Shown here: piece after piece, positions 1 through 64,000 of the stretch
Position numbering within the stretch: the first letter of the stretch is position 1
Layout: each line of letters starts with the position of its first letter
From: Haloterrigena sp. KLK7
GTDB taxonomy: Archaea > Halobacteriota > Halobacteria > Halobacteriales > Natrialbaceae
Length of the DNA: 64,000 bases
NCBI RefSeq assembly: GCF_037914945.1
Contig: NZ_CP149787.1
Span: 2,728,001-2,792,000, forward strand
Direction: 5' to 3'
Notes under the pieces: generated by a model
The model's input: only the letters and a program-made list of their open reading frames with translations
Databases searched by the model: none
What the model was told of the DNA's origin: nothing
Translations under genes and position numbers: made by a program

Positions 1-852
1 CAGGAGCAGCATGACCACGGCGTAGGCGGTCGCGATCTCCCACTGGAGGTTCGACAGCAATCGCTTCTCGACTTCGATCGCGAACGGCACCCGCTGGCTG
101 GCGAGCAGCCCCGGCGCGGCGTAGGCGCCGACGCTCCAGGCGAAGGAGATCACCGTCGCGACGATGATCCCCGGCATCGCCTGCGGGACGACGATCTCGA
201 GGACCGAGCGCGGACGGCTCGCCCCGAGGTCGCGGGCGGCCTCGACGATCCCCCAGTCCATCGTCGACAGCACGCTGTAGATCGCCAGCACGGCGTAGGG
301 GAGGACGATGTAGACCTGTCCGACGATCACGCCGATCGTCCCGGGGACGAACTGGATCGGCTCCGAGACGAGGTTCAGCGACAGGAGCACGTCGTTGACC
401 GTCCCGGTCGGCGAGAGCAGGGGTCTGAACGCGTACGTCTTGACGACGAGGGTCGTCAGCAAGGGCAGGATCACCGAGAACAGCAGCGCCGACTTGAGCG
501 CGCCCTCGGCTCGCCAAATCGCGTACGCGTAGAACACCGCGATCGAGACGGTGATCGCCGTGGCGATCAGTCCCAGCTTGAACGAGTAGACGATCGCGTC
601 CAAGAGGACGCCGGAGGTGAACACCTCCGCGTAGCCGTCCAGCGACCAGGTCCCCGCGGCGTATCGGAGGTCCGTCGAGCCCGACGTGAGGCTGATCCGC
701 AGCAGGATCAGGAACGGCGCCACGAACAGCAGCAACTCGAACACGAGCAGCGGCGCCATCAGCAACAGCGCTCGCTTCGAGCGCGACCGCTTCCGAAGCG
801 GCTCCCAGACGCGGGCGACCGGCGCCGGCAGCGGCGAGTGCGTTCCGGACAT
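1..852 (-). CDS. ABC transporter permease, PotB/PotH type (C-terminus off the window)
   Basis: Inner-membrane permease of a spermidine/putrescine-type (or Fe/thiamine-type) ABC importer. Reading from the ATG at 852, a basic N-terminus is followed by a hydrophobic segment (LLVFELLLFVAPFLILL), further membrane segments and, near the window edge, the cytoplasmic EAA loop (EAARDLGASRPRSVLEI) that docks on the ATPase. The ATPase stop codon lies 3 bp before this start, so the two are co-transcribed with the binding protein. The gene runs off the left edge after about 284 residues; the family is usually near 290, so little is missing. A second permease (PotC-like) probably follows outside. The substrate cannot be decided from sequence. 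Confidence 0.9.
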   Translation of the reverse strand, partial: MSGTHSPLPAPVARVWEPLRKRSRSKRALLLMAPLLVFELLLFVAPFLILLRISLTSGSTDLRYAAGTWSLDGYAEVFTSGVLLDAIVYSFKLGLIATAITVSIAVFYAYAIWRAEGALKSALLFSVILPLLTTLVVKTYAFRPLLSPTGTVNDVLLSLNLVSEPIQFVPGTIGVIVGQVYIVLPYAVLAIYSVLSTMDWGIVEAARDLGASRPRSVLEIVVPQAMPGIIVATVISFAWSVGAYAAPGLLASQRVPFAIEVEKRLLSNLQWEIATAYAVVMLLL

Positions 853-854
853 CG

Positions 855-1994
855 TTAGAGTTCGACCCTCGAGCCGTCGTCACGGAACGCGAGAACGTCC
901 GCGCCGTCCCAGCGGATCGTGATCTCGTCGCCGGCCTCGAACTCGCCGGAATCCGAGACGGTGCGTTCGGCGAACACCGACGTGCCCTCGACCCCGACGG
1001 AGTAACGAACCGTCGAGCCCCGGTAGAGAACGCTTTCGACGGTCCCGACGACGGAGTTCGTCGTGCTGCCGTCGGTGCGAACGGGCTGGGCCGCCTCATC
1101 CGCCTCGAGGCCCGACTCGGCCGATTCGATCGAGAGGACCTCGGGACGGAGCGATAGCGTCACCGAGTCGCCCGCGGCGAGCGCGTCGGCGTTCGACGTC
1201 GGAAGCACGACCTCTCGTCCCAGCTCCGTTTCGACGCGGACGACGTCCGACGACGTCCGATCGACCGTGCCCTCGACGAAGTTCGTATCGCCGAGGAAGC
1301 CCTCGATAAACCGGTTCTTCGGGTTCTGGTAGACCTCGTTGGGCTCGCCGACCTGGACGAGGTTCCCGTCGGCCATGATACCGATCCGATCGGCGAGCGT
1401 GAAGGCCTCGTCCTGGTCGTGGGTGACGTGGACGAACGTCTCCTCGAGTTCCTCGTGGATCTCGCGGAGTTCGATCTGCATGTCCTCGCTGAGCCGCTTG
1501 TCGAGGTTCGACAGCGGCTCGTCGAGCAGCAAGACGTCGGGGTTGACCGCCAGCGACCGCGCGAGCGCGACCCGCTGTTTCTGCCCGCCGCTCAGGTTCA
1601 TCGGGTCGTCGTCGGCGTGCTCGTCCATCCGAACGCGCTCGAGCATCGCCATCGCTCGCTCGCGGCGTTCGCCCTTCTCGACGCCCTGCATCTTGAGCCC
1701 GAACGCGACGTTCTCGAGGACAGTCTTGTGGGGGAACAGCGCCCAGTCCTGGAACACCGTCGCGGTAGTGCGTTCGTAGGCGGGCCGATCGGTCACGTCC
1801 TCGTCGTCGATGCGGATCTCGCCGTCGGTCGGCGTCTCGAGGCCGGCGAGCATCCGCAGCGTGGTGGACTTGCCGCTGCCGCTGGGCCCGAGCAGGCACA
1901 GTAGTTCGCCGTCGTCGATCGTCACCGAGACGTCTTCGACGGCGAGTTCGTTGCCGTACCGCTTCTCGAGTCCGTCAAGCGTGATTTCAGACAT
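855..1994 (-). CDS. ABC transporter ATP-binding protein, PotA-like
   Basis: ATPase subunit that powers the importer formed with the neighbouring permease and binding protein. The 379-residue protein has Walker A (GPSGSGKST, about residue 36), Q-loop (TVFQDWALFPH), signature LSGGQKQR, Walker B (VLLLDEPLSNLD) and the switch His (VTHDQDEA). A C-terminal TOBE-type beta domain (about 240-375) is typical of the PotA/CysA/FbpC branch, so polyamine, sulfate, iron or thiamine remain possible substrates. It lies 23 bp after the binding-protein gene and 2 bp before the permease in one minus-strand operon. Confidence 0.93.
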   Translation of the reverse strand: MSEITLDGLEKRYGNELAVEDVSVTIDDGELLCLLGPSGSGKSTTLRMLAGLETPTDGEIRIDDEDVTDRPAYERTTATVFQDWALFPHKTVLENVAFGLKMQGVEKGERRERAMAMLERVRMDEHADDDPMNLSGGQKQRVALARSLAVNPDVLLLDEPLSNLDKRLSEDMQIELREIHEELEETFVHVTHDQDEAFTLADRIGIMADGNLVQVGEPNEVYQNPKNRFIEGFLGDTNFVEGTVDRTSSDVVRVETELGREVVLPTSNADALAAGDSVTLSLRPEVLSIESAESGLEADEAAQPVRTDGSTTNSVVGTVESVLYRGSTVRYSVGVEGTSVFAERTVSDSGEFEAGDEITIRWDGADVLAFRDDGSRVEL

Positions 1995-2017
1995 AAGTGA
2001 AGTGCGATGAGGGGACC

Positions 2018-3157
2018 TCAGGAGTTCCGGATCGAAGAGAACTCGTCGGAGAGGTCGCCGCTGTGCTCCGCGAGGAACTCCCAGTCGGGGAAGGCGATGT
2101 TTTCCGCTTCTTCGCTGTCGCTCGGCAGGTCGTCCGCGAGATCGCCGGCGTATTCGGTGTTCTCGTTACAGAACAGGGTCGGCATCTCCTCGGACCAGGC
2201 CGTCTGCACCTCGGCGTCCATGAGGAAGTTGATGAACTCCTCGGCCCGGTCGCGCTTGTCGGTGCCCTTGACGACGCACCAGTGGTTCAGGTAGCCGGTC
2301 GTCTGTTCCGGCATCGTGTGGGTCAGGCCGTCGTAGTCGTCGATGTCGTACTCCGTCTGCTCGTAGTACCACTGGGCGACGTCGATGACGCCGTCGCCGA
2401 AGGCCTGCCAGACGTCCTGGCCGGAACTCGCCCAGCTCTCGATCGGCCAGTTCCGGACGGTCTCGAGGACGTCGTCGTGCAGGTCCGCGTCGTGCATCTC
2501 CTCGCCGAGTTCCGCCTCGTCCATCCCGACGGCGGCGGCGTACACCGGAAACCACCAGAAGCCGGTGTCGACGCCGATACCGTTGCTCTCCTCGACGGCC
2601 GAACCGGAGAGGTCGCTCCACGATTCGATCTCGGCGTCCATCTCCTCGCGGTGGACGATGGTACAGGGAGCGCCGTCGACCGGCATCCCGTACTCCGTGG
2701 TCCGGAAGTCCGCGTAGTAATCGATGAGTTCGTCGGCGTTGGGGACGTTCTCCGTCCTGATCTCGTGGAAGAGGTCGTCCTGCCGGCCGTAGTAGTAGAA
2801 GTTCCCCTCCGTGATGGTGACGTCGTACGGCGGGTCGTCGTCCGGCGCCGTCTGGATGTCGGTGAGGATGTCGTTCCAGCCGGGTTCGATCTGAATCTCC
2901 GCGTCGAACTCGTCCTCGTATCTCGGGACGACCGATTCCTCGAACCGTTCGGCGTAGTTCCCGCTCCAGACGCTGACTCGAAGCGGATCGCTACTTCCGC
3001 TCGAGAGGAGTTCGGTACAGCCGGCGAGGCCGGTCGCCGATCCGACCGCAGTCGCGGTAAGCAGGCGGCGGCGCGAGACAGAAGAAGCCGCGGCCGTAGT
3101 TGCTGATTCGCTTGTACTTTCGCTCGTCTCTGCAACCCGTTCAGGGTCTGCAGGCAT
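2018..3157 (-). CDS. Extracellular solute-binding lipoprotein, PotD-like, Tat-exported
   Basis: Captures the substrate at the cell surface for the adjacent ABC importer. The N-terminus has a twin-arginine signal (SRRRLLTATAVG) and a lipobox ending LAGC, so it is a Tat-exported, lipid-anchored binding protein; the rest has the two-lobed type-2 periplasmic fold of PotD-like proteins (YGMPVDGAPCTIVHREEM, later EFINFLMDAE). An in-frame ATG at 3187 gives 389 residues, but it sits inside the likely TATA box (3183-3190); the ATG at 3157 lies about 25-30 bp from that box and gives a leaderless-type start, so I prefer it. First gene of the importer operon. Confidence 0.88.
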   Translation of the reverse strand: MPADPERVAETSESTSESATTAAASSVSRRRLLTATAVGSATGLAGCTELLSSGSSDPLRVSVWSGNYAERFEESVVPRYEDEFDAEIQIEPGWNDILTDIQTAPDDDPPYDVTITEGNFYYYGRQDDLFHEIRTENVPNADELIDYYADFRTTEYGMPVDGAPCTIVHREEMDAEIESWSDLSGSAVEESNGIGVDTGFWWFPVYAAAVGMDEAELGEEMHDADLHDDVLETVRNWPIESWASSGQDVWQAFGDGVIDVAQWYYEQTEYDIDDYDGLTHTMPEQTTGYLNHWCVVKGTDKRDRAEEFINFLMDAEVQTAWSEEMPTLFCNENTEYAGDLADDLPSDSEEAENIAFPDWEFLAEHSGDLSDEFSSIRNS

Positions 3158-3182
3158 TGGTACCCCGGTCATCTCTGGTGGC

Positions 3183-3190
3183 GACATAAA
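3183..3190 (-). promoter_or_regulatory. TATA box of the ABC importer operon
   Basis: On the minus strand the sequence reads GGTTTTATG, the only AT-rich block upstream of the binding-protein gene. It places transcription start near 3157-3160, which decides the ATG at 3157 over the one at 3187. Confidence 0.5.
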
Positions 3191-3261
3191 ACCGTTGTGG
3201 ACTCCAGTGAACGTCTCGACGAGCGACTAGTTCCGTCGCGTTCGGTTCGAAACGGGCGGGA

Positions 3262-3591
3262 TCACCGACGCTCGCTCGGGGAGCCGTTTCCAGCGCCGTC
3301 GGCGCGATCGGACTCCGCTTCGGTATCGGCGCTGCCGTCGCAGTCATCGCTGTCGGCCCGATCGTCTCCGTCGGATTCCGTCTCCCCGTCTCCCTCCCAG
3401 ACGCGACTCCGATAGCCGACGTAGACGGGAATCGACAGTATATAGTGGATCACGGCCAGCTGCGTCACCGTCGATCGACCGAAGACGGCGACCGCCGCCA
3501 GCAGAGCGACGCCGACCCCCAACAGGGCCTCGAAAGACAGGTTCGACGCCTCCTCGAACGGCGCCTCGAGGAACGGCTCGAGATCGACCAC
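3262..3591 (-). CDS. Small membrane protein behind the trkH remnant
   Basis: Predicted 109-residue protein of unknown function beginning with GTG immediately after the TGA stop of the TrkH remnant. It shows one or two hydrophobic segments (LLGVGVALLAAVAVFG and QLAVIHYILSIPVYVGY) and then a hydrophilic, Asp/Ser/Glu-rich tail (about 70-109) that looks like low-complexity haloarchaeal surface or cytosolic sequence. Zero spacing suggests it was once translated with the transporter. I do not recognise a family. With its upstream partner broken, expression is uncertain. Confidence 0.5.
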   Translation of the reverse strand: MVDLEPFLEAPFEEASNLSFEALLGVGVALLAAVAVFGRSTVTQLAVIHYILSIPVYVGYRSRVWEGDGETESDGDDRADSDDCDGSADTEAESDRADGAGNGSPSERR

Positions 3592-4200
3592 TCAGAACAC
3601 CTCCTCGGCGATGAGTCGCGCCGAGACGACGACGGGGACGATCTCGAGGCGGCCGATCCACATCGCGAACACGAACGTGAGTTTGAGCGAGGCGGGATTC
3701 GTCGCGTCGACGATCGCGGCGCTCAGACCGACATTGCCCTGGACGCTCGCGACCTCGAAGAGGACGTTCGCGGTCGCGTACTCGGCCGGCAGCACCAGCA
3801 GGGCGACGACGCTCGTCACGAACAGCAGGACGAACCAGAGCACGGCGATGATCGCGGCGGTGTCGAACGCCGCCGACGCGCCGCCGGCGGTATCGGCCGT
3901 CGACTCGGAGGGATCGTAGACGTCCATCCCGCGTTCCGGCGCGTCGAGCAGGAGCCGGCGGACGCGGACGATCTTGACGCCGCCGCGGCCGAAGCCGGCG
4001 GCCGCGACCGCGGCGATCAGAAAGGCGGGGATCGCGTAGAACTCCCCCCAGCCGATGGCGACGAAGACCGAGAGCGCCGGTAGGAAGGCGTAGACCTTGA
4101 CGAGCGTTCCGAGGTCGTATAGCGCGCGACGGAGGGTTTCGTCCGTCGTGATCGAGGATCGAGCGAAATTGCGTACGAGGAGTACGGAGACGACGCGAAA
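3592..4200 (-). pseudogene. trkH: trkH potassium-uptake gene, internally deleted and start-less
   Basis: The reading frame is open from the stop of the neighbouring nth gene (4267) to 3592. Its upstream half encodes a TrkH-like N-terminal membrane pair (around LVKVYAFLPALSVFVAIGW and FYAIPAFLIAAVAAAGFG). This is followed almost at once by the last TrkH segment (LFEVASVQGNVGLSAAI, then MWIGRLEIVPVVV), which holds the fourth pore-loop motif and final helix. TrkH is normally about 480-550 residues, so some 300 central residues including the other pore loops are absent. No ATG, GTG or TTG occurs in frame upstream of 3927. I read it as a decayed gene; the 111-residue ORF from 3927 is its surviving tail, not an independent gene. 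Confidence 0.72.
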
Positions 4201-4266
4201 AAGGATTCGTCCGTGATACGCAGGCGGCGATCGACGCGGCGCTGACGAGAACGACGGGGCTCGAAC

Positions 4267-5094
4267 TCAGTCGTCCGCTTCGGCCGCCTCCGGCGCGTCG
4301 GCCGGATCGACGACCTCACCCGTCGCGGGGTAGACCCCCACCTGATCGCAGATGTCGGCCATCGGACAGGCGTCCGGATCCTCGAGACACGCCGGCTTGC
4401 GCGCCGTGCAGTACTCGCGGCCGAACTGGATCGTCGCGGTGTGGCCGAACCCGCACTTGGCGGCGGGTACCTCGCGCTCGAGGACGGCGCGCACCGCTTC
4501 GTGGTCGGCGTCGGCCGGCGCGATACCCATGCGGCGGTAGATCCGATGCACGTGGGTGTCGACGGGGAAGACGCCGCCGCGACCGCCCGCGAACAGCAGG
4601 ACGCAGTCGGCGGTCTTCGGGCCGACGCCGCGGACCGAGAGCAGCGTCTCGCGAACCGCGGCGGGGTCCTCGTCCTTGACGAACGCGTCGAAGGCTGTGG
4701 CGGAACCGAACTCCTCGAGGACCCACTCGGCGGTATCGATGAGCGTCTCGGACTTCTGGTTGTAGAGGCCGGCGCCGCTGATCGTTTCGGCCAGCTGCGA
4801 CCGCTCGGCGGCGGCGAGCGATTCGGCGAGGTCCACGTCAGGGCCGTCGTATCGCTCTATCAACGCGTCGTGGGCCGGCTGGCTCGCCTTGTCGCTGGTG
4901 TTCTGGCTCAGAATCGTCCGGACGAGACAGGTGAAGGCGTCCTGACCGCCGTACGTCTTCTGCCAGTACAGCTCCCCGAGTCGATCGACGACCTCCTCCG
5001 CGCGGGTGTCGGCCGTCGCGGGATCGAACTCGGCCGCGGCGCCGCCGCCCTCGACGCCGCCGCTGATGTTCACGGCGGGTTCCTCGTCGCTCAT
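4267..5094 (-). CDS. nth: Endonuclease III (DNA glycosylase/AP lyase)
   Basis: Base-excision repair enzyme that removes oxidised pyrimidines and cleaves the abasic site. The 275-residue protein has the helix-hairpin-helix with catalytic Lys (VRGVGPKTADC), the catalytic Asp in VDTHVHRIYRRMG, and a C-terminal four-Cys iron-sulfur loop (CTARKPACLEDPDACPMADIC, four Cys). An acidic N-terminal extension of about 25 residues is a halophile trait. The stop codon is in the same frame as the broken trkH sequence downstream. Confidence 0.95.
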   Translation of the reverse strand: MSDEEPAVNISGGVEGGGAAAEFDPATADTRAEEVVDRLGELYWQKTYGGQDAFTCLVRTILSQNTSDKASQPAHDALIERYDGPDVDLAESLAAAERSQLAETISGAGLYNQKSETLIDTAEWVLEEFGSATAFDAFVKDEDPAAVRETLLSVRGVGPKTADCVLLFAGGRGGVFPVDTHVHRIYRRMGIAPADADHEAVRAVLEREVPAAKCGFGHTATIQFGREYCTARKPACLEDPDACPMADICDQVGVYPATGEVVDPADAPEAAEADD

Positions 5095-5207
5095 GCGCGC
5101 GGCTACGTCCCGGCGATACGTGTGTATACCGGATTCGCATCGATCGAAATCCCGTCGCCGTCCATTCCGCCGTCGGCCGGCACTCCTGGTGACCCAAACG
5201 CGTATGC

Positions 5208-5221
5208 TCAGCGTACGCTGA
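5208..5221. promoter_or_regulatory. 14-bp perfect palindrome upstream of the sensor-kinase operon
   Basis: TCAGCGTACGCTGA is a perfect palindrome in the 5095-5327 intergenic region, about 75 bp before the TATA-like block of the small ORF. It could bind a dimeric regulator of the kinase operon. Nothing else was recognised between 5095 and 5290. Confidence 0.3.
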
Positions 5222-5292
5222 AGCGCTCGTACCGCTATCGGGGACTATCGGCCGATTTGCGGGGCTCGATACCGCGAGCACACGAGCTGCGG

Positions 5293-5302
5293 TACTCTTT
5301 TC
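5293..5302 (+). promoter_or_regulatory. Possible TATA box for the small ORF and sensor kinase
   Basis: TACTCTTTTC is the most AT-rich block before the ATG at 5328 and lies 26-35 bp upstream, the spacing expected for a leaderless haloarchaeal transcript. Confidence 0.35.
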
Positions 5303-5327
5303 ATCGTCGTTCTCCTCAACCCGCGTA

Positions 5328-5420
5328 ATGAGCAGCATCCGGATAGTACCAGACGTCCGCGAGTATCTCGATTTCGCGGACGAGCTAACGCGTTCCGGGC
5401 GACCACGTGACTCCCGATGA
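5328..5420 (+). CDS. 30-residue ORF translationally coupled to the sensor kinase
   Basis: An ATG at 5328 opens a 30-codon frame that begins MSSIRIVPDVREYLDFADEL and ends with a TGA overlapping the kinase ATG (ATGA, 5417-5420). Such overlap is the usual sign of coupled translation, and the putative TATA box is correctly spaced for this ATG rather than for the kinase. Part of its coding sequence is a perfect 9-bp inverted repeat (CGTCCGCGA at 5354-5362 and TCGCGGACG at 5374-5382), so the RNA could fold over the coupling region. Function unknown; it could be a leader peptide, a genuine microprotein or the remnant of a domain. Confidence 0.45.
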   Translation: MSSIRIVPDVREYLDFADELTRSGRPRDSR

Positions 5421-8400
5421 GTAACCAGCTATCAGATCAGACCGATCAGCGCACCGCGCCCGGTCTCGGGGGCAGGTTCACCCCCTCGCGATCGCGTTCC
5501 GCGCTCCGGGGCCCCGTTGAGCCGCTCGATGGACACGAGGACACCGACCACCTCGCTCTTCTCTACGAGGATCGCGCCGAACAGTTCGAGGCGGTCGTCC
5601 CGTTCATCCGAGACGGTCTCGAACGCGGCGAGCGGTGTGTTTACGTCGCCGACGACAACACCGTGGACGAGGTGCTCGATGCGATGCGAGTCCGTGGCGT
5701 CGACGTCGACGCCGCGCTCGAATCAGGGGCACTCTCAGTGTACACGGAGGAAGACACCTACCGTCGGTCCGGCGAGTTCGACCGCGAAGCGATGATGGAG
5801 TTCTGGAGAGAGTCGCTCGCGGACGCGACCGCCGACGAGTTCACGGGGCTCAGAGCCGCCGCCGAGATGACGTGGGCACTCGAGGCCGACGAGACGGGCC
5901 TCGAGGAACTCTGTGAGTACGAAGAACTGCTCAACCCGCTCTACGACGGTGACGACTACGCGGTCCTCTGTCAGTACAATCGCGACCGGTTCCCAGCAGA
6001 CGTCGTCCACGACGTTCTCAAGACCCATCCCTACCTCGTCTACGACGGCACTATCTGTCAGAACCTCTACTACACACCACCTGAGGAGTACTTCGGGCCC
6101 GACCGAGTATCGCGCGAGGTCGACCGGAAGTTAGAGACGCTGGTCGATCGGACCAACGCGCGGTTGACGATCGAGACCAGCGAACATTACCAGCGCGAGG
6201 TGTACGAGATCATGTCGGATCCCAATCGCGCGTTCGACGAGAAACTCGACGCGCTATTCGAGGTCGGGTGCGAACGGTTCGATCTCGACCTCGGCGGGCT
6301 GGCCCGGGTCGATCCGGAGAGCGATCTGTTCGAGGTCGAGGCAGTTAGCGGCGAGCACGACCACCTCGTTCCCGGGGCGCGACTCGACCTCTCGGAGACC
6401 TATTGCCGAGTCGTCGCCCACAGTGACGCGGGATCGGACGACGACATTCCGGACCCGGTCGAGATCACCAACCCCGTCGATAGCGGCTTCGAGAACGCGG
6501 CCTGTTTCGCCGAGTTCGACGTATGCACCTATCTCGGTACCCGTATCCCCGTCGACGGTGACCACGATCGGACGTTCTTTTTCGTCGCCGAGGAATCCCG
6601 CGACGCCTCGATCTCCGAGGAGGAGCACACGTTCCATCGACTGATGGGGCAGTGGGTGAAGTACGAACTCGAGCGCCAACAGCGCGAGCGGGAACTGCGC
6701 GAGCGAACGGAGCATCTGAACGCGCTCATCGAAACCACGCCCGAATGCATCAAGACCGTCGCTCCCGACGGGACCCTGCTTCAGATGAACCCCGCCGGAC
6801 TCGACATGGTGGAAGCAGACGCCGCGTCGGACGTCATCGGCGAGTGTGTCTACGACCTGATCGCTCCCGAGGACCGCGAGCGGTTCCGCGAGTTCAACGA
6901 GCGGATCTGTCGGGGCGAACGCGGGACGCTAGAGTTCGATATCATCGGACTGGAGGGCACGCGTCGACAGATGGAATCGCACGCGGAGTCGCTCCAGCGC
7001 CCCGACGGGACGACCGTTCACGTGGCGCTGACGCGCGATATCACCGAGCAAAAGGAACGCCAGCAGGCGCTTCAAGAGAGCAAAAACCAACTCCAGGCGC
7101 TCATCGATGTGCTCCCGGTCGCCGTATTCGTCGCCGAAGGCGACGGGCAGATCGTCGAGTGGAACGAGGCCGCCGAAGACATCTGGGGCGGTGACGTCGC
7201 CGAATCCGACTCGGTCGCCGAGTACGAGGCGTACGACGGGTGGTGGGCGGACACGGGTGAACCGGTCGATCCCGACGAGTGGGCGCTCGCCCGAGCGCTC
7301 CGAGGCGAAGAGGTGGTCGATCCGGACGAGATCGAGATCGAAGGATTCGACGGGGAGCGGCGGACGGTCCTCAATCACGGAATGCCGGTCCGAGACGAGA
7401 ACGGCGAGGTGCGTCGTGCAGTCGTCACCCTCGTCGACATCACCGAGCGCAAGGAGCGCGAGGCGGAACTCCGACAGACGAAGGATCGCTTCGAGACGGT
7501 GTTCGAGCAGAGCGACGACGGCATCTTCGTCATCGACCCCGAAACGGACGCATACGTTGACGCGAATTCGGCCGCCTGCGAGATGACCGGGTATACGCGC
7601 GATGAACTGTCGTCGATCGCCCCATCAGACCTGCATCCCGACGAACTGGAGCAGTTCCGCGCGTTCCTCGACGAGGTCCGCGAGACCGGATCTGCATGGA
7701 CCGAGGATCTCCACTGTCGTCGCAAAAACGGTCACGATATTCCGGCAGAGATCACAGCCTCGTCAATCACACTGGACGGACGTGAACTCGTTCTCGCGAG
7801 CGTACGGAATATCGAACAGCGCAAGAAACACGAGCGATACCAGCGAGACCTCTACGAGATCACCGCCGATCCCGACCTCTCGTTCGACGAGAAACTCGAA
7901 CGGCTGCTCGAGTTGGGTCGCGACCGATTCGGCCTCGAGATGGGCGGCCTGAACCACCTGCCGTCGTGGGACGGCGCGTTCCGACTCGAGAAGGGCGTCG
8001 GTCTCGGCCTCGACCCCGACGAGGAGTTGTGGACCGATCCCGACAGCGATTGTTTCTGCCGTCGAACCGTCTCCGAGGAGGACCCCGTCGAAATGGCCGA
8101 CGTACGGGGTACCCACTGGACCGAGGATACGATCTACCGAGAGTTCGGGATGACGAGTTATCTCGGGACGAAGGTCACGAGCGGCTCGACGCCGTACGGC
8201 ACGCTGTGGTTCGGGAGCACCGATCCGCGTGATAACCCGTTCTCGGCGGCCGAGCGCTCGTTCATCGAGTTGATGGGGCAGTGGGTGAGCTACGAGATCG
8301 AGCGCCGCGAGCACAACGAATCGCAGCGGGAACTGTACGACATCACCGCCAATGTGGATCTCGCCGCCGACGAGAAGATCGACCGCCTGCTGGAGGCGGG

Positions 8401-9499
8401 GTGTGACCGCCTCGATCTCCCCGTGGGGATGCTGACCTGCGAACGCACGAACGCGTTCGAGATCGAACACATGCACGGTTCCCACCCCGATCTCGACGAG
8501 GGAACGCTCACGCCGCCGCTGACGGACAACTACTGCCGTCGGGTCGTCGACACCGGCGACTCCATCAGCGTCGCCGATGCCGGTGCGGCCGGCTGGGACG
8601 GCGACGCCCTCTACCACGAGTTCGACCTCCAGTGTTACGCTGGAACGCAGGTGATCGTCGACGGCGACGTCTACGGCACCGTCTGTTTCACTGCCACTGC
8701 GCCGCGAGAGGAGTTCACCGAGACCGAGCGGGCGTTCCTCGATCTCCTGGGGCAGTGTATCGGCTACGAACTCGAGCGCCAGCAGTACGAGCGGGAGCTA
8801 GAGGAGACGGTCGACCGGCTCCAGCAGTCCAACGAGCGCCTCGAACACTTCGCGTACGCCGCCTCTCACGACTTACAGGAACCGCTCCGGATGGTGACGA
8901 GCTACCTCCAGTTGCTCGACAGTCGCTACGCCGACGCCTTCGACGAGGAGGGCGAAGAGTTCCTCGAGTTCGCCGTCGACGGGGCCGACCGGATGCGCGA
9001 GATGATCGACGGGTTGCTCGCGTACTCACGGGTCGAAACGCAAGGCGACCCGTTCGAACCAGTCGAATTGGACACAGTCGTGGACGAGGTGCTCACGGAT
9101 CTACAGATTGAGATCGAAGAGACCGACGCCGAGATCACGACGGGCGAACTCCCTCGCGTAGCGGGCGACGATAGTCAACTCCGCCAACTCTTCCAGAACC
9201 TGCTGGACAACGCGCTCACGTACAGCGGCGACGAGCCGCCACAGATTCACATCGACGCGGAACGACGGCGACGAGAGTGGGTGGTTTCGGTCCACGATGA
9301 CGGGATCGGTATCGAACCGGACGATCAGGACCGAATATTCACCGTCTTCGATCGGCTCCATAGTCGCGACGAGTACGACGGGACGGGACTCGGACTGGCG
9401 CTCTGTCAGCGGATCGTCGAGCGCCACAACGGCGATATTTGGGTCGAGTCCGAGCCCGGCGAGGGGTCGACCTTCTCGTTCACGCTCCCCGTTGCGTGA
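5417..9499 (+). CDS. Multi-sensor histidine kinase (MEDS-GAF-PAS3-GAF2-HisKA-HATPase)
   Basis: Cytosolic sensor kinase of 1360 residues; no membrane segments are seen. Domains in order: MEDS-type sensor (about 36-215, DHLALLYEDRAEQFEAVVPF), GAF (256-415), three PAS (430-550, 550-675, 685-800), two more GAF (805-960, 967-1120), HisKA with phospho-acceptor His1151 (AYAASHDLQEPLRM), and HATPase with N box (NLLDNALTYSG) and G boxes (DDGIGIEPDDQ, GTGLGLALCQ). The three GAF units each start with the same linker (YQREVYEI, YQRDLYEI, SQRELYDI), indicating internal duplication. No response regulator gene lies beside it, so it is an orphan kinase. The ligand is unknown. Confidence 0.93.
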   Translation: MSNQLSDQTDQRTAPGLGGRFTPSRSRSALRGPVEPLDGHEDTDHLALLYEDRAEQFEAVVPFIRDGLERGERCVYVADDNTVDEVLDAMRVRGVDVDAALESGALSVYTEEDTYRRSGEFDREAMMEFWRESLADATADEFTGLRAAAEMTWALEADETGLEELCEYEELLNPLYDGDDYAVLCQYNRDRFPADVVHDVLKTHPYLVYDGTICQNLYYTPPEEYFGPDRVSREVDRKLETLVDRTNARLTIETSEHYQREVYEIMSDPNRAFDEKLDALFEVGCERFDLDLGGLARVDPESDLFEVEAVSGEHDHLVPGARLDLSETYCRVVAHSDAGSDDDIPDPVEITNPVDSGFENAACFAEFDVCTYLGTRIPVDGDHDRTFFFVAEESRDASISEEEHTFHRLMGQWVKYELERQQRERELRERTEHLNALIETTPECIKTVAPDGTLLQMNPAGLDMVEADAASDVIGECVYDLIAPEDRERFREFNERICRGERGTLEFDIIGLEGTRRQMESHAESLQRPDGTTVHVALTRDITEQKERQQALQESKNQLQALIDVLPVAVFVAEGDGQIVEWNEAAEDIWGGDVAESDSVAEYEAYDGWWADTGEPVDPDEWALARALRGEEVVDPDEIEIEGFDGERRTVLNHGMPVRDENGEVRRAVVTLVDITERKEREAELRQTKDRFETVFEQSDDGIFVIDPETDAYVDANSAACEMTGYTRDELSSIAPSDLHPDELEQFRAFLDEVRETGSAWTEDLHCRRKNGHDIPAEITASSITLDGRELVLASVRNIEQRKKHERYQRDLYEITADPDLSFDEKLERLLELGRDRFGLEMGGLNHLPSWDGAFRLEKGVGLGLDPDEELWTDPDSDCFCRRTVSEEDPVEMADVRGTHWTEDTIYREFGMTSYLGTKVTSGSTPYGTLWFGSTDPRDNPFSAAERSFIELMGQWVSYEIERREHNESQRELYDITANVDLAADEKIDRLLEAGCDRLDLPVGMLTCERTNAFEIEHMHGSHPDLDEGTLTPPLTDNYCRRVVDTGDSISVADAGAAGWDGDALYHEFDLQCYAGTQVIVDGDVYGTVCFTATAPREEFTETERAFLDLLGQCIGYELERQQYERELEETVDRLQQSNERLEHFAYAASHDLQEPLRMVTSYLQLLDSRYADAFDEEGEEFLEFAVDGADRMREMIDGLLAYSRVETQGDPFEPVELDTVVDEVLTDLQIEIEETDAEITTGELPRVAGDDSQLRQLFQNLLDNALTYSGDEPPQIHIDAERRRREWVVSVHDDGIGIEPDDQDRIFTVFDRLHSRDEYDGTGLGLALCQRIVERHNGDIWVESEPGEGSTFSFTLPVA

Positions 9500-9669
9500 A
9501 CAGCGGAAACGCTCCCCCCCTATCGAGATCGGTTCCGCTCCGATGTCTTCTGCCAGTCGTCCTTCGCGGGTGAAGTCTCCGAAAGGGAGTCCGGCACTCG
9601 CCCAGCTGCGATATCGTGTCAATTAGGTGCGAGAATCCGGTCCCGTCAGGACGCGCTATCGCGTACCTC

Positions 9670-10083
9670 TCACTCGACGCTGATCGTCACCGTCGCCTCG
9701 CTTCCCTCAGCCAGCGCGTCGACGAGGTCGCGGTCGAACCCTTCGGCCGCGAACTCGGCACCATTCAGGATCGTCCGGTCGTCGACGTACTCGCTCGTCC
9801 GGCCGACCGCGCTGCGCTCGTTGGTGAACTCGAGGTCGGGATCGCCCCGTCCCTCGACGGTCTCCGTGTGGCCGCCTGCTTCGATCGTGAACGCGATCGT
9901 CGCCTCCCGGTCCCGACAGGCCTCGACGAACGCGGGATCGAAGTCAGCGGGCGCACGGTCGGCCTCGATCGCGAGGATACAGTCCCCCGCGGGGGTGAGA
10001 TAGTCGTCGGTCGTCACCTCGAACGTGCTCGCGTGCTCCGCGGAGACGTTCTCGTGACCTCGAGCGTGGATGACCTCTTCCAT
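9670..10083 (-). CDS. DUF371 family protein
   Basis: Conserved archaeal protein of 137 residues with unknown biochemical role. The N-terminus MEEVIHARGHENV and the block TTDDYLTPAGDCILAI are characteristic of the DUF371 family as I recall it, a small beta-rich domain. It is soluble, acidic and complete. It converges on nothing and is separated from the downstream kinase gene by about 170 bp, so it is probably monocistronic. Confidence 0.8.
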   Translation of the reverse strand: MEEVIHARGHENVSAEHASTFEVTTDDYLTPAGDCILAIEADRAPADFDPAFVEACRDREATIAFTIEAGGHTETVEGRGDPDLEFTNERSAVGRTSEYVDDRTILNGAEFAAEGFDRDLVDALAEGSEATVTISVE

Positions 10084-10232
10084 GCCCGCCGGTTCGTTGC
10101 CGGGCGGAAAACGGCCTCGAATTCCGATCGGATACTACACGTCTGTTCTCGAGCCAGAGCTATCGAGAGGTCGGTACTGTCTCCGCACGAAAGAACGGGA
10201 GCGCGTGTGAAACGGTCGTCCGTTCGACGATC

Positions 10233-11576
10233 CTAGAGCAGGCTCGCGCCGTCGAACTCGCCGCGGCCGTACTCGACGTCGAGCAGGTCGAGGATGGTCG
10301 GCGTGATGTCGAACAGGTCGGCGTCGCCGATCGTCGCTTCGGGGGAGTCGATGTACAGCGACGTGTTGTCGAAGCTGTGCATTCCGTTTCGCGGGCCGCT
10401 CGTGAAGATGTCCGAGTCGGCCTTGAAGCCGGACTTCAGATCGAAGCCCTTGTTCGGGATCGCGACCAGGTCCGGCGCGATGTCGTCGTGGTCGCCGCGG
10501 AAGGCTTCCTCCTTCTCGACGACCCGCTCGACGACTTTCTTGCCGTCCGGCCCCTCGAGGGCCTCGAGGTCGGCCTTGAGCTGATCGCGAACCTCGTCGT
10601 ACTCGTCCTCGGGGACGGAGCCGCGGGGCTCCCGACCCTCGAGGTTGATGTAGAACCGACCCGGGATGAACGAGTAGGCCTTCGTGTCGTCGGCGATGTC
10701 GCCCAGTTCCTCGGGATCGTCGGTCTGGAACGAGAGCCAGCCCTCCTCTCGGAGCCACTCGTTGAAGTGGACCTCGTAGTCGAGGCTCGTGAAGCCGTGG
10801 TCGGAGGCGACGATCATGGTGACGTCATCGGGCAGCGCCTCGCGGAGGCGGCCGATGTAGTCGTCGACCTTCTTGTAGAACTCGAGGAACTCGTCCTTGT
10901 TCTCGCCGTCGCGCTCGTAGTCCTTGAACAGGAAGTGGTTGACTCGGTCGGTCGTCATGAAGACGCCGAAGAAGAGGTCCCAGTCGTCCTCCTCGATGTA
11001 GTGTTTAAAGGCCTCGAAGCGCGCGTCGACCGTGGCGTGGGCGTCCTCGATGAACTCCGATTTGTCCTCCTGGTGGCCGAGTTTCGGATTGACGTCGATC
11101 CGGTAATCGAGCGTCTCGAGGTAGTCGCGGACCTCGTCGGGGTAGGCCGCCTTCTCCAGCCCCGGCGAGAGGAAGCCCGAGACCATCCGCTGGACGTTGC
11201 GCTGCGGCGGGAAGGTGACGGGGACGTTCATCACCGTCGCCTTGCGACCGTCCTCCTGGACGCGGTCCCAGACGCGGTCGGCCTGGACCTCCCGTCCCAT
11301 CGGGACGTAGGTGTCGTAGGTGCCGACCTCGCGGTCCTGAAAGCCGTAGACGCCGGTCTCGCCGGGGTTGACCCCGGTCGTCAGTGACGGCCAGCAGGCG
11401 CTGGACTCCGGCGGGACGATGCTCGAGATTTCCCCGGCCGTCCCCTCGTCGGCGATCGCGGCGAAGTTCGGAAACAGTTCTTCGTTCTCCGCGAGGAGAC
11501 TATACGGCACGCCGTCAACTCCAATAAATGCGACACGGGGGGAGTCATCGCCCCGCAGTCGATCGAACAGACCCAT
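10233..11576 (-). CDS. Alkaline-phosphatase superfamily phosphodiesterase/nucleotide pyrophosphatase
   Basis: Metal-dependent hydrolase of the type I phosphodiesterase/nucleotide pyrophosphatase branch; haloarchaea carry several and the substrate is not established. Visible motifs are the first metal Asp (VAFIGVDGVPYSLL), the nucleophile region (SACWPSLTTGVNPGETGVYGF, catalytic Thr), the second metal site (VASDHGFTSLDYEVHFNEWL) and a late His (NGMHSFDNTSLYI). The upstream ATG at 11603 adds nine residues without conservation; MGLFDRLRGDDSPRVAFIG from 11576 (447 residues) looks like the natural start. No signal peptide, so cytosolic. Confidence 0.87.
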   Translation of the reverse strand: MGLFDRLRGDDSPRVAFIGVDGVPYSLLAENEELFPNFAAIADEGTAGEISSIVPPESSACWPSLTTGVNPGETGVYGFQDREVGTYDTYVPMGREVQADRVWDRVQEDGRKATVMNVPVTFPPQRNVQRMVSGFLSPGLEKAAYPDEVRDYLETLDYRIDVNPKLGHQEDKSEFIEDAHATVDARFEAFKHYIEEDDWDLFFGVFMTTDRVNHFLFKDYERDGENKDEFLEFYKKVDDYIGRLREALPDDVTMIVASDHGFTSLDYEVHFNEWLREEGWLSFQTDDPEELGDIADDTKAYSFIPGRFYINLEGREPRGSVPEDEYDEVRDQLKADLEALEGPDGKKVVERVVEKEEAFRGDHDDIAPDLVAIPNKGFDLKSGFKADSDIFTSGPRNGMHSFDNTSLYIDSPEATIGDADLFDITPTILDLLDVEYGRGEFDGASLL

Positions 11577-11759
11577 GGTCGTGGGTAGTTCGACCGCATA
11601 CAAGAACCTTCGTTTCGAGACACTGTATTGAGAAGACCTGACACTAATTCGCGTGGTGCTCGAACGGCGTCGACGGCGGGACGGCGTCCGAGACCGAAAG
11701 CAGCGATGCGACGGCCGCTCGAACGACTGACTCGAGGCCTGCGACGGGCGCCAACGGGA

Positions 11760-11882
11760 TTACTCGTCCTCGGTCGGCTCGAAGTTCTCGGGAACGACCG
11801 TCAGGTGGGCCATACCGACGCCGGACTCGGGGATGTCGGCGTCGTCGTCGGACGTTCGGGCGGACGGGTTGGTGGCTGCCAT
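11760..11882 (-). CDS. Small hypothetical protein, 40 residues
   Basis: The minus-strand frame from the ATG at 11882 to the TAA at 11760 encodes MAATNPSARTSDDDADIPES, then GVGMAHLTVVPENFEPTEDE. It is acidic and soluble, and is preceded on the same strand by AATTTTATCC about 30 bp before the ATG, a good TATA candidate. A shorter start at the internal Met (MAHLTVVP) would leave 17 residues. I do not recognise a named family, though codon use and promoter spacing favour a real gene. Confidence 0.5.
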   Translation of the reverse strand: MAATNPSARTSDDDADIPESGVGMAHLTVVPENFEPTEDE

Positions 11883-12053
11883 GACGAATAGACGTACCGC
11901 TGCGAGGGGGATAAAATTACCCATGCTCATAATGCATGAGGCGTGCGGACGAGCATAACTCGCGGGAATCGAGCAGCGACTGACGGAGCGAACGGTCGAC
12001 GGCCGTGCGAAAAAACGGTGTGACGATGCGGCGAGCCGCGAGAGCGGGCGCGC

Positions 12054-12584
12054 CTAGAAGTTCTCCTCGTAGAGCTCCTGTGCGTGCTCGATCGCGTCGT
12101 AGGCGGCCTGCTTGTCCTCCCAGCCCTGCGTCTCGACTTCCTTGCCTTCCTCTAAGTTCTTGTAGGTCGCGAAGAACTCGTCGATCTCGTCGAGTTGCTG
12201 CTGGGGAATGTCGTCGAGATCCTCGATGTGGTCGTAGCGCGGGTCCTCCGAGGGGACCGCGATGACCTTGTCGTCCTGCTCGCCGTCGTCGTCCATCTTC
12301 ATCAGCGCGACGGGACGGGCTTCGATGACGCAGCCGGGGAACGTCTGGTCCTCGACGAGGACGAGCACGTCGAAGGGGTCCTCGTCGTCGTAGTACGACT
12401 GCGGGATGAAGCCGTAGTCGCTCGGGTAGTGGACGTTGCTGTGAAGCACGCGGTCGAGGACGACGCCCGGGATGTCCTTCTCGTACTCGTACTTGTTTCG
12501 CTCGCCCTTGAGACACTCGACGACGGCGTAGATCTCTTCGGGCGGGTTCGGTCCGGTCTCGAGGTCTTCCCAGAGGTTGACCAT
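12054..12584 (-). CDS. ppa: Inorganic pyrophosphatase (family I)
   Basis: Hydrolyses pyrophosphate released by biosynthetic reactions, pulling them forward. The 176-residue protein starting MVNLWEDLETGPNPPEEIYA matches soluble family I enzymes: KYEYEKDIPG with substrate Lys/Glu, VHYPSDYGFIPQSYYDDEDP with active-site Tyr and Asp residues, and DPRYDHIEDLDDIP. An ATG at 12611 would add MIHRWSLRY, but the later ATG fits the family and is 25-33 bp from the TATA-like block. Acidic surface residues suit high salt. Confidence 0.95.
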   Translation of the reverse strand: MVNLWEDLETGPNPPEEIYAVVECLKGERNKYEYEKDIPGVVLDRVLHSNVHYPSDYGFIPQSYYDDEDPFDVLVLVEDQTFPGCVIEARPVALMKMDDDGEQDDKVIAVPSEDPRYDHIEDLDDIPQQQLDEIDEFFATYKNLEEGKEVETQGWEDKQAAYDAIEHAQELYEENF

Positions 12585-12608
12585 GTACCGGAGACTCCAT
12601 CGGTGGAT

Positions 12609-12617
12609 CAAAAAGTA
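12609..12617 (-). promoter_or_regulatory. TATA box of ppa
   Basis: Minus strand reads AAAGTACTTTTTGATCC, an AT-rich block 25-33 bp before the ATG at 12584, supporting that start and a leaderless transcript. Confidence 0.5.
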
Positions 12618-12759
12618 CTTTCGTAATCGAGTGTCACATTATAGACGACGGTTGCCAGATACACGACATGAGATCCGGACAGAACCCACCAGTGTCCGGC
12701 GGTCGCAGAGCTGGTCGGCTCGTCGCCGATCGCGCATGCGAGGGATTAGTTGACAAGTC

Positions 12760-12767
12760 TTAAATAG
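12760..12767 (+). promoter_or_regulatory. TATA box of the PadR regulator
   Basis: TTAAATAG lies 22-29 bp before the ATG at 12789 in an otherwise GC-rich upstream region, giving a leaderless or nearly leaderless transcript. Confidence 0.55.
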
Positions 12768-12788
12768 TCTGGTGACATTTGCACAAGT

Positions 12789-13148
12789 ATGTCAGAGGCA
12801 CAATCAATCACCGGCGAACAGAGTATTGCACGCGAACTCACCGCGTTCCAGACCAACATCCTCACGATCCTGGCCAAGGAGCCGATGTACGGCCTGGCGA
12901 TCAAGCGAGAGCTCGAGGACTACTACGGAACGGAAGTCAACCACGGGCGTCTCTACCCGAACCTCGACGAACTCGTCGACCTCGGGCTGGTCGAGAAGAG
13001 CGAACTCGACAAGCGAACCAACCAGTACTCGCTGACCGACGACGGCTACGACGCCGTCCTCGACGGCGTCCAGTGGTCGCTCTCGAAGATCGTCACCGAC
13101 GACGACCGCGCCGACGAGATCCGCGACATCGTCGAGAATAGCTACTAA
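12789..13148 (+). CDS. PadR-family transcriptional regulator
   Basis: Winged-helix DNA-binding protein of 119 residues. The PadR core is clear: ILTILAKEPMYGLAIKRELEDYY (helices 1-2), VNHGRLYPNLDELVDLGLVEK (recognition helix region) and the wing RTNQYSLTDDGYDAV. A short C-terminal helix (VQWSLSKIVTDDDRADEIRD) probably forms the dimer contact. It is flanked by ppa and the RNase HI operon, neither of which identifies its target. Regulators of this size often autoregulate. Confidence 0.9.
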   Translation: MSEAQSITGEQSIARELTAFQTNILTILAKEPMYGLAIKRELEDYYGTEVNHGRLYPNLDELVDLGLVEKSELDKRTNQYSLTDDGYDAVLDGVQWSLSKIVTDDDRADEIRDIVENSY

Positions 13149-13187
13149 CGACCGCAACCGCGATTCCACCAGAACCACCCGTTGCGG

Positions 13188-13826
13188 TTATCGGCCCCGG
13201 CGGTCGGGGACCGACGAATCGGCCGTCTCGGAGATCAGCGCGATCGACTCCGCGATCGCCTCCCGCTGCCCGGCAGACGGCCACGCATTTCTCACGAAGT
13301 ACTCGGTCCGAAACTCCCGGAGCTCCGCGTCCGTGAGGTCTTCGATCCGCTTCGCGTAGTGATTGCTCGCGAAGTCGGCCAGCGTCGCGGCGTTGTCGCC
13401 GTGGACGTCGCCGTGGCGCTCGCGGACGCGCTCGGCGAGGTCCCGGTTGTGCGCCGCGACGTCGTTCCAGTCGTCCGGATCGCCCGTCCCCTCGAGGGGG
13501 ATTTCGACCGCGCGCGAGAGGTCGTCGATTCGATCGGTCCGGATGACGCTTCGGTCCTCGTCGCGCCACTCCGCGGGGTGGAGCACGAGCACGTCGTCGC
13601 CGTCGTCGTCCCGAACTCGGGCAGCAAAGCCGTAGTCGGCGAGGAGGGCCGCGCGCCGCTCTCTGCGGGCCTGCGCCTCGTTCTCGTCGGGCGTCTCGCG
13701 CGCGATTCGCGTGAGTCGTTCGGCCTCGTCGATGACGTCTGCAGGGAGTTCCGCGGTCTCGAGCCCGTCGGCCCCGCCGTCGGAGTCGGCACCGGTGCCG
13801 TCGAGCGATTCGTTCGAGTCAGTCAT
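13188..13826 (-). CDS. Conserved haloarchaeal rnhA-operon protein
   Basis: Soluble acidic protein of 212 residues, second gene of the rnhA operon. It contains no catalytic motif I can name; the middle (RVRDDDGDDVLVLHPAEW) and the C-terminus (DFASNHYAKRIEDLTDAEL) are the most ordered parts, the first 35 residues are Gly/Asp-rich. I recall haloarchaeal annotations calling this neighbour of RNase HI 'rnhA operon protein'. The frame continues upstream to 14564 by chance over rnhA; the ATG at 13826 (MTDSNESLDG) is the plausible start because everything before it is antisense-like Arg-rich sequence. Confidence 0.75.
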   Translation of the reverse strand: MTDSNESLDGTGADSDGGADGLETAELPADVIDEAERLTRIARETPDENEAQARRERRAALLADYGFAARVRDDDGDDVLVLHPAEWRDEDRSVIRTDRIDDLSRAVEIPLEGTGDPDDWNDVAAHNRDLAERVRERHGDVHGDNAATLADFASNHYAKRIEDLTDAELREFRTEYFVRNAWPSAGQREAIAESIALISETADSSVPDRRGR

Positions 13827-13905
13827 ACCGATCCGTACGGGCTCGAGGGCATTTTCCCTTGCCGATCCGCGTCGATCGGTGTCGGTCACCGAATCGATCC
13901 GACTC

Positions 13906-13985
13906 ATACGGATTCGTGTCATCAATTGCCGCTGATCGGCGACTCGCGAGGCCGATCGGCGGTAACTACGGACACGAATCCGTAT
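13906..13985. repeat. 80-bp nested inverted repeat after rnhA
   Basis: Outer arms ATACGGATTCGTGTC (13906-13920) and its perfect complement GACACGAATCCGTAT (13971-13985) enclose a second imperfect pair, CCGCTGATCGGC and GCCGATCGGCGG (11 of 12 match). The element begins exactly at the rnhA stop codon on the minus strand and separates rnhA from the downstream operon gene. It could be a 3' RNA hairpin (terminator or processing site) or a small palindromic insertion. Confidence 0.7.
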
Positions 13986-14578
13986 CAGGCCTCGTCGAGG
14001 GCCTCGTTCACGAGACCGTCCGCGCGCTCGTTGACTTCGCGGGGGACGTACTCGAGGGTCCATTCGTCGAAGGCGGTGAGCAGTTCGTGGACGGTGACGC
14101 GCTTCTCCCGGAGTTCGGGGTTGTTGGTGTCGTACTCGCCGCGGACCTGCTTGACGATCAGTTCGGAGTCGCCGCGGACGTGGATCTCGTCGTAGCCGTA
14201 GTCGCGAGCGGCCTCGAGGCCCGCGATCAGCGCCTCGTACTCGGCCTGATTGTTGGTCGCCGTGCCGATCGTCTCGCCGTCTTCGGCGACGATTCCGTCG
14301 CCGGTGACGATCACCCAGCCGATCGCGGCCGGGCCGGGGTTCCCGCGCGAGCCGCCGTCGAAGTAGACGTGCGCGCGCCCGCCGCTCTCGCGCAGCAGCG
14401 CCTCGAGGTCCTGCGGGTTCGATCCCTGGATGACGACCTTGTCGTCGTAGGCGACGGCCGTCGCGGAGCCGCGGCTCGCCCGCCAACGCTCGTGATCCGT
14501 GTTTCCGGAGTCGACCGACACCCCTTCCTCCTCGAGTCGTGCTCGAGCCGTCTCGACGTCGCACTCGATGACCGGCAT
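13985..14578 (-). CDS. rnhA: Ribonuclease HI
   Basis: Degrades the RNA strand of RNA-DNA hybrids. The 197-residue protein has an N-terminal extension of about 65 residues (MPVIECDVETARARLEEEGV) and a C-terminal RNase H fold with the catalytic carboxylates in HVYFDGGSRGNPGPAAIGW, NNQAEYEALIAGLEAA, HVRGDSELIVKQV and NERADGLVNEAL. The ATG at 14578 is chosen over longer in-frame starts because a TATA box lies 26-32 bp upstream and sequence beyond lacks homology. The archaeal extension resembles that of Halobacterium RNase HI. Confidence 0.94.
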   Translation of the reverse strand: MPVIECDVETARARLEEEGVSVDSGNTDHERWRASRGSATAVAYDDKVVIQGSNPQDLEALLRESGGRAHVYFDGGSRGNPGPAAIGWVIVTGDGIVAEDGETIGTATNNQAEYEALIAGLEAARDYGYDEIHVRGDSELIVKQVRGEYDTNNPELREKRVTVHELLTAFDEWTLEYVPREVNERADGLVNEALDEA

Positions 14579-14603
14579 TCGTGGCTGTTGTCCGCCGGAA
14601 TCG

Positions 14604-14610
14604 GATAAAG
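14604..14610 (-). promoter_or_regulatory. TATA box of the rnhA operon
   Basis: Minus strand reads GACTTTATCCG, 26-32 bp before the rnhA ATG at 14578, in a GC-rich setting. Confidence 0.55.
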
Positions 14611-14705
14611 TCTTTCCGGTTTCAAATCGTAAACCTCGCGTTTGAAGCGCTGTAGTGTCCGATATCGGCCGATATCCTACAGTGGCGGGAAACCCTTCCC
14701 AAGGA

Positions 14706-14712
14706 TTTATAT
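14706..14712 (+). promoter_or_regulatory. TATA box of the TFB gene
   Basis: TTTATAT preceded by purines (AAGGA, a BRE-like context) lies 29-35 bp before the ATG at 14741. A second AT-rich block (ACTATAAAAG, 14727-14736) is too close to the start to position RNA polymerase for this ATG. Confidence 0.6.
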
Positions 14713-14740
14713 GCGATAGTGATACTACTATAAAAGTGCG

Positions 14741-15703
14741 ATGACACGGTCCACCCGCCAGCGGGAGCGAACGCGTGAGACGGACGAGACCGAGGATCAG
14801 GAAGGGGTACGCGCCTGCCCCGAGTGTGAATCGGACAATCTCGTAAAGGACTCCGACCGGGGTGAGCTCATCTGTGAAGACTGTGGGCTCGTCGTGGAGG
14901 AAGAAAAAATTGACCCCGGCCCGGAGTGGCGGGCGTTCAACCACCAGGAACGACAGGAGAAGTCCCGCGTCGGCGCGCCGACGACCCAGACGATGCACGA
15001 CAAGGGGCTGACGACGACCATCGACTGGAAGGACAAAGACGCCTACGGTCGCTCGATCTCCTCGAAGAAGCGCAGCCAGATGCATCGGCTGCGCAAGTGG
15101 CAGGAACGCATCCGTACCAAAGACGCCGGGGAGCGGAATCTGCAGTTCGCGCTCAGCGAGATCGACCGAATGGCCTCCGCGCTCGGGGTCCCTCGGTCCG
15201 TCCGCGAGGTCGCCTCAGTCATCTATCGCCGCGCGCTGAAGGAAGACCTCATCCGTGGCCGCTCGATCGAAGGCGTGGCCACCTCCGCGCTGTACGCCGC
15301 CTGTCGGAAGGAAGGCATCCCGCGCTCCCTCGAGGAAATCTCGGAAGTCTCTCGCGTCGAACGCAAAGAGATCGGTCGCACGTATCGGTACATCTCGCAG
15401 GAACTCGGTCTCGAGATGCGCCCCGTCGACCCGAAAAAGTACGTCCCCCGTTTCTGTTCCGAACTCGAACTCTCCGAAGAAGTCCAGACCAAGGCCAACG
15501 AGATCATCGAGAAGACGGCCGAGGAAGGGCTCCTCTCGGGCAAGTCGCCGACCGGCTACGCCGCCGCCGCGATCTACGCCGCCTCGCTGCTCTGTAACGA
15601 GAAGAAGACCCAGCGAGAGGTCGCCGACGTCGCGCAGGTCACGGAAGTGACCATCCGGAATCGGTACCAGGAACAGATCGAAGCGATGGGAATCCACGGC
15701 TAA
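14741..15703 (+). CDS. tfb: Transcription initiation factor IIB (TFB)
   Basis: General transcription factor that bridges TBP-bound promoter DNA and RNA polymerase. The 320-residue protein has an N-terminal zinc ribbon ([10 protein letters not shown], then [11 protein letters not shown]), the B-finger/linker ([19 protein letters not shown]) and two cyclin-like repeats (about 125-205 and 220-305, the second containing [19 protein letters not shown]). Haloarchaea encode many TFB paralogues; which one this is cannot be decided here. The promoter and the T-rich sequence after the stop mark it as a single-gene unit. Confidence 0.96.
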
Positions 15704-15723
15704 CTCGTCCCCTCCGGTCCGTC

Positions 15724-15728
15724 TTTTT
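15724..15728 (+). terminator. T-tract terminator of the TFB gene
   Basis: GTCTTTTTATC follows the TFB stop codon by about 20 bp; archaeal termination commonly occurs at such short T runs without a hairpin. Confidence 0.45.
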
Positions 15729-15791
15729 ATCGGCGCTAGCAGTCGTCAGCGGCCGTACCGCGGCCAGAAGAACGGGGCTAAAAGAACGCGA

Positions 15792-16403
15792 TTAGTCGTC
15801 GCTCGAGTCGCCGCCCTCGGATTCGTTTCCGGTTCCGCTCTCGGAGTCCGTTTCGTTTCCGTCCCCGCTTTCGTTCCCGCTCTCGGTCGCGTTCCCTCCG
15901 CCGTCGCCCTCGGTAACCGTGATCGAGATCTCGTCGGTCATCTCGTAGGCGTTGTGCTGGGCGTCACCGGCCTGGGCACAGAGCTCGTGCTCCCCCGGCT
16001 CGAGCTCGAGTTCGGTCTCGAGTTCGCCGTCCGAGAGGTGGTAAAAGCCGTCTTCCTGGGGAATCACGTACTCCGGTTCGACGCAACCCTCGTCGACGAT
16101 TACGTGGAGGTGCCCGGCCCCGTCGTCGGGCGTCGCCTCCTCGTCGGCCGGCTGCAACTCGAAGTTCTCGACCTCCATCTCGATACTGACGGGACTCGAG
16201 ACCTCGGCGCCGTCTTCCGGTTCGACGAACGCGAGTTCGCCGTCCGGATCCGTGTAGTTGACGTCCTCGACGGGTTCGTCGTCGGTCTCGTTCTCCTCGG
16301 GTCCGTCGTCTTCGGTGGAGTTATCGCCACAGCCGGCGAGGGCGGTGACTCCGGCAACAGCGCCTGCGGTGAGATACTGGCGTCGCGTCGGTGTTCGTGT
16401 CAT
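15792..16403 (-). CDS. Tat lipoprotein with DUF4399-like domain
   Basis: Predicted surface lipoprotein of 203 residues. The signal has a twin-Arg-like start (TRRQYLTAGAVAG) and lipobox ALAGC. The folded domain (about 50-155) contains GHLHVIVDEGCVEPEYVIP and LEPGEHELCAQAGDAQHNAY, resembling the DUF4399 family, whose role is unknown. A Ser/Glu/Asn/Gly-rich tail follows. It is the same kind of protein as its neighbour 300 bp upstream; both share the lipobox-plus-acidic design. Confidence 0.75.
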   Translation of the reverse strand: MTRTPTRRQYLTAGAVAGVTALAGCGDNSTEDDGPEENETDDEPVEDVNYTDPDGELAFVEPEDGAEVSSPVSIEMEVENFELQPADEEATPDDGAGHLHVIVDEGCVEPEYVIPQEDGFYHLSDGELETELELEPGEHELCAQAGDAQHNAYEMTDEISITVTEGDGGGNATESGNESGDGNETDSESGTGNESEGGDSSDD

Positions 16404-16718
16404 GATAGATCGGTGACTCGGCGTGGGGTGATCGAGTTCGGACGATCATCGGTGTCCTCGGCGACCGTTCGACGACTGACCGGCAGCCGAGGCCGATGGA
16501 GCGCTCCGTTCGCTCACGGAAACGGTGATCTGTACCCTATCTGGCGGCCTCACGGCGAAAAGTCCACGCCCTGCGTTCGCTGCGGAATCGTCGATTCCTG
16601 ACGGTCACGGAGTCGCACTCGCCGTCGCGTCCGAGCGCGACCGACGTCCGGCGGTTCGATACCGAACGGACACGCCGGTGCGGTCCGGTTCGGAACGTGG
16701 ACGCGCACCTCGATGGCG
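16404..16718. other. Gene-free stretch between two lipoprotein genes
   Basis: These 315 bases hold no convincing gene on either strand; the open frames crossing it are Arg/Ser-rich shadows. It probably carries the promoter of the lipoprotein gene ending at 15792, but I see no clear TATA box, repeat or RNA. Confidence 0.5.
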
Positions 16719-17015
16719 TTATTCGTCGGTTTCGTTTCCGTCAGTCTCGTTCGTTTCGTTTTCGTCGGTTTCGTTGGTTTCGTTTCCGTCGGTCTCGTTC
16801 GTTTCGTTTCCGCCGGCCTCGAAGCCGTTCTCCTCCTCGCTCTCGTTTTCTTCCGGCGTCTCCGATTCGTTGTCTTCCGGCGCCGCCGGTGCGTCGTCCG
16901 TTCCCTCTTGGTCTTCGCCGTTACCGCCGCCGCCGTCGCCACAGCCGGCCAGCGCCGTGAGACCGACTGCGCCGCTCAGTGCGATCACTCGTCTGCGAGT
17001 TGGTCGTGTCGTCAT
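16719..17015 (-). CDS. Tat lipoprotein with Asn-Glu-Thr repeat tail
   Basis: 98-residue predicted lipoprotein: twin-Arg signal (TRRRVIALSGAVG), lipobox ALAGC, then only low-complexity acidic sequence with no folded domain. The tail is built of NETNETDGNETNETDENET-type repeats that would be rich in N-glycosylation sequons (N-E-T), so a glycosylated, extended surface polymer is likely. The start at 17015 (MTTRPTRRRV) is chosen because the signal peptide begins there; an ATG at 17051 adds 12 residues. It may be a decayed or stalk-like paralogue of the lipoprotein at 15792. Confidence 0.6.
   Translation of the reverse strand: MTTRPTRRRVIALSGAVGLTALAGCGDGGGGNGEDQEGTDDAPAAPEDNESETPEENESEEENGFEAGGNETNETDGNETNETDENETNETDGNETDE
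16722..16812 (-). repeat. Coding tandem repeat (Asn-Glu-Thr units)
   Basis: On the plus strand the block repeats TCGTTCGTTTCGTTTTCGTC-like units (sub-repeat GTCGGTTTCGTT/GTCTCGTTC), encoding the NET-sequon tail on the minus strand. Repeat number is likely to vary between strains. Confidence 0.7.
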
Positions 17016-17294
17016 TGTGGCCTCGCTAGACTGCCGGCGAGTGAGTACCAAGAGAATTCGGAGCCTAGCCGCGAGGCGTCGATGACAACGCGTGTTTACG
17101 CGGACCAGTTAGCTGCGTGACGGTCCGTCCGATATCGGTCGATCGAGACGGCCGTCCACGGGCGAACGAGGCGACCCGTTTCGGGCGGAATCCGGCGAAT
17201 CGGTTCGGCGAGGTGAACGGGAAAACGAAGCGTTACCGCCCGGTGATCGATACCCGGACCGTGCCGGCGCGACGACCGCGACCGGTCGGTTCGC

Positions 17295-17945
17295 TCACTC
17301 CTCCTTGCCGACGCTGATGACCTGCAGCAGCGAGTAGACGGGGACGCCCTCGAGTTCCTCGACGCCCTGCTTGTCCGCGAGGACGACGCAGGCCAGCGGC
17401 TCGCCGCCCTCCGCGCGGATGGCCTCGACGGTCTCGCGCATCGTCGTCCCGCTGGTGATCGTGTCGTCGACGATGTAACACTCGCGGTCGCGAATGCCCG
17501 CGAAGTTCCGGCTGAACGTGCCGCCGAGTTCGTCGATGTCTCCCTCCTCCCACTGGTGTTTCGCGGGCGTGTACGTCCCCAGATCGGTCTCGAGTTCCCG
17601 GGCGACCAGCGTCGCGATGGGGCCGCCGGCCTTCTCGATGCCGATCGTCAGGTCGACGTCCTCGCCGTGTTTGGCGAGCATGTCGGCCATCGCCTCCGCG
17701 ATCGCGCTCATGCGCTTGCTGTCTCGGCCGATCGCCGACCAATCGACGTGGATGTCCTGGGGGCCGCTGGGGCTGACGGGTTCGGTCTGCGGTCGGTCGC
17801 TGGGCTGGGTCGTCGCGTCGCTGCGTTCGACGAGCCAGCTCGCCGTCTCTCGGGAGACGTTCAGTTCGTCCGCGATCTCTCCCTTCGAGAGACCCCGGGC
17901 TGCGAGCTCGGCCGCGCTCTCGATGAGGTCGTCGACGTTTTTCAT
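17295..17945 (-). CDS. gfcR: GfcR-type (PyrE-like) sugar-catabolism regulator
   Basis: 216-residue protein with an N-terminal helix-turn-helix (about 5-40, LSKGEIADELNVSRETASW) fused to a type I phosphoribosyltransferase-like domain (PRPP-loop region CYIVDDTITSGTTM). In Haloferax a protein of this architecture, GfcR, activates genes of the semi-phosphorylative Entner-Doudoroff pathway; the position directly behind glucose dehydrogenase supports that role here. Its ATG overlaps the gdh stop by ATGA, so the two are translationally coupled. It is often mis-annotated as orotate phosphoribosyltransferase. Confidence 0.85.
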   Translation of the reverse strand: MKNVDDLIESAAELAARGLSKGEIADELNVSRETASWLVERSDATTQPSDRPQTEPVSPSGPQDIHVDWSAIGRDSKRMSAIAEAMADMLAKHGEDVDLTIGIEKAGGPIATLVARELETDLGTYTPAKHQWEEGDIDELGGTFSRNFAGIRDRECYIVDDTITSGTTMRETVEAIRAEGGEPLACVVLADKQGVEELEGVPVYSLLQVISVGKEE

Positions 17946-19039
17946 ATGTTACTGAATTCGACGGCCGTTTTTATAGTCGTGTCGTCGTCGGCAGTCGCGT
18001 CGTCGGTCGGGTCCGAAAACGCCCGTTCGTACTCTTCGAGACCGTAGACGCCGCTCACGACGTCCTCGAGGACCCACGATGGCAGGCCGGCGAGCGTGTC
18101 GACGGCCGACGCGAATTGGTCGCGGTTCGAGTTGACGCTGCCGACGATGGCCTTGTTGTGCAGGACCATCTCGCGGTGGAGGCGACCGCCGTCGACCTCG
18201 AAGGACCAGTCGTTGGGGACGCCCAGCAGGGCCGCGACGCCGTTGGGTGCGAGCGCTTCGATCGATTCGAAGGCGTGTTTCGCGTACCCGGTGGCCTCGT
18301 AGACGAGGTCCATCGGCTCGTAGACATCGGGAACCTCCGGCACCGACGTCTCGCGGGAGTCGATGTAGGTCACGCCGAGCTCGTCGAGGATGTCGATCGA
18401 CGGGTGCGGTCGGTCGCGCCGGCCCAGACAGTAGACCCGATCGTAGCCCATCGTCGTCCGGAACATCGCCGCCGTCAACAGGCCCAGCGAGCCGTTCCCG
18501 AGCACGAAGACGGACTCGGGGCGCCAGTCGAACGCCGACCGCGCCGCGGCGGCGTGTTCGATGGCCTTCTCGGTGATGCTGATCGGTTCGACGAGGAATC
18601 CGACCGGCGCGAGGTCGGCGGAGATGGGAACGAGACAGTCCGCGGGACTCGTGAAGTATTCGGCCATGAAGCCGTGCGCGCCGACGATACCGCGCTCGAC
18701 GTACTCCCCCTCGGGCGCCATGTCGGGCTCGCCGCGGTCGAAGTAGTCGTTGCTCTCGACGCCCGGCGGCGGTCGTCGCACCGTCGGAACGACGTACTGG
18801 CCCTCCTCGAGAGCGGTCCCGTTGGCGTCCTCGACGACGCCGACGGCCTCGTGACCGAGGACGAGTCGGTCGTCGCCGTCGGGCACGCCGCCGTGACTCC
18901 CGGCGATGACCTCGTCGTCGGTGCCGTCGACACCGACGCGGAGCGTCCGAACGAGGACCTCGCCGGAGGCTGGTTCGGGAACGGGAAGATCGATCAGCGC
19001 TGGCGTCCCCGCCCCGGGCTCGACTGCGATAGCTTTCAT
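17942..19039 (-). CDS. gdh: Glucose 1-dehydrogenase (zinc, MDR family)
   Basis: Oxidises glucose to gluconolactone with NAD(P), first step of the haloarchaeal Entner-Doudoroff route. The 365-residue protein keeps the zinc ligands expected from the Haloferax mediterranei enzyme: Asp38 (VDGTDDEV), His63-Glu64 (LVLGHEAVGVV) and a Glu in FLVEPISITEKA (about 150). The Rossmann motif is VFVLGNGSLGLL. It heads an operon with gfcR. Position 38 is Asp rather than the Cys of most alcohol dehydrogenases, as in halophilic GDHs. Confidence 0.93.
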   Translation of the reverse strand: MKAIAVEPGAGTPALIDLPVPEPASGEVLVRTLRVGVDGTDDEVIAGSHGGVPDGDDRLVLGHEAVGVVEDANGTALEEGQYVVPTVRRPPPGVESNDYFDRGEPDMAPEGEYVERGIVGAHGFMAEYFTSPADCLVPISADLAPVGFLVEPISITEKAIEHAAAARSAFDWRPESVFVLGNGSLGLLTAAMFRTTMGYDRVYCLGRRDRPHPSIDILDELGVTYIDSRETSVPEVPDVYEPMDLVYEATGYAKHAFESIEALAPNGVAALLGVPNDWSFEVDGGRLHREMVLHNKAIVGSVNSNRDQFASAVDTLAGLPSWVLEDVVSGVYGLEEYERAFSDPTDDATADDDTTIKTAVEFSNI

Positions 19040-19064
19040 GTGAACTGCCTACGCACCGCAGGAC

Positions 19065-19076
19065 TAAGTATTTATT
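19065..19076 (-). promoter_or_regulatory. TATA box of the gdh-gfcR operon
   Basis: Minus strand GAATAAATACTTAG, 26-37 bp before the gdh ATG at 19039; the strongest AT block in the gdh/HAD divergent region. Confidence 0.6.
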
Positions 19077-19191
19077 CCTATTCGAGTAAAAACGCAGCTC
19101 GGGGTCTCGAGCGACGTCACCGGCGTTGCAACGATTCTCCGACCGCTCCTCACTGAAAACGATTATCTGGCTGCTCCTGTCAGTAGCTCCC

Positions 19192-20463
19192 ATGGAACGA
19201 TACGATCTCGTCTATCGGCTCTACGACGAGTACGATACGGACCGGTTGCGGGAGTATCAGGCGTTCGTCGACGTCTTCCCGGCGATCGACTCCCGGGTCG
19301 CCCTCGAGCACTGGCAGGGCGCCAACGAGGAACTCGAGCGACGGAAGGACGAGATTCGCGGCGACTTCGCGGCCGGCGAGACGTTCGCGGAGGTCGCCGC
19401 CCGCGCCGACCGCGATCAGGCCTTCACCGCGCTGGACCTCGAGGCCAAGTACGGCCGCGCGGTGAACGTCCTCGTGTTAGACGTCGACGAGACGCTGCGC
19501 TCCGCCGGCGGGACCGACAACGAGATCCCCCGCGACACGCTGCACGTCCTGACGGAGTTCCACGAGGAGGGGGTCCCGATCGTCATCTGTACGGGCCAGA
19601 CCTTGGAGAACGTCAAGGGGTTCGCCATCCAGGGGCTGGGCAGCGAGATCGTCCACTCGGGGAACCTCTCGATCGTCTACGAGGCCGGGACGGGCGTGTT
19701 CACGCCCGGCCACGGCGCCGACACGAAACAACTGCTCTACGAGGAACTCGACCCCGAGATCCGGGACGTCTTCGACGACGTTCGCTCGCGGGTCCTTCCC
19801 GAGGCGCCCGAGGACCTCAGGCGGGGCTGTCACCTGCAGGGCAACGAGTTCAATATCACGATGAAACCCAACTACGAGACCGGCTCCTCGCAGGCGCGGG
19901 AGACCATCGACGCCGCGCTGGTCTACCTGATCGACCTGCTCGCCGACGCCGTCGGCGAGGCGCTCGAGACGGAGCGCGACGACGGGGACCTCGACCTCGA
20001 GGGCGAGACGGTCACCGACTGGACGCGGTCCTTCTACGCCGCACAGGACCCCGAGATCAGGGCCGTCCTGGAGAGCGAGGGCGCCTATCCCGACCTCGCG
20101 GTCGACGCCGTGCCCGAGGCGCTGACGGCCGTCCTCGACCGGATCGACGTCGCCTACTACGAGGCCGACGCGGCCGAGATCGGCAGCCTCGAGCTGAACA
20201 AGGTCGTCGGCGTGGAACGCGCGCTGGACGTGCTGGGCGTCGACGATCCGTTCTCGCTCGTGATGGGCGACTCGAAGAGCGACCTGCGCGTGATGAAGTG
20301 GGCCGACGAACACGACGCGGGGATCGCCGCCGCACCCGAACACGCCTCTCAGGACACGCTGGAGCACGTCCTCGAGACCGACGAACTCGTCTTCGACCGC
20401 GGGAAGAGCGTGGACGTCCTGCGGACGGTATACGCGATGAACAGACTGGCGCGACTCGACTGA
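19192..20463 (+). CDS. HAD-superfamily hydrolase, large-cap type
   Basis: 423-residue predicted phosphatase. HAD motif I is VLDVDETLRSAGG (about residue 102) and motif IV is VMGDSKSDLRVMKWADEHDAGIA (about 370), which is interrupted by an insertion of over 200 residues that would be a C2-type cap. The first 90 residues form an acidic alpha-helical region (LVYRLYDEYDTDRLREYQAF) I do not recognise. It is divergent from gdh, 152 bp apart, within a sugar-catabolism neighbourhood, so a sugar phosphate substrate is a reasonable guess but only that. The ATG at 19192 is chosen as the start of conserved-looking sequence. Confidence 0.75.
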   Translation: MERYDLVYRLYDEYDTDRLREYQAFVDVFPAIDSRVALEHWQGANEELERRKDEIRGDFAAGETFAEVAARADRDQAFTALDLEAKYGRAVNVLVLDVDETLRSAGGTDNEIPRDTLHVLTEFHEEGVPIVICTGQTLENVKGFAIQGLGSEIVHSGNLSIVYEAGTGVFTPGHGADTKQLLYEELDPEIRDVFDDVRSRVLPEAPEDLRRGCHLQGNEFNITMKPNYETGSSQARETIDAALVYLIDLLADAVGEALETERDDGDLDLEGETVTDWTRSFYAAQDPEIRAVLESEGAYPDLAVDAVPEALTAVLDRIDVAYYEADAAEIGSLELNKVVGVERALDVLGVDDPFSLVMGDSKSDLRVMKWADEHDAGIAAAPEHASQDTLEHVLETDELVFDRGKSVDVLRTVYAMNRLARLD

Positions 20464-20857
20464 GCGCCGGCACGGGTGTCGGCCTCATACGACTCGCGTG
20501 AGCACCGGCGCGGAAATCGGCTCGTGCGCCTCGAGTCGTCGCGTCGGCGGGGATGACGATCTCTTCTCGATCCGATAGCTCCGTCGTACTGACCGTCATC
20601 GGCGGTGAGAGGCTGTCTTAAACGGCTGGAAGACAAAAGCCTGCTCAACAACCGGGCGGGAGCGCTATCGAGTGGTAGCACGATCCGAGCGGGAGTGGCG
20701 CCGACGGTCACGCCGGCACCGCCGAGTGCCGACAGGCGCTCTCGCCACCCCTGACGTGGATCGGCGAGACAATTATGAGACGATTCGGGTCCCCACATGC
20801 GTACGACAGCGGCATCGTTCATCGACCGGACTCGATCCCCGCCGGGGTGATCTACCG
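20464..20857. other. Gene-free stretch before the HTH-10 regulator
   Basis: 394 bases without a supported gene. It contains AT-rich blocks (GTCTTAAACG near 20612 and ACAATTATGAG near 20769) that could be promoters for the downstream regulator with an untranslated leader. No repeats or RNA genes were recognised. Confidence 0.4.
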
Positions 20858-21535
20858 ATGACCACGATCGCAGAACTCACGCTCTCGACCGACGAGTTCG
20901 CGCTCGCAGAGACGTTCGAGCGACTGCCGGAGATGGAGGTCCGCGTCGAAAGCGTCGTCGCCGAAGGACCGGCTCGAACGATGCCTCTCGTCTGGTTCTC
21001 CAACGTCGATCCCGAGTCGATCGACGACGCGCTCGAGGCCGACCCCACCGTCGCCGACTACCAGCAACTCCTCGAGAACACCGACGACGACGAGTGGTTC
21101 TACCGGCTCCAGTACGGCGAGGACGTCGGCTCCGTCTGCAGCGCGGTCTACACCAACGGCGGCACGCTGCTCGACGCCCAGGTCACCGACGGCCAGTGGA
21201 CGCTTCGCCTGCTCTTCCCCGAACGCGAGGGACTCTCGGACGCCGTCTCGGCCATCGAGGACCGCGGCGCCCGCGTCGACGTCCGCCGGATGGTCGAAGC
21301 CGGCCAGGACGAGGACCTCGAGACGACGGCGGCGCTGACCGAACCCCAGCAGGAAGCGATCGCCGAGGCCTACCGCCAGGGCTACTACGACGTCCCGCGC
21401 GAGATCTCGCTCGAGGAACTGGCCAACGAACTCGACATCTCCCATCAGGCGCTCTCCGAGCGACTCCGCCGGGCCAACCGCGTGCTCGCCAGCGAGCAAC
21501 TCGACGAACCGACGGGCGAACTGGCGACCGAGTGA
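20858..21535 (+). CDS. HTH-10 (Bat-like) transcriptional regulator
   Basis: 225-residue regulator of the bacterio-opsin-activator-like class common in haloarchaea. The N-terminal sensory part (1-150) begins MTTIAELTLSTDEFALAETF; the C-terminal HTH (about 170-215) reads TEPQQEAIAEAYRQGYYDVP then [17 protein letters not shown]. It is paralogous to the gene at 44563-45225. No PAS or GAF domain is present, so the ligand is unknown. It lies between the HAD gene and the sugar aldolase, about 100 bp before the latter, and may regulate it. Confidence 0.85.
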   Translation: MTTIAELTLSTDEFALAETFERLPEMEVRVESVVAEGPARTMPLVWFSNVDPESIDDALEADPTVADYQQLLENTDDDEWFYRLQYGEDVGSVCSAVYTNGGTLLDAQVTDGQWTLRLLFPEREGLSDAVSAIEDRGARVDVRRMVEAGQDEDLETTAALTEPQQEAIAEAYRQGYYDVPREISLEELANELDISHQALSERLRRANRVLASEQLDEPTGELATE

Positions 21536-21608
21536 GCTGATACCCGACGGTCCACTGAGTACCCCGTAGCGGTTCTCCCGACAGCGTACCGCGCAGTCGA
21601 CGGCTGTC

Positions 21609-21615
21609 TTTTATA
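21609..21615 (+). promoter_or_regulatory. TATA box of the aldolase gene
   Basis: TTTTATA lies 25-31 bp before the ATG at 21640, so the aldolase has its own leaderless promoter rather than relying on the regulator gene. Confidence 0.6.
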
Positions 21616-21639
21616 GCCGTTCGTCCCGGAGGACCAGTC

Positions 21640-22551
21640 ATGTCCTTCCACGATCCCGGCGCCGACGATCCGCTGGGCCTCCACGGTGTCGTCCCGCCGA
21701 CGATCACCGCGTTCCACGGCGACGAATCGGTCGATTACGAGACGACGGCCGCGCACGCTCGCTTCGTCGTCGACCGGGGCGTCCACGGCGTCTTTCCGCT
21801 CGGAACCAACGGCGAGTTCCCGCTGCTGACCGGCGAGGAACGACAGGGCGTCGTCGAGGCCGTCGTCGACGAAGTCGGCGGCGAGGTGCCCGTCATCGCC
21901 GGCGTCGGCGCCCCGAGCACCTACGAGACCATCACTCACGCCGAACACGCCGAATCCGTCGGCGCCGACGGCATCGTCGTCGTCACCCCCTACTACTATC
22001 CGGTCGACCACGAGGCCGCGCTCACCCACTACCGGCGCGTCGCCGAGGCCGTCTCCCTGCCGGTCTACGTCTACCACATCCCCAGCAAGACCGGCAACGA
22101 ACTCGCCCTCGAGACGCTCGACGAACTCGCCGAGATCGACACCATCGTCGGCGTGAAGGACTCGAGCAAGAACGTCCCCTGGCTCGCCCAGGCGATCGAT
22201 GCCCATCCCGACATGACCTTCCTCGCCGGATCGGACTCGCTGCTGTTTACGGGCCTCGAGATCGGGTGTTCCGGCCTCGTCAGCGCCGTCGCGAACGTCT
22301 TCCCGGAACTCGTCGTCGACGTCTACGAGGCCTACGACGACGGCGACGAGGAACGCGCCCGCGAATTACAGAGTCAGGTGTTCGACGTCCGCGACGCGTT
22401 CAAACACGGCGGCGGGTACATGTCCGGCGTCAAGACCGCCCTCCGTCTCCGGGAGTTCGACGCCGGGCCGCTCCGAAGCCCGCTCCGGCTGAAAGACGAT
22501 ACTTCGGCGGACGAGATGCGCGAGGCGCTCGAGGAACTGGACGTTCTCTGA
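21640..22551 (+). CDS. DapA/NAL-family aldolase, probably 2-keto-3-deoxy(phospho)gluconate aldolase
   Basis: 303-residue Schiff-base TIM-barrel aldolase. The substrate-binding GTNGE (family GTTGE), the Tyr in VYVYHIPSKTG and the Schiff-base Lys in IVGVKDSS are all present. The family includes dihydrodipicolinate synthase, N-acetylneuraminate lyase and the haloarchaeal KD(P)G aldolases. Closeness to gdh and gfcR favours cleavage of KDPG or KDG to pyruvate plus a triose in the Entner-Doudoroff pathway. No lysine-biosynthesis genes are nearby, which argues against DapA proper. Confidence 0.82.
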   Translation: MSFHDPGADDPLGLHGVVPPTITAFHGDESVDYETTAAHARFVVDRGVHGVFPLGTNGEFPLLTGEERQGVVEAVVDEVGGEVPVIAGVGAPSTYETITHAEHAESVGADGIVVVTPYYYPVDHEAALTHYRRVAEAVSLPVYVYHIPSKTGNELALETLDELAEIDTIVGVKDSSKNVPWLAQAIDAHPDMTFLAGSDSLLFTGLEIGCSGLVSAVANVFPELVVDVYEAYDDGDEERARELQSQVFDVRDAFKHGGGYMSGVKTALRLREFDAGPLRSPLRLKDDTSADEMREALEELDVL

Positions 22552-22697
22552 TCGAACGCAGCGTTCGAACTCGAGGAGTGCCGGTTCGCGACAGCGGGGA
22601 ACGCGTGAACCCGACCGTCGTGAGCCGATCGAAGTCAGTGAGAGTCACTACTGTACACCGACTCGCACGACAGCTTGCGGTCAGCGTGTGAACAGTT

Positions 22698-23831
22698 TCA
22701 GTGACTACTATGGAGCGTTCGCGTCCGCCGCACCCCGGTGAGAACCAGCGCGCGGCCCGCCTCGCTGATCGAGTACTCCTCGAGCGTGTCCCACTCCTGC
22801 CTGTAGTCGCGGTTGGCGTCGACGTGCTCGCTGAGCGCGTCGCTGTCGGTGTCGCCGTCGCTTTCGTACAGGAAGACCCCTTGAATATCGGTGGTGTCGC
22901 CGTCGATGTTCCAGGTCGTCGTCGTTCCGACGAGACCGGATTCCCAGTCGTCGATCGCCTCCTCGGCTTCCTCGCGTTCTTCCTCGCTGGCCTCGTCGGG
23001 ATCGTCGTATCCGTTGTCTTCCAGCCGGGTTTCGACCGTTCTCGGCCGGTGGAGTTCCCCCGACACGTAGTCGCCCCGTTCGAGTTCCGACAGGAGTTTG
23101 TCCCCGTCGTCGCCCTCGGTCCAGCGGCCGGTCTCGTTCTCGTAGGCGTCGATCGCGGCCTCGACGACGGCGACCGCGTCCAGGCTCGTCTCGGCCTCGA
23201 TCAGGTAGTCCTCGCTGACGCCGAACGCGAAATTCTCGACTTCGTAGAGGTCGAAGCCCGGTGCCGAACCGGCGTCCTCGAGTTCCGTCTCGTCGTCGGT
23301 CCCGTCGTCGCCGTACCCGCCGCCACCGGACCCGTTGTACTCGTCGTCGACCCACTTCTCGAGGTCGGTCTCGACGGCTCCCGCGTCGAAGTCGCCGGCG
23401 ACGATCCGGACATCGGCGATCCCCGATCGGGGTCGAGAGTAGGACGACGAGTCCAGTTCGTACTCCCAGTCGATCGACTGCGTGATGATCCAGTCGGTGT
23501 CCACGGCCGCCACACCGGTTTTGTTTCGGAGGTCCGACCCGACAGAGAGCAGGTAGTGCGTGATGAGTTCGTCTTCGTTCTCGTAGACCGCCTCCGGAAC
23601 CAGCGCGGTAAACTGCTTGTTCGTCTCCGTGACCTCCTGTGGGTCGGCGTCCTCGTCGTCGAAAACGTCGGAGAGCGAGGGCGTGAAGAGCCACGAGTCG
23701 AGTTCGATGTCGTCTCCACCGCCGATGAACGGAATACTGCTCGTACAGCCGGCGAGTCCAGCAATTCCGAGTGAGAGTGCGCCTGCACTGCCGTTTCGCA
23801 ACACCGTTCGACGGGAAATTTCGTCGGACAT
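22698..23831 (-). CDS. Tat-exported lipoprotein, unknown haloarchaeal family
   Basis: 377-residue predicted surface lipoprotein: twin-Arg signal (ISRRTVLRNGSAGALSLG), lipobox GLAGC at about residue 29. The mature part alternates beta-rich blocks with acidic linkers, including a Gly-rich insert (NGSGGGGYGDDGTDDETE, about 165-182) and a block DWIITQSIDWEYELDSSSYS. I do not recognise a function; similar long lipoproteins are frequent in haloarchaea. It is divergent from the acyl-CoA dehydrogenase gene across an unusually AT-rich 149-bp region. Confidence 0.7.
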   Translation of the reverse strand: MSDEISRRTVLRNGSAGALSLGIAGLAGCTSSIPFIGGGDDIELDSWLFTPSLSDVFDDEDADPQEVTETNKQFTALVPEAVYENEDELITHYLLSVGSDLRNKTGVAAVDTDWIITQSIDWEYELDSSSYSRPRSGIADVRIVAGDFDAGAVETDLEKWVDDEYNGSGGGGYGDDGTDDETELEDAGSAPGFDLYEVENFAFGVSEDYLIEAETSLDAVAVVEAAIDAYENETGRWTEGDDGDKLLSELERGDYVSGELHRPRTVETRLEDNGYDDPDEASEEEREEAEEAIDDWESGLVGTTTTWNIDGDTTDIQGVFLYESDGDTDSDALSEHVDANRDYRQEWDTLEEYSISEAGRALVLTGVRRTRTLHSSH

Positions 23832-23980
23832 TATCGAATCAGTGACAGTATCGGTAGATAACAGCTCTTATTCCATTTTATTCGTGAATGTATATTAAAA
23901 GTATATTTCACTGCAGACGTCAAATCTGGCGAGTCGAAACCAGAGTTGAACCTTTGTGTTCGGCCGTCGTGGGCCTCCGT

Positions 23981-25111
<1,131 letters not shown>

Positions 25112-25243
25112 AATCGACGGCCTCGTGGCATTGGTACGCGCTTCTGTGGTGTCTCGCGGCGTCTCGTTGTGGTCCTCGGACTCGCTCGAGGCGACTGTAC
25201 ATACGGACGGTCGCTGGAACCGTTCCGATCCCGGATTTGGCCT

Positions 25244-25549
25244 GCGGTGGCGCGCGCTGTCGGGTGGTCGAGCGAGAGCGAGGGGCTCCAACGGAACTGC
25301 GCGAGGGATGAGCGACCGGAGCGCGGCGCGACGCGCCGCGGTGAAGCGAACGGCGCGAGCCGTGCGCCTCGGAGGGAGCGTTAGCGCGGAACCGACGGTT
25401 CCGCGAACCACGCGAGTAGTGCGAGACCGAAGGTCTCGCATACCGTGCGAACGGCGGCGTTGCCGCCGTGAGCAGACGGGCCGGTAGCCCGCGAGCAGAA
25501 ATCGGCTGGAGAGGACGTGGAAATCCCTGATGCCACGCCAGCAGAACGC
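25244..25549 (-). repeat. Hairpin-chain repeat element, copy 1
   Basis: Read on the minus strand it starts GCGTTCTGCTGGCGTGGC, runs through ATCAGGGATTTCCACGTCC and CAGCCGAT, and ends near CAGCGCGCGCCACCGC. Between lie successive perfect hairpins: plus-strand 25322-25340 (arms CGCGGCGCG), 25385-25405 (arms CGCGGAACCG), 25420-25440 (arms TGCGAGACC), 25451-25469 (arms ACGGCGGC) and 25477-25491 (CGGGC). The same order of blocks occurs in the copy at 31407-31660. No coding frame is credible. It occupies the gene-free region between the acyl-CoA dehydrogenase and HAD genes. Confidence 0.75.
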
Positions 25550-25638
25550 TTCTTCCCGCCACAATTCCCCTCGAGCACACCAACGAGTAGTTTCCTGACC
25601 TGTGGATTCGGGAGGAGGAACGGTCGAAACGAAGCGAC

Positions 25639-25777
25639 CTGCTATCATGGCAACGGGGATCGCCACACCCTCCCCAGCCGATTCGCTCGCTCCCTAGAGT
25701 CGCTCGCTCATCCCTCGCGCGGCGTCGCCGATCGCCCCTCACACTCGTTCGGACCGATCGACAGCGCGCGCCACTGC
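25639..25777 (+). repeat. Hairpin-chain repeat element, copy 2 (short)
   Basis: Starts CTGCTATCATGGCAACGGGG, continues with CCACACCCTCCCCAGCCGAT and ends ACAGCGCGCGCCACTGC, the same termini as copies 1 and 3, but most of the hairpin body is missing. It is inverted relative to copy 1 with 89 bp between their starts. Outside the copies, the parts 25112-25243 and 25778-25908 show nothing recognisable. Confidence 0.7.
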
Positions 25778-25908
25778 ACGCCGGTTGCCCGGTTCCGAGT
25801 TCGCCGTTCTCAGTCGTAGTAAGTGCGAGCGGGAAGACGGGTCTCAGCCCCATACGTCGGTTCGCGGAGACCGAAGTCACTATTCGCCTCCCGAACCTAT
25901 CTACGGAC

Positions 25909-26448
25909 GTGACAGCCTACGACGCCGTCGTCTACGATCTCGATGGAACGCTCGCCGAGCTCGACGTCGACTGGGACGCCGTCGCCGTCGACGTCCTCGA
26001 GGTCTACGAGAACGCCGATATCGAGCCGCCGAGCCGGGAACTGTGGGACCTGCTCGACGCCGCGAGCGACGTCGGTCTCGGAGCCGACGTCGAGTCGACG
26101 ATCGCCGCCCACGAGCGCGCGGGCGCCGAGACCGCCCCGCGGCTGGCCCACGCCGACGAACTCCTCGAGCGGACGGTCCCCGTCGGCGTCTGTTCGCTGA
26201 ACTGCGAGGCGGCCTGTCGGATCGCCCTCGAGGAACACGGCCTGACAGAAGCGGTCGACGCGGTGGTCGGCCGGGACACGGTCGCGACCCGAAAGCCGGA
26301 TCCGGAACCGCTGCTCGAGGCGGTCGGCGAACTCGGCGTCGACCCCGAGCGAGCGCTGTTCGTGGGCGATTCCGACCGAGACCGAGTGACGGCCGAGCGT
26401 GCGGGCGTCGCCTTCGAGTTCGTCGGCGACGGCCCCTCGGGCGTCTGA
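25909..26448 (+). CDS. HAD-superfamily hydrolase (phosphoglycolate-phosphatase-like)
   Basis: 179-residue soluble HAD phosphatase starting at GTG. Motif I is YDLDGTLAELDVDW (nucleophile Asp), motif II Ser in VGVCSLNCEAAC, motif III Lys in TRKPDPEPLLEA and motif IV FVGDSDRDRVTAERAGV. The short helical cap (about 20-75) places it in the C1-cap phosphoglycolate phosphatase/beta-phosphoglucomutase group; the substrate is unknown. The nearest gene is the convergent small membrane protein 4 bp away. Confidence 0.85.
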   Translation: MTAYDAVVYDLDGTLAELDVDWDAVAVDVLEVYENADIEPPSRELWDLLDAASDVGLGADVESTIAAHERAGAETAPRLAHADELLERTVPVGVCSLNCEAACRIALEEHGLTEAVDAVVGRDTVATRKPDPEPLLEAVGELGVDPERALFVGDSDRDRVTAERAGVAFEFVGDGPSGV

Positions 26449-26452
26449 GGAG

Positions 26453-26686
26453 TCAGGTCTGGTTGCGCTTCGCGTACGCGAAGACGACGAGAGCCGTGCA
26501 GAACCAGATCGGCGCGCCGACGCGGACCGCGAACGCCGCGCGGGCGCCCCAGCTGGGCAGGTCGGCGTTCACCGAGAGGAAGGCGACGATCGGCGCGCCG
26601 ACGAGGATCGTGGCGACGAAGGTGACCTGCATCACCCAGCCGTAGTCGACCCCCTCGGGATCGGTCGTTTCGACGCGTTCTGGCAC
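26453..26686 (-). CDS. Small membrane protein, DUF5822-like
   Basis: 77 residues with two clear membrane helices (VMQVTFVATILVGAPIVAFL and VGAPIWFCTALVVFAYA) separated by a short loop (NADLPSWGARAAF) and ending in a positive KRNQT tail, so the C-terminus is probably inside. It resembles a conserved haloarchaeal family I recall as DUF5822; function unknown. It is convergent with the HAD gene, with 4 bp between stops. Confidence 0.7.
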   Translation of the reverse strand: MPERVETTDPEGVDYGWVMQVTFVATILVGAPIVAFLSVNADLPSWGARAAFAVRVGAPIWFCTALVVFAYAKRNQT

Positions 26687-26827
26687 GACCGACAGTGGCG
26701 GCCCGTCCCTCTTAATAACCGCGTATTGGCGCGCCGCGTCGATCGCCGGCCGTCACGCGTCGTTCCCGTCCGACTGCGAGCGCGGCCGAAACGGTGCCAT
26801 TTACTCCTCGGCGACGAACCTGTGCGT

Positions 26828-27640
26828 ATGCCTACCGTGCGGGACGTCAGGGAGAAGGCAGGCGAGGAACCGATCACGATGCTGACGGCCTACGACGCGC
26901 CGGCGGCCGAAATCGTCGACGACGCGGGCGTCGATATCGTTCTCGTCGGCGACAGCGTCGGGAACGCCGTGCTGGGGTACGAGACGACGGTTCCCGTCAC
27001 CGTCGACGGGATCGCTCACCACGTCGGCGCCGTCTCGCGGGCGACCGAGGACGCGCTGGTCGTCGCCGACATGCCGTTCCTCTCCTTCGGCGTCGACGAG
27101 GCGGACAGCCTCGAGAACGCCGGCCGGATGCTCAAGGAGGAGGGCGCGCAGGCGGTCAAACTCGAGAGCGGCCCCCACACCGTCGACCTCACCGAGAAGA
27201 TGGTCCAGCTGGGCATTCCGGTGATGGCCCACCTCGGGCTGACGCCCCAGCACGTCAACCAGTACGGCGGCTACCCTCGGCAGGGGACCGATCAGGCGGC
27301 CGCCGAGCGGATGCTCGAGCTCGCCGTCGAACACGAGGAGGCGGGCGCGTTCGCGCTGGTGCTCGAGCACGTGCCGTCGAACGTCGCGGCCGAGATCACC
27401 GACGCCCTCGATATTCCGACCATCGGGATCGGCGCCGGCCCGGACTGCGACGGTCAGGTGCTCGTGTTCGACGACGCCGTCGGTCTCAGCGAGTGGACAC
27501 CTTCCTTCTCCGAGCAGTTCGGGAACGTCCGCGCGGAGATGGAGTCGGCCGTCGACGACTACGTCGAAGCGGTCGAGTCCGGCGAGTTCCCGGCCGCGGA
27601 ACACAGCCACGAGGAGAGCGACCTCGAGGACCTCTACTGA
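26828..27640 (+). CDS. panB: 3-methyl-2-oxobutanoate hydroxymethyltransferase
   Basis: Transfers a hydroxymethyl group from methylene-tetrahydrofolate to ketoisovalerate, giving ketopantoate for pantothenate and CoA synthesis. The 270-residue protein carries the family blocks MLTAYDAPAAEIVDDAG, VLVGDSVGNAVLGYETT (metal Asp), VKLESG, VMAHLGLTPQ and IGIGAGPDCDGQVLV. Some archaea use other pantothenate routes downstream, but PanB itself is retained here. The ATG at 26828 begins the conserved sequence; the longer frame to 26399 overlaps the HAD gene and is spurious. Confidence 0.95.
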   Translation: MPTVRDVREKAGEEPITMLTAYDAPAAEIVDDAGVDIVLVGDSVGNAVLGYETTVPVTVDGIAHHVGAVSRATEDALVVADMPFLSFGVDEADSLENAGRMLKEEGAQAVKLESGPHTVDLTEKMVQLGIPVMAHLGLTPQHVNQYGGYPRQGTDQAAAERMLELAVEHEEAGAFALVLEHVPSNVAAEITDALDIPTIGIGAGPDCDGQVLVFDDAVGLSEWTPSFSEQFGNVRAEMESAVDDYVEAVESGEFPAAEHSHEESDLEDLY

Positions 27641-27693
27641 ACGATCGCGTCTCGGTTTCGGCCGAGCTCCGATTCGCTTCGTTTCGTGCGAGA

Positions 27694-27730
27694 CCGGCGG
27701 TCAGGACGTTCGCCGGCGGTCAGGACGTTC
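27694..27730. repeat. 18-bp tandem direct repeat
   Basis: CCGGCGGTCAGGACGTTC occurs at 27694-27711 and again at 27713-27730, immediately downstream of the alpha/beta hydrolase stop. Likely slippage product. Confidence 0.7.
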
Positions 27731-28523
27731 ACTCCTCCGTTTCGTCGCGCTCGAAGACGATATCCAGAAACTCGGTGAGGGCGGCGTTGAACGCCGTCGG
27801 TTGTTCGACCATCGCCAGGTGGGCCGCGTCCTCGAGCTCCGCGATCCAGGCGTCGTCGATCTCCTCGGCGAGGTACTCGTGGTACCACGGCGGCGTCAGC
27901 TGGTCGTGCTCGCCGTAGACCGCCAGCGTGGGGACGTCGATCGCTCCGAGGTCGTCCCGCACGTCGAACTCGTGGCAGGTCAGAAAGTCGCGGTGGGTGA
28001 CGGCCTGCCCGGTCTCGCGGAGCTGGTCCTGCGACTCCTCCTCCAGCTCCGGCTCGGGGTCGTGAAAGAGTCGATCCGATCCGTGGAGGAACTCGACGGC
28101 GCGCTCGAAGTCGTTGGCCAGCCAGTCGAGCAGGTCCTCGAGGACGCCGAGTCGGGCGCCGGTGCCGACGAGCACCGCCGCGTCGAGATCGGTGTCGCGT
28201 TCGATCAGGAGCTGCAGGGCGACCGCGCCGCCCAGGGAGTTGCCCACCAGGACGCGGCTGTCGGTCGCCTCGAGCACGGCCAGCACGTCGTCGACGTACG
28301 CCGAAAGCGTCGCGTAGCCGGCGCGGGCGTCGATGTCCTCGGAGTCGCCGTGGCCGCTCAGATCGAGCGTCACGATCGGGTTGCGATCGGCGAGGCGGTG
28401 CTGTGCGGACCAGACGTCGCGAGAGCCGCCGCTCCCGTGGACGAAACAGATCGGTGGCCCGTCCCCGCCGCGATCGGCGACCTCGTAGGCCGTCTCTCGG
28501 CCGTGGTGTGATACCGTTTCCAT
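27729..28523 (-). CDS. Alpha/beta-fold hydrolase
   Basis: 264-residue serine hydrolase. The oxyanion-hole block is ICFVHGSGGSRDVWSAQ, the nucleophile elbow LVGNSLGGAVALQL, the Asp is in LAVYGEHDQLTPPWYH and the His in LEDAAHLAMVEQP, so the triad is intact. A lid region lies at about 130-190. Esterase, peptidase and C-C hydrolase activities are all possible; the neighbours do not decide. The ATG at 28523 (METVSHHGRETAYE) is preferred to the frame start at 28688, which adds Arg/Ser-rich sequence. Confidence 0.85.
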   Translation of the reverse strand: METVSHHGRETAYEVADRGGDGPPICFVHGSGGSRDVWSAQHRLADRNPIVTLDLSGHGDSEDIDARAGYATLSAYVDDVLAVLEATDSRVLVGNSLGGAVALQLLIERDTDLDAAVLVGTGARLGVLEDLLDWLANDFERAVEFLHGSDRLFHDPEPELEEESQDQLRETGQAVTHRDFLTCHEFDVRDDLGAIDVPTLAVYGEHDQLTPPWYHEYLAEEIDDAWIAELEDAAHLAMVEQPTAFNAALTEFLDIVFERDETEE

Positions 28524-28734
28524 ACGTAGTCGAACGACCGGCGCAGGGATAAAGACTCGAGGCGAGACACGACGCTCCGATCGGATTCGAGTCACTGGCG
28601 ATCGAAACCGAGCGATGGCGCCACTGTCGAGTCGATCGATTCGGGACGACTCGAGGTCGATCGGCGACGCCCAATTGCTGTGAACCACGAACAGCGATCT
28701 CTAACGTTACCACCGAGCCGTCACCGGGTTAACG

Positions 28735-28751
28735 GGCGAAAGGTATATATA
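28735..28751 (+). promoter_or_regulatory. BRE/TATA promoter of the CDC48 operon
   Basis: GCGAAAGG followed by TATATATA (28744-28751) is a textbook BRE plus TATA box about 31-38 bp before the ATG at 28782. Among the strongest-looking promoters of the window. Confidence 0.7.
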
Positions 28752-28781
28752 GTTCTAGAGCTTACTTTGGGTTAGTTGAAG

Positions 28782-29030
28782 ATGACACTCGAACAATTCA
28801 CCCGCGAAGAGGGGCAGGTAGCCCGCCGGTACGAGTACGACGACGAGACGGTGCTGGCCGTCGACTTCGGTACCGAGAACGCCGACGCGACGGTCGATCT
28901 CGTCGATGAGACGGTCATCGTCGTCCTCGGCGACGAGCAGTACGACCTCGAGCTGCCGGACGGTGCAGACGACGCGCACACGTTTATCAAAAACGGGGTC
29001 CTGACTGTCGAACTGGAGGGCGATCTATGA
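28782..29030 (+). CDS. Hsp20-like small protein co-transcribed with CDC48 (DUF7127-like)
   Basis: 82-residue beta-rich acidic protein ([35 protein letters not shown]) resembling an alpha-crystallin/Hsp20-type fold without the usual arms. It precedes the CDC48 ATPase and overlaps its ATG by ATGA, implying stoichiometric or regulated co-production; a cofactor or substrate-adaptor role is plausible but unproven. The frame may also be opened by a TTG two codons earlier; the ATG is preferred. Confidence 0.8.
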
Positions 29031-31291
29031 AACTCACCGTTAAACCACTGAAACAGAAGGACGCCGGCCGCGGACTCGCCGCGATCGATCGCGTCTCGAT
29101 GCGCGAGCTCGACCTCGAGAACGGCGACTACATCGTCATCGAGGGCGCGGGCGACAGCCAGGCCGTCGCGCGCGTCTGGCCGGGTTACCCGGAAGACGAG
29201 GGGCGGGGAATCATTCGAATCGACGGCCGCCTCCGCCAGGAGGCCGACGTCGGGATCGACGACAACGTCAGCGTCGAAGCCGCGGACGTCAACCCCGCCA
29301 AGTCGGTGACGGTCGCGCTGCCCCAGAACCTCCGCATTCGCGGAGACATCGGGCCGCTCGTCCGCGACAAGCTGTCCGGACAGGCCGTCACCGAGGGCCA
29401 GACGGTACCGTTCTCGCTCTCGTTCGGCCCGATGGCCAGCTCCGGCCAGTCGGTGCCGCTGAAGATCGCGAGCACCTCGCCGTCGGGCACGGTCGTCATC
29501 ACGGACTCGACGAACATCGAGATCTCCGAGACGCCGGCCGAGCAGGTCAGCTCCGGTAGCGGCGCGTCCGCCGAGGGCGTCCCGAACGTCACCTACGAGG
29601 ACATCGGCGGCCTGGACGACGAACTCGACCAGGTCCGCGAGATGATCGAGCTACCGATGCGGCATCCCGAACTGTTCCAGCAGTTAGGGATCGAGCCGCC
29701 GAAGGGCGTCCTGCTGCACGGCCCGCCGGGCACCGGGAAGACGCTGATGGCGAAAGCCGTCGCCAACGAGATCGACGCCCACTTCGAGACGATCTCCGGC
29801 CCGGAGATCATGTCGAAGTACTACGGCGAGAGCGAGGAGAAGCTCCGCGAGGTCTTCGAGGAGGCCGAGGAGAACGCGCCCGCGATCGTCTTCATCGACG
29901 AACTCGACTCGATCGCCGCCAAGCGCGAGGACGCCGGCGGTGACGTCGAACGCCGCGTCGTCGCCCAGCTCCTCTCGCTGATGGACGGTCTCGAGGAGCG
30001 GGGCCGCGTCACCGTCATCGCCGCGACCAACCGCGTCGACGACATCGACCCCGCGCTCCGGCGCGGCGGTCGCTTCGACCGCGAGATCGAGATCGGCGTC
30101 CCCGACAAGGACGGCCGCAAGGAGATCCTGCAGGTCCACACCCGCGGGATGCCGCTTCAGGAGGGGATCGACCTCGACCGGTACGCCGAGAACACCCACG
30201 GCTTCGTCGGAGCCGACCTCGAGAGCCTCGCCCGCGAGGGCGCGATGAACGCGCTGCGACGCATCCGTCCCGATCTCGACCTAGAGGAGGACGAGATCGA
30301 CGCCGAGGTCCTCGAGACGCTCGAGGTCACCGAGAGCGACTTCAAGGAGGCGCTCAAGGGAATCCAACCCTCCGCGATGCGCGAGGTCTTCGTCGAGGTC
30401 CCCGACGTCACCTGGAACGACGTCGGCGGCTTAGAGGACACCAAGGAGCGCCTCCGCGAGAACGTCCAGTGGCCGCTGGACTACCCCGAGGTGTTCGACG
30501 AACTGGACATGCAGGCCGCGAAGGGCGTCCTCATGTACGGCCCGCCGGGCACCGGGAAGACGCTGCTCGCCAAGGCCGTCGCCAACGAGGCCCAGTCGAA
30601 CTTCATCTCGATCAAGGGCCCCGAACTGCTGAACAAGTACGTCGGGGAGTCCGAGAAGGGCGTCCGCGAGGTCTTCGAGAAGGCGCGGTCGAACGCACCG
30701 ACCGTGATCTTCTTCGACGAGATCGACTCGATCGCGGGCCAGCGCGGTCGCCAGCAGGGCGACTCCGGCGTCGGCGAACGCGTCGTCTCCCAGCTGCTGA
30801 CCGAACTCGATGGCCTCGAGGAACTCGAGGACGTCGTCGTGATCGCCACGACCAACCGACCGGACCTGATCGACAACGCCCTGCTCCGTCCCGGACGGCT
30901 GGACCGCCACGTCCACGTGCCCGTCCCCGACGAGGACGGCCGCCGGAAGATCTTCGAGGTCCACACCCGCGACAAGCCCCTGGCCGACGCGGTCGACCTC
31001 GACTGGCTGGCCGCGGAGACGGAGGGCTACGTCGGTGCCGACATCGAAGCGGTCACGCGCGAGGCCTCGATGGCCGCCAGCCGCGAGTTCATCAACTCGG
31101 TCGATCCCGAGGAGATGGCCGACACCGTCGGCAACGTCCGCATCAGCAAGGAGCACTTCGAGCACGCCCTCGAGGAGGTCAACCCGAGCGTGACCCCCGA
31201 GACGCGCGAGCAGTACGAGGAGATCGAAGAGCAGTTCGACACCGCCGAACCGGCCCAGGAAGAGGACCAGCTCGGCCGCACCTTCCAGTAA
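29027..31291 (+). CDS. cdc48: AAA-type CDC48/VAT unfoldase
   Basis: Hexameric ATPase that unfolds proteins, feeding the proteasome or remodelling complexes. The 754 residues comprise the N-domain double-psi barrel and four-stranded cap (1-180, including [20 protein letters not shown]), D1 with Walker A GPPGTGKT (about 232) and Walker [12 protein letters not shown], and D2 with Walker A GPPGTGKT (about 504) and Walker [16 protein letters not shown]. Arg fingers and sensor Asn ([22 protein letters not shown]) are present in both. The acidic C-terminal tail ends [10 protein letters not shown]. Confidence 0.97.
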
Positions 31292-31321
31292 GGTCGACCT
31301 CGTAGCGGTCTTCGGTCGCGG

Positions 31322-31333
31322 TTTTTCGTTTTT
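31322..31333 (+). terminator. T-rich terminator of the CDC48 operon
   Basis: TTTTTCGTTTTT, 30 bp after the CDC48 stop, is a double T tract typical of archaeal termination. Confidence 0.5.
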
Positions 31334-31406
31334 AAGTGAACGAGACTCTCGTCCGATAGCGGAGCGTCTCGGACGGTGTGCTCGAGGGAAGCGGTACCGA
31401 AATAAC

Positions 31407-31660
31407 GCGTTCTGCTATCGTGGCAACAGGGATTTCCACATCTCTCCCCAGCCGATTCGCTCAGTCGCTTCGCTCCCTCACTCATCCGACGGAAGACGCG
31501 GAGCGTCTTCCGAGCCGTTCGCTCATTTCATCTGCTCACGGCGCTTCGCGCCGTTCGCACGGTATGCGAGACCTCCGGTTTCGCACTATTCGCGAAGACC
31601 TCGCGGGGTTTCGGACCCCGGTTCGTCAGTGACTCACCGGGATCCAGCGCGCGCCACCGC
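31407..31660 (+). repeat. Hairpin-chain repeat element, copy 3
   Basis: Begins GCGTTCTGCTATCGTGGCAA, then AGGGATTTCCACATCTC and CCCCAGCCGATTCGCTC, and ends CAGCGCGCGCCACCGC. The body holds hairpins at 31490-31512 (arms CGGAAGACGC), 31538-31554 (arms ACGGCGC), 31565-31585 (arms TGCGAGACC with one G-T), 31590-31604 and 31603-31618. The two blocks TCTGCTCACGGC and TTCGCACGGTATGCGAGACC match copy 1 while arm sequences differ in a compensating way. It fills the gene-free stretch after CDC48; 31661-31930 shows nothing else I recognise. Confidence 0.75.
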
Positions 31661-31930
31661 GCGCCGGATAATCGAGCAGGCAACGGTAACGCCTCAGCCC
31701 GCATGTAACGCAGTGCGTCTCCCCGAGATAGTCCGCGGCGAGGAGCGGTCGTTCGGTACCCGCACGTGCGAATCGGATGATGGAGATCATACCGAAACCT
31801 GCGTGAGAGTTCAGACCGCGGGGGAGTTCGAGACACTTGCACAGCTAAAAACTCAGATTAACTACTAGATAGGGCTATGACTGTTCTCGTTTGAAACAAT
31901 TATGTGGCCAAAAAGTAATTTTAATTGATA

Positions 31931-31942
31931 CATATGATTATG
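31931..31942 (+). promoter_or_regulatory. Possible TATA box of the PQQ-propeller gene
   Basis: CATATGATTATG, in a markedly AT-rich 100-bp region (31850-31970), ends 28 bp before the ATG at 31971. Confidence 0.4.
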
Positions 31943-31970
31943 ACTGGCATTCGTACTGACTCGTGTAATT

Positions 31971-33644
31971 ATGTGGAAACGTCGATCTGTACTGGCGACT
32001 GGGGCAGCGCTGTCGATCGGGACCGGACTCGCTTCAGTGGGGGCCGGAGCCGCCGAGGCCGACGTCGACGAGCTTCCGGACCCGGATCGCGATCCGGGAC
32101 CGGACGAAGACTGGCCGTCACACCGAGGCGACCCCGGTCACGCCAGATACGTCGCGGACGGCCACGAGTTCGACGGGGGAGCACTCGAGGCCGCGTGGTC
32201 CGTCGCGGGTGCGGGCGCGGGTTCCGTCGCCGTCGCCGACGGGACGGTCTACACGTCGACCGACGACGGCGTCGTCGCCCTCGATGCGACGGACGGCACC
32301 GTCCACTGGGAGAACACGGAAGTGGATGCGAGCGATCCGTCGGTCGGCGGCGAGACCGTCTTCTTCTCGGGTGACGAAATCGTGGCGCTCGACCGGTCGG
32401 ACGGAAGCATCCGCTGGGAGAGCGACTTCGATCCCGACGAGTCAATTACGAGTCAGACGGTGGCGTACGATGGCGTCTACACCGTCGTCGATGGCACGTT
32501 GTACGCCCTCGAAACCGACGACGGATCCGTTCGATGGAAAAAAGAGACGGTGACGGTCAAGTTACCGTACAGCGACGACGAGGACGAGTTCGAATTTATC
32601 ACCGGCACCGCTGCAGCGAACGGCGTGGTCTACAGCGTCACAGGTGCAGGGCCGATCGCTCTCGAACCCGAGACCGGCACCGAAATCTGGCTCCACGGGG
32701 AAAAAACTCAAGTCCGACGCGATACCGTCCACGCGACGTCAGCAGCGGTCGCTTATGACGTCCGTGGCTCCAACGAGTCGTCATTGCACGATGTTCAAAC
32801 GGGCGAGCGTATTGGCCTTGGCCACGGGACCCGCGAACTAGCGTTCGGCGAGGAAATATACGTCGGCGGCGGCAACGACCACGGGTACGGCGGCGGTTCG
32901 ATCCGCGGTGACGAATACAGTTGGAGTCTCGACGTTCTGTACACCTACGGACAAGCCGTCATCAGCGGAGAAACCGTGTTCGCGTATCTCACTCGGAGCG
33001 GGGGCCCCCCGAATCCCGAGTGGCGGGACTACGACGAGCACCTCGTCGCCTTGAACAAGTACGACGGGTCCGTGAAGTGGGCGCTCTCGAGGGACGAGGC
33101 GCCGGTCGGATCGGTCCGTGCGATCAGCGGCGAGACGATCTACGTCGACCACGACGGCGATCTCGTGGCGCTTCGCGAAGAAACCGATACGGACGATCAG
33201 CCCGACGAGAACGACGACACGGACGGCGGAAACGACGAGAACGACGACACGGACGGCGAGGACAACAGCGACACGGGAGAAGACGAGTGCCCCTGTCCGG
33301 ACGACGATCCGGCTGACGACAACGGCGGATCCGGGAGCGATGACAGCGGAACCGGGAGTGATGACAGCGGATCCGGGAAAGACGACGGTGGATCCGGTAG
33401 CGACAACGGAGCGTCTGTCGATGACGATGACGGCGATGTCGTGAACGGAACCGCCGGAAATGGGGACGCTGGAAACGAGACGAACGCTGGAAACGAGACG
33501 AACGCCGAGAACGACACTGACGCCGACAACGTGCCCGGCTTCACGACCGGTAGCGGGCTTCTCGGCGGGGCGCTCGGCCTCGAGTGGCTGCGCCGGAAGG
33601 CCAGCGTCGACGAATCGACCGGCGTGAACGAACCGTCCGAGTAA
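31971..33644 (+). CDS. Secreted PQQ-type beta-propeller protein with PGF-CTERM anchor
   Basis: 557-residue surface protein. A Tat-like signal (WKRRSVLATGAALSIGTGLA) is followed by PQQ/YVTN-like propeller blades (about 45-395) with repeats of the type VYTSTDDGVVALDATDGTVHWE and LYALETDDGSVRWKKE. Then comes an Asp/Asn/Gly/Ser-rich stalk (400-525, including DECPCPDDDP) and a C-terminal VPGFTTGSGLLGGALGLEWL tripartite signal. PGF-CTERM proteins are processed by archaeosortase A and lipid-anchored. No catalytic residues for a dehydrogenase are evident, so the propeller may be a binding scaffold. The stalk is likely glycosylated. Confidence 0.85.
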   Translation: MWKRRSVLATGAALSIGTGLASVGAGAAEADVDELPDPDRDPGPDEDWPSHRGDPGHARYVADGHEFDGGALEAAWSVAGAGAGSVAVADGTVYTSTDDGVVALDATDGTVHWENTEVDASDPSVGGETVFFSGDEIVALDRSDGSIRWESDFDPDESITSQTVAYDGVYTVVDGTLYALETDDGSVRWKKETVTVKLPYSDDEDEFEFITGTAAANGVVYSVTGAGPIALEPETGTEIWLHGEKTQVRRDTVHATSAAVAYDVRGSNESSLHDVQTGERIGLGHGTRELAFGEEIYVGGGNDHGYGGGSIRGDEYSWSLDVLYTYGQAVISGETVFAYLTRSGGPPNPEWRDYDEHLVALNKYDGSVKWALSRDEAPVGSVRAISGETIYVDHDGDLVALREETDTDDQPDENDDTDGGNDENDDTDGEDNSDTGEDECPCPDDDPADDNGGSGSDDSGTGSDDSGSGKDDGGSGSDNGASVDDDDGDVVNGTAGNGDAGNETNAGNETNAENDTDADNVPGFTTGSGLLGGALGLEWLRRKASVDESTGVNEPSE

Positions 33645-33842
33645 GGGGACCCCGGGTCGGGCAAGTCAGGACGAGATCACTGAACAACGTATCGGGATCC
33701 TCGTCTTTCCGATTACGTTTTCACCGTGTCAGACGGCCCAGATTCCCGCTACTGGGCGTTTACCGGACTTCGAGCGAAGACGAACCAATTCGGCCGCTGA
33801 CTCGAGTCGAGCCGACCGCGACGGCCTCGATCTCGCACCTAG

Positions 33843-35126
33843 TCAGTCGTCGGCAGCGGTCGTCGATTCCGTCGAGGCCGACTCGCTGCCCGGCTCCGGT
33901 CCGACCAGCAGTTTTAGCGCGATCGCGGCGCCGAGGAGCGCGATCGCCGCGAGCGTCGCGAACAGCGCCGCGATCGTGGCGTGGTCCAGCAGGAACCCGC
34001 CGAGGGCGATGCTGAGCGAGCCGAGCCCGAACATCCCGAGGTAGGTGTAGCCGTAGGAGAGCCCGCGGCCGTCCGGCGGCGTGTAGACCGCGACGGCCTC
34101 CTGATAGAACGGTTCGATCGCGAACAGCGCGAAGCCCAGGACGGTACAGTACAGCAGAACGGGCGCGAGTCCCATCGCGGACACCGGGACGAACGCGACG
34201 GCGAGTACCGCGAGACCGACGAAGACGACCACCAGCCCGCGGGCGACGGGGACGCGGCTGGTCAGTTTCCCGGCGACGTACTGGCCGGCCATCCCCGCGA
34301 CGAGCAGCGCGACGTAGAAGTAGTCGCCCAGCGAGAGCTCCTCGAGCGCGGCCGGCGGTTCGATCCCCGCCATCGCCGGGAGGCCGTTCAGGAGCTCCGG
34401 CAGGTAGGTGAGGACGCCGCGGTAGTAGAGGCCGACGACCGTGACGACGGCGAAGACCAGCAGGAAGGGACCCGCGAACAGCGATCGAGAGTTCGAGACG
34501 AACTCTGTCGGGGAGAGCGAGTCGTTCGACGCGCCGGCGGCGGTCCCGTCGTCGTCCGCGACGGCCGCCGTCGGGTCGAACCGGGCTCGGAGCCCGTACA
34601 GCGTGGCGAACGCGCCGGGAACCGCCAGTGCGACGGCGACGATCCGCCAGTCCGTGACGAGCAACAGCGTCGCGGTCGCGAACGGGCCGAGCGCGATGCC
34701 GACGTTGCCGGCGATGCCGTGCCAGGCGAACACCGTCCCGCGCTCCTCGACGCCGGTGCTGATCAGCGCGAGGCCCGCGGGGTGGTAGATGCTTGCGAGG
34801 ATCCCCCAGCAGAGCAGGCTGGCCGCGACGGCGTAGATCGACGGCGCGACCGCCAGCGTCGCGAAGGAGAGGCTCATCCCCGCGAGACAGACCAGCACGA
34901 GCCGTTTCGGGCCGTACCGGTCGGCGAGCAGTCCGGCCGGGAGCGCGCCGAGACCGAACGGCGCGTAGCCGATGGCGACGATGAGGCCGACCAGTGCCAC
35001 GGAGACGTCGAACGCCTCGAGCCAGACGACCAGGAAGATCGGAATCGCCAGTTCGAACCAGTGGACGGTCGCGTGGGCGAGCATCGCGAAGGCCGCGATC
35101 GACCGGTCGTTGTCGTTCAGCGCCAT
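33843..35126 (-). CDS. MFS transporter
   Basis: 427-residue major-facilitator carrier with about 12 hydrophobic segments. The loop 2-3 motif appears as GLLADRYGPKRLVLVCLAGM, and a central hydrophilic loop (about 188-210, TAAVADDDGTAAGASNDSLS) separates the two halves. A shorter acidic C-terminus follows the last helix. Substrate cannot be predicted; drug/sugar-efflux-like carriers look similar. It is a single-gene unit on the minus strand, convergent with the PQQ-propeller gene. Confidence 0.88.
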   Translation of the reverse strand: MALNDNDRSIAAFAMLAHATVHWFELAIPIFLVVWLEAFDVSVALVGLIVAIGYAPFGLGALPAGLLADRYGPKRLVLVCLAGMSLSFATLAVAPSIYAVAASLLCWGILASIYHPAGLALISTGVEERGTVFAWHGIAGNVGIALGPFATATLLLVTDWRIVAVALAVPGAFATLYGLRARFDPTAAVADDDGTAAGASNDSLSPTEFVSNSRSLFAGPFLLVFAVVTVVGLYYRGVLTYLPELLNGLPAMAGIEPPAALEELSLGDYFYVALLVAGMAGQYVAGKLTSRVPVARGLVVVFVGLAVLAVAFVPVSAMGLAPVLLYCTVLGFALFAIEPFYQEAVAVYTPPDGRGLSYGYTYLGMFGLGSLSIALGGFLLDHATIAALFATLAAIALLGAAIALKLLVGPEPGSESASTESTTAADD

Positions 35127-35270
35127 TGGTCAGTCGATACTGGGCGGTTCGTGCCCGTCTACTTCAGCGCTCGGAAACGGCCGGCTCACGCGTCCGAAAA
35201 ACGAAGAGAGCGTGATGGGGATGAGACCCAGTTGTGCCAGCTCAGCGTGCGCTGACGGGTGTGGTCCCGC

Positions 35271-35750
35271 TCAGGGCGTGACTTCGGCCGACGCGTCCTC
35301 GAGGTCCGCGAGGACGTCCTCGGCGTGTCCCTCCGGCGTGACGCCCTCGTAGACCGCCTCGACGCGGCCGTCGGGGCCGACGACGTAGGTGTTGCGGAAG
35401 ACGCCGTCGAACGTGTTGCCGAACATCTGCTTTTCGCCGTAGGAGTCGTAGAGCGTCGCGACCTCGCCCATCTCGTCCGAGAGGAGGTCGAACTCGAGGT
35501 CGTAGTCGTCGGCGAACGACTCGAGGTCCGCGACGGGATCGTCGCTGATTCCGACGATGTTGACGCCGCGGTCGTCGAAGTCGGGTTTCGCGTCGTTGAA
35601 CCCGCAGGCCTCGGTCGTGCAGCCGTCGGTGTTCGCCCGCGGATAGAAGTAGACGACGAGCCGCTCGCCCTCGAAATCGGAGCGCCGGACGGTCTCGCCG
35701 TGCTGGTTGGGCAGTTCGAACTCGGGTGCTTCGTCGCCGACGTCGAGCAT
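35271..35750 (-). CDS. bcp: Peroxiredoxin, BCP/PrxQ type
   Basis: Thiol peroxidase reducing H2O2 and organic hydroperoxides. The 159-residue thioredoxin-fold protein has the active-site block YPRANTDGCTTEACGFND with peroxidatic Cys and the PrxQ resolving Cys five residues later; the conserved Arg is in FDGVFRNTYVVGPDGRV. The residue two before the peroxidatic Cys is Asp where BCP enzymes usually have Pro (PGCTTEAC), a mild oddity. Upstream region faces the repeat fragments near 35853. Confidence 0.93.
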   Translation of the reverse strand: MLDVGDEAPEFELPNQHGETVRRSDFEGERLVVYFYPRANTDGCTTEACGFNDAKPDFDDRGVNIVGISDDPVADLESFADDYDLEFDLLSDEMGEVATLYDSYGEKQMFGNTFDGVFRNTYVVGPDGRVEAVYEGVTPEGHAEDVLADLEDASAEVTP

Positions 35751-35852
35751 GGGGGTGGGTTAGCGACGGCAGACGTATGCGTTGTGGTTTCGATCGGATT
35801 GGGTTCGTACACGGGAGAGATCGAGTAGCGCTCGGGTCCGAGAACCCGCTTC

Positions 35853-36005
35853 GGTGGCGTGCGCCGTCGGTGAGCCGAGCGATAGAACCAGGAATCGATC
35901 GAACGACATCCGGCGGCGGATTGACGGGGTGTTCGACTCCGTCTGGCGACTAGGGATCGCCACGCCCTCCCTGGCCGATTCGTTCGCTCGCGCTACTCGC
36001 TCACT
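35853..36005. repeat. Decayed hairpin-chain repeat fragments (copy 4)
   Basis: 35853-35882 (GGTGGCGTGCGCCGTCGG then GAGCCGAGCG) resembles the distal end of copy 1 in the same orientation; 35946-36005 (TAGGGATCGCCACGCCCTCC then GGCCGATTCGTTCGCTC) resembles the proximal core in the opposite orientation. Together they suggest an old, rearranged copy in the peroxiredoxin/GINS intergenic region. Confidence 0.5.
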
Positions 36006-36035
36006 CGTCTCTCGCACGTCAGTCTCGGTCGCCGC

Positions 36036-37064
36036 TCACTCGAGCGGTTCGGCGGCGTCCTGCTCGAGCAGCGGATCCGCGTTCTGCTCGGGGAGGGTGA
36101 CGATATCGTCGCTCGAGAGGGAGTACTCGCGGTCGTCGACGCCGAGAATCGAGCCGACGTCGCGGGTGATCCGGACGGTGACGCGGTCGACGTCGTCCCC
36201 AGACGCGTCGTCGTCCGTCGCGTCGGGATCGGTCGGTGCGGTGTCCGGACTGTCCCCGGACAGGGCGTTTGGAGGCGCCTCCCCCGGTTCCGGCGGCGAC
36301 TCTCCGGCGGCCTCGTCACCGAGGTCCGGTCCGTCCCCGCCCATGACGTCCGCGGGCGTCACGCCGCTCGAGTCGCCGGATCCGGACCCGGGAGCAGTAG
36401 TAGCGCCAGTGTCGGCGTCCGCGTCAGCAGGCGGTTCCTGTGGCGGCACCGGCGGTGCGTCGTCGTCGGCCGTCTCGGCTGGCGGCGAGTCGCGGTCGCT
36501 CGCGGTCCCGGGATCGGCCATCGGGTCGGCGGCCGTCGGATCCGTGCCGGGTGCGGGGCTCGAGTCGGCCCGCGTCGGATCGGTGGCGTTCCGGGGCCCA
36601 CCGGCGGGTCCGGCTTCGGTCCCCTCACTCCCCGCTGGGGCTTCGGTCTCGCCGTCGCCCGCGGCGTCCTCGGTCTCGACGCCCTCGAGGACGTCGAGGA
36701 CGCGGGACTTGTTCGAACCGATCCGATCGACGAGATCGTCGAAGAGGTCGGCCTCCTCGGCGGTGAGTCCGTCGTCGTCGGCCGGCATCCCGGCCGCGGC
36801 GAGGCTGGCCTGCTTGACGAGTTTGCCCATTCGGCGCTCGTAGATCGCCTCGACGACGTCCTTGGCGGTCTCGATCTCGTCGGTCAGCCGACCGACCTCG
36901 GGCGAGGAGAAGGGGTCGTCGCTCTCCTCGGCGACGCGGTCACGCTCGTCCTCTAAGTCGGCGATGTACTCGCCGACCTCCTGGTAGAACGAGGGGCGCA
37001 GATTCTGGAGGCTGTCCTTCTGGCGCTCCTTGCTCTGGACCGAACGTAACTCGTCTAGATTCAT
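36036..37064 (-). CDS. gins51: Archaeal GINS subunit Gins51
   Basis: GINS component of the replicative CMG-like helicase assembly, linking MCM and primase. The 342 residues comprise an N-terminal GINS A-domain (1-125, MNLDELRSVQSKERQKDSLQ, YERRMGKLVKQASLA), a very long Asp/Glu/Pro/Gly-rich linker (about 135-285) and a small C-terminal B-domain (DRVTVRITRDVGSILGVDDRE). Non-halophile Gins51 is usually below 200 residues, so the linker is the odd part. It overlaps the priS stop codon by ATGA, as the pair is commonly arranged in archaea. Confidence 0.88.
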   Translation of the reverse strand: MNLDELRSVQSKERQKDSLQNLRPSFYQEVGEYIADLEDERDRVAEESDDPFSSPEVGRLTDEIETAKDVVEAIYERRMGKLVKQASLAAAGMPADDDGLTAEEADLFDDLVDRIGSNKSRVLDVLEGVETEDAAGDGETEAPAGSEGTEAGPAGGPRNATDPTRADSSPAPGTDPTAADPMADPGTASDRDSPPAETADDDAPPVPPQEPPADADADTGATTAPGSGSGDSSGVTPADVMGGDGPDLGDEAAGESPPEPGEAPPNALSGDSPDTAPTDPDATDDDASGDDVDRVTVRITRDVGSILGVDDREYSLSSDDIVTLPEQNADPLLEQDAAEPLE

Positions 37065-38236
37065 TCTTTCTCCTTCTCCGCGCGGCCGCGTGCCATCAGG
37101 AACACGGCGACGTACTCGGGTAGTGACTGGTCACCCTCGGTGACCGTAAAGCTGTCTCCTCCGAGCTCGACCTCGCCGGGGTCGGTCACGTCGACGGTGA
37201 TCTCGTGGCCCCGGAACGTGTCGGGGACGGCGTCGACCAGCGGATCGAACGCGTCGATCTCGTCGCGCTCGAGGCGCACCGTTTTCAGGCCGCTGCCGCC
37301 GTGGAGACTGCCCGGCAGTCGGATCAGCCGGTTCGTGTCGGTCGTGACGGGTTCGTCGATCGGCGCGTTGTCGTCGTCGACCGCGCGCTCGGCGAAGCGT
37401 TCGGCCAACTGCGAGACCGCCGTGTGGACCGTGACGTTGCCCGCCGCGAGCTGCTCGCGGTTGTTGCGCGCGGCGTTGAGCGTCGCTTGGGCCTTTCCTT
37501 CTCCGATGCCGTCGAACGCCTGGAGGCGGTCGAGGGCGTCGTCGTCGTCCATCTCCAGGAGGCCGTCGACGAACGTCATCAGGTGCGCGTGCGTGCGGGC
37601 GCCCCACCCGCCGTCGATCTCGAGCGTTCGGCGCTCGGTCGGCGTCTTCCGGCCCAGCCCCGCGACGGTCTCGGTCTCGATCAGTTCCTCGTACTCGAGG
37701 CCGATCCCGCGGACGTAGTCGACGATCTCCCGGCGGTGTTCTCGGTCCAGGCCCAGGACGGTCTCGTCGCGCACGTGAACGTGGTACCCGCGGCCGCCGG
37801 AGAAGACGATCTCGAGGTCCTCGAAACCGAAATCGGTCTCGAGGAAGTCGAGCAGCCGAAACAGGGCCGCCTTGCACTTCGCGAGCATCTCGGCGTAGCT
37901 GTCCTCGCCGAGGGTGACGCTCGGCAGGTGGTCTGCGTCCAGATCGAAGACGAGGTCCGCGGACTGCCAGTCCTTGGCGTTCATCGAGCTCGCGCCGGGG
38001 TCGCGAAAGCGCCCGGCGGAGAAGTAGACGTGGCGCGGCCGCTTTCGGACGAGAAACTCCGAGAGGTCGCCCAGCTCGAGCAGCGAACGGTGGCGAACCA
38101 TCGTCGTGTCGGGGCCCTCCGTCCAGGGAATGTAGCCCCACTCGCGCTCGTTGGCCGCAGGCGGCGGCGTGATCTCCGTCCGTCGGTAATGGTCGCGAAA
38201 TCGCCCCCGCAGATAGGCCCTCGTTCGCTCCTCCAT
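37061..38236 (-). CDS. priS: DNA primase small (catalytic) subunit
   Basis: Synthesises RNA primers for replication. The 391-residue archaeo-eukaryotic primase shows the metal-binding Asp pair in DLVFDLDADHLPS (about 110), the nucleotide site FSGGRGYHVHVRDE (about 166-172) and the third acidic strand region near RLIRLPGSLHGGSGLKTVRL, all intact. Residues 230-300 carry a halophile-rich acidic segment. First gene of a two-gene operon with gins51; the large subunit PriL is elsewhere. Confidence 0.95.
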   Translation of the reverse strand: MEERTRAYLRGRFRDHYRRTEITPPPAANEREWGYIPWTEGPDTTMVRHRSLLELGDLSEFLVRKRPRHVYFSAGRFRDPGASSMNAKDWQSADLVFDLDADHLPSVTLGEDSYAEMLAKCKAALFRLLDFLETDFGFEDLEIVFSGGRGYHVHVRDETVLGLDREHRREIVDYVRGIGLEYEELIETETVAGLGRKTPTERRTLEIDGGWGARTHAHLMTFVDGLLEMDDDDALDRLQAFDGIGEGKAQATLNAARNNREQLAAGNVTVHTAVSQLAERFAERAVDDDNAPIDEPVTTDTNRLIRLPGSLHGGSGLKTVRLERDEIDAFDPLVDAVPDTFRGHEITVDVTDPGEVELGGDSFTVTEGDQSLPEYVAVFLMARGRAEKEKE

Positions 38237-38499
38237 ACGACTCGAGTAGTCGTGGGTGGGGGCGTATAATCTTGCCGAATGTTCGACCCGATGGGAGGGG
38301 ATCTCGAGACCGGCTAGCGCGACTCAACTGCCGATTGAGATCGCGGTGCGTTCTCAGCGGTGGGAAATCGAGCGTTACTGGACGTTCCTCGAGGAGACGG
38401 TCGAATCTACCGTTGGCGGTACCTCGGCGTGCGTTCGTTGCGACCGTCGTCCGGGGAGACGACGGGACGAGATCAGAGCGGAGTATCGATCGACCGCGG

Positions 38500-38976
38500 T
38501 CAGCGCCGCATCAGTTCCGAGATCTTGTCGGCGATGCCGACGTCGGAGCCGAGTTTCAGGTAGTAGGCGTCGCCGCCGTCCTCGTAGTAGTCGTCGATGC
38601 GGCGCTTGATCTCGAACCCGAGGTGTTCGTAGAACTGGAGGGCGTTCTCGTTGCTCGTCCGGGCGTGACACGTGATCGTGTCGTGGTCCTCCGCGACGCG
38701 CGCGATCAGTTGTTTGCCAATCCCCTGCCCCCGCAGGTCTGGCGAGACCGCCAGAAAGAGGATGTACCCGTCGCGGCGAACGGCCGCGAAGCCGACCAGA
38801 TCGTCCTCCTGTACGTAACAGTGAACCTTGGAGCGACGATACGCGTCGGTAAAGAAGTCGTATCGCTGCTTGAGCACGCCTTCCTGACGGTTGATCTCCT
38901 CCTTCAGTTGCCAGGCTTCGTCGACGAAGTCGTCGCTCCCCGGCGCGACGACTCGACTGTCGATGTTGACGCTCAC
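38500..38976 (-). CDS. GNAT N-acetyltransferase (RimI-like)
   Basis: 158-residue acetyltransferase. The acetyl-CoA loop is VSPDLRGQGIGKQLIARVAE (motif A, RGQGIGKQ) and motif B is NALQFYEHLGFEIKRRIDDY, giving a standard GNAT core resembling RimI/NAT enzymes that acetylate protein N-termini. N-terminal acetylation is widespread in haloarchaea, but the substrate here is inferred. It precedes priS on the same strand with a 263-bp gap (38237-38499) in which I see no gene. Confidence 0.88.
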   Translation of the reverse strand: MSVNIDSRVVAPGSDDFVDEAWQLKEEINRQEGVLKQRYDFFTDAYRRSKVHCYVQEDDLVGFAAVRRDGYILFLAVSPDLRGQGIGKQLIARVAEDHDTITCHARTSNENALQFYEHLGFEIKRRIDDYYEDGGDAYYLKLGSDVGIADKISELMRR

Positions 38977-39247
38977 TACCTGGGTCTATCACCGTCGCCA
39001 ATATAATTCCACCGGCAGTCAACGATACGTAACGTCAGACGTTCGTACTATCCGTTCGCCGGTTCGCACCTTCGATCTCGACCGCCTCTACCGATTGCGC
39101 CCGGGATCGACAGCAGGTTCGCGTCCCGACAGAACGCGACCGTCGTCGCTGCAACCACGACCGTCGTCGCTGCGGCCACGACCGTCCCCCCGCTCGCAGC
39201 CGAAACCGACGAGCATACCACACCGCCCGTCCAACCCTCGAGAAGCG

Positions 39248-39730
39248 ATGACCAGCCAGCAGGGCGGACGGTTCGAACTGCGGAATCACACGGCCGACGT
39301 CGCGGTCGCGGCCAGCGGCGACGCGCTCGAGTCGGTCTTCGCCGCGGTCGCCGACGGACTGGCGGCCGCCTCCTGTGACGAGATTCCCGCCGAGTCGGGC
39401 GATCGATTCTCGCTGTCCGTGACCGCGGAGAACCGCGAGGCCCTGCTGTTCGACTACCTGGACGAACTGATCTACCTCCGGGACGTCCGCGCGGAACTCC
39501 CCGTCGACCACCGCGTCGAGGCGATCGAGGGACCGGAGCGCGACGGCGGGAACGCCGAACGCGACGGATGGACCCTCGAGGCCAGCGCCCGCGGCGTCCC
39601 CCTCGCCGACGTCGACGCCCGCGAGGTGAAGGCCGTGACCTACTCGGAGATGCGCCTCGAGCGCCGCGAGAGCCCGGACGCGGACGGGAGCGGAGACGAG
39701 TGGGAGGCCTACGTCGTCTTCGACGTCTGA
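39248..39730 (+). CDS. Archease
   Basis: 160-residue protein that accelerates and re-activates the RtcB RNA ligase. Family blocks FELRNHTADVAVAASGDALES (with the metal-site Asp), LLFDYLDELIYLRDV and REVKAVTYSEMRLERR are present; the C-terminus ends WEAYVVFDV as usual. An insert (PERDGGNAERDGW) is halophile-specific. The ligase gene follows two genes downstream, which supports the identification. The ATG at 39248 is chosen over a longer Arg-rich frame. Confidence 0.92.
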   Translation: MTSQQGGRFELRNHTADVAVAASGDALESVFAAVADGLAAASCDEIPAESGDRFSLSVTAENREALLFDYLDELIYLRDVRAELPVDHRVEAIEGPERDGGNAERDGWTLEASARGVPLADVDAREVKAVTYSEMRLERRESPDADGSGDEWEAYVVFDV

Positions 39731-39894
39731 TCGTCCGCCGCTCGGCGACGGACACCCCCTCGAACGGAAAGCGGAGCCACTCGAGCGGAAACCGGCGTCG
39801 CACGAACGGGAATCAGAGTCACGCGAGCGGGAATCGACTCGGCGGAGCGTCTTCCGGGGGACGCATTTTCACCGTGGCACTCGTAGAAACGGTG

Positions 39895-41007
39895 ATGGAC
39901 GCTCCCCCGCGTCGACGTTCGATCGCTCGGCTCGTCGGTCCGGCAGCGCTCGTCGCGGCAGTGCTATTCGGCGCGATCGGGACGGCACGCGCACACGAAG
40001 AGTACGTCGTCGACGAGGAACGCGAGGTCGCCGCCGGCGAGTTCCTCCGCGAGGCGCTGACGGACCCGCTCGTCGTCGGACCGCTGCTGGCGGGTGCACT
40101 CGTCGTCCTCGCGGCGATCGGGAGCTATCTCGCCGTTCGCCCCGCGCAGCGAGACGTCGCGGCGTTCCGGGCCGCCATGCGGGAGTACACCGCGTACGTG
40201 CCCTGGCTGCTGCGGATCTCGATCGGCATCCCGCTGATCGGGGCCGGCTTCGGCGGCTACTTCATCAGTCCCGCGCTCGGTCTCGAGGCGCGACTCCTGC
40301 AGGTCGCGCTCGGCTTCCTCTTGCTGTTCGGGCTGGCGACGCGGCTCGTCGCCCTGCTCACGCTCGCCGCCTACCTCGTCGGCCTCGCGATCGACTCGGT
40401 CCTGCTGTTGCAACTCGAGTTCGTGCCCGGAACGCTGGCGATCGCGCTGCTCGGCGGCGGGCGACCGAGCGGCGATCACGTCCTCCAGCGAGTCGCCGGC
40501 GCGTCGGGAACGGTCTACGGGCGGTTCGATCCGATCTACGACTACGCGCGCGACTTTCAGGAGCGGATCGAGCCCTATCGCGCGTTCCTGCCGACGATCG
40601 TCCGCGTCGGCCTCGGCTGTACGTTCGTCTCGCTGGGCCTGGGCCAGAAGCTCCTGCGACCCGGCATCGCGCTCGCGGTGGTCGACCGATACGATCTGAC
40701 CGCGGTCGTCCCCGCCGGCCCGGAGCTGTGGGTCCTCGGCGCGGGCCTCTCAGAAGTCGGTCTCGGACTCGCGCTCCTCGTGGGCTTCTTCACGCGGGCG
40801 AGCGCGGCGACGGCGATCGGCGTCTTCACGCTCACGCTGTTCGCGCTGCCCGACGATCCGGTGCTCGCACACGTCAGCCTCTTCGGACTGGCGTCGGCGT
40901 TGCTCATCACCGGGAGCGGTCCCTACGCCGTCGACGGCTGGCTCGAGAGATACGGGGCCGACAGGGGGGCCGATGAGCCGGACGCGGACGTATCGGGTAC
41001 GGCGTGA
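39895..41007 (+). CDS. DoxX-like integral membrane protein
   Basis: 370-residue membrane protein with about 8-9 hydrophobic segments. An N-terminal segment ending GTARAHEEYV may be a signal or first helix. Later blocks PWLLRISIGIPLIGAGFGGY and TIVRVGLGCTFVSLGLGQKL resemble DoxX/MauE-type repeats, which act in redox or quinone-linked functions. It lies between archease and RtcB, but a mechanistic link is doubtful. A GTG just before (39892) is an alternative start. Confidence 0.78.
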   Translation: MDAPPRRRSIARLVGPAALVAAVLFGAIGTARAHEEYVVDEEREVAAGEFLREALTDPLVVGPLLAGALVVLAAIGSYLAVRPAQRDVAAFRAAMREYTAYVPWLLRISIGIPLIGAGFGGYFISPALGLEARLLQVALGFLLLFGLATRLVALLTLAAYLVGLAIDSVLLLQLEFVPGTLAIALLGGGRPSGDHVLQRVAGASGTVYGRFDPIYDYARDFQERIEPYRAFLPTIVRVGLGCTFVSLGLGQKLLRPGIALAVVDRYDLTAVVPAGPELWVLGAGLSEVGLGLALLVGFFTRASAATAIGVFTLTLFALPDDPVLAHVSLFGLASALLITGSGPYAVDGWLERYGADRGADEPDADVSGTA

Positions 41008-41125
41008 CGTCGCGGGTTCACGGCCGTTCCGTCCGCCGGGACGGTCCGCCGACGACAGCGGTGACGGCTCGCGAAGCCGACCCGAGAGACGAACACCTTT
41101 CATCGATGGCGCCCGACTCTCGAGT

Positions 41126-42592
41126 ATGACCACCTTCGACGCCAACGGGATCACGCTCGAGAAAGTGCGTGAGTACGTCTGGGAGATTCCACGAGAGGGC
41201 GACATGCGCGCGCCAGCGCGGGTACTGGCCAGCGAGGCGCTGCTCGAGGAGATCAAGGAGGACAAGACCCTCGAACAGATCACGAACACGACTCACCTGC
41301 CCGGAATCACCAACTACGCGATCTGTATGCCCGACGGCCACCAGGGATACGGCTTCCCGGTCGGTGGGGTCGGTGCGCTGGACGCCGAGAACGGCTGTAT
41401 TTCGCCGGGAGCGGTCGGCTACGACATCAATTGCGGCGTCCGGATGATGCGGACGAACCTGACCTACGACGAGCTCCAGGGTCGCGAGGAAGAGCTCGTC
41501 GACTCGCTATTTACCAACGTTCCGTCGGGTCTCGGCGGCGGCGGCATCGTCGAAGCCGGCGTCGACACCGTCGAGGAGATCCTCGAGCGCGGCGTCGACT
41601 GGGCGCTCGAGAACGGTCACGCCGTCGAGGAGGACCTGCTCCACTGCGAGGACGAGGGAATGCGCGAGGGCGCCGACGCCGACAAGGTCAGCCAGAAAGC
41701 CAAGGACCGCGGGAAGAACCAGATCGGCTCGCTCGGGTCGGGCAACCACTTCCTCGAGGTCCAGCGCGTCACGGACGTCTTCGACGAGGGCGTGGGCGAC
41801 GCGTACGGCCTCGAGGAGGACCAGATCGTCGTCCTGATCCACTGTGGTTCCCGCGGGCTGGGCCACCAGACGTGTAACGACTACCTGCGGAAGATCGAAC
41901 AGCAACACCAGGGGCTGCTGAACCAGCTCCCGGACAAGGAACTCGCGGCCGCGCCCGCGGGCTCGCAACTCGCCGAGGACTACTACGCGGCGATGAACGC
42001 GGCGATCAACTTCGCGTGGGTCAATCGGCAACTGATCATGCACCGCACGCGGAAGGTGTTCGAGCGCGTGTTCGGTCGGTCCTGGGAGGAGATGGACATG
42101 CACCTGCTGTACGACGTGGCCCACAACATCGCGAAGAAGGAGACCCATACGGTGAACGACGATGGTGAGCAGCGGGAACTCTACGTCCACCGCAAGGGCG
42201 CCACGCGAGCGTTCCCCGCGGGCCACCCCGAGGTCCCGAAAGCGTACCGCGACGTCGGCCAGCCGGTCATCATTCCGGGCAGCATGGGCGCCGGCAGCTA
42301 CGTCCTCCGGGGCGGCGAGAACTCCATGGACCTCACCTTCGGTTCGACGGCCCACGGCGCCGGACGGCTGATGAGCCGCACGCAGGCGAAGAGCGAGTAC
42401 TGGGGCGGCGACGTCCAGCAGGAACTCGAGGAGCAGGATCAGATCTACGTCAAGGCCCAGTCGGGCGCGACGGTCGCCGAGGAGGCCCCAGGGGTCTACA
42501 AGGACGTCGACGAGGTCGTCCGCGTCTCCGACGAACTCGGCATCGGTGACAAGGTCGCGCGGACGTTCCCGGTGTGTAACATCAAGGGCTGA
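41126..42592 (+). CDS. rtcB: RNA-splicing ligase RtcB
   Basis: Joins 2',3'-cyclic-phosphate and 5'-OH ends of cleaved tRNA introns using GTP and metal. The 488-residue protein shows CMPDGHQGYGFPVGGVGAL, the metal Cys in GYDINCGVRMMRTN, the block SLGSGNHFLEVQ, HCGSRGLGHQTCNDYL and, near the C-terminus, the guanylylated His in STAHGAGRLMSRTQAK. No intein is present, although some archaeal rtcB genes have one. Archease lies 1.4 kb upstream. Starting at ATG 41126 matches the family (MTTFDANGITLEKVREYVWE). Confidence 0.96.
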   Translation: MTTFDANGITLEKVREYVWEIPREGDMRAPARVLASEALLEEIKEDKTLEQITNTTHLPGITNYAICMPDGHQGYGFPVGGVGALDAENGCISPGAVGYDINCGVRMMRTNLTYDELQGREEELVDSLFTNVPSGLGGGGIVEAGVDTVEEILERGVDWALENGHAVEEDLLHCEDEGMREGADADKVSQKAKDRGKNQIGSLGSGNHFLEVQRVTDVFDEGVGDAYGLEEDQIVVLIHCGSRGLGHQTCNDYLRKIEQQHQGLLNQLPDKELAAAPAGSQLAEDYYAAMNAAINFAWVNRQLIMHRTRKVFERVFGRSWEEMDMHLLYDVAHNIAKKETHTVNDDGEQRELYVHRKGATRAFPAGHPEVPKAYRDVGQPVIIPGSMGAGSYVLRGGENSMDLTFGSTAHGAGRLMSRTQAKSEYWGGDVQQELEEQDQIYVKAQSGATVAEEAPGVYKDVDEVVRVSDELGIGDKVARTFPVCNIKG

Positions 42593-42598
42593 CGCATT

Positions 42599-42638
42599 CA
42601 CGGTTCGCCTTACCCTCGAGATGGATGGGAGAACCGTG
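42599..42638 (+). terminator. Hairpin after rtcB
   Basis: CACGGTTC (42599-42606) and GAACCGTG (42631-42638) form an 8-bp stem starting 6 bp after the rtcB stop; a 3' hairpin or terminator. The rest of 42639-42865 is AT-richer and holds no recognised gene; it likely contains the left end of the TnpB element. Confidence 0.4.
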
Positions 42639-42865
42639 GTCGAATGAAATCCCTGTCCTCTCATTAATCAGAACTTTCGGCGAATACACGGCTCATCGGC
42701 CAGAATATTGGGTTCAGCGAACAGACTCCACATAGTACAGCGCAGAAACCCATGACTGGAGCAGTCGGAGGAAGCACGTCACTCGGGAAACCGACCATGC
42801 ATTTAGACACGGTAGTTTTCTACTGAGATTATAGTTTTAAATAACATGACCTTCGTGTTTGATTT

Positions 42866-44122
42866 GTGGCGATCGTCAGGAACATCCAGATCAAGCTCGA
42901 CGTCGCAGAGGACGACCACTCCGTCCTCAATGAGGTGTTCGAACAATTCCGCTATGCTGCACAGTACGTAGCAGACTACGGCTGGTCTGACGATCCAACC
43001 CAGATAATCGACAGTAAGAGCAAACTCAACGACGCGACGTACGCCGACGTACGCGAGGAAACGAACCTCACCGCAAACCACGTCCAAGCTGCTCGCAGTC
43101 TCGCTGCGAACGCACTCGGCAATTGTAGAGATCGTATCCTTGAAGACGGTAAGAAAGCAAGCAAACCCAACTTTCGCGGTAGCGTCGTCGTCTACGACGC
43201 TCGTACGATAACATACAACGACGACCATTGCACGTTGTCCACTGTGGATGGGCGCATCACCGCGGACTATGTTCTTCCAGATGAATCGTATGGAACACCA
43301 TTCGCGGAATACTGGGAGGACGATGACTGGAAACGAGGAGAGGCTACGCTTCACAAGCGCGATGGGACGTACTACTTGCACGTCTCGATGAAAAAGGAAC
43401 GAGACGGAGAGGCGTCTGCGACCAAGTACGGAGCGGTACTCGGCGTAGACCTGAACGTTGACGGCTATCTCGCCGTCGCCTCAACAGGCGCGTTCCTCGG
43501 TAACGCCGACTACCTCAATCACAAGCGTGCAGAGTACGAACGACGTCGCGGGAGTTTGCAGCAGACAGGCACTCGGAGCGCCCACTTAACACTAATGTCG
43601 ATCGGAAATCGCTTCTCGAATTGGAGCGAAGACTACCTGCATCGCGTCGCTCTTGCACTGGTTCTCGAGGCACGGCGATACGATTGTGACGCGATAGCGT
43701 TCGAGAATCTGAAGCACATCCGTAAGCGCATCTCGAACGGGAGCAAATTCCAGCAATGGGCGTTTAAGAAGCTCCAAGACTTCGTCGAGTACAAGGCCGA
43801 AGAATATGGTATTCTTGTGGCTACTGTGAAGCCGCAGTACACGTCGCAGCGGTGCAGTCATTCGGAATGCGGGTTCACACACGAGGATAACCGTACCGGT
43901 GACGAGTTCGAGTGCCTGAACTGCGGCAAAGAACTGCACGCGGATTATAACGCGGCGCGAAACATAGCGTGGCGGCTTGTCCAGCACTGGCTCAAGTCTG
44001 GTGCTGGACGGGCGAATTGTCAGGTCGTCCTGAAGTCAGGGACGCTGAACGCGAACGGCGAGTATTCGTCTGCCACATCTTGTGGTCAGAGCGGGAGTCC
44101 ACTGACAAGCCCATCGCTTTAG
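42866..44122 (+). CDS. tnpB: TnpB (IS1341-type OrfB), RNA-guided nuclease
   Basis: 418-residue TnpB of an IS200/IS605-family element lacking TnpA. The RuvC-like triad is visible as Asp195 (LGVDLNVDGYLAV), Glu280 (IAFENLKHIRKR) and Asp360 (HADYNAARNIAW); the four-Cys zinc finger is CSHSECGFTHEDN and CLNCGKE (about 327-356). The start is GTG 22-35 bp after a TTTTAAAT block. All residues needed for activity appear intact, so it may be a functional guided nuclease. Codon use and GC content are lower than the neighbours, as expected for a mobile gene. The stop lies inside the right-end hairpin. Confidence 0.93.
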   Translation: MAIVRNIQIKLDVAEDDHSVLNEVFEQFRYAAQYVADYGWSDDPTQIIDSKSKLNDATYADVREETNLTANHVQAARSLAANALGNCRDRILEDGKKASKPNFRGSVVVYDARTITYNDDHCTLSTVDGRITADYVLPDESYGTPFAEYWEDDDWKRGEATLHKRDGTYYLHVSMKKERDGEASATKYGAVLGVDLNVDGYLAVASTGAFLGNADYLNHKRAEYERRRGSLQQTGTRSAHLTLMSIGNRFSNWSEDYLHRVALALVLEARRYDCDAIAFENLKHIRKRISNGSKFQQWAFKKLQDFVEYKAEEYGILVATVKPQYTSQRCSHSECGFTHEDNRTGDEFECLNCGKELHADYNAARNIAWRLVQHWLKSGAGRANCQVVLKSGTLNANGEYSSATSCGQSGSPLTSPSL

Positions 44123-44131
44123 CGGTGGGTA
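44110..44131 (+). ncRNA. TnpB right-end hairpin / omegaRNA scaffold end
   Basis: CCCATCGC (44110-44117) pairs with GCGGTGGG (44122-44129) around a TTTA loop that contains the tnpB stop codon. In TnpB systems the guide RNA is made from the 3' end of tnpB plus the right end, with the guide taken from flanking DNA; haloarchaeal sense-overlapping RNAs at such genes are known. The guide here would begin at about 44131 (CCTGACTTCGATAACGGTG or nearby). The exact boundary is inferred. Confidence 0.55.
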
Positions 44132-44244
44132 CCTGACTTCGATAACGGTGTGATGGGGTTCTCTGTCAGAGAAGGATCTCCTCTTAGTGGAAGCGAGACT
44201 CGCAAACAAGACGACTCTATGCCGTCCGTCGGGTCGGCACTGCG

Positions 44245-44460
44245 TTACTTCAGCCGATACGGGTTATCATCGTCGCCGTCGTCCTCGTCACCCTCGCTCT
44301 CGTAGGGCTTCCGGGCCGTGATCGTCACCGTCGCCTCGGGGTCGTCCTCGTCGGCCCACGGGCTGTCGTAGGCCGAAATCTCGAGATCCGTCACGTCCCA
44401 CCCCTCCTCCTCGATGAGTTCGACCAGTCGCCGCTGGTCCTCGAGCATGTCCTCGTCCAT
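44245..44460 (-). CDS. Small acidic hypothetical protein
   Basis: 71-residue soluble protein: amphipathic helix (DQRRLVELIEEEGWDVTDLE), a beta-hairpin (YDSPWADEDDPEATVTITAR) and an acidic tail ending DDDNPYRLK. An alternative start at the fifth residue (Met) is possible. It sits between the TnpB element and an HTH-10 regulator gene on the same strand. Family not recognised, although codon usage looks genuine. Confidence 0.6.
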   Translation of the reverse strand: MDEDMLEDQRRLVELIEEEGWDVTDLEISAYDSPWADEDDPEATVTITARKPYESEGDEDDGDDDNPYRLK

Positions 44461-44562
44461 ACGTCTCCGTTCGTCGGTGCGCCGGGTAGTTCTTCCGCCG
44501 GTGGGTCGGCACCACGGCCGCTCGAGCGGTTTCGGCCGCGAGATCCGGAACGACGGTCCGAA

Positions 44563-45225
44563 CTACTCGTCCCCGTGACCGACCGCGATGGCTTCCTCGA
44601 CCAGCGTCAGGTGGGCCCGCCGGAGCCGCTCCGAGAGCGCCTGGTGGGAGACGTCGAGCTCGTCCGACAGCCCGTCCATGTCCGTCTCGCGCGGAATCTC
44701 GTAGTAACCCTGCTCGAGGGCCGCGACCAGCGTCTCGTACTGGGCGTCGGTCAGTCCGTACCGGCCCCGACGGTCGTCCTCGAGCCGGTGGATCTTCCGA
44801 ACCTCGAGCGTCAGCCCCCGCTCGGTCGCGAAGTCGTAGGTGCTCGAGAGCGACTCGCGCTCGGGAAAGAGCACGCGGAACCGCCACTGGCGGTCCTCGA
44901 CGCTGGCGTCCATGACCGTCGCCTGCTCCTCGGTCAGCAGGTGGAGGATGACGGTGACGTCGTCGACCCACTGCATTCGGTAGAGGCGCTCGTCGTCGAG
45001 GTCCGTCAACCGTTCCGCCGCCTCGACGGTGGGGTCGTCCGCGAGGGCGTCCTCGAGTCCGTCGAAGGTGGCGTCGTCGTCGGCGAACCAGACGTACGGC
45101 ATCACGTGGTCGGGATCGTAGGCGACGACGCGCTCGATCTCGACGTCGAGGTCGGCCGTGGCCTCGAGCGTCTCCCGGAGCGCGAACTCCCGAGCCGGAA
45201 TAGTTAGTTCCGCAATAGTACTCAT
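44563..45225 (-). CDS. HTH-10 (Bat-like) transcriptional regulator
   Basis: 220-residue paralogue of the regulator at 20858. N-terminus [20 protein letters not shown] aligns closely with that gene; the C-terminal HTH (about 165-210) reads [20 protein letters not shown] and [20 protein letters not shown]. The ATG at 45225 is chosen because it matches the paralogue and lies at the edge of a nested inverted repeat that could be its operator. The gene is divergent from moaA. Confidence 0.87.
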
Positions 45226-45259
45226 GGCCGTCACCACCACGGCCACCACCATGAGTACT
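45217..45259. promoter_or_regulatory. Nested inverted repeat over the regulator start (operator candidate)
   Basis: AGTACTCAT (45217-45225) and ATGAGTACT (45251-45259) are perfect 9-bp arms; inside, GGCCGT (45226-45231) and ACGGCC (45239-45244) form a second pair. The left arm is the regulator's own ATG, so binding or RNA folding would affect its expression and perhaps moaA. Confidence 0.5.
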
Positions 45260-45376
45260 CGACTCGACGGGACCGTCGAATCCGTGCCGAGAGTCGGGCG
45301 ATATCGCAACCGAAATCGGTTACGGAGGGTGGAAATATCCAGCGTGCTTAAGCGGATCCGGCTGCAACTCAGTAGC

Positions 45377-46372
45377 ATGCTCACCGACGACTTCGGGCGG
45401 GAGGTAACTGGGGTTCGGGTCTCTCTCACCGATCGGTGTAACTTCGATTGCGTCTACTGTCACAACGAGGGGCTGGGTGACACCCGCGGGCCGATGGATC
45501 CACAGGACGACGAGATGTCGACCGACGACGTCGTCCGATTCCTCGAGGTCGCCGCCGAGTTCGACGTCGACGCGGTGAAGTTCACCGGCGGCGAGCCGAT
45601 GCTCCGCCAGGACTTAGCGGAGATCATCGAACGCACGCCCGATTCGATGGAGGTCTCCCTGACAACCAACGGCACCTTCCTCCCCGGCCGCGCCCCGGAT
45701 CTCGTCGACGCCGGCCTCGAGCGGGTCAACGTCTCCCAGGACGCGCTGGACCCGCAGGACTTCGCCGAGATCACGAAGAGCGGCGCCTACGAGAAGGTCC
45801 TCGAGGGCGTCGAGGCCGCGCTCGAGGCGGGGCTGGACCCGGTGAAGCTCAACATGGTCGTCTTCGAGCACACGGCGGGCTACGTGCCGGAGATGGTCGA
45901 TCACGTCGCGGAAAACGAGGGCCTCCAGCTCCAGTTGATCGAGTACATGCCCGAACTGACGGGCAAGCCCGAGTGGAACGTCGACATCCAGCGGGTTCAC
46001 GACTGGTTGGCCGAGCGGGCCGACGAGATCGAACACCGCGAGATGCACGACCGCAAGCGCTACTGGGTCGGCGGCGAGGCCGGGAGCGAAGACGGCGGCA
46101 TGGTCGAGATCGTCGACCCCGTCGAGAACCCCACCTTCTGCGCGAACTGCCACCGCGTCCGGGTCACCCACGAGGGCTACCTGAAGGGCTGTCTCAACCG
46201 CAACGACGACCTCAAGTCGATGGGCGAGATGTCCAAACCCGAGATCCGCGAGGCGTTCCGCGACGTCGTCGCGAATCGGGTCCCCTATTACGGCGAGTAC
46301 ATGGTTCAAAACGACGACGGCGAGTGGGAACTGAACGACGAGTACCTCGAGGTCGAGCCGCCGGCGGACTGA
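45377..46372 (+). CDS. moaA: GTP 3',8-cyclase MoaA (molybdenum cofactor)
   Basis: Radical SAM enzyme catalysing the first step of molybdopterin synthesis with MoaC. The 331-residue protein has the N-terminal cluster motif CNFDCVYCH (three Cys), the block [20 protein letters not shown], and the C-terminal second [4Fe-4S] site [19 protein letters not shown]. Residue pattern and length are normal. The start at ATG 45377 follows the usual [20 protein letters not shown]. No other moa gene lies nearby in the window. Confidence 0.95.
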
Positions 46373-46408
46373 TCGCTGCTCGAGCCGATCGACCGCGAAC
46401 GGAATCGC

Positions 46409-48391
46409 TCAGTCCGAACTCGCTTCGATGTCGTCCTCGGTGTAGATGTCTTCGACGAGGGACTCATAGCGATCTTCAATCTTCGAGCGGCGCTTCTTCA
46501 TCGTCGGCGTTACGAGGCCGTTCTCCTCGGTGAAGCCCTCGGGAGCCAGTCGGAACTCCTTGATCGTCTTGTAGGACTCGAAGTCCTCGTTGACCGCTTC
46601 GACGGCGGCTTCGACCTGCTCGAGCACCCACTCGTCCTCGACCAGCGCTTCGATATCGTCGGACAGCGAGACGCCCTCGTCCTCGGCCCGACCGGCGAGT
46701 CCCTCGACGTTCGGGACCAGCAGGGCGCCGACGAACTTCTCGCCGTCGCCGACGACCATCGCCTGCTCGACGACGTCGACGGACGCGAAGGCGTCCTCGA
46801 GCGGGCCCGGCGCGACGTTCTTCCCCGTCGAGAGCACGAGCAGTTGTTTCGTGCGCTCGCGGAACTCGAGGTAGCCGTCGGGCCGTTCGTGGACGATGTC
46901 GCCGGTTCGGAGCCATCCCGCATCCGTGAACGCGCGGTCCGTCGCGCCGGGCTTCTCCCAGTAGCCGTCGGTAACGTTTGCGCCCTTGACGAGGAGTTCG
47001 CCGACCGCGCCCTCGTCGTCGAAGGCCTCGTCCCTGACGACCGAGGTGTCGAGTTTCGTCTCGACGCCCGCGAGCGAGGGGCCGACGGTTCCGACGCGCG
47101 GATCGCTCGGCGGGTTCGTCGCGATGACCGGCGACGTCTCGGTCATCCCGTAGCCCTCGAAGATCGGCAAACCCATCGCGTGGAAGAGTTCGCAGAGCTC
47201 CGGGGAAAGGCTCCCGCCGCCGCTGACGAGGAACTCGACGTTGCCGCCCAGCTTCTCGCGGATCGTCGCGAAGACGAGTTCGTCGGCGTCCGCTAGCTCG
47301 GACTCGAGTTCCTCGTCGGGGTCGTCGGCCTCGTTGTAGCGCCGGGCGACGTCGATCGCCCACTCGAGGGCCTCCTGCTTGTCCTCGTCTTCGGCCGCGT
47401 TCTCGCGGATCCCGTCGTAGAGCTTCTCGTAGACCCGCGGGACGGCCGTCGTGCTGGTGGCGCCGACCGCGCCGAGATCCTCGGCGAAGGTCTCGGGGCT
47501 CTCGCCGTAGGCGATGCAGGCCCCGGCCGCGAACAGCATGAAGTGGCCCGCCGTCCGCTCGAAGACGTGGGCCAGCGGCAGGAACGAGAGCGCCCGCGAC
47601 TCGGGCGTGATCGAGGGGTCGTCCTCGCCCTTGTCGTCGCGCGGGCCGTACCGCCGATAGAGCTGATTGACGTTCGACCGCAGGTTCCGGTGGGTCAGCT
47701 TCACGCCCTTCGGTTTGCCCGTCGTGCCGCTGGTGTAGATCAGGCTCGCGAGGTCGTCGACGTCGCGGGCCTCGAGCCACGACTCGTACTCACTGCGGTC
47801 GAACTCCTCGTCGCCGCGCCGGTAGAGGTCCCCGATCGTGATTACGTCCTCGCGATCCGCGTACGCGTCGTTCTCGAGGGCGTCGAAGACGACGTAGAAC
47901 TCGAGATCCAGCTCGTCTTCGACCTCGAGGACGCGCTCGAGGAGGGTCTCGTTCTCGACGACGACGCCCGAGGCGCCGGGATCGGCGAGGAGGTACCGAA
48001 TCTGATCCGGCGAGGAGCTCTCGTAGACGGTGGTCACGACCCCGCCGGCGGCGAGGATCCCGAAGTCAGAGAGGGCCCACTCCGTGCGCGTGTCCGCGAA
48101 GATCCCTACGCGTTCGCCGTCGGCGATCCCCAGGTCGCGGAAGCCGGCCGCGATCCGGCGGACGAGGTGGGCCATGTCGTCGTACGTGATCGACGTGAAC
48201 TCGCCGTCGGGCGCGGGCTCGAGGGGGGTGTCGTCACCGTCGCCGGCGAGCGACCGCTCGTAGATACCGCCCTTGTACCGCTGAGCGTCGGTGTCACCGT
48301 TCCGTTCGACGCTCCGTTCGAACATCTCGGCCAGCGTATCGAGTTCCAGTACGGGATGCTCGAACGCGGCCTCGGTCTCGGACAAACTCAT
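46409..48391 (-). CDS. Long-chain acyl-CoA synthetase (AMP-forming)
   Basis: Activates fatty acids with ATP and CoA. The 660-residue ANL enzyme has the P-loop SLIYTSGTTGKPKGVKLTHR, the block GYGMTETSPVIATNPPSD (A5), YWEKPGATDRAFTDAGWLRTGD (A7) and the C-terminal hinge VLSTGKNVAPGPLEDAFASV with the acyl-adenylate Lys near the end. Size and sequence resemble bacterial/archaeal FadD15-like long-chain synthetases. It probably supplies acyl-CoA to dehydrogenases such as the one at 23981. Confidence 0.93.
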   Translation of the reverse strand: MSLSETEAAFEHPVLELDTLAEMFERSVERNGDTDAQRYKGGIYERSLAGDGDDTPLEPAPDGEFTSITYDDMAHLVRRIAAGFRDLGIADGERVGIFADTRTEWALSDFGILAAGGVVTTVYESSSPDQIRYLLADPGASGVVVENETLLERVLEVEDELDLEFYVVFDALENDAYADREDVITIGDLYRRGDEEFDRSEYESWLEARDVDDLASLIYTSGTTGKPKGVKLTHRNLRSNVNQLYRRYGPRDDKGEDDPSITPESRALSFLPLAHVFERTAGHFMLFAAGACIAYGESPETFAEDLGAVGATSTTAVPRVYEKLYDGIRENAAEDEDKQEALEWAIDVARRYNEADDPDEELESELADADELVFATIREKLGGNVEFLVSGGGSLSPELCELFHAMGLPIFEGYGMTETSPVIATNPPSDPRVGTVGPSLAGVETKLDTSVVRDEAFDDEGAVGELLVKGANVTDGYWEKPGATDRAFTDAGWLRTGDIVHERPDGYLEFRERTKQLLVLSTGKNVAPGPLEDAFASVDVVEQAMVVGDGEKFVGALLVPNVEGLAGRAEDEGVSLSDDIEALVEDEWVLEQVEAAVEAVNEDFESYKTIKEFRLAPEGFTEENGLVTPTMKKRRSKIEDRYESLVEDIYTEDDIEASSD

Positions 48392-48417
48392 GAATAGTTT
48401 CGAGTTTCCATCGTAAC

Positions 48418-48427
48418 GCTATAAATG
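48418..48427 (-). promoter_or_regulatory. TATA box of the acyl-CoA synthetase
   Basis: Minus strand CATCATTTATAGC, 27-36 bp before the ATG at 48391. Confidence 0.55.
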
Positions 48428-48605
48428 ATGAGAAAACGACTCGAGGGAGACCGCTGGCCCGATGGGGCGACGATTACGGGGTGGGACTCGATAGCGGGGC
48501 CGGGGCCTTTCGTTGCGCTTAAGTACCCGTCGCCGGTAGGTCCGGGTGCGATACGTGTAGGGGACGCAGTCCCCGAGTCCGGGAGGGCGACGATAGAGAC
48601 TCGGT

Positions 48606-48688
48606 GTTGTGGTAGCCAAGCGGCCCAAGGCGCATGGTTGCTAACCATGTGGCGTCAAGCCTCCGGGGTTCGAATCCCCGCCACAACG
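48606..48688 (+). tRNA. tRNA-Ser(GCU)
   Basis: Acceptor arms GTTGTGG and CCACAAC with discriminator G close an 83-nt class II tRNA; the anticodon loop is TTGCTAA with anticodon GCT, between 5-bp arms, and a long variable arm (GTGGCGTCAAGCCTCC) is present. T-arm GGGGTTCGAATCCCC is perfect. CCA is not encoded. It leads the ribosomal cluster, 95 bp before uS13, and a TTAAG block near 48520 may be the promoter for both. Confidence 0.95.
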
Positions 48689-48783
48689 TCGGATACGCTG
48701 ACGACTCCTCGTCAGTAGAATTCCCTGGCGTTCTTTCGCCAGTCGTTTGCACCGCGCGCACACCAGACACAGATACACGACAC

Positions 48784-49308
48784 ATGAGTGAGGAAGCACC
48801 TCAAGAACAAGAGGACGACGAAGACCTCCAGTACTTCGTCCGCATCGGGCAAACGGACCTCGATGGGACGAAGACTGTCGAGCGTTCGCTGTCGGAGCTG
48901 AACGGGGTCGGTCGACGGACCGCCCGGCTCATCGCCGACGAAGCGGACGTCGATCGAACGGCGACGTTCGGTCGACTCGATGACGACGTCATCGACGAGG
49001 TCGTCGAGACCGTAGAGAACTACGCCGAGGAAGTGCCGGACTGGCTCAACAACCGCCAGTCGGACTTCTACACCGGCGAAACGACCCACGAGATCGGGAA
49101 CGATCTCCAGCTGACGCGTCAGCACGACATCAACCGGATGAAGATGATCGACTCCTACAAGGGCGTCCGCCACAAGCGCGGACAGAAGGTTCGCGGCCAG
49201 CGAACCAAGTCCACCGGCCGAACGGAGGGCACCATCGGAGTCAACGTCGAAGAGATCCGCGAAGAACAGGCCGAAGAGGCCGCCGCCGACGAGGACGAGG
49301 GTGAATAA
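48784..49308 (+). CDS. rps13: Ribosomal protein uS13
   Basis: Small-subunit head protein contacting the P-site tRNA and bridging to the large subunit. The 174 residues contain the H2TH region (LSELNGVGRRTARLIADEAD) and the basic C-terminal motif (MIDSYKGVRHKRGQKVRGQR) with an acidic halophilic tail. First protein gene of the cluster; its TAA shares one base with the ATG of uS4. Confidence 0.97.
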   Translation: MSEEAPQEQEDDEDLQYFVRIGQTDLDGTKTVERSLSELNGVGRRTARLIADEADVDRTATFGRLDDDVIDEVVETVENYAEEVPDWLNNRQSDFYTGETTHEIGNDLQLTRQHDINRMKMIDSYKGVRHKRGQKVRGQRTKSTGRTEGTIGVNVEEIREEQAEEAAADEDEGE

Positions 49309-49829
49309 TGCCACTCGGCACTGACACCAAACAATACGAGACGCCGAACCACCCATACCAGGGCGAACGTATCTCCACGGAGCACTCGCTGGTCGACCGC
49401 TACGGGCTCTCGAACAAGGAAGAGCTCTGGCGCGCCCAGTCCGAGCTTCGCTCCTACCGGCGCGAGGCCCGCGAACTGCTCGGCCAGGCCCAGGACGACG
49501 AGACCGTCCAGCGCCGCTCCGAGGAGTTCCTCGGTCGGCTCAAGCGCGTCGGCATTCTCGACGAGAGCGACGACCTCGGCGACATCCTGTCGCTGGAGAT
49601 CGAGGACATCCTCGAGCGTCGCCTCCAGACGGTCGTCTACCGGAACGGACTCGCTAACACGACCCAGCAGGCCCGACAGTACATCACCCACGGGCACATC
49701 GTGATCGGCGACCAGCGCCACCGGGTTCCGTCGTACGTCGTCGACGTCGACGAGGAGGACCTCGTCGCGTTCGACGAGAACAGTCCCCTCGCGGACGAAC
49801 TCCACCCCGAACGAGCGGAGGGTCAGTAA
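49308..49829 (+). CDS. rps4: Ribosomal protein uS4
   Basis: Primary 16S rRNA-binding protein organising the 5' domain. The 173-residue protein has the S4 RNA-binding fold (LERRLQTVVYRNGLANTTQQ, ARQYITHGHIVIGDQRHRVP). The N-terminal zinc-binding Cys cluster of some bacterial S4 proteins is absent. It overlaps uS13 by one base and precedes uS11 by 3 bp. Confidence 0.97.
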   Translation: MPLGTDTKQYETPNHPYQGERISTEHSLVDRYGLSNKEELWRAQSELRSYRREARELLGQAQDDETVQRRSEEFLGRLKRVGILDESDDLGDILSLEIEDILERRLQTVVYRNGLANTTQQARQYITHGHIVIGDQRHRVPSYVVDVDEEDLVAFDENSPLADELHPERAEGQ

Positions 49830-49832
49830 ATC

Positions 49833-50222
49833 ATGAGCCAGGACGACGAAAAGTGGGGCATCGCCCACGTGCACGCATCGTTCAACAACACCGTCATGAC
49901 CGTGACCGACCTCACGGGCGCGGAGACGATCGCCAAGTCCTCCGGCGGAACGGCGGTCAAGCAGAACCGCGACGAGGCGTCGCCGTACGCGGCCATGCAG
50001 ATGGCCGAGTCCGTCGCCGAAGAGGTCAAAGCGGCCGGCATCACGGGTCTGCACGTTCGCGTGCGCGGCCCCGGCGGCAACCTCCAGAAGTCCCCCGGAC
50101 CGGGCGCGCAGGCGACGATCCGCGCGCTCGCTCGCTCCGGTATCGAGATCGGTCGCATCGAAGACGTCACGCCGATCCCGCACGACGGATCGCGCGCACC
50201 GAAGGGTAAGGGCGGCTACTAG
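49833..50222 (+). CDS. rps11: Ribosomal protein uS11
   Basis: Platform protein of the small subunit near the mRNA exit. The 129-residue protein is nearly universal in sequence: [20 protein letters not shown], the central [20 protein letters not shown] and the tail [18 protein letters not shown], whose Gly/Lys-rich end binds rRNA. Preceded by uS4 (3 bp) and followed by rpoD (4 bp), so part of the same transcript. Confidence 0.98.
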
Positions 50223-50226
50223 ATCC

Positions 50227-50976
50227 ATGACTGAAGAGTACGACGTCGAGTTCGTCGAACGCGAGGATCGCGAAGCGCGGTTCCTCGTTCGGGGCGTGAC
50301 CCCCGGGTTCGCCAACGGCATCCGTCGAGCGATGCTCGCCGACGTGCCGACGATGGCGATCGACACCGTCCGGTTCGTCGAGAACTCGTCGGTCATGTTC
50401 GACGAGCAACTCGCGCTCCGGCTCGGGCTCGTCCCGCTGACGACGCCGCCGGAAGGCGAGTTCGGCGAGGACGAGACCGTCACGCTCTCGATCGACGTCG
50501 AAGGGCCGGCCACGGCCTACTCGGGCGATCTCGTCTCGAGCGACGAGCTCGTCCAACCGGCGGACGAGAACGTCCCGATCATCGACCTCAAGGACGGCCA
50601 GCGTCTCGAGGCCGAGGCCGACGCCGTCATCGACTACGGGAAGGACCACGCCAAACATCAGGGCGGCGTGGCCGTCGGGTACCGACACCTCCAGCGCGTG
50701 GAGGTCGTCGGCGACCTCCCCGAGTTCGAAGAGGAGGAGTCCCGAATCGTTCGGGGCGTCATCGAGGACGACGGCGAGCTCGTTCCCACGAGCGAGTTCG
50801 ACCACGACCTCTCGAACCGGTATCCGGGCAAGGAGGTCGAGGTCGAGGACGTGCCCAACGCCTTCGTCTTCCACGTGGAGACGGACGGCTCCTTTACCGT
50901 CGAGGAACTGGTCACGCGAGCCGCCGACTCGATCGAGTCGCGGGCGACCGCCCTCGAAGACGCAGTACAGCTATAG
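50227..50976 (+). CDS. rpoD: RNA polymerase subunit D
   Basis: Assembly platform of archaeal RNA polymerase, dimerising with subunit L (alpha-like, Rpb3). The 249 residues show the alpha-N motif [20 protein letters not shown], then [20 protein letters not shown] and the C-terminal dimer helix ([19 protein letters not shown]). No cysteine occurs in the protein, so the ferredoxin-like Fe-S site found in some archaeal D subunits cannot form. Fourth protein gene of the transcript. Confidence 0.97.
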
Positions 50977-51065
50977 CAACAGATGATCCGCCCCAACTCC
51001 CACCGCGAGTCCACGTACGCCGGCGCCGTCAGCCACGAGACCGGCGCGGACTCGCTCGATGGAAT

Positions 51066-51080
51066 CGAAAGGGGTTTGAA
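51066..51080 (+). promoter_or_regulatory. Weak BRE/TATA candidate for tRNA-Leu
   Basis: CGAAAGGGGTTTGAA, 27-41 bp upstream of the tRNA 5' end, might give the tRNA its own promoter. Otherwise 50977-51106 holds nothing recognisable; the open frame through it is a shadow. Confidence 0.3.
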
Positions 51081-51106
51081 GGGGCGGCGGATACACAGAA
51101 GTGCGA

Positions 51107-51191
51107 GCAGGGATAGCCAAGTCAGGCCAACGGCGCAGCGTTCAGGGCGCTGTCTCGTAGGAGTCCGCAGGTTCAAATCCTGCTCCCTGCA
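51107..51191 (+). tRNA. tRNA-Leu(CAG)
   Basis: Acceptor arms GCAGGGA and TCCCTGC with discriminator A delimit an 85-nt class II tRNA. The anticodon loop is TTCAGGG (anticodon CAG) between CAGCG and CGCTG arms; the T-arm reads CAGGTTCAAATCCTG. It lies between rpoD and the eL18 gene, a placement common to haloarchaea, and would be cut out of the polycistronic transcript or transcribed separately. No intron is seen. Confidence 0.95.
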
Positions 51192-51347
51192 TCCACTTCT
51201 CACTCGTCGAACGTCCACCACCGAACAGCCGACCGTCCGCGATGGAGGCCGGACTGTGCGTGTCTCGGACCGTTCGACACGACAGCGATTCCACGACCGA
51301 CGAGACGGTTCCTCGTCCCGTCGGTTCCGTATCTTTGGAGGAAACCA

Positions 51348-51701
51348 ATGAGTAGCAAAACTAATCCGAGGCTCAACGATCTCATCGCCGAGCTGAAGTC
51401 GACGTCCCGCGAGACGGACGCCGACGTCTGGCGAGATGTCGCGGATCGACTCGAGAAGCCCCGGCGCACCCACGCAGAGGTGAACCTGGGCCGCATCGAG
51501 CGATACGCACGCGAAGAAGAGACCGTCGTCGTTCCCGGCAAAGTGCTGGGATCCGGCGCACTACAGAAATCGGTTACCGTCGCGGCCGTCGACTTCAGTT
51601 CCTCGGCCGAGACGAAGATCGAACAGGTCGGCGAATCAGTACCGCTCGAGCAGGCGCTCGAAGCAAACCCCGATGGATCTAACGTCCGGGTGATTCGATG
51701 A
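51348..51701 (+). CDS. rpl18e: Ribosomal protein eL18
   Basis: Large-subunit protein specific to archaea and eukaryotes. 117 residues: [40 protein letters not shown] and [20 protein letters not shown] are characteristic. Shares the ATGA overlap with uL13 downstream and follows the tRNA-Leu gene by 156 bp. Confidence 0.97.
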
Positions 51702-52147
51702 GTATCGCGGAATTCGACGCGGACGTCGTCGTCGACGCCCGAGACTGTATCCTCGGTCGCGTCGCCAGCGAAGTCGCACAGCGCGCCCTCGACGGCGAAC
51801 GCATCGCCGTCGTCAACGCCGAGGAAGCGATCATCACCGGCGACAAGGAGGACGTCTTCGGCACCTACCGCAAGCGACTGCAGCTGCAGTCCGACAGCGG
51901 TCCCTACTACCCGAAGCGACCGGACACGATCTTCAAGCGCTCCGTTCGCGGCATGCTTCCGTACAAGAAGCCCCGCGGCCGCGAGGCGCTCGACAGCATC
52001 CGCATCTACGTCGGCAACCCCTACGAGAACGACGACGACAGCGAGGCGGAAGTGCTCGAGGGAACGTCGCTCGATCGGCTTTCGAACATCCGCTTCGTCC
52101 AGCTGGGCGAAGTCTCCGAACAGTTAGGTGCTAACGTCACATGGTAA
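51698..52147 (+). CDS. rpl13: Ribosomal protein uL13
   Basis: Early-assembling large-subunit protein. 149 residues with the typical N-terminus [40 protein letters not shown] and [20 protein letters not shown]; the latter binds rRNA. Overlaps eL18 by 4 bp and uS9 by 7 bp, so translation of the three is coupled. Confidence 0.97.
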
Positions 52148-52539
52148 CGAACACGAGTGGAAAGAAAAAGACCGCCGTCGCCCGCGCGACCGTTCGCGAG
52201 GGCGAGGGTCGCGTCCGAATCAACTCCCAGCCAGTCGAACTGGTCGAACCGGAGATGTCCCGGCTCAAGATGCTCGAGCCGTTCCGCATCGCCGGCGAGG
52301 ACCTGCGCAGTGAGATGGATATCGACATTCGAGTCGAAGGCGGTGGCATCAGCGGACAGGCCGACGCCGTCCGCACCGCCATCGCGCGCGGTATCGTCCA
52401 GTACACCAACGACGCCGAACTCCGCGACGCGTACATGGAGTTCGATCGGTCGCTGCTGGTCAACGACGTTCGCCAGTCCGAACCGAAGAAGTGGGGCGGC
52501 CCGGGCGCTCGGGCGCGCTACCAGAAGTCCTACCGCTAA
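52141..52539 (+). CDS. rps9: Ribosomal protein uS9
   Basis: Small-subunit head protein whose C-terminal Arg tail contacts P-site tRNA. 132 residues: [20 protein letters not shown], the central [20 protein letters not shown] and the end [17 protein letters not shown]. The last residues are the universally conserved K-S-Y-R. Overlaps uL13 by 7 bp. Confidence 0.97.
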
Positions 52540-52551
52540 GGTGATTCAAGC

Positions 52552-52746
52552 ATGATGGTACCGGTCCGGTGTTTCACCTGTGGCAACGTCGTCGCCGAAC
52601 ACTGGGAGGAGTTCGACGAACGAGCCAACGAGGGCGACGAGGACCCCGAGAAGGTCCTCGACGAACTCGGCGTCGAGCGCTACTGCTGTCGGCGCATGCT
52701 CGTCAGTCACCGCGATCTCGTCGACGTCGTCTCCCCGTACCAGTAA
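52552..52746 (+). CDS. rpoN: RNA polymerase subunit N (Rpb10)
   Basis: 64-residue zinc-bundle subunit that helps anchor the D/L platform. The ligands are CFTCGN at the N-terminus and the paired Cys of [15 protein letters not shown]. The start MMVPVRC has two Met codons; either the first or the second could initiate, the second being the common form (MVPVRC). It lies 12 bp after uS9 and 2 bp before rpoK. Confidence 0.96.
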
Positions 52747-52748
52747 CA

Positions 52749-52934
52749 ATGCAACAACAACAGCACAACCGCTACGAGAAAGCACGCATCCTCGGCGCTC
52801 GAGCGCTGCAGATCTCCTACGGTGCGCCGGTGCTGGTCGAAACCGACCAGTCGGAGCCGATCCTCATCGCCGCCGAGGAGTACGACGCCGGTGTGCTTCC
52901 GTTCACCGTCAAGCGGGGGTACGATCGGAAATGA
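52749..52934 (+). CDS. rpoK: RNA polymerase subunit K (Rpb6)
   Basis: 61-residue omega-like subunit that clamps the C-terminal part of the largest subunit. [20 protein letters not shown] and [20 protein letters not shown] are the recognised Rpb6/omega blocks. Its stop overlaps the enolase ATG by ATGA. Confidence 0.96.
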
Positions 52935-54136
52935 CGCGCATCACGGACGTACGGCTGCGTCGGATCCTCGACTCTCGAGGCAATCCGACCGTCGAGGCCG
53001 ACGTGATGACCGAAAGCGGTGGCTTCGGCCGCGCCGCGGCACCGAGCGGTGCCAGCACGGGCGAGTACGAGGCCGTCGAGCGACCGCCGAGCGAGGCGAT
53101 CGCCGCGGCCCGCGAGGACGCCGTCCCGCGGCTCGTCGGCGAAGCCTACGCGGGGAATCAGCGCGAGGTCGACGCCATTCTCCACGCCGCCGACGGGACC
53201 GACGACTTCTCGGAAATCGGTGCTAACAGCGCGGTCGCCATCTCGATGGCCGCCGCGAAGGCCGGTGCCGACGTGCTCGGCGCGCCGCTGTTCCAGCATC
53301 TCGGTGGCGCGTTCCGCGGCGAGAACTTCCCGATCCCGCTCGGTAACGTCGTCGGCGGCGGCGAACACGCCGCCGACGCGACCGACATTCAGGAGTTCCT
53401 CGTCGCGCCCGTCGGCGCACCCAGCGTCGAGGACGCCGTCTTCGCCAACGCCACCGTCCACGGCACCGTCGCCGACCTGCTCGAGGAACGCGACGTTCCC
53501 TGCGGCAAGGGCGACGAGGGCGCGTGGGCGCCGTCGATCGACGACAGCGAGGCCTTCGAGATCGTCGACGAAGCGGTCTCGATCGTCCAGGACGAGGTCG
53601 GCTTCAACATCGGCTTCGGACTGGACGTCGCCGGCGCGGAGCTGTACGACAGCGAGACCGGCACCTACGAGTACAGCGACCGGAGTCGCGACACCGCCGA
53701 ACAGATCGAGTACATCGCCGACCTCGTCCGCGAGTACGATCTGGTCTACGTCGAGGACCCCCTCGACGAGGACGACTACGACGCCTTCGCCGACCTCACC
53801 GACGAGGTCGGCGATCAGACGCTGATCTGTGGCGACGATCTGTTCGTCACGAACACGGATCGGCTCGTCGAGGGCATCGACCGCGGTGCGGCCAACAGCA
53901 TCCTGATCAAACCGAACCAGATCGGGACGCTGACCGACGCCTTCGACGCGATCGAACTCGCGGCCCAGAACGGCTACGACCCGGTCATCTCCCACCGCTC
54001 GGGCGAGACCGAGGACACGACGATCGCACACCTCGCCGTCGCGACGGACGCCCCCTTCATCAAGACGGGCGCCGTCGGTGGCGAGCGAACCGCCAAACTC
54101 AACGAGCTCATCAGAATCGCAGACGACGCGACATGA
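52931..54136 (+). CDS. eno: Enolase
   Basis: Interconverts 2-phosphoglycerate and phosphoenolpyruvate in glycolysis/gluconeogenesis. The 401-residue protein shows [35 protein letters not shown]-type loop ([17 protein letters not shown]), metal Asp/Glu in [19 protein letters not shown] and [16 protein letters not shown], and Lys-containing [20 protein letters not shown] with the His in [13 protein letters not shown]. Placement inside the ribosomal cluster between rpoK and uS2 is the normal archaeal arrangement; both junctions are ATGA overlaps. Confidence 0.96.
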
Positions 54137-54942
54137 CAGACAACGACGCAACCCAAGAAGGGCTCGACGCCGCCGAGGAGGAAATCGACGAGGAGCCGGC
54201 CGAGGGGCCGGGTCCCGCCGCCGAGGAGGACGTCGAGCCAGTAGACGAACAGCCCGCCGACGCCGAGGCCGCGGAGGCCGACGCCGACGCCGAACCAGCA
54301 GCCGAGGAGGAGCCCGAAGACGCCGGTCCCTCCCTCGACGACGACGTCATGAGCGACGAGGAGGCCGACCTCCTCATCCCCGTCGAGGACTACCTGGGCG
54401 CCGGTGTCCACATCGGGACCCAGCAGAAGACCTCGGACATGGAGCGGTTCATCCACCGCGTCCGGACCGACGGGCTCTACGTGCTGGACGTCTCGAAGAC
54501 CGACGGCCGCATCCGCACGGCCGCGGACTTCCTCGCGAACTACGACCCAGAGCAGATCCTGGTCACCTCGAGTCGCCAGTACGGTCGGTTCCCGGCGGAG
54601 AAGTTCGCCGAGGCCGTGGGCGCTCGCGCCCGCACCGGCCGCTTCATCCCGGGCACGCTGACCAACCCCAAGTACGACGGCTACATCGAGCCGGACGTGC
54701 TGGTCGTCACCGACCCGATCGGCGACGCCCAGGCCGTCAAGGAAGCGATCACGGTCGGCATCCCGGTCATCGCGATGTGTGACTCGAACAACCAGGTCAG
54801 CAACGTCGACCTGGTCGTCCCGACGAACAACAAGGGTCGCAAGGCCCTCTCGGTCGTCTACTGGCTGCTCGCCAACGAGGTCCTCGATCGACGCGGCGCC
54901 GAGCCGTCCTACTCGCTCGACGACTTCGAGAGCGGCGTCTAA
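54133..54942 (+). CDS. rps2: Ribosomal protein uS2
   Basis: Late-assembling small-subunit protein. 269 residues, of which the first 75 are a very acidic extension ([20 protein letters not shown]) common in haloarchaeal S2; the core begins [20 protein letters not shown] and includes [20 protein letters not shown] and [20 protein letters not shown]. Overlaps enolase by 4 bp. Confidence 0.97.
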
Positions 54943-55111
54943 TCCGTTCGAACCGATACTGATCGTTTTCAATATTGCGGGCGTCTCGCCGAGCGGCCGC
55001 GCCGTTCGTCCGGCGCGTATTCGAACGTCGTGCTCGAGTTCGTCCACGAGCACCGTCGAGTCCGAGCCGACGAGCAAAGGAGTTACGTAACCGCTCGCGC
55101 AACGAACGAGC

Positions 55112-55234
55112 ATGCTCGATTCGATGTTTCACTTCGAGGAGGACGTCATCCCGCTGCCGGTCATGCTGGCCGCGGCGGCACTGATCGCGATTTTCGCCGT
55201 CGGCATTCCGTACCGCGTTTTCGTCGGTTTCTGA
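55112..55234 (+). CDS. Small membrane protein, 40 residues
   Basis: ATG at 55112 to TGA at 55234 encodes MLDSMFHFEEDVIPLPVMLA and then AAALIAIFAVGIPYRVFVGF: a short acidic head and one clear membrane helix of about 20 residues. Codon usage fits the host. It lies 170 bp after uS2 on the same strand and could start at the internal Met (MFHFEED). Function unknown; tiny membrane proteins of this shape often modulate larger complexes. Confidence 0.5.
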   Translation: MLDSMFHFEEDVIPLPVMLAAAALIAIFAVGIPYRVFVGF

Positions 55235-55295
55235 GCCGATCGGAACGGCCGAGCGATTCGGCTCGGAGGGGACGTCTGACGTCGCCCGCTCTTCG

Positions 55296-56246
55296 TTACG
55301 CTACGGTTTCGAGGCAGCGATCGTAAACGGCGCGCAAGCGGGCCCCCATCTCGTCGACGGTGTACCCGGAGACGTGCGCTCGCCCGTCCGATCGGCGATC
55401 GCCCGCGAGGACGTCGGCCAGTCGCGGCCGGAGCGCGTCGTCGTCGGCGGCCACGTGGGAGTCGGAGATGGGCTCGAGCACCTCGCGGGCGAAGCCGACG
55501 TCGCGCGAGACGACCGGGACGTTACAGGCCGCGGCCTCCTTGATCGTCATCGGCCCGCTCTCGTAGCGCGAGGTGATCAGGACGGCGTCGGCGGCGTTCA
55601 GGTAGTACGGTACCTCCTCGTAGGGCTGGTTGGCGACGGTCCGCAACTGTACGTCGTCGGGGAGTCCGTCCACGACCCGTTCGGCCAGCGGATAGTTCTT
55701 CTCCTCGCGCGAGGGGGCGTAGGGGAAGAGGACGATCCGATCGTCGGTCTCCCAGCCGACGCGCTCGCGCGCTTCGTCGCGGGGGATGGGGCGGAACTGC
55801 TCGGTATCGACCGGGAAGGGGACGACGTGACAGGGTCGATCGACGCGATCGGCCATCGCGTTCGAGGGAACGACGACGTGATCGGCGCGCGCGGTGAACT
55901 GCCTGATGACGTCGGCGAAGGGGTTGTCGAGATACTCGCCGCCCCAGAGCGTACAGACGACCGGGAGGTCGGTCCGCGGCAGCGCCGACGCCGCGACGGC
56001 GAACGGAAACGTGAGTCCGTAGTTGGCGTGGACGAGATCGTAGTCGTCGCGCGCCGCTCGGAGCACCTGCGGGAGGTAACGGGCGTAATCGAGCGGCGTC
56101 CGCCGCTCGACGTCGTCCTCGCGGGCCCGGTGCTCGCTGGGGACCGGCAGCGTCGTCACCTCGACGCCGGCGCGCTCGAGGGCCGTCATCTGGCTTTGAT
56201 AGAAGCTGCGCCAGTCTGTGGTAGTGAGACTCAGGACGCGGATCAT
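55296..56246 (-). CDS. Glycosyltransferase, GT4 family
   Basis: 316-residue GT-B enzyme. N-terminal domain (MIRVLSLTTTDWRSFYQSQM, DYDLVHANYGLTFPFAVAAS) and C-terminal sugar-nucleotide domain (RIVLFPYAPSREEKNYPLAE, DAVLITSRYESGPMTIKEAA with the EX7E-type pair) are present. Likely adds a sugar to a lipid- or polymer-linked glycan on the cytosolic side; donor unknown. It follows a DUF354 gene by 7 bp on the minus strand, and the pair is inserted in the conserved cluster between uS2 and the isoprenoid genes. The ATG at 56246 is chosen. Confidence 0.87.
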   Translation of the reverse strand: MIRVLSLTTTDWRSFYQSQMTALERAGVEVTTLPVPSEHRAREDDVERRTPLDYARYLPQVLRAARDDYDLVHANYGLTFPFAVAASALPRTDLPVVCTLWGGEYLDNPFADVIRQFTARADHVVVPSNAMADRVDRPCHVVPFPVDTEQFRPIPRDEARERVGWETDDRIVLFPYAPSREEKNYPLAERVVDGLPDDVQLRTVANQPYEEVPYYLNAADAVLITSRYESGPMTIKEAAACNVPVVSRDVGFAREVLEPISDSHVAADDDALRPRLADVLAGDRRSDGRAHVSGYTVDEMGARLRAVYDRCLETVA

Positions 56247-56253
56247 GGTGGCG

Positions 56254-57408
56254 TCACTGGGGGACCGGCTCGCCGTGCTCGTCCGCGTCGGACTCCGACT
56301 CGCCGCGCTCGTCCGCGTCGGGCTCCGACTCGCTCTCCGCCCGCGCGGACGCCTCCGGCGTCGGTTCGTCGATGCCCGGGAGGAGCTGGCTGAGCACGTA
56401 CTCGGTGACGTCGATCTTCTCCTCGAGCATCGCCTCGCGTCGATCCGCCCAGGTCTCGTCGGCGATCGGATCGGTGACGATCCGCTCGAGGGTATCGACT
56501 GCGTCGCTCTCGCGGCTCGTGTGGAACGACCGGACGAGACCGTAGGCCTCGAGCTCATCGAACTTACCCATGTCGTCCGCGCCCGCGAACGGACTGATCC
56601 GAACGGTCGGCGTGCCGAGGAGGCCGGCCTCGAGGGTGGTCGTCGCGACCTCGCCGACGACGACGTCGGCGAACGCGAGCAGGTGGTGAAACGCCGCCGG
56701 CGGCACGGGAAGCGGTTCGGTGCCCTCCGGCAGCGAGCCGTCGCCCTCGTCGGAGACGAACACTCGTCCGTCATCGGCGAGGACGTCGACGATCCGGCGA
56801 CGCGCCGAGGGAGAGATTCCCTCCTTCCCGACGTCGTGGTTGCCGTTCCACGCGCCGAACCGGATGACGGCGTACTGCTCGTCAGGGTCGACGTCGTTGC
56901 GTCGCAGGATCGACGGGTCCGGCTCGAACCGATCCGGATGGAGGTACGCGAGTTCGTGGTAGCCGGGATAGGTGACGTGACCGTCGCCGTAGCCCTCGCG
57001 GAAGTTGTCCGGCGTGTAGAGCACGTCCGCGAACGGGAGGGTGAGTCGGTTGCCGCCGTTGATCGCCGTCTCGGTGTCGATGTAGACGTGGCTCTCCGCG
57101 CCGACCAGTTTGGCGACGTGCGTCGCGGCGATCCCGTGGCTCGAGACGATGTAGTCCGGATCGATCGCCCGCGCCCGGCGGAGGAGCCGGTACTCGTAGC
57201 GCAACTGCGTCAGCCCCAGTCCGAGCCAGCCGTCGGGTTCCCCACAGAGCAGTTCGTGATCGATGTCGTAGGCGTCGAGGAGTTCCCCCGTAACCCCCTT
57301 CTCGCGGCCGAACACGTGGACGTCGTGACCCGCGATCTCGAGGTCGCGGACGACGTGCTTGAAGAGGTGGACGTTCGCCGCGTGCTGGATGGTAATAATG
57401 ATATCCAT
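56254..57408 (-). CDS. DUF354 family glycosyltransferase-like protein
   Basis: 384-residue GT-B-like protein of the DUF354 family: MDIIITIQHAANVHLFKHVV, YIVSSHGIAATHVAKLVGAE and AFADVVVGEVATTTLEAGLL-type block near 280 (FADVVVGEVATTTLEAGLLG) resemble UDP-sugar-dependent epimerases/glycosyltransferases. Members occur in archaeal surface-glycan clusters. The C-terminal 40 residues are an acidic repeat (ESEPDADERGESESDADE) encoded by 27-bp tandem units. First gene of a two-gene operon with the GT4 enzyme. Confidence 0.8.
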   Translation of the reverse strand: MDIIITIQHAANVHLFKHVVRDLEIAGHDVHVFGREKGVTGELLDAYDIDHELLCGEPDGWLGLGLTQLRYEYRLLRRARAIDPDYIVSSHGIAATHVAKLVGAESHVYIDTETAINGGNRLTLPFADVLYTPDNFREGYGDGHVTYPGYHELAYLHPDRFEPDPSILRRNDVDPDEQYAVIRFGAWNGNHDVGKEGISPSARRRIVDVLADDGRVFVSDEGDGSLPEGTEPLPVPPAAFHHLLAFADVVVGEVATTTLEAGLLGTPTVRISPFAGADDMGKFDELEAYGLVRSFHTSRESDAVDTLERIVTDPIADETWADRREAMLEEKIDVTEYVLSQLLPGIDEPTPEASARAESESEPDADERGESESDADEHGEPVPQ

Positions 57409-57423
57409 CTGTCTTGTAATCGA

Positions 57424-57745
57424 GGCGACTCACGTCGGGTGTATTATTACAAATCTCTTAGCGGAGAATTACACGCCTCTTAGCGGAGAGATATTCTCGT
57501 CTCGGGATTTCACCGGCGAAACGGTCGCTCGCGAGCGGACCGGTGACATCGTAGCAGTTGCACGAATAACATGTGATCCGATACGGCGTCGCGATCGCGA
57601 CGACTCGCGTCGAGCGCATTATTACACTCTCCTTAGCGAGGTGATATTCTCGCCCCGGGTTTCACCGGCGAAACAGTCTCTCGCGAGTGAAATGATGCTC
57701 TCGAAACAGTTTCACGCGTAACAAGTGTCCCGATACGGCATCGAG
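57424..57745. repeat. Imperfect tandem duplication upstream of the DUF354 gene
   Basis: Unit A (about 57424-57590) and unit B (about 57601-57745) share GGCGACTCACGTCGGGTGTA/GCGACTCGCGTCGAGCGCA, ATTATTAC, GATATTCTCG, TTTCACCGGCGAAAC and ATCCGATACGGCGTCG/TCCCGATACGGCATCG. Unit A contains CTCTTAGCGGAGA twice (57455-57467 and 57477-57489, 22 bp apart); B has a CTCCTTAGCGAGG relative. There is no coding frame, so this 413-bp stretch is regulatory or RNA-coding; see findings. Confidence 0.7.
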
Positions 57746-57821
57746 AGGGCGGTATCGGCCGGAATTCGATCGCGGTCTCGCGGTCGGCTCCCGACCGGCC
57801 GCGGCGTCGGTTACCGCGCCG

Positions 57822-58745
57822 TCAGGCCGACGCCTCCTCCAGCAGGTCGCCGACCAGTTCGGCCGCGTCGACGGCCGTCGGACCGAAGAGGTAGGTGATC
57901 GGTTCGATACCGAACGCGCCGCGGTGGTAGGCGACTCGCGGAACGCTCCCGCGGTCGGCGAACCGGTCGCGGAGGTGTTCGCCCCGGTCCTCGTAGTCGG
58001 CGTCGAACTCGAGGGGCTCGAACCCGAGCGCGCGAGCGGCCTCGAGGAGGGCGTCGTCGGTCGCGACGTTGACCGCGCCGCGGACCTCGGGATCGATCTC
58101 GCGGGCGGCGAGGACGGCCGTGGCGACGTGTTTAGAGGCGCCGAACTCCGGGTTGGCGGGGATCTCGATCCGGCGACCGATCTCGTAGATCCGGCCGGGA
58201 ACCGCAGCGACGTCGGTCTCGTCGCGCGCGTCGGGCAGGGCCATTCCGACGTTAGTGCCGACGTTCGGGACGGCCGCGGCCATCTCCGGAATCGAGGCGA
58301 GGGTGCGAGCGGCCGTCCTGACGTTCGCGAGGACGTCGCGTTCGGCGCGGACCTCGGGATCGAGGCCGCGGACACACAGGTCACAGCCCAGTCCCCGCAG
58401 CGCGGGCATCTCCTCCTCGTGGAGCTCGCAGATCGGCCCGCGGTCCTCTAAGTCGCGGATCAACGCCAGGAGTTCCGCCAGCGCGTCGTAGCCGTCCATC
58501 TCGTCGCCGGCGAGGCCGTCGGCGATGCGGTCGACGGTGGCGACGGTCTCGGGGTGGTCGCGAAAGCGGTCGTCGCCGCCGCTCTCGCCGCTGACGTACT
58601 TGCTGACGGCGGCCTGCGTCACGCCGAGCTCGTCTGCGATCTCCTGTTGGGTCATACCGCGGTCGGCCAGGCGCGTCGCCAGCATCGCCCGCACCGTGGG
58701 AAGAAAGCGATCGACGACGAGTTCGCTCGGCAGTACCAGTGCCAT
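57822..58745 (-). CDS. thiR: HTH-ThiN protein (thiamine-responsive regulator candidate)
   Basis: 307-residue protein with an N-terminal HTH (about 25-55, MTQQEIADELGVTQAAVSKY) joined to a ThiN-type thiamine-phosphate-synthase domain (about 130-300; VPNVGTNVGMALPDARDETD, GRIYEIGRRIEIPANPEFGA). Stand-alone HTH-ThiN proteins are proposed as thiamine-phosphate-sensing repressors (ThiR) in archaea; gene neighbours here give no thiamine link. A Cys-rich segment (GCDLCVRG) lies between the two domains. The ATG at 58745 is preferred over a longer frame overlapping the mevalonate kinase gene. Confidence 0.8.
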   Translation of the reverse strand: MALVLPSELVVDRFLPTVRAMLATRLADRGMTQQEIADELGVTQAAVSKYVSGESGGDDRFRDHPETVATVDRIADGLAGDEMDGYDALAELLALIRDLEDRGPICELHEEEMPALRGLGCDLCVRGLDPEVRAERDVLANVRTAARTLASIPEMAAAVPNVGTNVGMALPDARDETDVAAVPGRIYEIGRRIEIPANPEFGASKHVATAVLAAREIDPEVRGAVNVATDDALLEAARALGFEPLEFDADYEDRGEHLRDRFADRGSVPRVAYHRGAFGIEPITYLFGPTAVDAAELVGDLLEEASA

Positions 58746-58891
58746 CGCATCGGCGTTGGGTCGACGGGAGTATAAGTCCCCACTCCTCGAGCGTTCGGCT
58801 CCCGCTTGCGCCGCGGCCGAACACGAACGATCGGGTGAGCGGGAGCCTCCGGTGGTTCGAGAACAGGAGGTCCCTCTCCCGAGAAAGATAG

Positions 58892-58899
58892 CTATTAAC
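58892..58899 (+). promoter_or_regulatory. TATA box of the mevalonate kinase operon
   Basis: CTATTAAC within GATAGCTATTAACC lies 24-31 bp before the ATG at 58923. Confidence 0.5.
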
Positions 58900-58922
58900 C
58901 GTCGTCGAACGAACGGCGGGCT

Positions 58923-59909
58923 ATGGCAGTCTCGAGCGCTCCCGGGAAGGTGTACTTGTTCGGGGAGCACGCAGTGGTCTACGGCGAGCCCGCGGTGCCG
59001 TGTGCGATCGAGTTGCGGGCGCGGGTCGGCGTCGAGCGACGGGCGGACAGCAAACTCAGGATCCACGCCGAGGACCTCAGTCTGGACGGCTTCACCGTCG
59101 AGTACGCCGGCGAGGCCGAGGGGCGACCCGACGTCGACGTCTCGGAGTCGCTGCTCAACGCCGCGATGGGGTACGTCGACAGCGCGATCGAGCAGGTCAG
59201 GGACGTCACGGGCGCCGAGGACGTCGGCTTCGACGTCACCATCGAGAGCGACATCCCGCTGGGCGCGGGACTGGGCTCCTCGGCGGCGGTCGCCGTCGCC
59301 GCCATCGACGCCGGCACTCGCGAACTCGGCACGACCCTCGAGATCGACGAACTGGCCGAACGCGCCTACCGAACGGAACACGAGGTCCAGGGGGGGCAGG
59401 CCTCCCGTGCCGACACGTTCTGCTCGGCCACGGGCGGGGCCGTCCGCGTCGAGGGCGACGACTGTCGCTCGCTCGAGGCGCCGGAGCTCCCGATCGTGAT
59501 CGGCTTCGACGGCGGCGCGGGCGACACGGGCGAACTCGTCGCCGGCGTCCGCGACCTCCGCGAGGAGTACGACTTCGCGGCCGACACGGTCGAAGCCATC
59601 GGCGACGTCGTCCGGCGCGGCGAGGAAGCCCTCGCCGCGGGCGATATCGAGGAGGTCGGCCGCCTGATGGACTTCAACCACGGTCTCCTCTCGGCGCTCG
59701 GGGTCTCCTCCCGGACGCTCGACTCGATGGTCTGGGCGGCCCGCGACGCCGGTGCCCTGGGCGCGAAGCTGACGGGCGCCGGCGGCGGCGGCTGTATCGT
59801 CGGCCTCGACGACAGCGACGAGACCGAGACGGCGCTGTCGTACACGCCCGGCTGCGAGGACGCGTTCCGCGCCGAACTCGCCGAGACGGGGGTGCAGCGA
59901 CTCGAATGA
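58923..59909 (+). CDS. mvk: Mevalonate kinase
   Basis: Phosphorylates mevalonate for isoprenoid lipid synthesis. The 328-residue GHMP kinase shows the start motif SAPGKVYLFGEHAVVYGEPA, the ATP loop IPLGAGLGSSAAVAVAAID, the block EVQGGQASRADTFCSATGGA with the catalytic Asp region and the C-terminal KLTGAGGGGCIVGLD. Archaea complete the pathway through phosphomevalonate decarboxylase and isopentenyl phosphate kinase; the latter gene follows immediately with an ATGA overlap. Confidence 0.96.
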   Translation: MAVSSAPGKVYLFGEHAVVYGEPAVPCAIELRARVGVERRADSKLRIHAEDLSLDGFTVEYAGEAEGRPDVDVSESLLNAAMGYVDSAIEQVRDVTGAEDVGFDVTIESDIPLGAGLGSSAAVAVAAIDAGTRELGTTLEIDELAERAYRTEHEVQGGQASRADTFCSATGGAVRVEGDDCRSLEAPELPIVIGFDGGAGDTGELVAGVRDLREEYDFAADTVEAIGDVVRRGEEALAAGDIEEVGRLMDFNHGLLSALGVSSRTLDSMVWAARDAGALGAKLTGAGGGGCIVGLDDSDETETALSYTPGCEDAFRAELAETGVQRLE

Positions 59910-60658
59910 TCGTCCTGAAGCTCGGCGGCAGCGTCATCACGGACAAGGAGCGCCCCGAGACCCTCGACGGCGAAGCCCTCGAGCGGGCCGCCGACGCGGT
60001 CGCGGCGGCGCTCGACGGCGGCGTCGACGACCTCGTGATCGTCCATGGCGGCGGCAGTTTCGGCCACCACAACGCCAGCGAGCACGGCGTCACCACGACC
60101 GAGGGAACCCGCGACGCCGGTGCCGCGCTCGAGATTCACGGGGCGATGAAGGCCCTGAACCAGTTCGTGCTGCGCCGGCTGCTCGAGCGCGACGTCGAGG
60201 CGGTGCCGGTCCACCCGTTCTCGGCCGCCCACCGGGACGCGGCGGGCGACCTCGAGTTGCCGACCGGACAGGTGGCGACGCTGCTCGGAGAGGGGTTCGT
60301 CCCCGTCCTCCACGGCGATATGGTCGCCCACGCGGGCTCGGGCGCGACCGTCGTCAGCGGCGACGAACTCGTGGCGGCACTGGCCCGCGACCTCGAGGCC
60401 GACCGGATCGGTCTCTGTTCGACGGTGCCGGGCGTGCTGGACGACGACGATGCGGTCATCGACCGGATCGCGGCCTACGAGGACGTCGCCGGCGTGCTGG
60501 GCGAGAGCGCGGCGACCGACGTCACCGGCGGCATGGCCGCGAAGGTGCGGGCGCTGCTCGCGCTCGAGGCCGAGGCCTCGGTCTTCGGTCTCGCGGAACT
60601 GGACGCGTTCCTCCGGGGCGAGTCCGCGGGGACGACGATCGAATCGTCGGAGTCGTAG
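59906..60658 (+). CDS. ipk: Isopentenyl phosphate kinase
   Basis: Makes isopentenyl diphosphate from isopentenyl phosphate in the modified archaeal mevalonate route. The 250-residue amino-acid-kinase-fold protein has KLGGSVITDKERPETLDG, the catalytic His in VHGGGSFGHHNASEHGVTTT and the nucleotide site DVTGGMAAKVRALLALEAEA. Length matches the family. It is coupled to mvk and lies 257 bp before an SDR gene. Confidence 0.95.
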   Translation: MIVLKLGGSVITDKERPETLDGEALERAADAVAAALDGGVDDLVIVHGGGSFGHHNASEHGVTTTEGTRDAGAALEIHGAMKALNQFVLRRLLERDVEAVPVHPFSAAHRDAAGDLELPTGQVATLLGEGFVPVLHGDMVAHAGSGATVVSGDELVAALARDLEADRIGLCSTVPGVLDDDDAVIDRIAAYEDVAGVLGESAATDVTGGMAAKVRALLALEAEASVFGLAELDAFLRGESAGTTIESSES

Positions 60659-60915
60659 TCGACTCCGGCGGTTTTGATCGGGGTATTCCCGGTTCGTGTC
60701 GCTCACGGTCGCTTCCCGGTTCGAGCGGAACTAGTTGTCAGCGTCAGTATTTCATACTGTACTGCCATCCGCCAGTATCGATTCAATACGCGTTTAATAG
60801 CGATTTTCCAAAACTCGTATTTTCAGCGATGGGACCGTACACCGGTTTCGAATCGTTCAGATGGGGGAACACGTGGGCCGGACCGTTTTTGTAACTCTTC
60901 GTATCATGTTCACGT

Positions 60916-61671
<756 letters not shown>

Positions 61672-61904
61672 GGGCGGACGCGTCGCGTCCGAAAGGGATC
61701 CTCGACGGGCCGCCCCGTCGGATCGGGTCCGGTCCGGAGCGGCAGACGCGAAACCGGCCGGACGGTGAGAACGGACGACCGGTTCGTGCGCTTGGAAACG
61801 GCTCTCGCGACGGTTCTCGTCTCGGGTTCGCCGTTCGCGGAGAGCGGTGCTCGAGCGGACACCCAACCCACTGCGTTTTTAACACCCCGGCGTGTAGTGG
61901 CCAG

Positions 61905-62030
61905 TAGCGAAACCCGCGGGCAAGTGCGCTCGGGGTCGACGGTGTGACACCGTCGACCGATCGGAGGCGATTGCCTCCCCGTGCGCATAGCGGGATGGCC
62001 GACGCGCTGTAAGACGCCGGGGCCGCACAA
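61905..62030 (+). ncRNA. Candidate structured RNA upstream of RNase J
   Basis: A TATA-like TTTTTAAC block (61875-61883) is followed by sequence that folds strongly: a CCCGC/GCGGG helix (61913-61917 with 61990-61994), a GTGCGC/GTGCGC helix with two G-U pairs (61924-61929 with 61981-61986), an 11-bp hairpin (61934-61944 with 61948-61958), a 6-bp hairpin (61963-61968 with 61973-61978) and a further GC-rich stem (GCGG 61990-61993 with CCGC 62023-62026) followed by ACA (62027-62029). The ACA ending is reminiscent of an H/ACA guide RNA but the three-way junction is not canonical. It might equally be a 5' leader of the RNase J gene. The gap 61672-61900 shows nothing else. Confidence 0.4.
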
Positions 62031-62088
62031 CCGGGAGTCCGCGGACCGTTTCGATGAGAGTCAATCGCGGCTTTCAGTACAACGAACT

Positions 62089-63441
62089 ATGGAAATCGAA
62101 ATCGCAACAATCGGCGGCTACGAAGAAGTCGGACGGCAGATGACTGCCGTTCGCGCCGGAGACGACGTCGTCATCTTCGACATGGGTCTGAACCTCTCGC
62201 AGGTCCTGATCCACGACAACGTCGAAACCGAGCGGATGCACAGCTTAGATCTGATCGACATGGGCGCTATCCCCGACGATCGGGTCATGAGCGACCTCGA
62301 GGGCGACGTGAAGGCCATCGTGCCGACCCACGGCCACCTCGACCACATCGGCGCTATCTCGAAACTCGCCCACCGGTACAACGCGCCGGTCGTCGCGACG
62401 CCGTTCACGATCGAACTCGTCAAACAGCAGATCGAGGGCGAGCAGAAGTTCGGCGTCGAGAACGACCTCGTGAAGATGGACGCCGGCGAGACGATGTCGA
62501 TCGGCGACAGCGGCAAGGTCGAACTCGAGTTCGTCAACGTCACGCACTCGATCATCGACGCGATCAACCCGGTCCTGCACACGCCCGAAGGCGCGGTCGT
62601 CTACGGGCTGGACAAGCGGATGGACCACACGCCCGTCATCGGCGACCCGATCGACATGGAGCGGTTCCGCGAGATCGGTCGCGAGGGCAACGGCGTCCTC
62701 TGTTACATCGAAGACTGTACGAACGCCAACAAGAAGGGGCGGACGCCCTCGGAGAACGTCGCCCGGGAACACCTCCGGGACGTCCTCTACAGCATGGAGG
62801 ACTACGACGGCGGCATCGTCGCCACCACCTTCTCGAGTCACATCTCGCGCGTGACGAGCCTCGTCGAGTTCGCCAAGGACATCGGCCGTCAACCCGTCCT
62901 GCTGGGTCGCTCGATGGAGAAGTACTCCGGCACGGCCGAACGGCTGGACTTCGTCGACTTCCCCGACGATCTGGGGATGTTCGGTCACCGCAAGTCCGTC
63001 GATCGGACCTTCAAGCGGATCATGAACGAGGGCAAGGAGAACTACCTGCCCGTCGTCACCGGCCACCAGGGCGAGCCCCGCGCGATGCTCACCCGAATGG
63101 CTCGCGGCGAGACCCCCTACGAACTGGACGACGGCGACAAGGTCGTCTTCTCGGCGCGAGTCATTCCGGAGCCGACCAACGAGGGCCAGCGCTACCAGGC
63201 CGAAAAGCTGCTCGGGATGCAGGGCGCCCGCGTCTACGACGACATCCACGTCTCGGGTCACCTCAACCAGGAGGGCCACTACGAGATGCTGAACGCGCTC
63301 CAGCCCCAGCACGTCATTCCCGCTCACCAGGATATGAGCGGCTACTCCAGCTACGTCAATCTCTGTGAGAGCGAGGGGTACAAACTCGGACGTGATCTCC
63401 ACGTCACGCGCAACGGGAACCTCATCCAACTCGTCGACTGA
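62089..63441 (+). CDS. rnj: Ribonuclease J (beta-CASP, 5'-3' exonuclease)
   Basis: 450-residue metallo-beta-lactamase/beta-CASP RNase. The zinc motif is [16 protein letters not shown] (about 81-86); further His/Asp ligands appear at [18 protein letters not shown] and [18 protein letters not shown]; the beta-CASP block includes [20 protein letters not shown] and [20 protein letters not shown] with the distal His. Archaeal RNase J degrades 5'-monophosphorylated RNA. It is commonly found with prenyl synthase in haloarchaea, as here. The ATG at 62089 begins the conserved [20 protein letters not shown]. Confidence 0.95.
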
Positions 63442-63442
63442 T

Positions 63443-64000
63443 ATGACCAGTCCCGAGGCACGCGAGGAGGCGGTGCTCGAGGCGGTCCGCGAGCGCCGCG
63501 AGCGGGTCAACGAGGCCATCCCGGAGGAGCTCCCGATCCAGCGCCCCGAACGGCTCTACGAGGCGTCGCGGTACCTGCTCGACGCCGGCGGCAAGCGGCT
63601 GCGACCGACCGTCCTGCTGACGGCGGCCGAATCGCTGCTCGACGTCGAGCCGCTGAGCACCGACTACCGCGAGTTCCCGACCCTGAGCGGGAGCACCATC
63701 GACATCATGGACGCCGCGGTCAGCGTCGAGGTCATCCAGTCGTTCACCCTCATCCACGACGACATCATGGACGACGACGACCTCCGGCGGGGCGTCCCCG
63801 CGGTCCACAAGGAGTACGACCTCGAGACGGCCATTCTCGCCGGCGACACGCTCTACTCGAAGGCGTTCGAGATCATGCTCGAGACCGGCGCGAAACCCGA
63901 CCGATCGGTCGAAGCGCTCAACGTGCTCGCGACGACCTGTACCAAGATCTGCGAGGGCCAGTCGCTGGACGTCACCTTCGAGGAGCGCCAGGACGTCTCC
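63443..64000 (+). CDS. idsA: Polyprenyl (geranylgeranyl) diphosphate synthase, N-terminal part
   Basis: Begins 1 bp after the RNase J stop and runs past the window end; 186 residues are visible. The protein makes the C20 isoprenoid precursor of archaeal lipids. The first Asp-rich motif is LIHDDIMDDDDLRRG (about 107-112) and the Arg/Lys of the entry, GGKRLRPTVLLTAAESLL, is present, followed by AVSVEVIQSFTLIHDD. The second Asp-rich motif lies outside the window. Chain length (FPP versus GGPP) cannot be read from this half. Confidence 0.93.
   Translation, partial: MTSPEAREEAVLEAVRERRERVNEAIPEELPIQRPERLYEASRYLLDAGGKRLRPTVLLTAAESLLDVEPLSTDYREFPTLSGSTIDIMDAAVSVEVIQSFTLIHDDIMDDDDLRRGVPAVHKEYDLETAILAGDTLYSKAFEIMLETGAKPDRSVEALNVLATTCTKICEGQSLDVTFEERQDVS

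Follow-up and report, generated by a model that had tools for sequence, protein, structure and literature searches.

What kind of sequence occupies the space that follows cdc48 (29027-31291) on this haloarchaeal chromosome, which belongs to a 4.64-Mb genome? In the window (the whole stretch of 64,000 nucleotides that was analysed, C1:2728001-2792000, to which the coordinates refer), the preliminary description placed here a further copy of a chain of hairpins, sharing a core, two spacer blocks and a terminus with a copy located upstream (copy 1); it suggested that this element may be a structured RNA or a recombination substrate, and named the lack of empty sites and of conserved structure in related strains as observations that would speak against it. 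The shared parts were confirmed. The core GTGGCAACAGGGATTTCCAC (31420-31439) has a second window copy with up to three mismatches on the minus strand (25517-25536; none in 100 shuffles); the two spacer blocks, TCTGCTCACGGC (31531-31542) and TTCGCACGGTATGCGAGACC (31554-31573), recur on the minus strand at 25465-25476 and 25432-25451, respectively; and the terminus CAGCGCGCGCCAC is present at 31645-31657, 25247-25259 (minus strand), and 25762-25774.

The alignment of the copies bore out that the hairpin arms differ between them, and revealed a basic repeat unit of about 123 bp with the arrangement GTGGCAACRGGGATTKCCAC-NYCCTCCCCARCCGATTCGCTC-hairpin-CATCCCTCGCRCGG-variable hairpin-CAGCGCGCGCCAC. 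Both copy C (the one that follows cdc48) and copy 1 exceed this size through added hairpins (Table 1). The element after cdc48 ends at about position 31657, and the lineage-specific insert that embeds it is larger (31370-31794). Elsewhere in the window, an inverted repeat of 38 bp, almost perfect and with a loop of 10 nt, lies at a gene edge (13903-13988), and a degenerate tandem repeat in a minus-strand gene (16722-16880) encodes a low-complexity linker.

Table 1. Repeat copies in the window and anatomy of the copy that follows cdc48.
Feature	Coordinates	Strand	Description
Copy C, repeat after cdc48	31420..31657	+	Orientation of the preliminary description; the structure lies on the minus strand
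Left core	31420..31439	+	GTGGCAACAGGGATTTCCAC; weak stem; its GTGGC is also pairable with the terminal GCCAC
Near-invariant block	31443..31457	+	Consensus CCTCCCCAGCCGATT; in copy C TCTCCCCAGCCGATT
P3 hairpin	31454..31486	-	GATGAGTGAGGGAGCGAAGCGACTGAGCGAATC; GAT-GA-GT-GA-GG-GA-GC-[GAA]-GC-GA-CT-GA-GC-GA-ATC
Extra inserted hairpin	31491..31511	.	GGAAGACGCGGAGCGTCTTCC
Extra hairpin	31533..31559	-	TGC-GA-ACGGCGC-[GAA]-GCGCCGT-GA-GCA, i.e., TGCGAACGGCGCGAAGCGCCGTGAGCA; includes the first spacer block and reaches into the second
Extra hairpin	31565..31585	-	TGCGAAACC-[GGA]-GGTCTCGCA; from folding and sequence
P4 hairpin, variable arms	31613..31645	-	GGATCCCGGT-GA-GT-[CACTG]-AC-GA-ACCGGGGTCC; arms covary across copies
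Right terminus	31645..31657	+	CAGCGCGCGCCAC; conserved; weak conservation (CGCACGCCGG) runs on for about 10 nt
425-bp stretch	31370..31794	.	Diverged and 220 bp long in H. turkmenica; three sister species have 2-3 bp in its place
Copy 1	25247..25536	-	Enlarged
Copy 2	25647..25774	+	Head-to-head with copy 1
Fourth copy	35952..36069	+	Degenerate

The distribution of the repeat was analysed with a covariance model built from 12 short copies, all from the source genome (cut-off E<=0.01). In this Haloterrigena-like genome, 108 matches were retrieved, merging into 102 elements; all of them lie on the 3.84-Mb contig, the remaining 0.80 Mb being free of copies (p ~4e-9). A comparison genome of the same genus, which fits Haloterrigena turkmenica (PMC3035258; seven contigs, with a chromosome of 3,889,038 bp), harbors 98 copies, all chromosomal, with 0/98 on plasmids (p ~5e-15). 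Among 392 genomes taken as a sample of the order, 169 have relatives (E<=1e-6), with copy numbers from about 100 down to one. The exact 20-base block occurs in at least 120 stretches from many named Halobacteria genera, the matches listed being haloarchaeal only, and probing 2.9 million viral contigs with it did not retrieve any occurrence; the repeat did not match phages either. Only four plasmid records match the repeat; one of them, the 987-kb CP031304.1 of Natrinema thermotolerans, recorded as a plasmid, carries it at six places, is the sole one of the four in which a copy is nearly full length, and may be a secondary chromosome rather than a plasmid.

Most of the copies in the source genome are 70-85% alike, and given this degree of likeness the family has had no very recent expansion. 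A larger autonomous copy in the source genome was looked for and rejected: all but one of the matches to the left-block pattern were model matches, and none lay off the chromosome. No Rfam covariance model matched the repeat, and none of its sequence strings was found published in the literature searched. At one source-genome locus (C1:2325252-2325500, L089), purine-rich palindromes of the GAGCGAGC type adjoin a repeat copy, beyond the model; in Halosimplex, copies such as L218 and L214 are flanked on both sides by ACCGCA-like motifs that may represent a target or else a flanking repeat.

The analysis of the fold changed the picture given by the preliminary description in one respect: the repeated chain of hairpins is real, but its conserved structure lies on the opposite (bottom) strand, and the strand originally read carries none: the hairpins form on its complement. 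On the bottom strand, P3 follows the family pattern GAT-GA-NN-GA-NN-GA-loop-GA-N'N'-GA-N'N'-GA-ATC, in which two-base Watson-Crick steps stand between tandem G·A; in copy C, the steps that alternate with tandem G·A are likewise paired, two of them through a G·T wobble, and the cap is GCGAAGC. The spacer blocks, conserved as described, turned out to be themselves arms of the tandem-G·A hairpin TGCGAACGGCGCGAAGCGCCGTGAGCA (bottom strand, 31533-31559), and the small stem attributed to the core is only partly conserved.

P3 was parsable in 40 out of 107 matches, and its fixed anchors were left out of the pair counts. The matched arms form 4.47 Watson-Crick pairs in the source genome (n=40), versus 2.78 (sd 0.15) with the arms shuffled between copies; the corresponding values are 4.52 versus 3.06 (sd 0.20; n=21) for H. 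turkmenica and 4.30 versus 2.77 (sd 0.18; n=33) for other families. In each of the three sets, 0/5000 shuffles were as high as observed; such shuffles keep the kinship between copies, yet the three sets, which are separate, concur, and the strands differ from each other. The P4 arms gave 20.5 when matched versus 14.0 (sd 0.38), with distant copies at 19.9 versus 16.0 (sd 0.45), and RNAalifold, applied to the strand of the preliminary description, also revealed covarying arms in this last hairpin. Symmetric tandem-G·A hairpins are present on the bottom strand in 81 and on the top strand in 2 of the 107 matches (shuffled mean 5.7, maximum 11). Moreover, the bottom strand is the better folder in 103/107 cases with the DNA energy model and in 104/107 with the RNA energy model. 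A helix (P1) closing the whole element through GTGGC/GCCAC, attractive in single distant copies, was dropped (14.28 matched versus 13.72 mismatched; shuffle sd 0.34). These data are best explained by a family-wide fold in which the bottom strand, when single-stranded, is predicted to form a chain of very stable mini-hairpins.

Is this fold adopted by DNA or by RNA? Energy alone does not decide, since both models favor the bottom strand. In a hairpin scan that left the loop sequence free, triloops were GNA in 113 out of 193 cases, tetraloops were GNYA in 31 cases versus GNRA in 12, and a pyrimidine preceded GA in 289/314. In RNA tetraloops, GNRA is expected to be favored. DNA mini-hairpins are known with GNA/GNNA loops and at least two G-C pairs, GCGAAGC melting at 78 C (PMC4686876); this heptamer caps, with exact identity, two hairpins of copy C. 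Furthermore, the outer P3 sequence matches [d(ATGAGCGAATA)]2, a DNA duplex of solved structure in which G:A mismatches lie next to each other (Chou et al. 1992, cited in PMC3694522).

The genomic context was checked with gene calls that are approximate, obtained with a simple home-made gene finder, and with the pairs of adjacent genes in the fetched stretches as control. All placed matches are intergenic, 50 between convergent, 43 between tandem, and 14 between divergent genes, versus 75, 158, and 69 control pairs, that is, an enrichment between convergent genes (50/107 versus 75/302; p=1e-4 over the three classes). The tandem contexts split into 19 same-strand and 24 opposite-strand cases, with no strand preference, for which reason an mRNA 3'-end element in fixed orientation was rejected; an RNA gene with its own promoter was rejected as well, since no AT-rich, promoter-like peak was found upstream on either side of the copies. 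Close neighbours are head-to-head in 14/15 pairs in the source genome and in 15/15 in H. turkmenica, the one exception consisting of partial matches on the same strand. Along the chromosome, orientation is near random in the source genome (runs z=0.49; H. turkmenica, z=-1.98), and a replication-polarised site was discarded on this basis. The loop type, the neutral gene orientation, and the lack of promoters tilt the balance toward DNA over RNA; the fold would then act as single-stranded DNA.

The comparison of occupied and empty sites adds a temporal dimension. The cdc48 site is devoid of the element in four sister species (G001, G002, G003, and G005); in G001, G002, and G003, the junction is clean and 425 bp shorter. 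It is from the absence in these four species that we infer the direction of change at cdc48. The site of H. turkmenica has a diverged version with the core missing; a TCTGCTTACGGTCGCTTCGCGACCGTTCGCACGG hairpin left there without core (L301) represents a decayed copy. No target duplication is visible at the cdc48 insert, which extends beyond the element by about 50 bp to the left and 137 bp to the right. An import of these flanks from elsewhere was rejected: they have no strong second copy, and only the H. turkmenica ortholog was found. The head-to-head pair at 25255-25781 of the window is lost in H. turkmenica, where the terminus alone is left. Among the best 30 H. turkmenica sites, most have counterpart sites in the source genome, and between orthologous copies hairpins are gained or lost as whole units. 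Among the pairs of the orthologous P3 arms, 16 had undergone a compensating change on both sides, 9 were broken, and 63 were unchanged; the length of P3 often shifts by one unit, both arms together, and a whole-hairpin exchange between copies is therefore as likely as point-by-point compensation. Hence, empty sites in sister species and structural conservation (P3 covariation in the source genome, in H. turkmenica, and in other families) were both found, and the two adverse observations named in the preliminary description are excluded.

Which of the known repeat systems does this family resemble? REP/REPIN elements with RAYT (PMC3116915, PMC3733652) are likewise small, intergenic, and multi-copy, occur as head-to-head (inverted) doublets, and share with the repeat conserved ends, a variable hairpin spacer with compensating changes, and imperfect stems foldable as single-stranded DNA. 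The repeat differs in being archaeal, with an asymmetric unit, tandem-G·A stems, and a location restricted to the chromosome in two species; no 20-40 bp palindrome with a GTAG/CGTC tag at its foot was seen in the copies whose alignments were inspected, and no RAYT (PF01797) flanked by repeats was found in the source genome, which harbors two Y1 transposases, one of them broken; the flanks of the intact one are free of the repeat. The SMR of Haloquadratum walsbyi (about 110 bp, up to 54 copies, off the large plasmid, with an obscure mobilisation mechanism; PMC3119063) are haloarchaeal, similar in size, and devoid of target duplication; however, they commonly share more than 95% identity, their terminal inverted repeats are prominent, and their targets are IS605-type elements, whereas the repeat has more divergent copies, terminal repeats of about 5 bp, and ordinary gene neighbours. 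With PATE and other IS200-IS605 derived elements (PMC3119063), the repeat shares palindromes, the lack of coding capacity, heterogeneous copies, and no target duplication; the ends of PATE resemble IS605-type ends, but those of the source genome's own IS605-type element, the one intact element available for this judgement, are unlike the repeat, and an origin from it was rejected. This element (C1:1131993-1132340, L178) carries TnpA and a TnpB-like gene.

Integron attC sites are variable in sequence. Similarly to the repeat, they fold from the bottom strand as single-stranded DNA and keep structure over sequence (PMC6393395); the repeat has no associated integron integrase or cassettes and a different anatomy. 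As in transposable elements, both occupied and empty sites exist in relatives. On the whole, the repeat was assigned to neither REPIN nor SMR. The chain of unusually stable hairpins on one strand points to a function of folded single-stranded DNA, or possibly RNA, without counterpart in described repeat families.

We give about an even chance to the scenario of a REPIN-like repeat that spread in the past via folded single-stranded DNA and today is passed on mostly at fixed positions. The bottom strand, once single-stranded, would fold into stems in which Watson-Crick steps alternate with tandem G·A, closed by GNA/GNNA loops; the folded DNA would be recognised by a putative DNA-processing enzyme; the family would have spread much like REP/REPIN elements; and present change would be mainly deletion, hairpin gain or loss, and whole-hairpin exchange between copies, e.g., by gene conversion. 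Copy number, intergenic placement, the strand-specific covarying fold, the head-to-head pairs, the shared positions, and the present/absent sites are direct observations. Against a spread as single-stranded DNA stand the full absence from plasmids, unusual for mobile DNA, the lack of any transposase or other enzyme linked to the repeat (the only intact IS200-type TnpA of the source genome has unrelated ends) and of target duplication, a clean insert that overshoots the element by about 185 bp, the lack of very recent expansion, folds that are stable as RNA too, and orthologous positions mostly kept between species. Tentatively, and at somewhat less than an even chance, we also propose a lineage-wide DNA family whose selected feature would be the strand-specific single-stranded fold (Watson-Crick/tandem G·A with GNA/GNNA caps), read by a putative haloarchaeal enzyme or chromosomal protein.

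The main rival, unlikely in our opinion, is that the bottom strand acts as RNA and is selected copy by copy: it would be a small RNA present in many copies, or else a structured end of mRNAs that terminates or stabilises transcripts. The strong strand-specific covariation across families, the compensating changes at orthologous copies, the excess between convergent genes, the more stable RNA fold of the bottom strand, and the conserved positions would suit it; the missing upstream peak on either side, the even same- and opposite-strand contexts, the tetraloops without GNRA preference, and the lack of an Rfam match argue in the opposite direction. Even less probable is a non-mobile element of the host chromosome, a DNA site for a chromosome-wide task such as structural-protein binding or the priming of synthesis: related genomes vary from none or one to about 100 copies, single sites come and go, orientation has no replication-linked polarity in the source genome, and the Natrinema plasmid carries the repeat, in spite of the confinement to the main contig or chromosome in the two Haloterrigena genomes, the near-invariant block CCTCCCCAGCCGATT, and the absence from viral contigs and phages, which would agree with such a site. 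Template switching at hairpins gives matching arms, and orthologs gain or lose hairpins as units; nevertheless, that the palindromes are a functionless mutational by-product perfected in this way appears very improbable, and is already disfavored, since arm copying would perfect palindromes on both strands and tandem G·A is kept on one only.

If the DNA reading is true, the repeat would offer a direct handle on a haloarchaeal single-strand-specific enzyme and on the spread of non-autonomous archaeal repeats; if the RNA reading is true, it would represent a large structured RNA family, so far unrecognised. The stable G·A mini-hairpins familiar from DNA chemistry in the test tube would be a conserved building block of a genome-wide repeat family, with about 100 copies on each chromosome.
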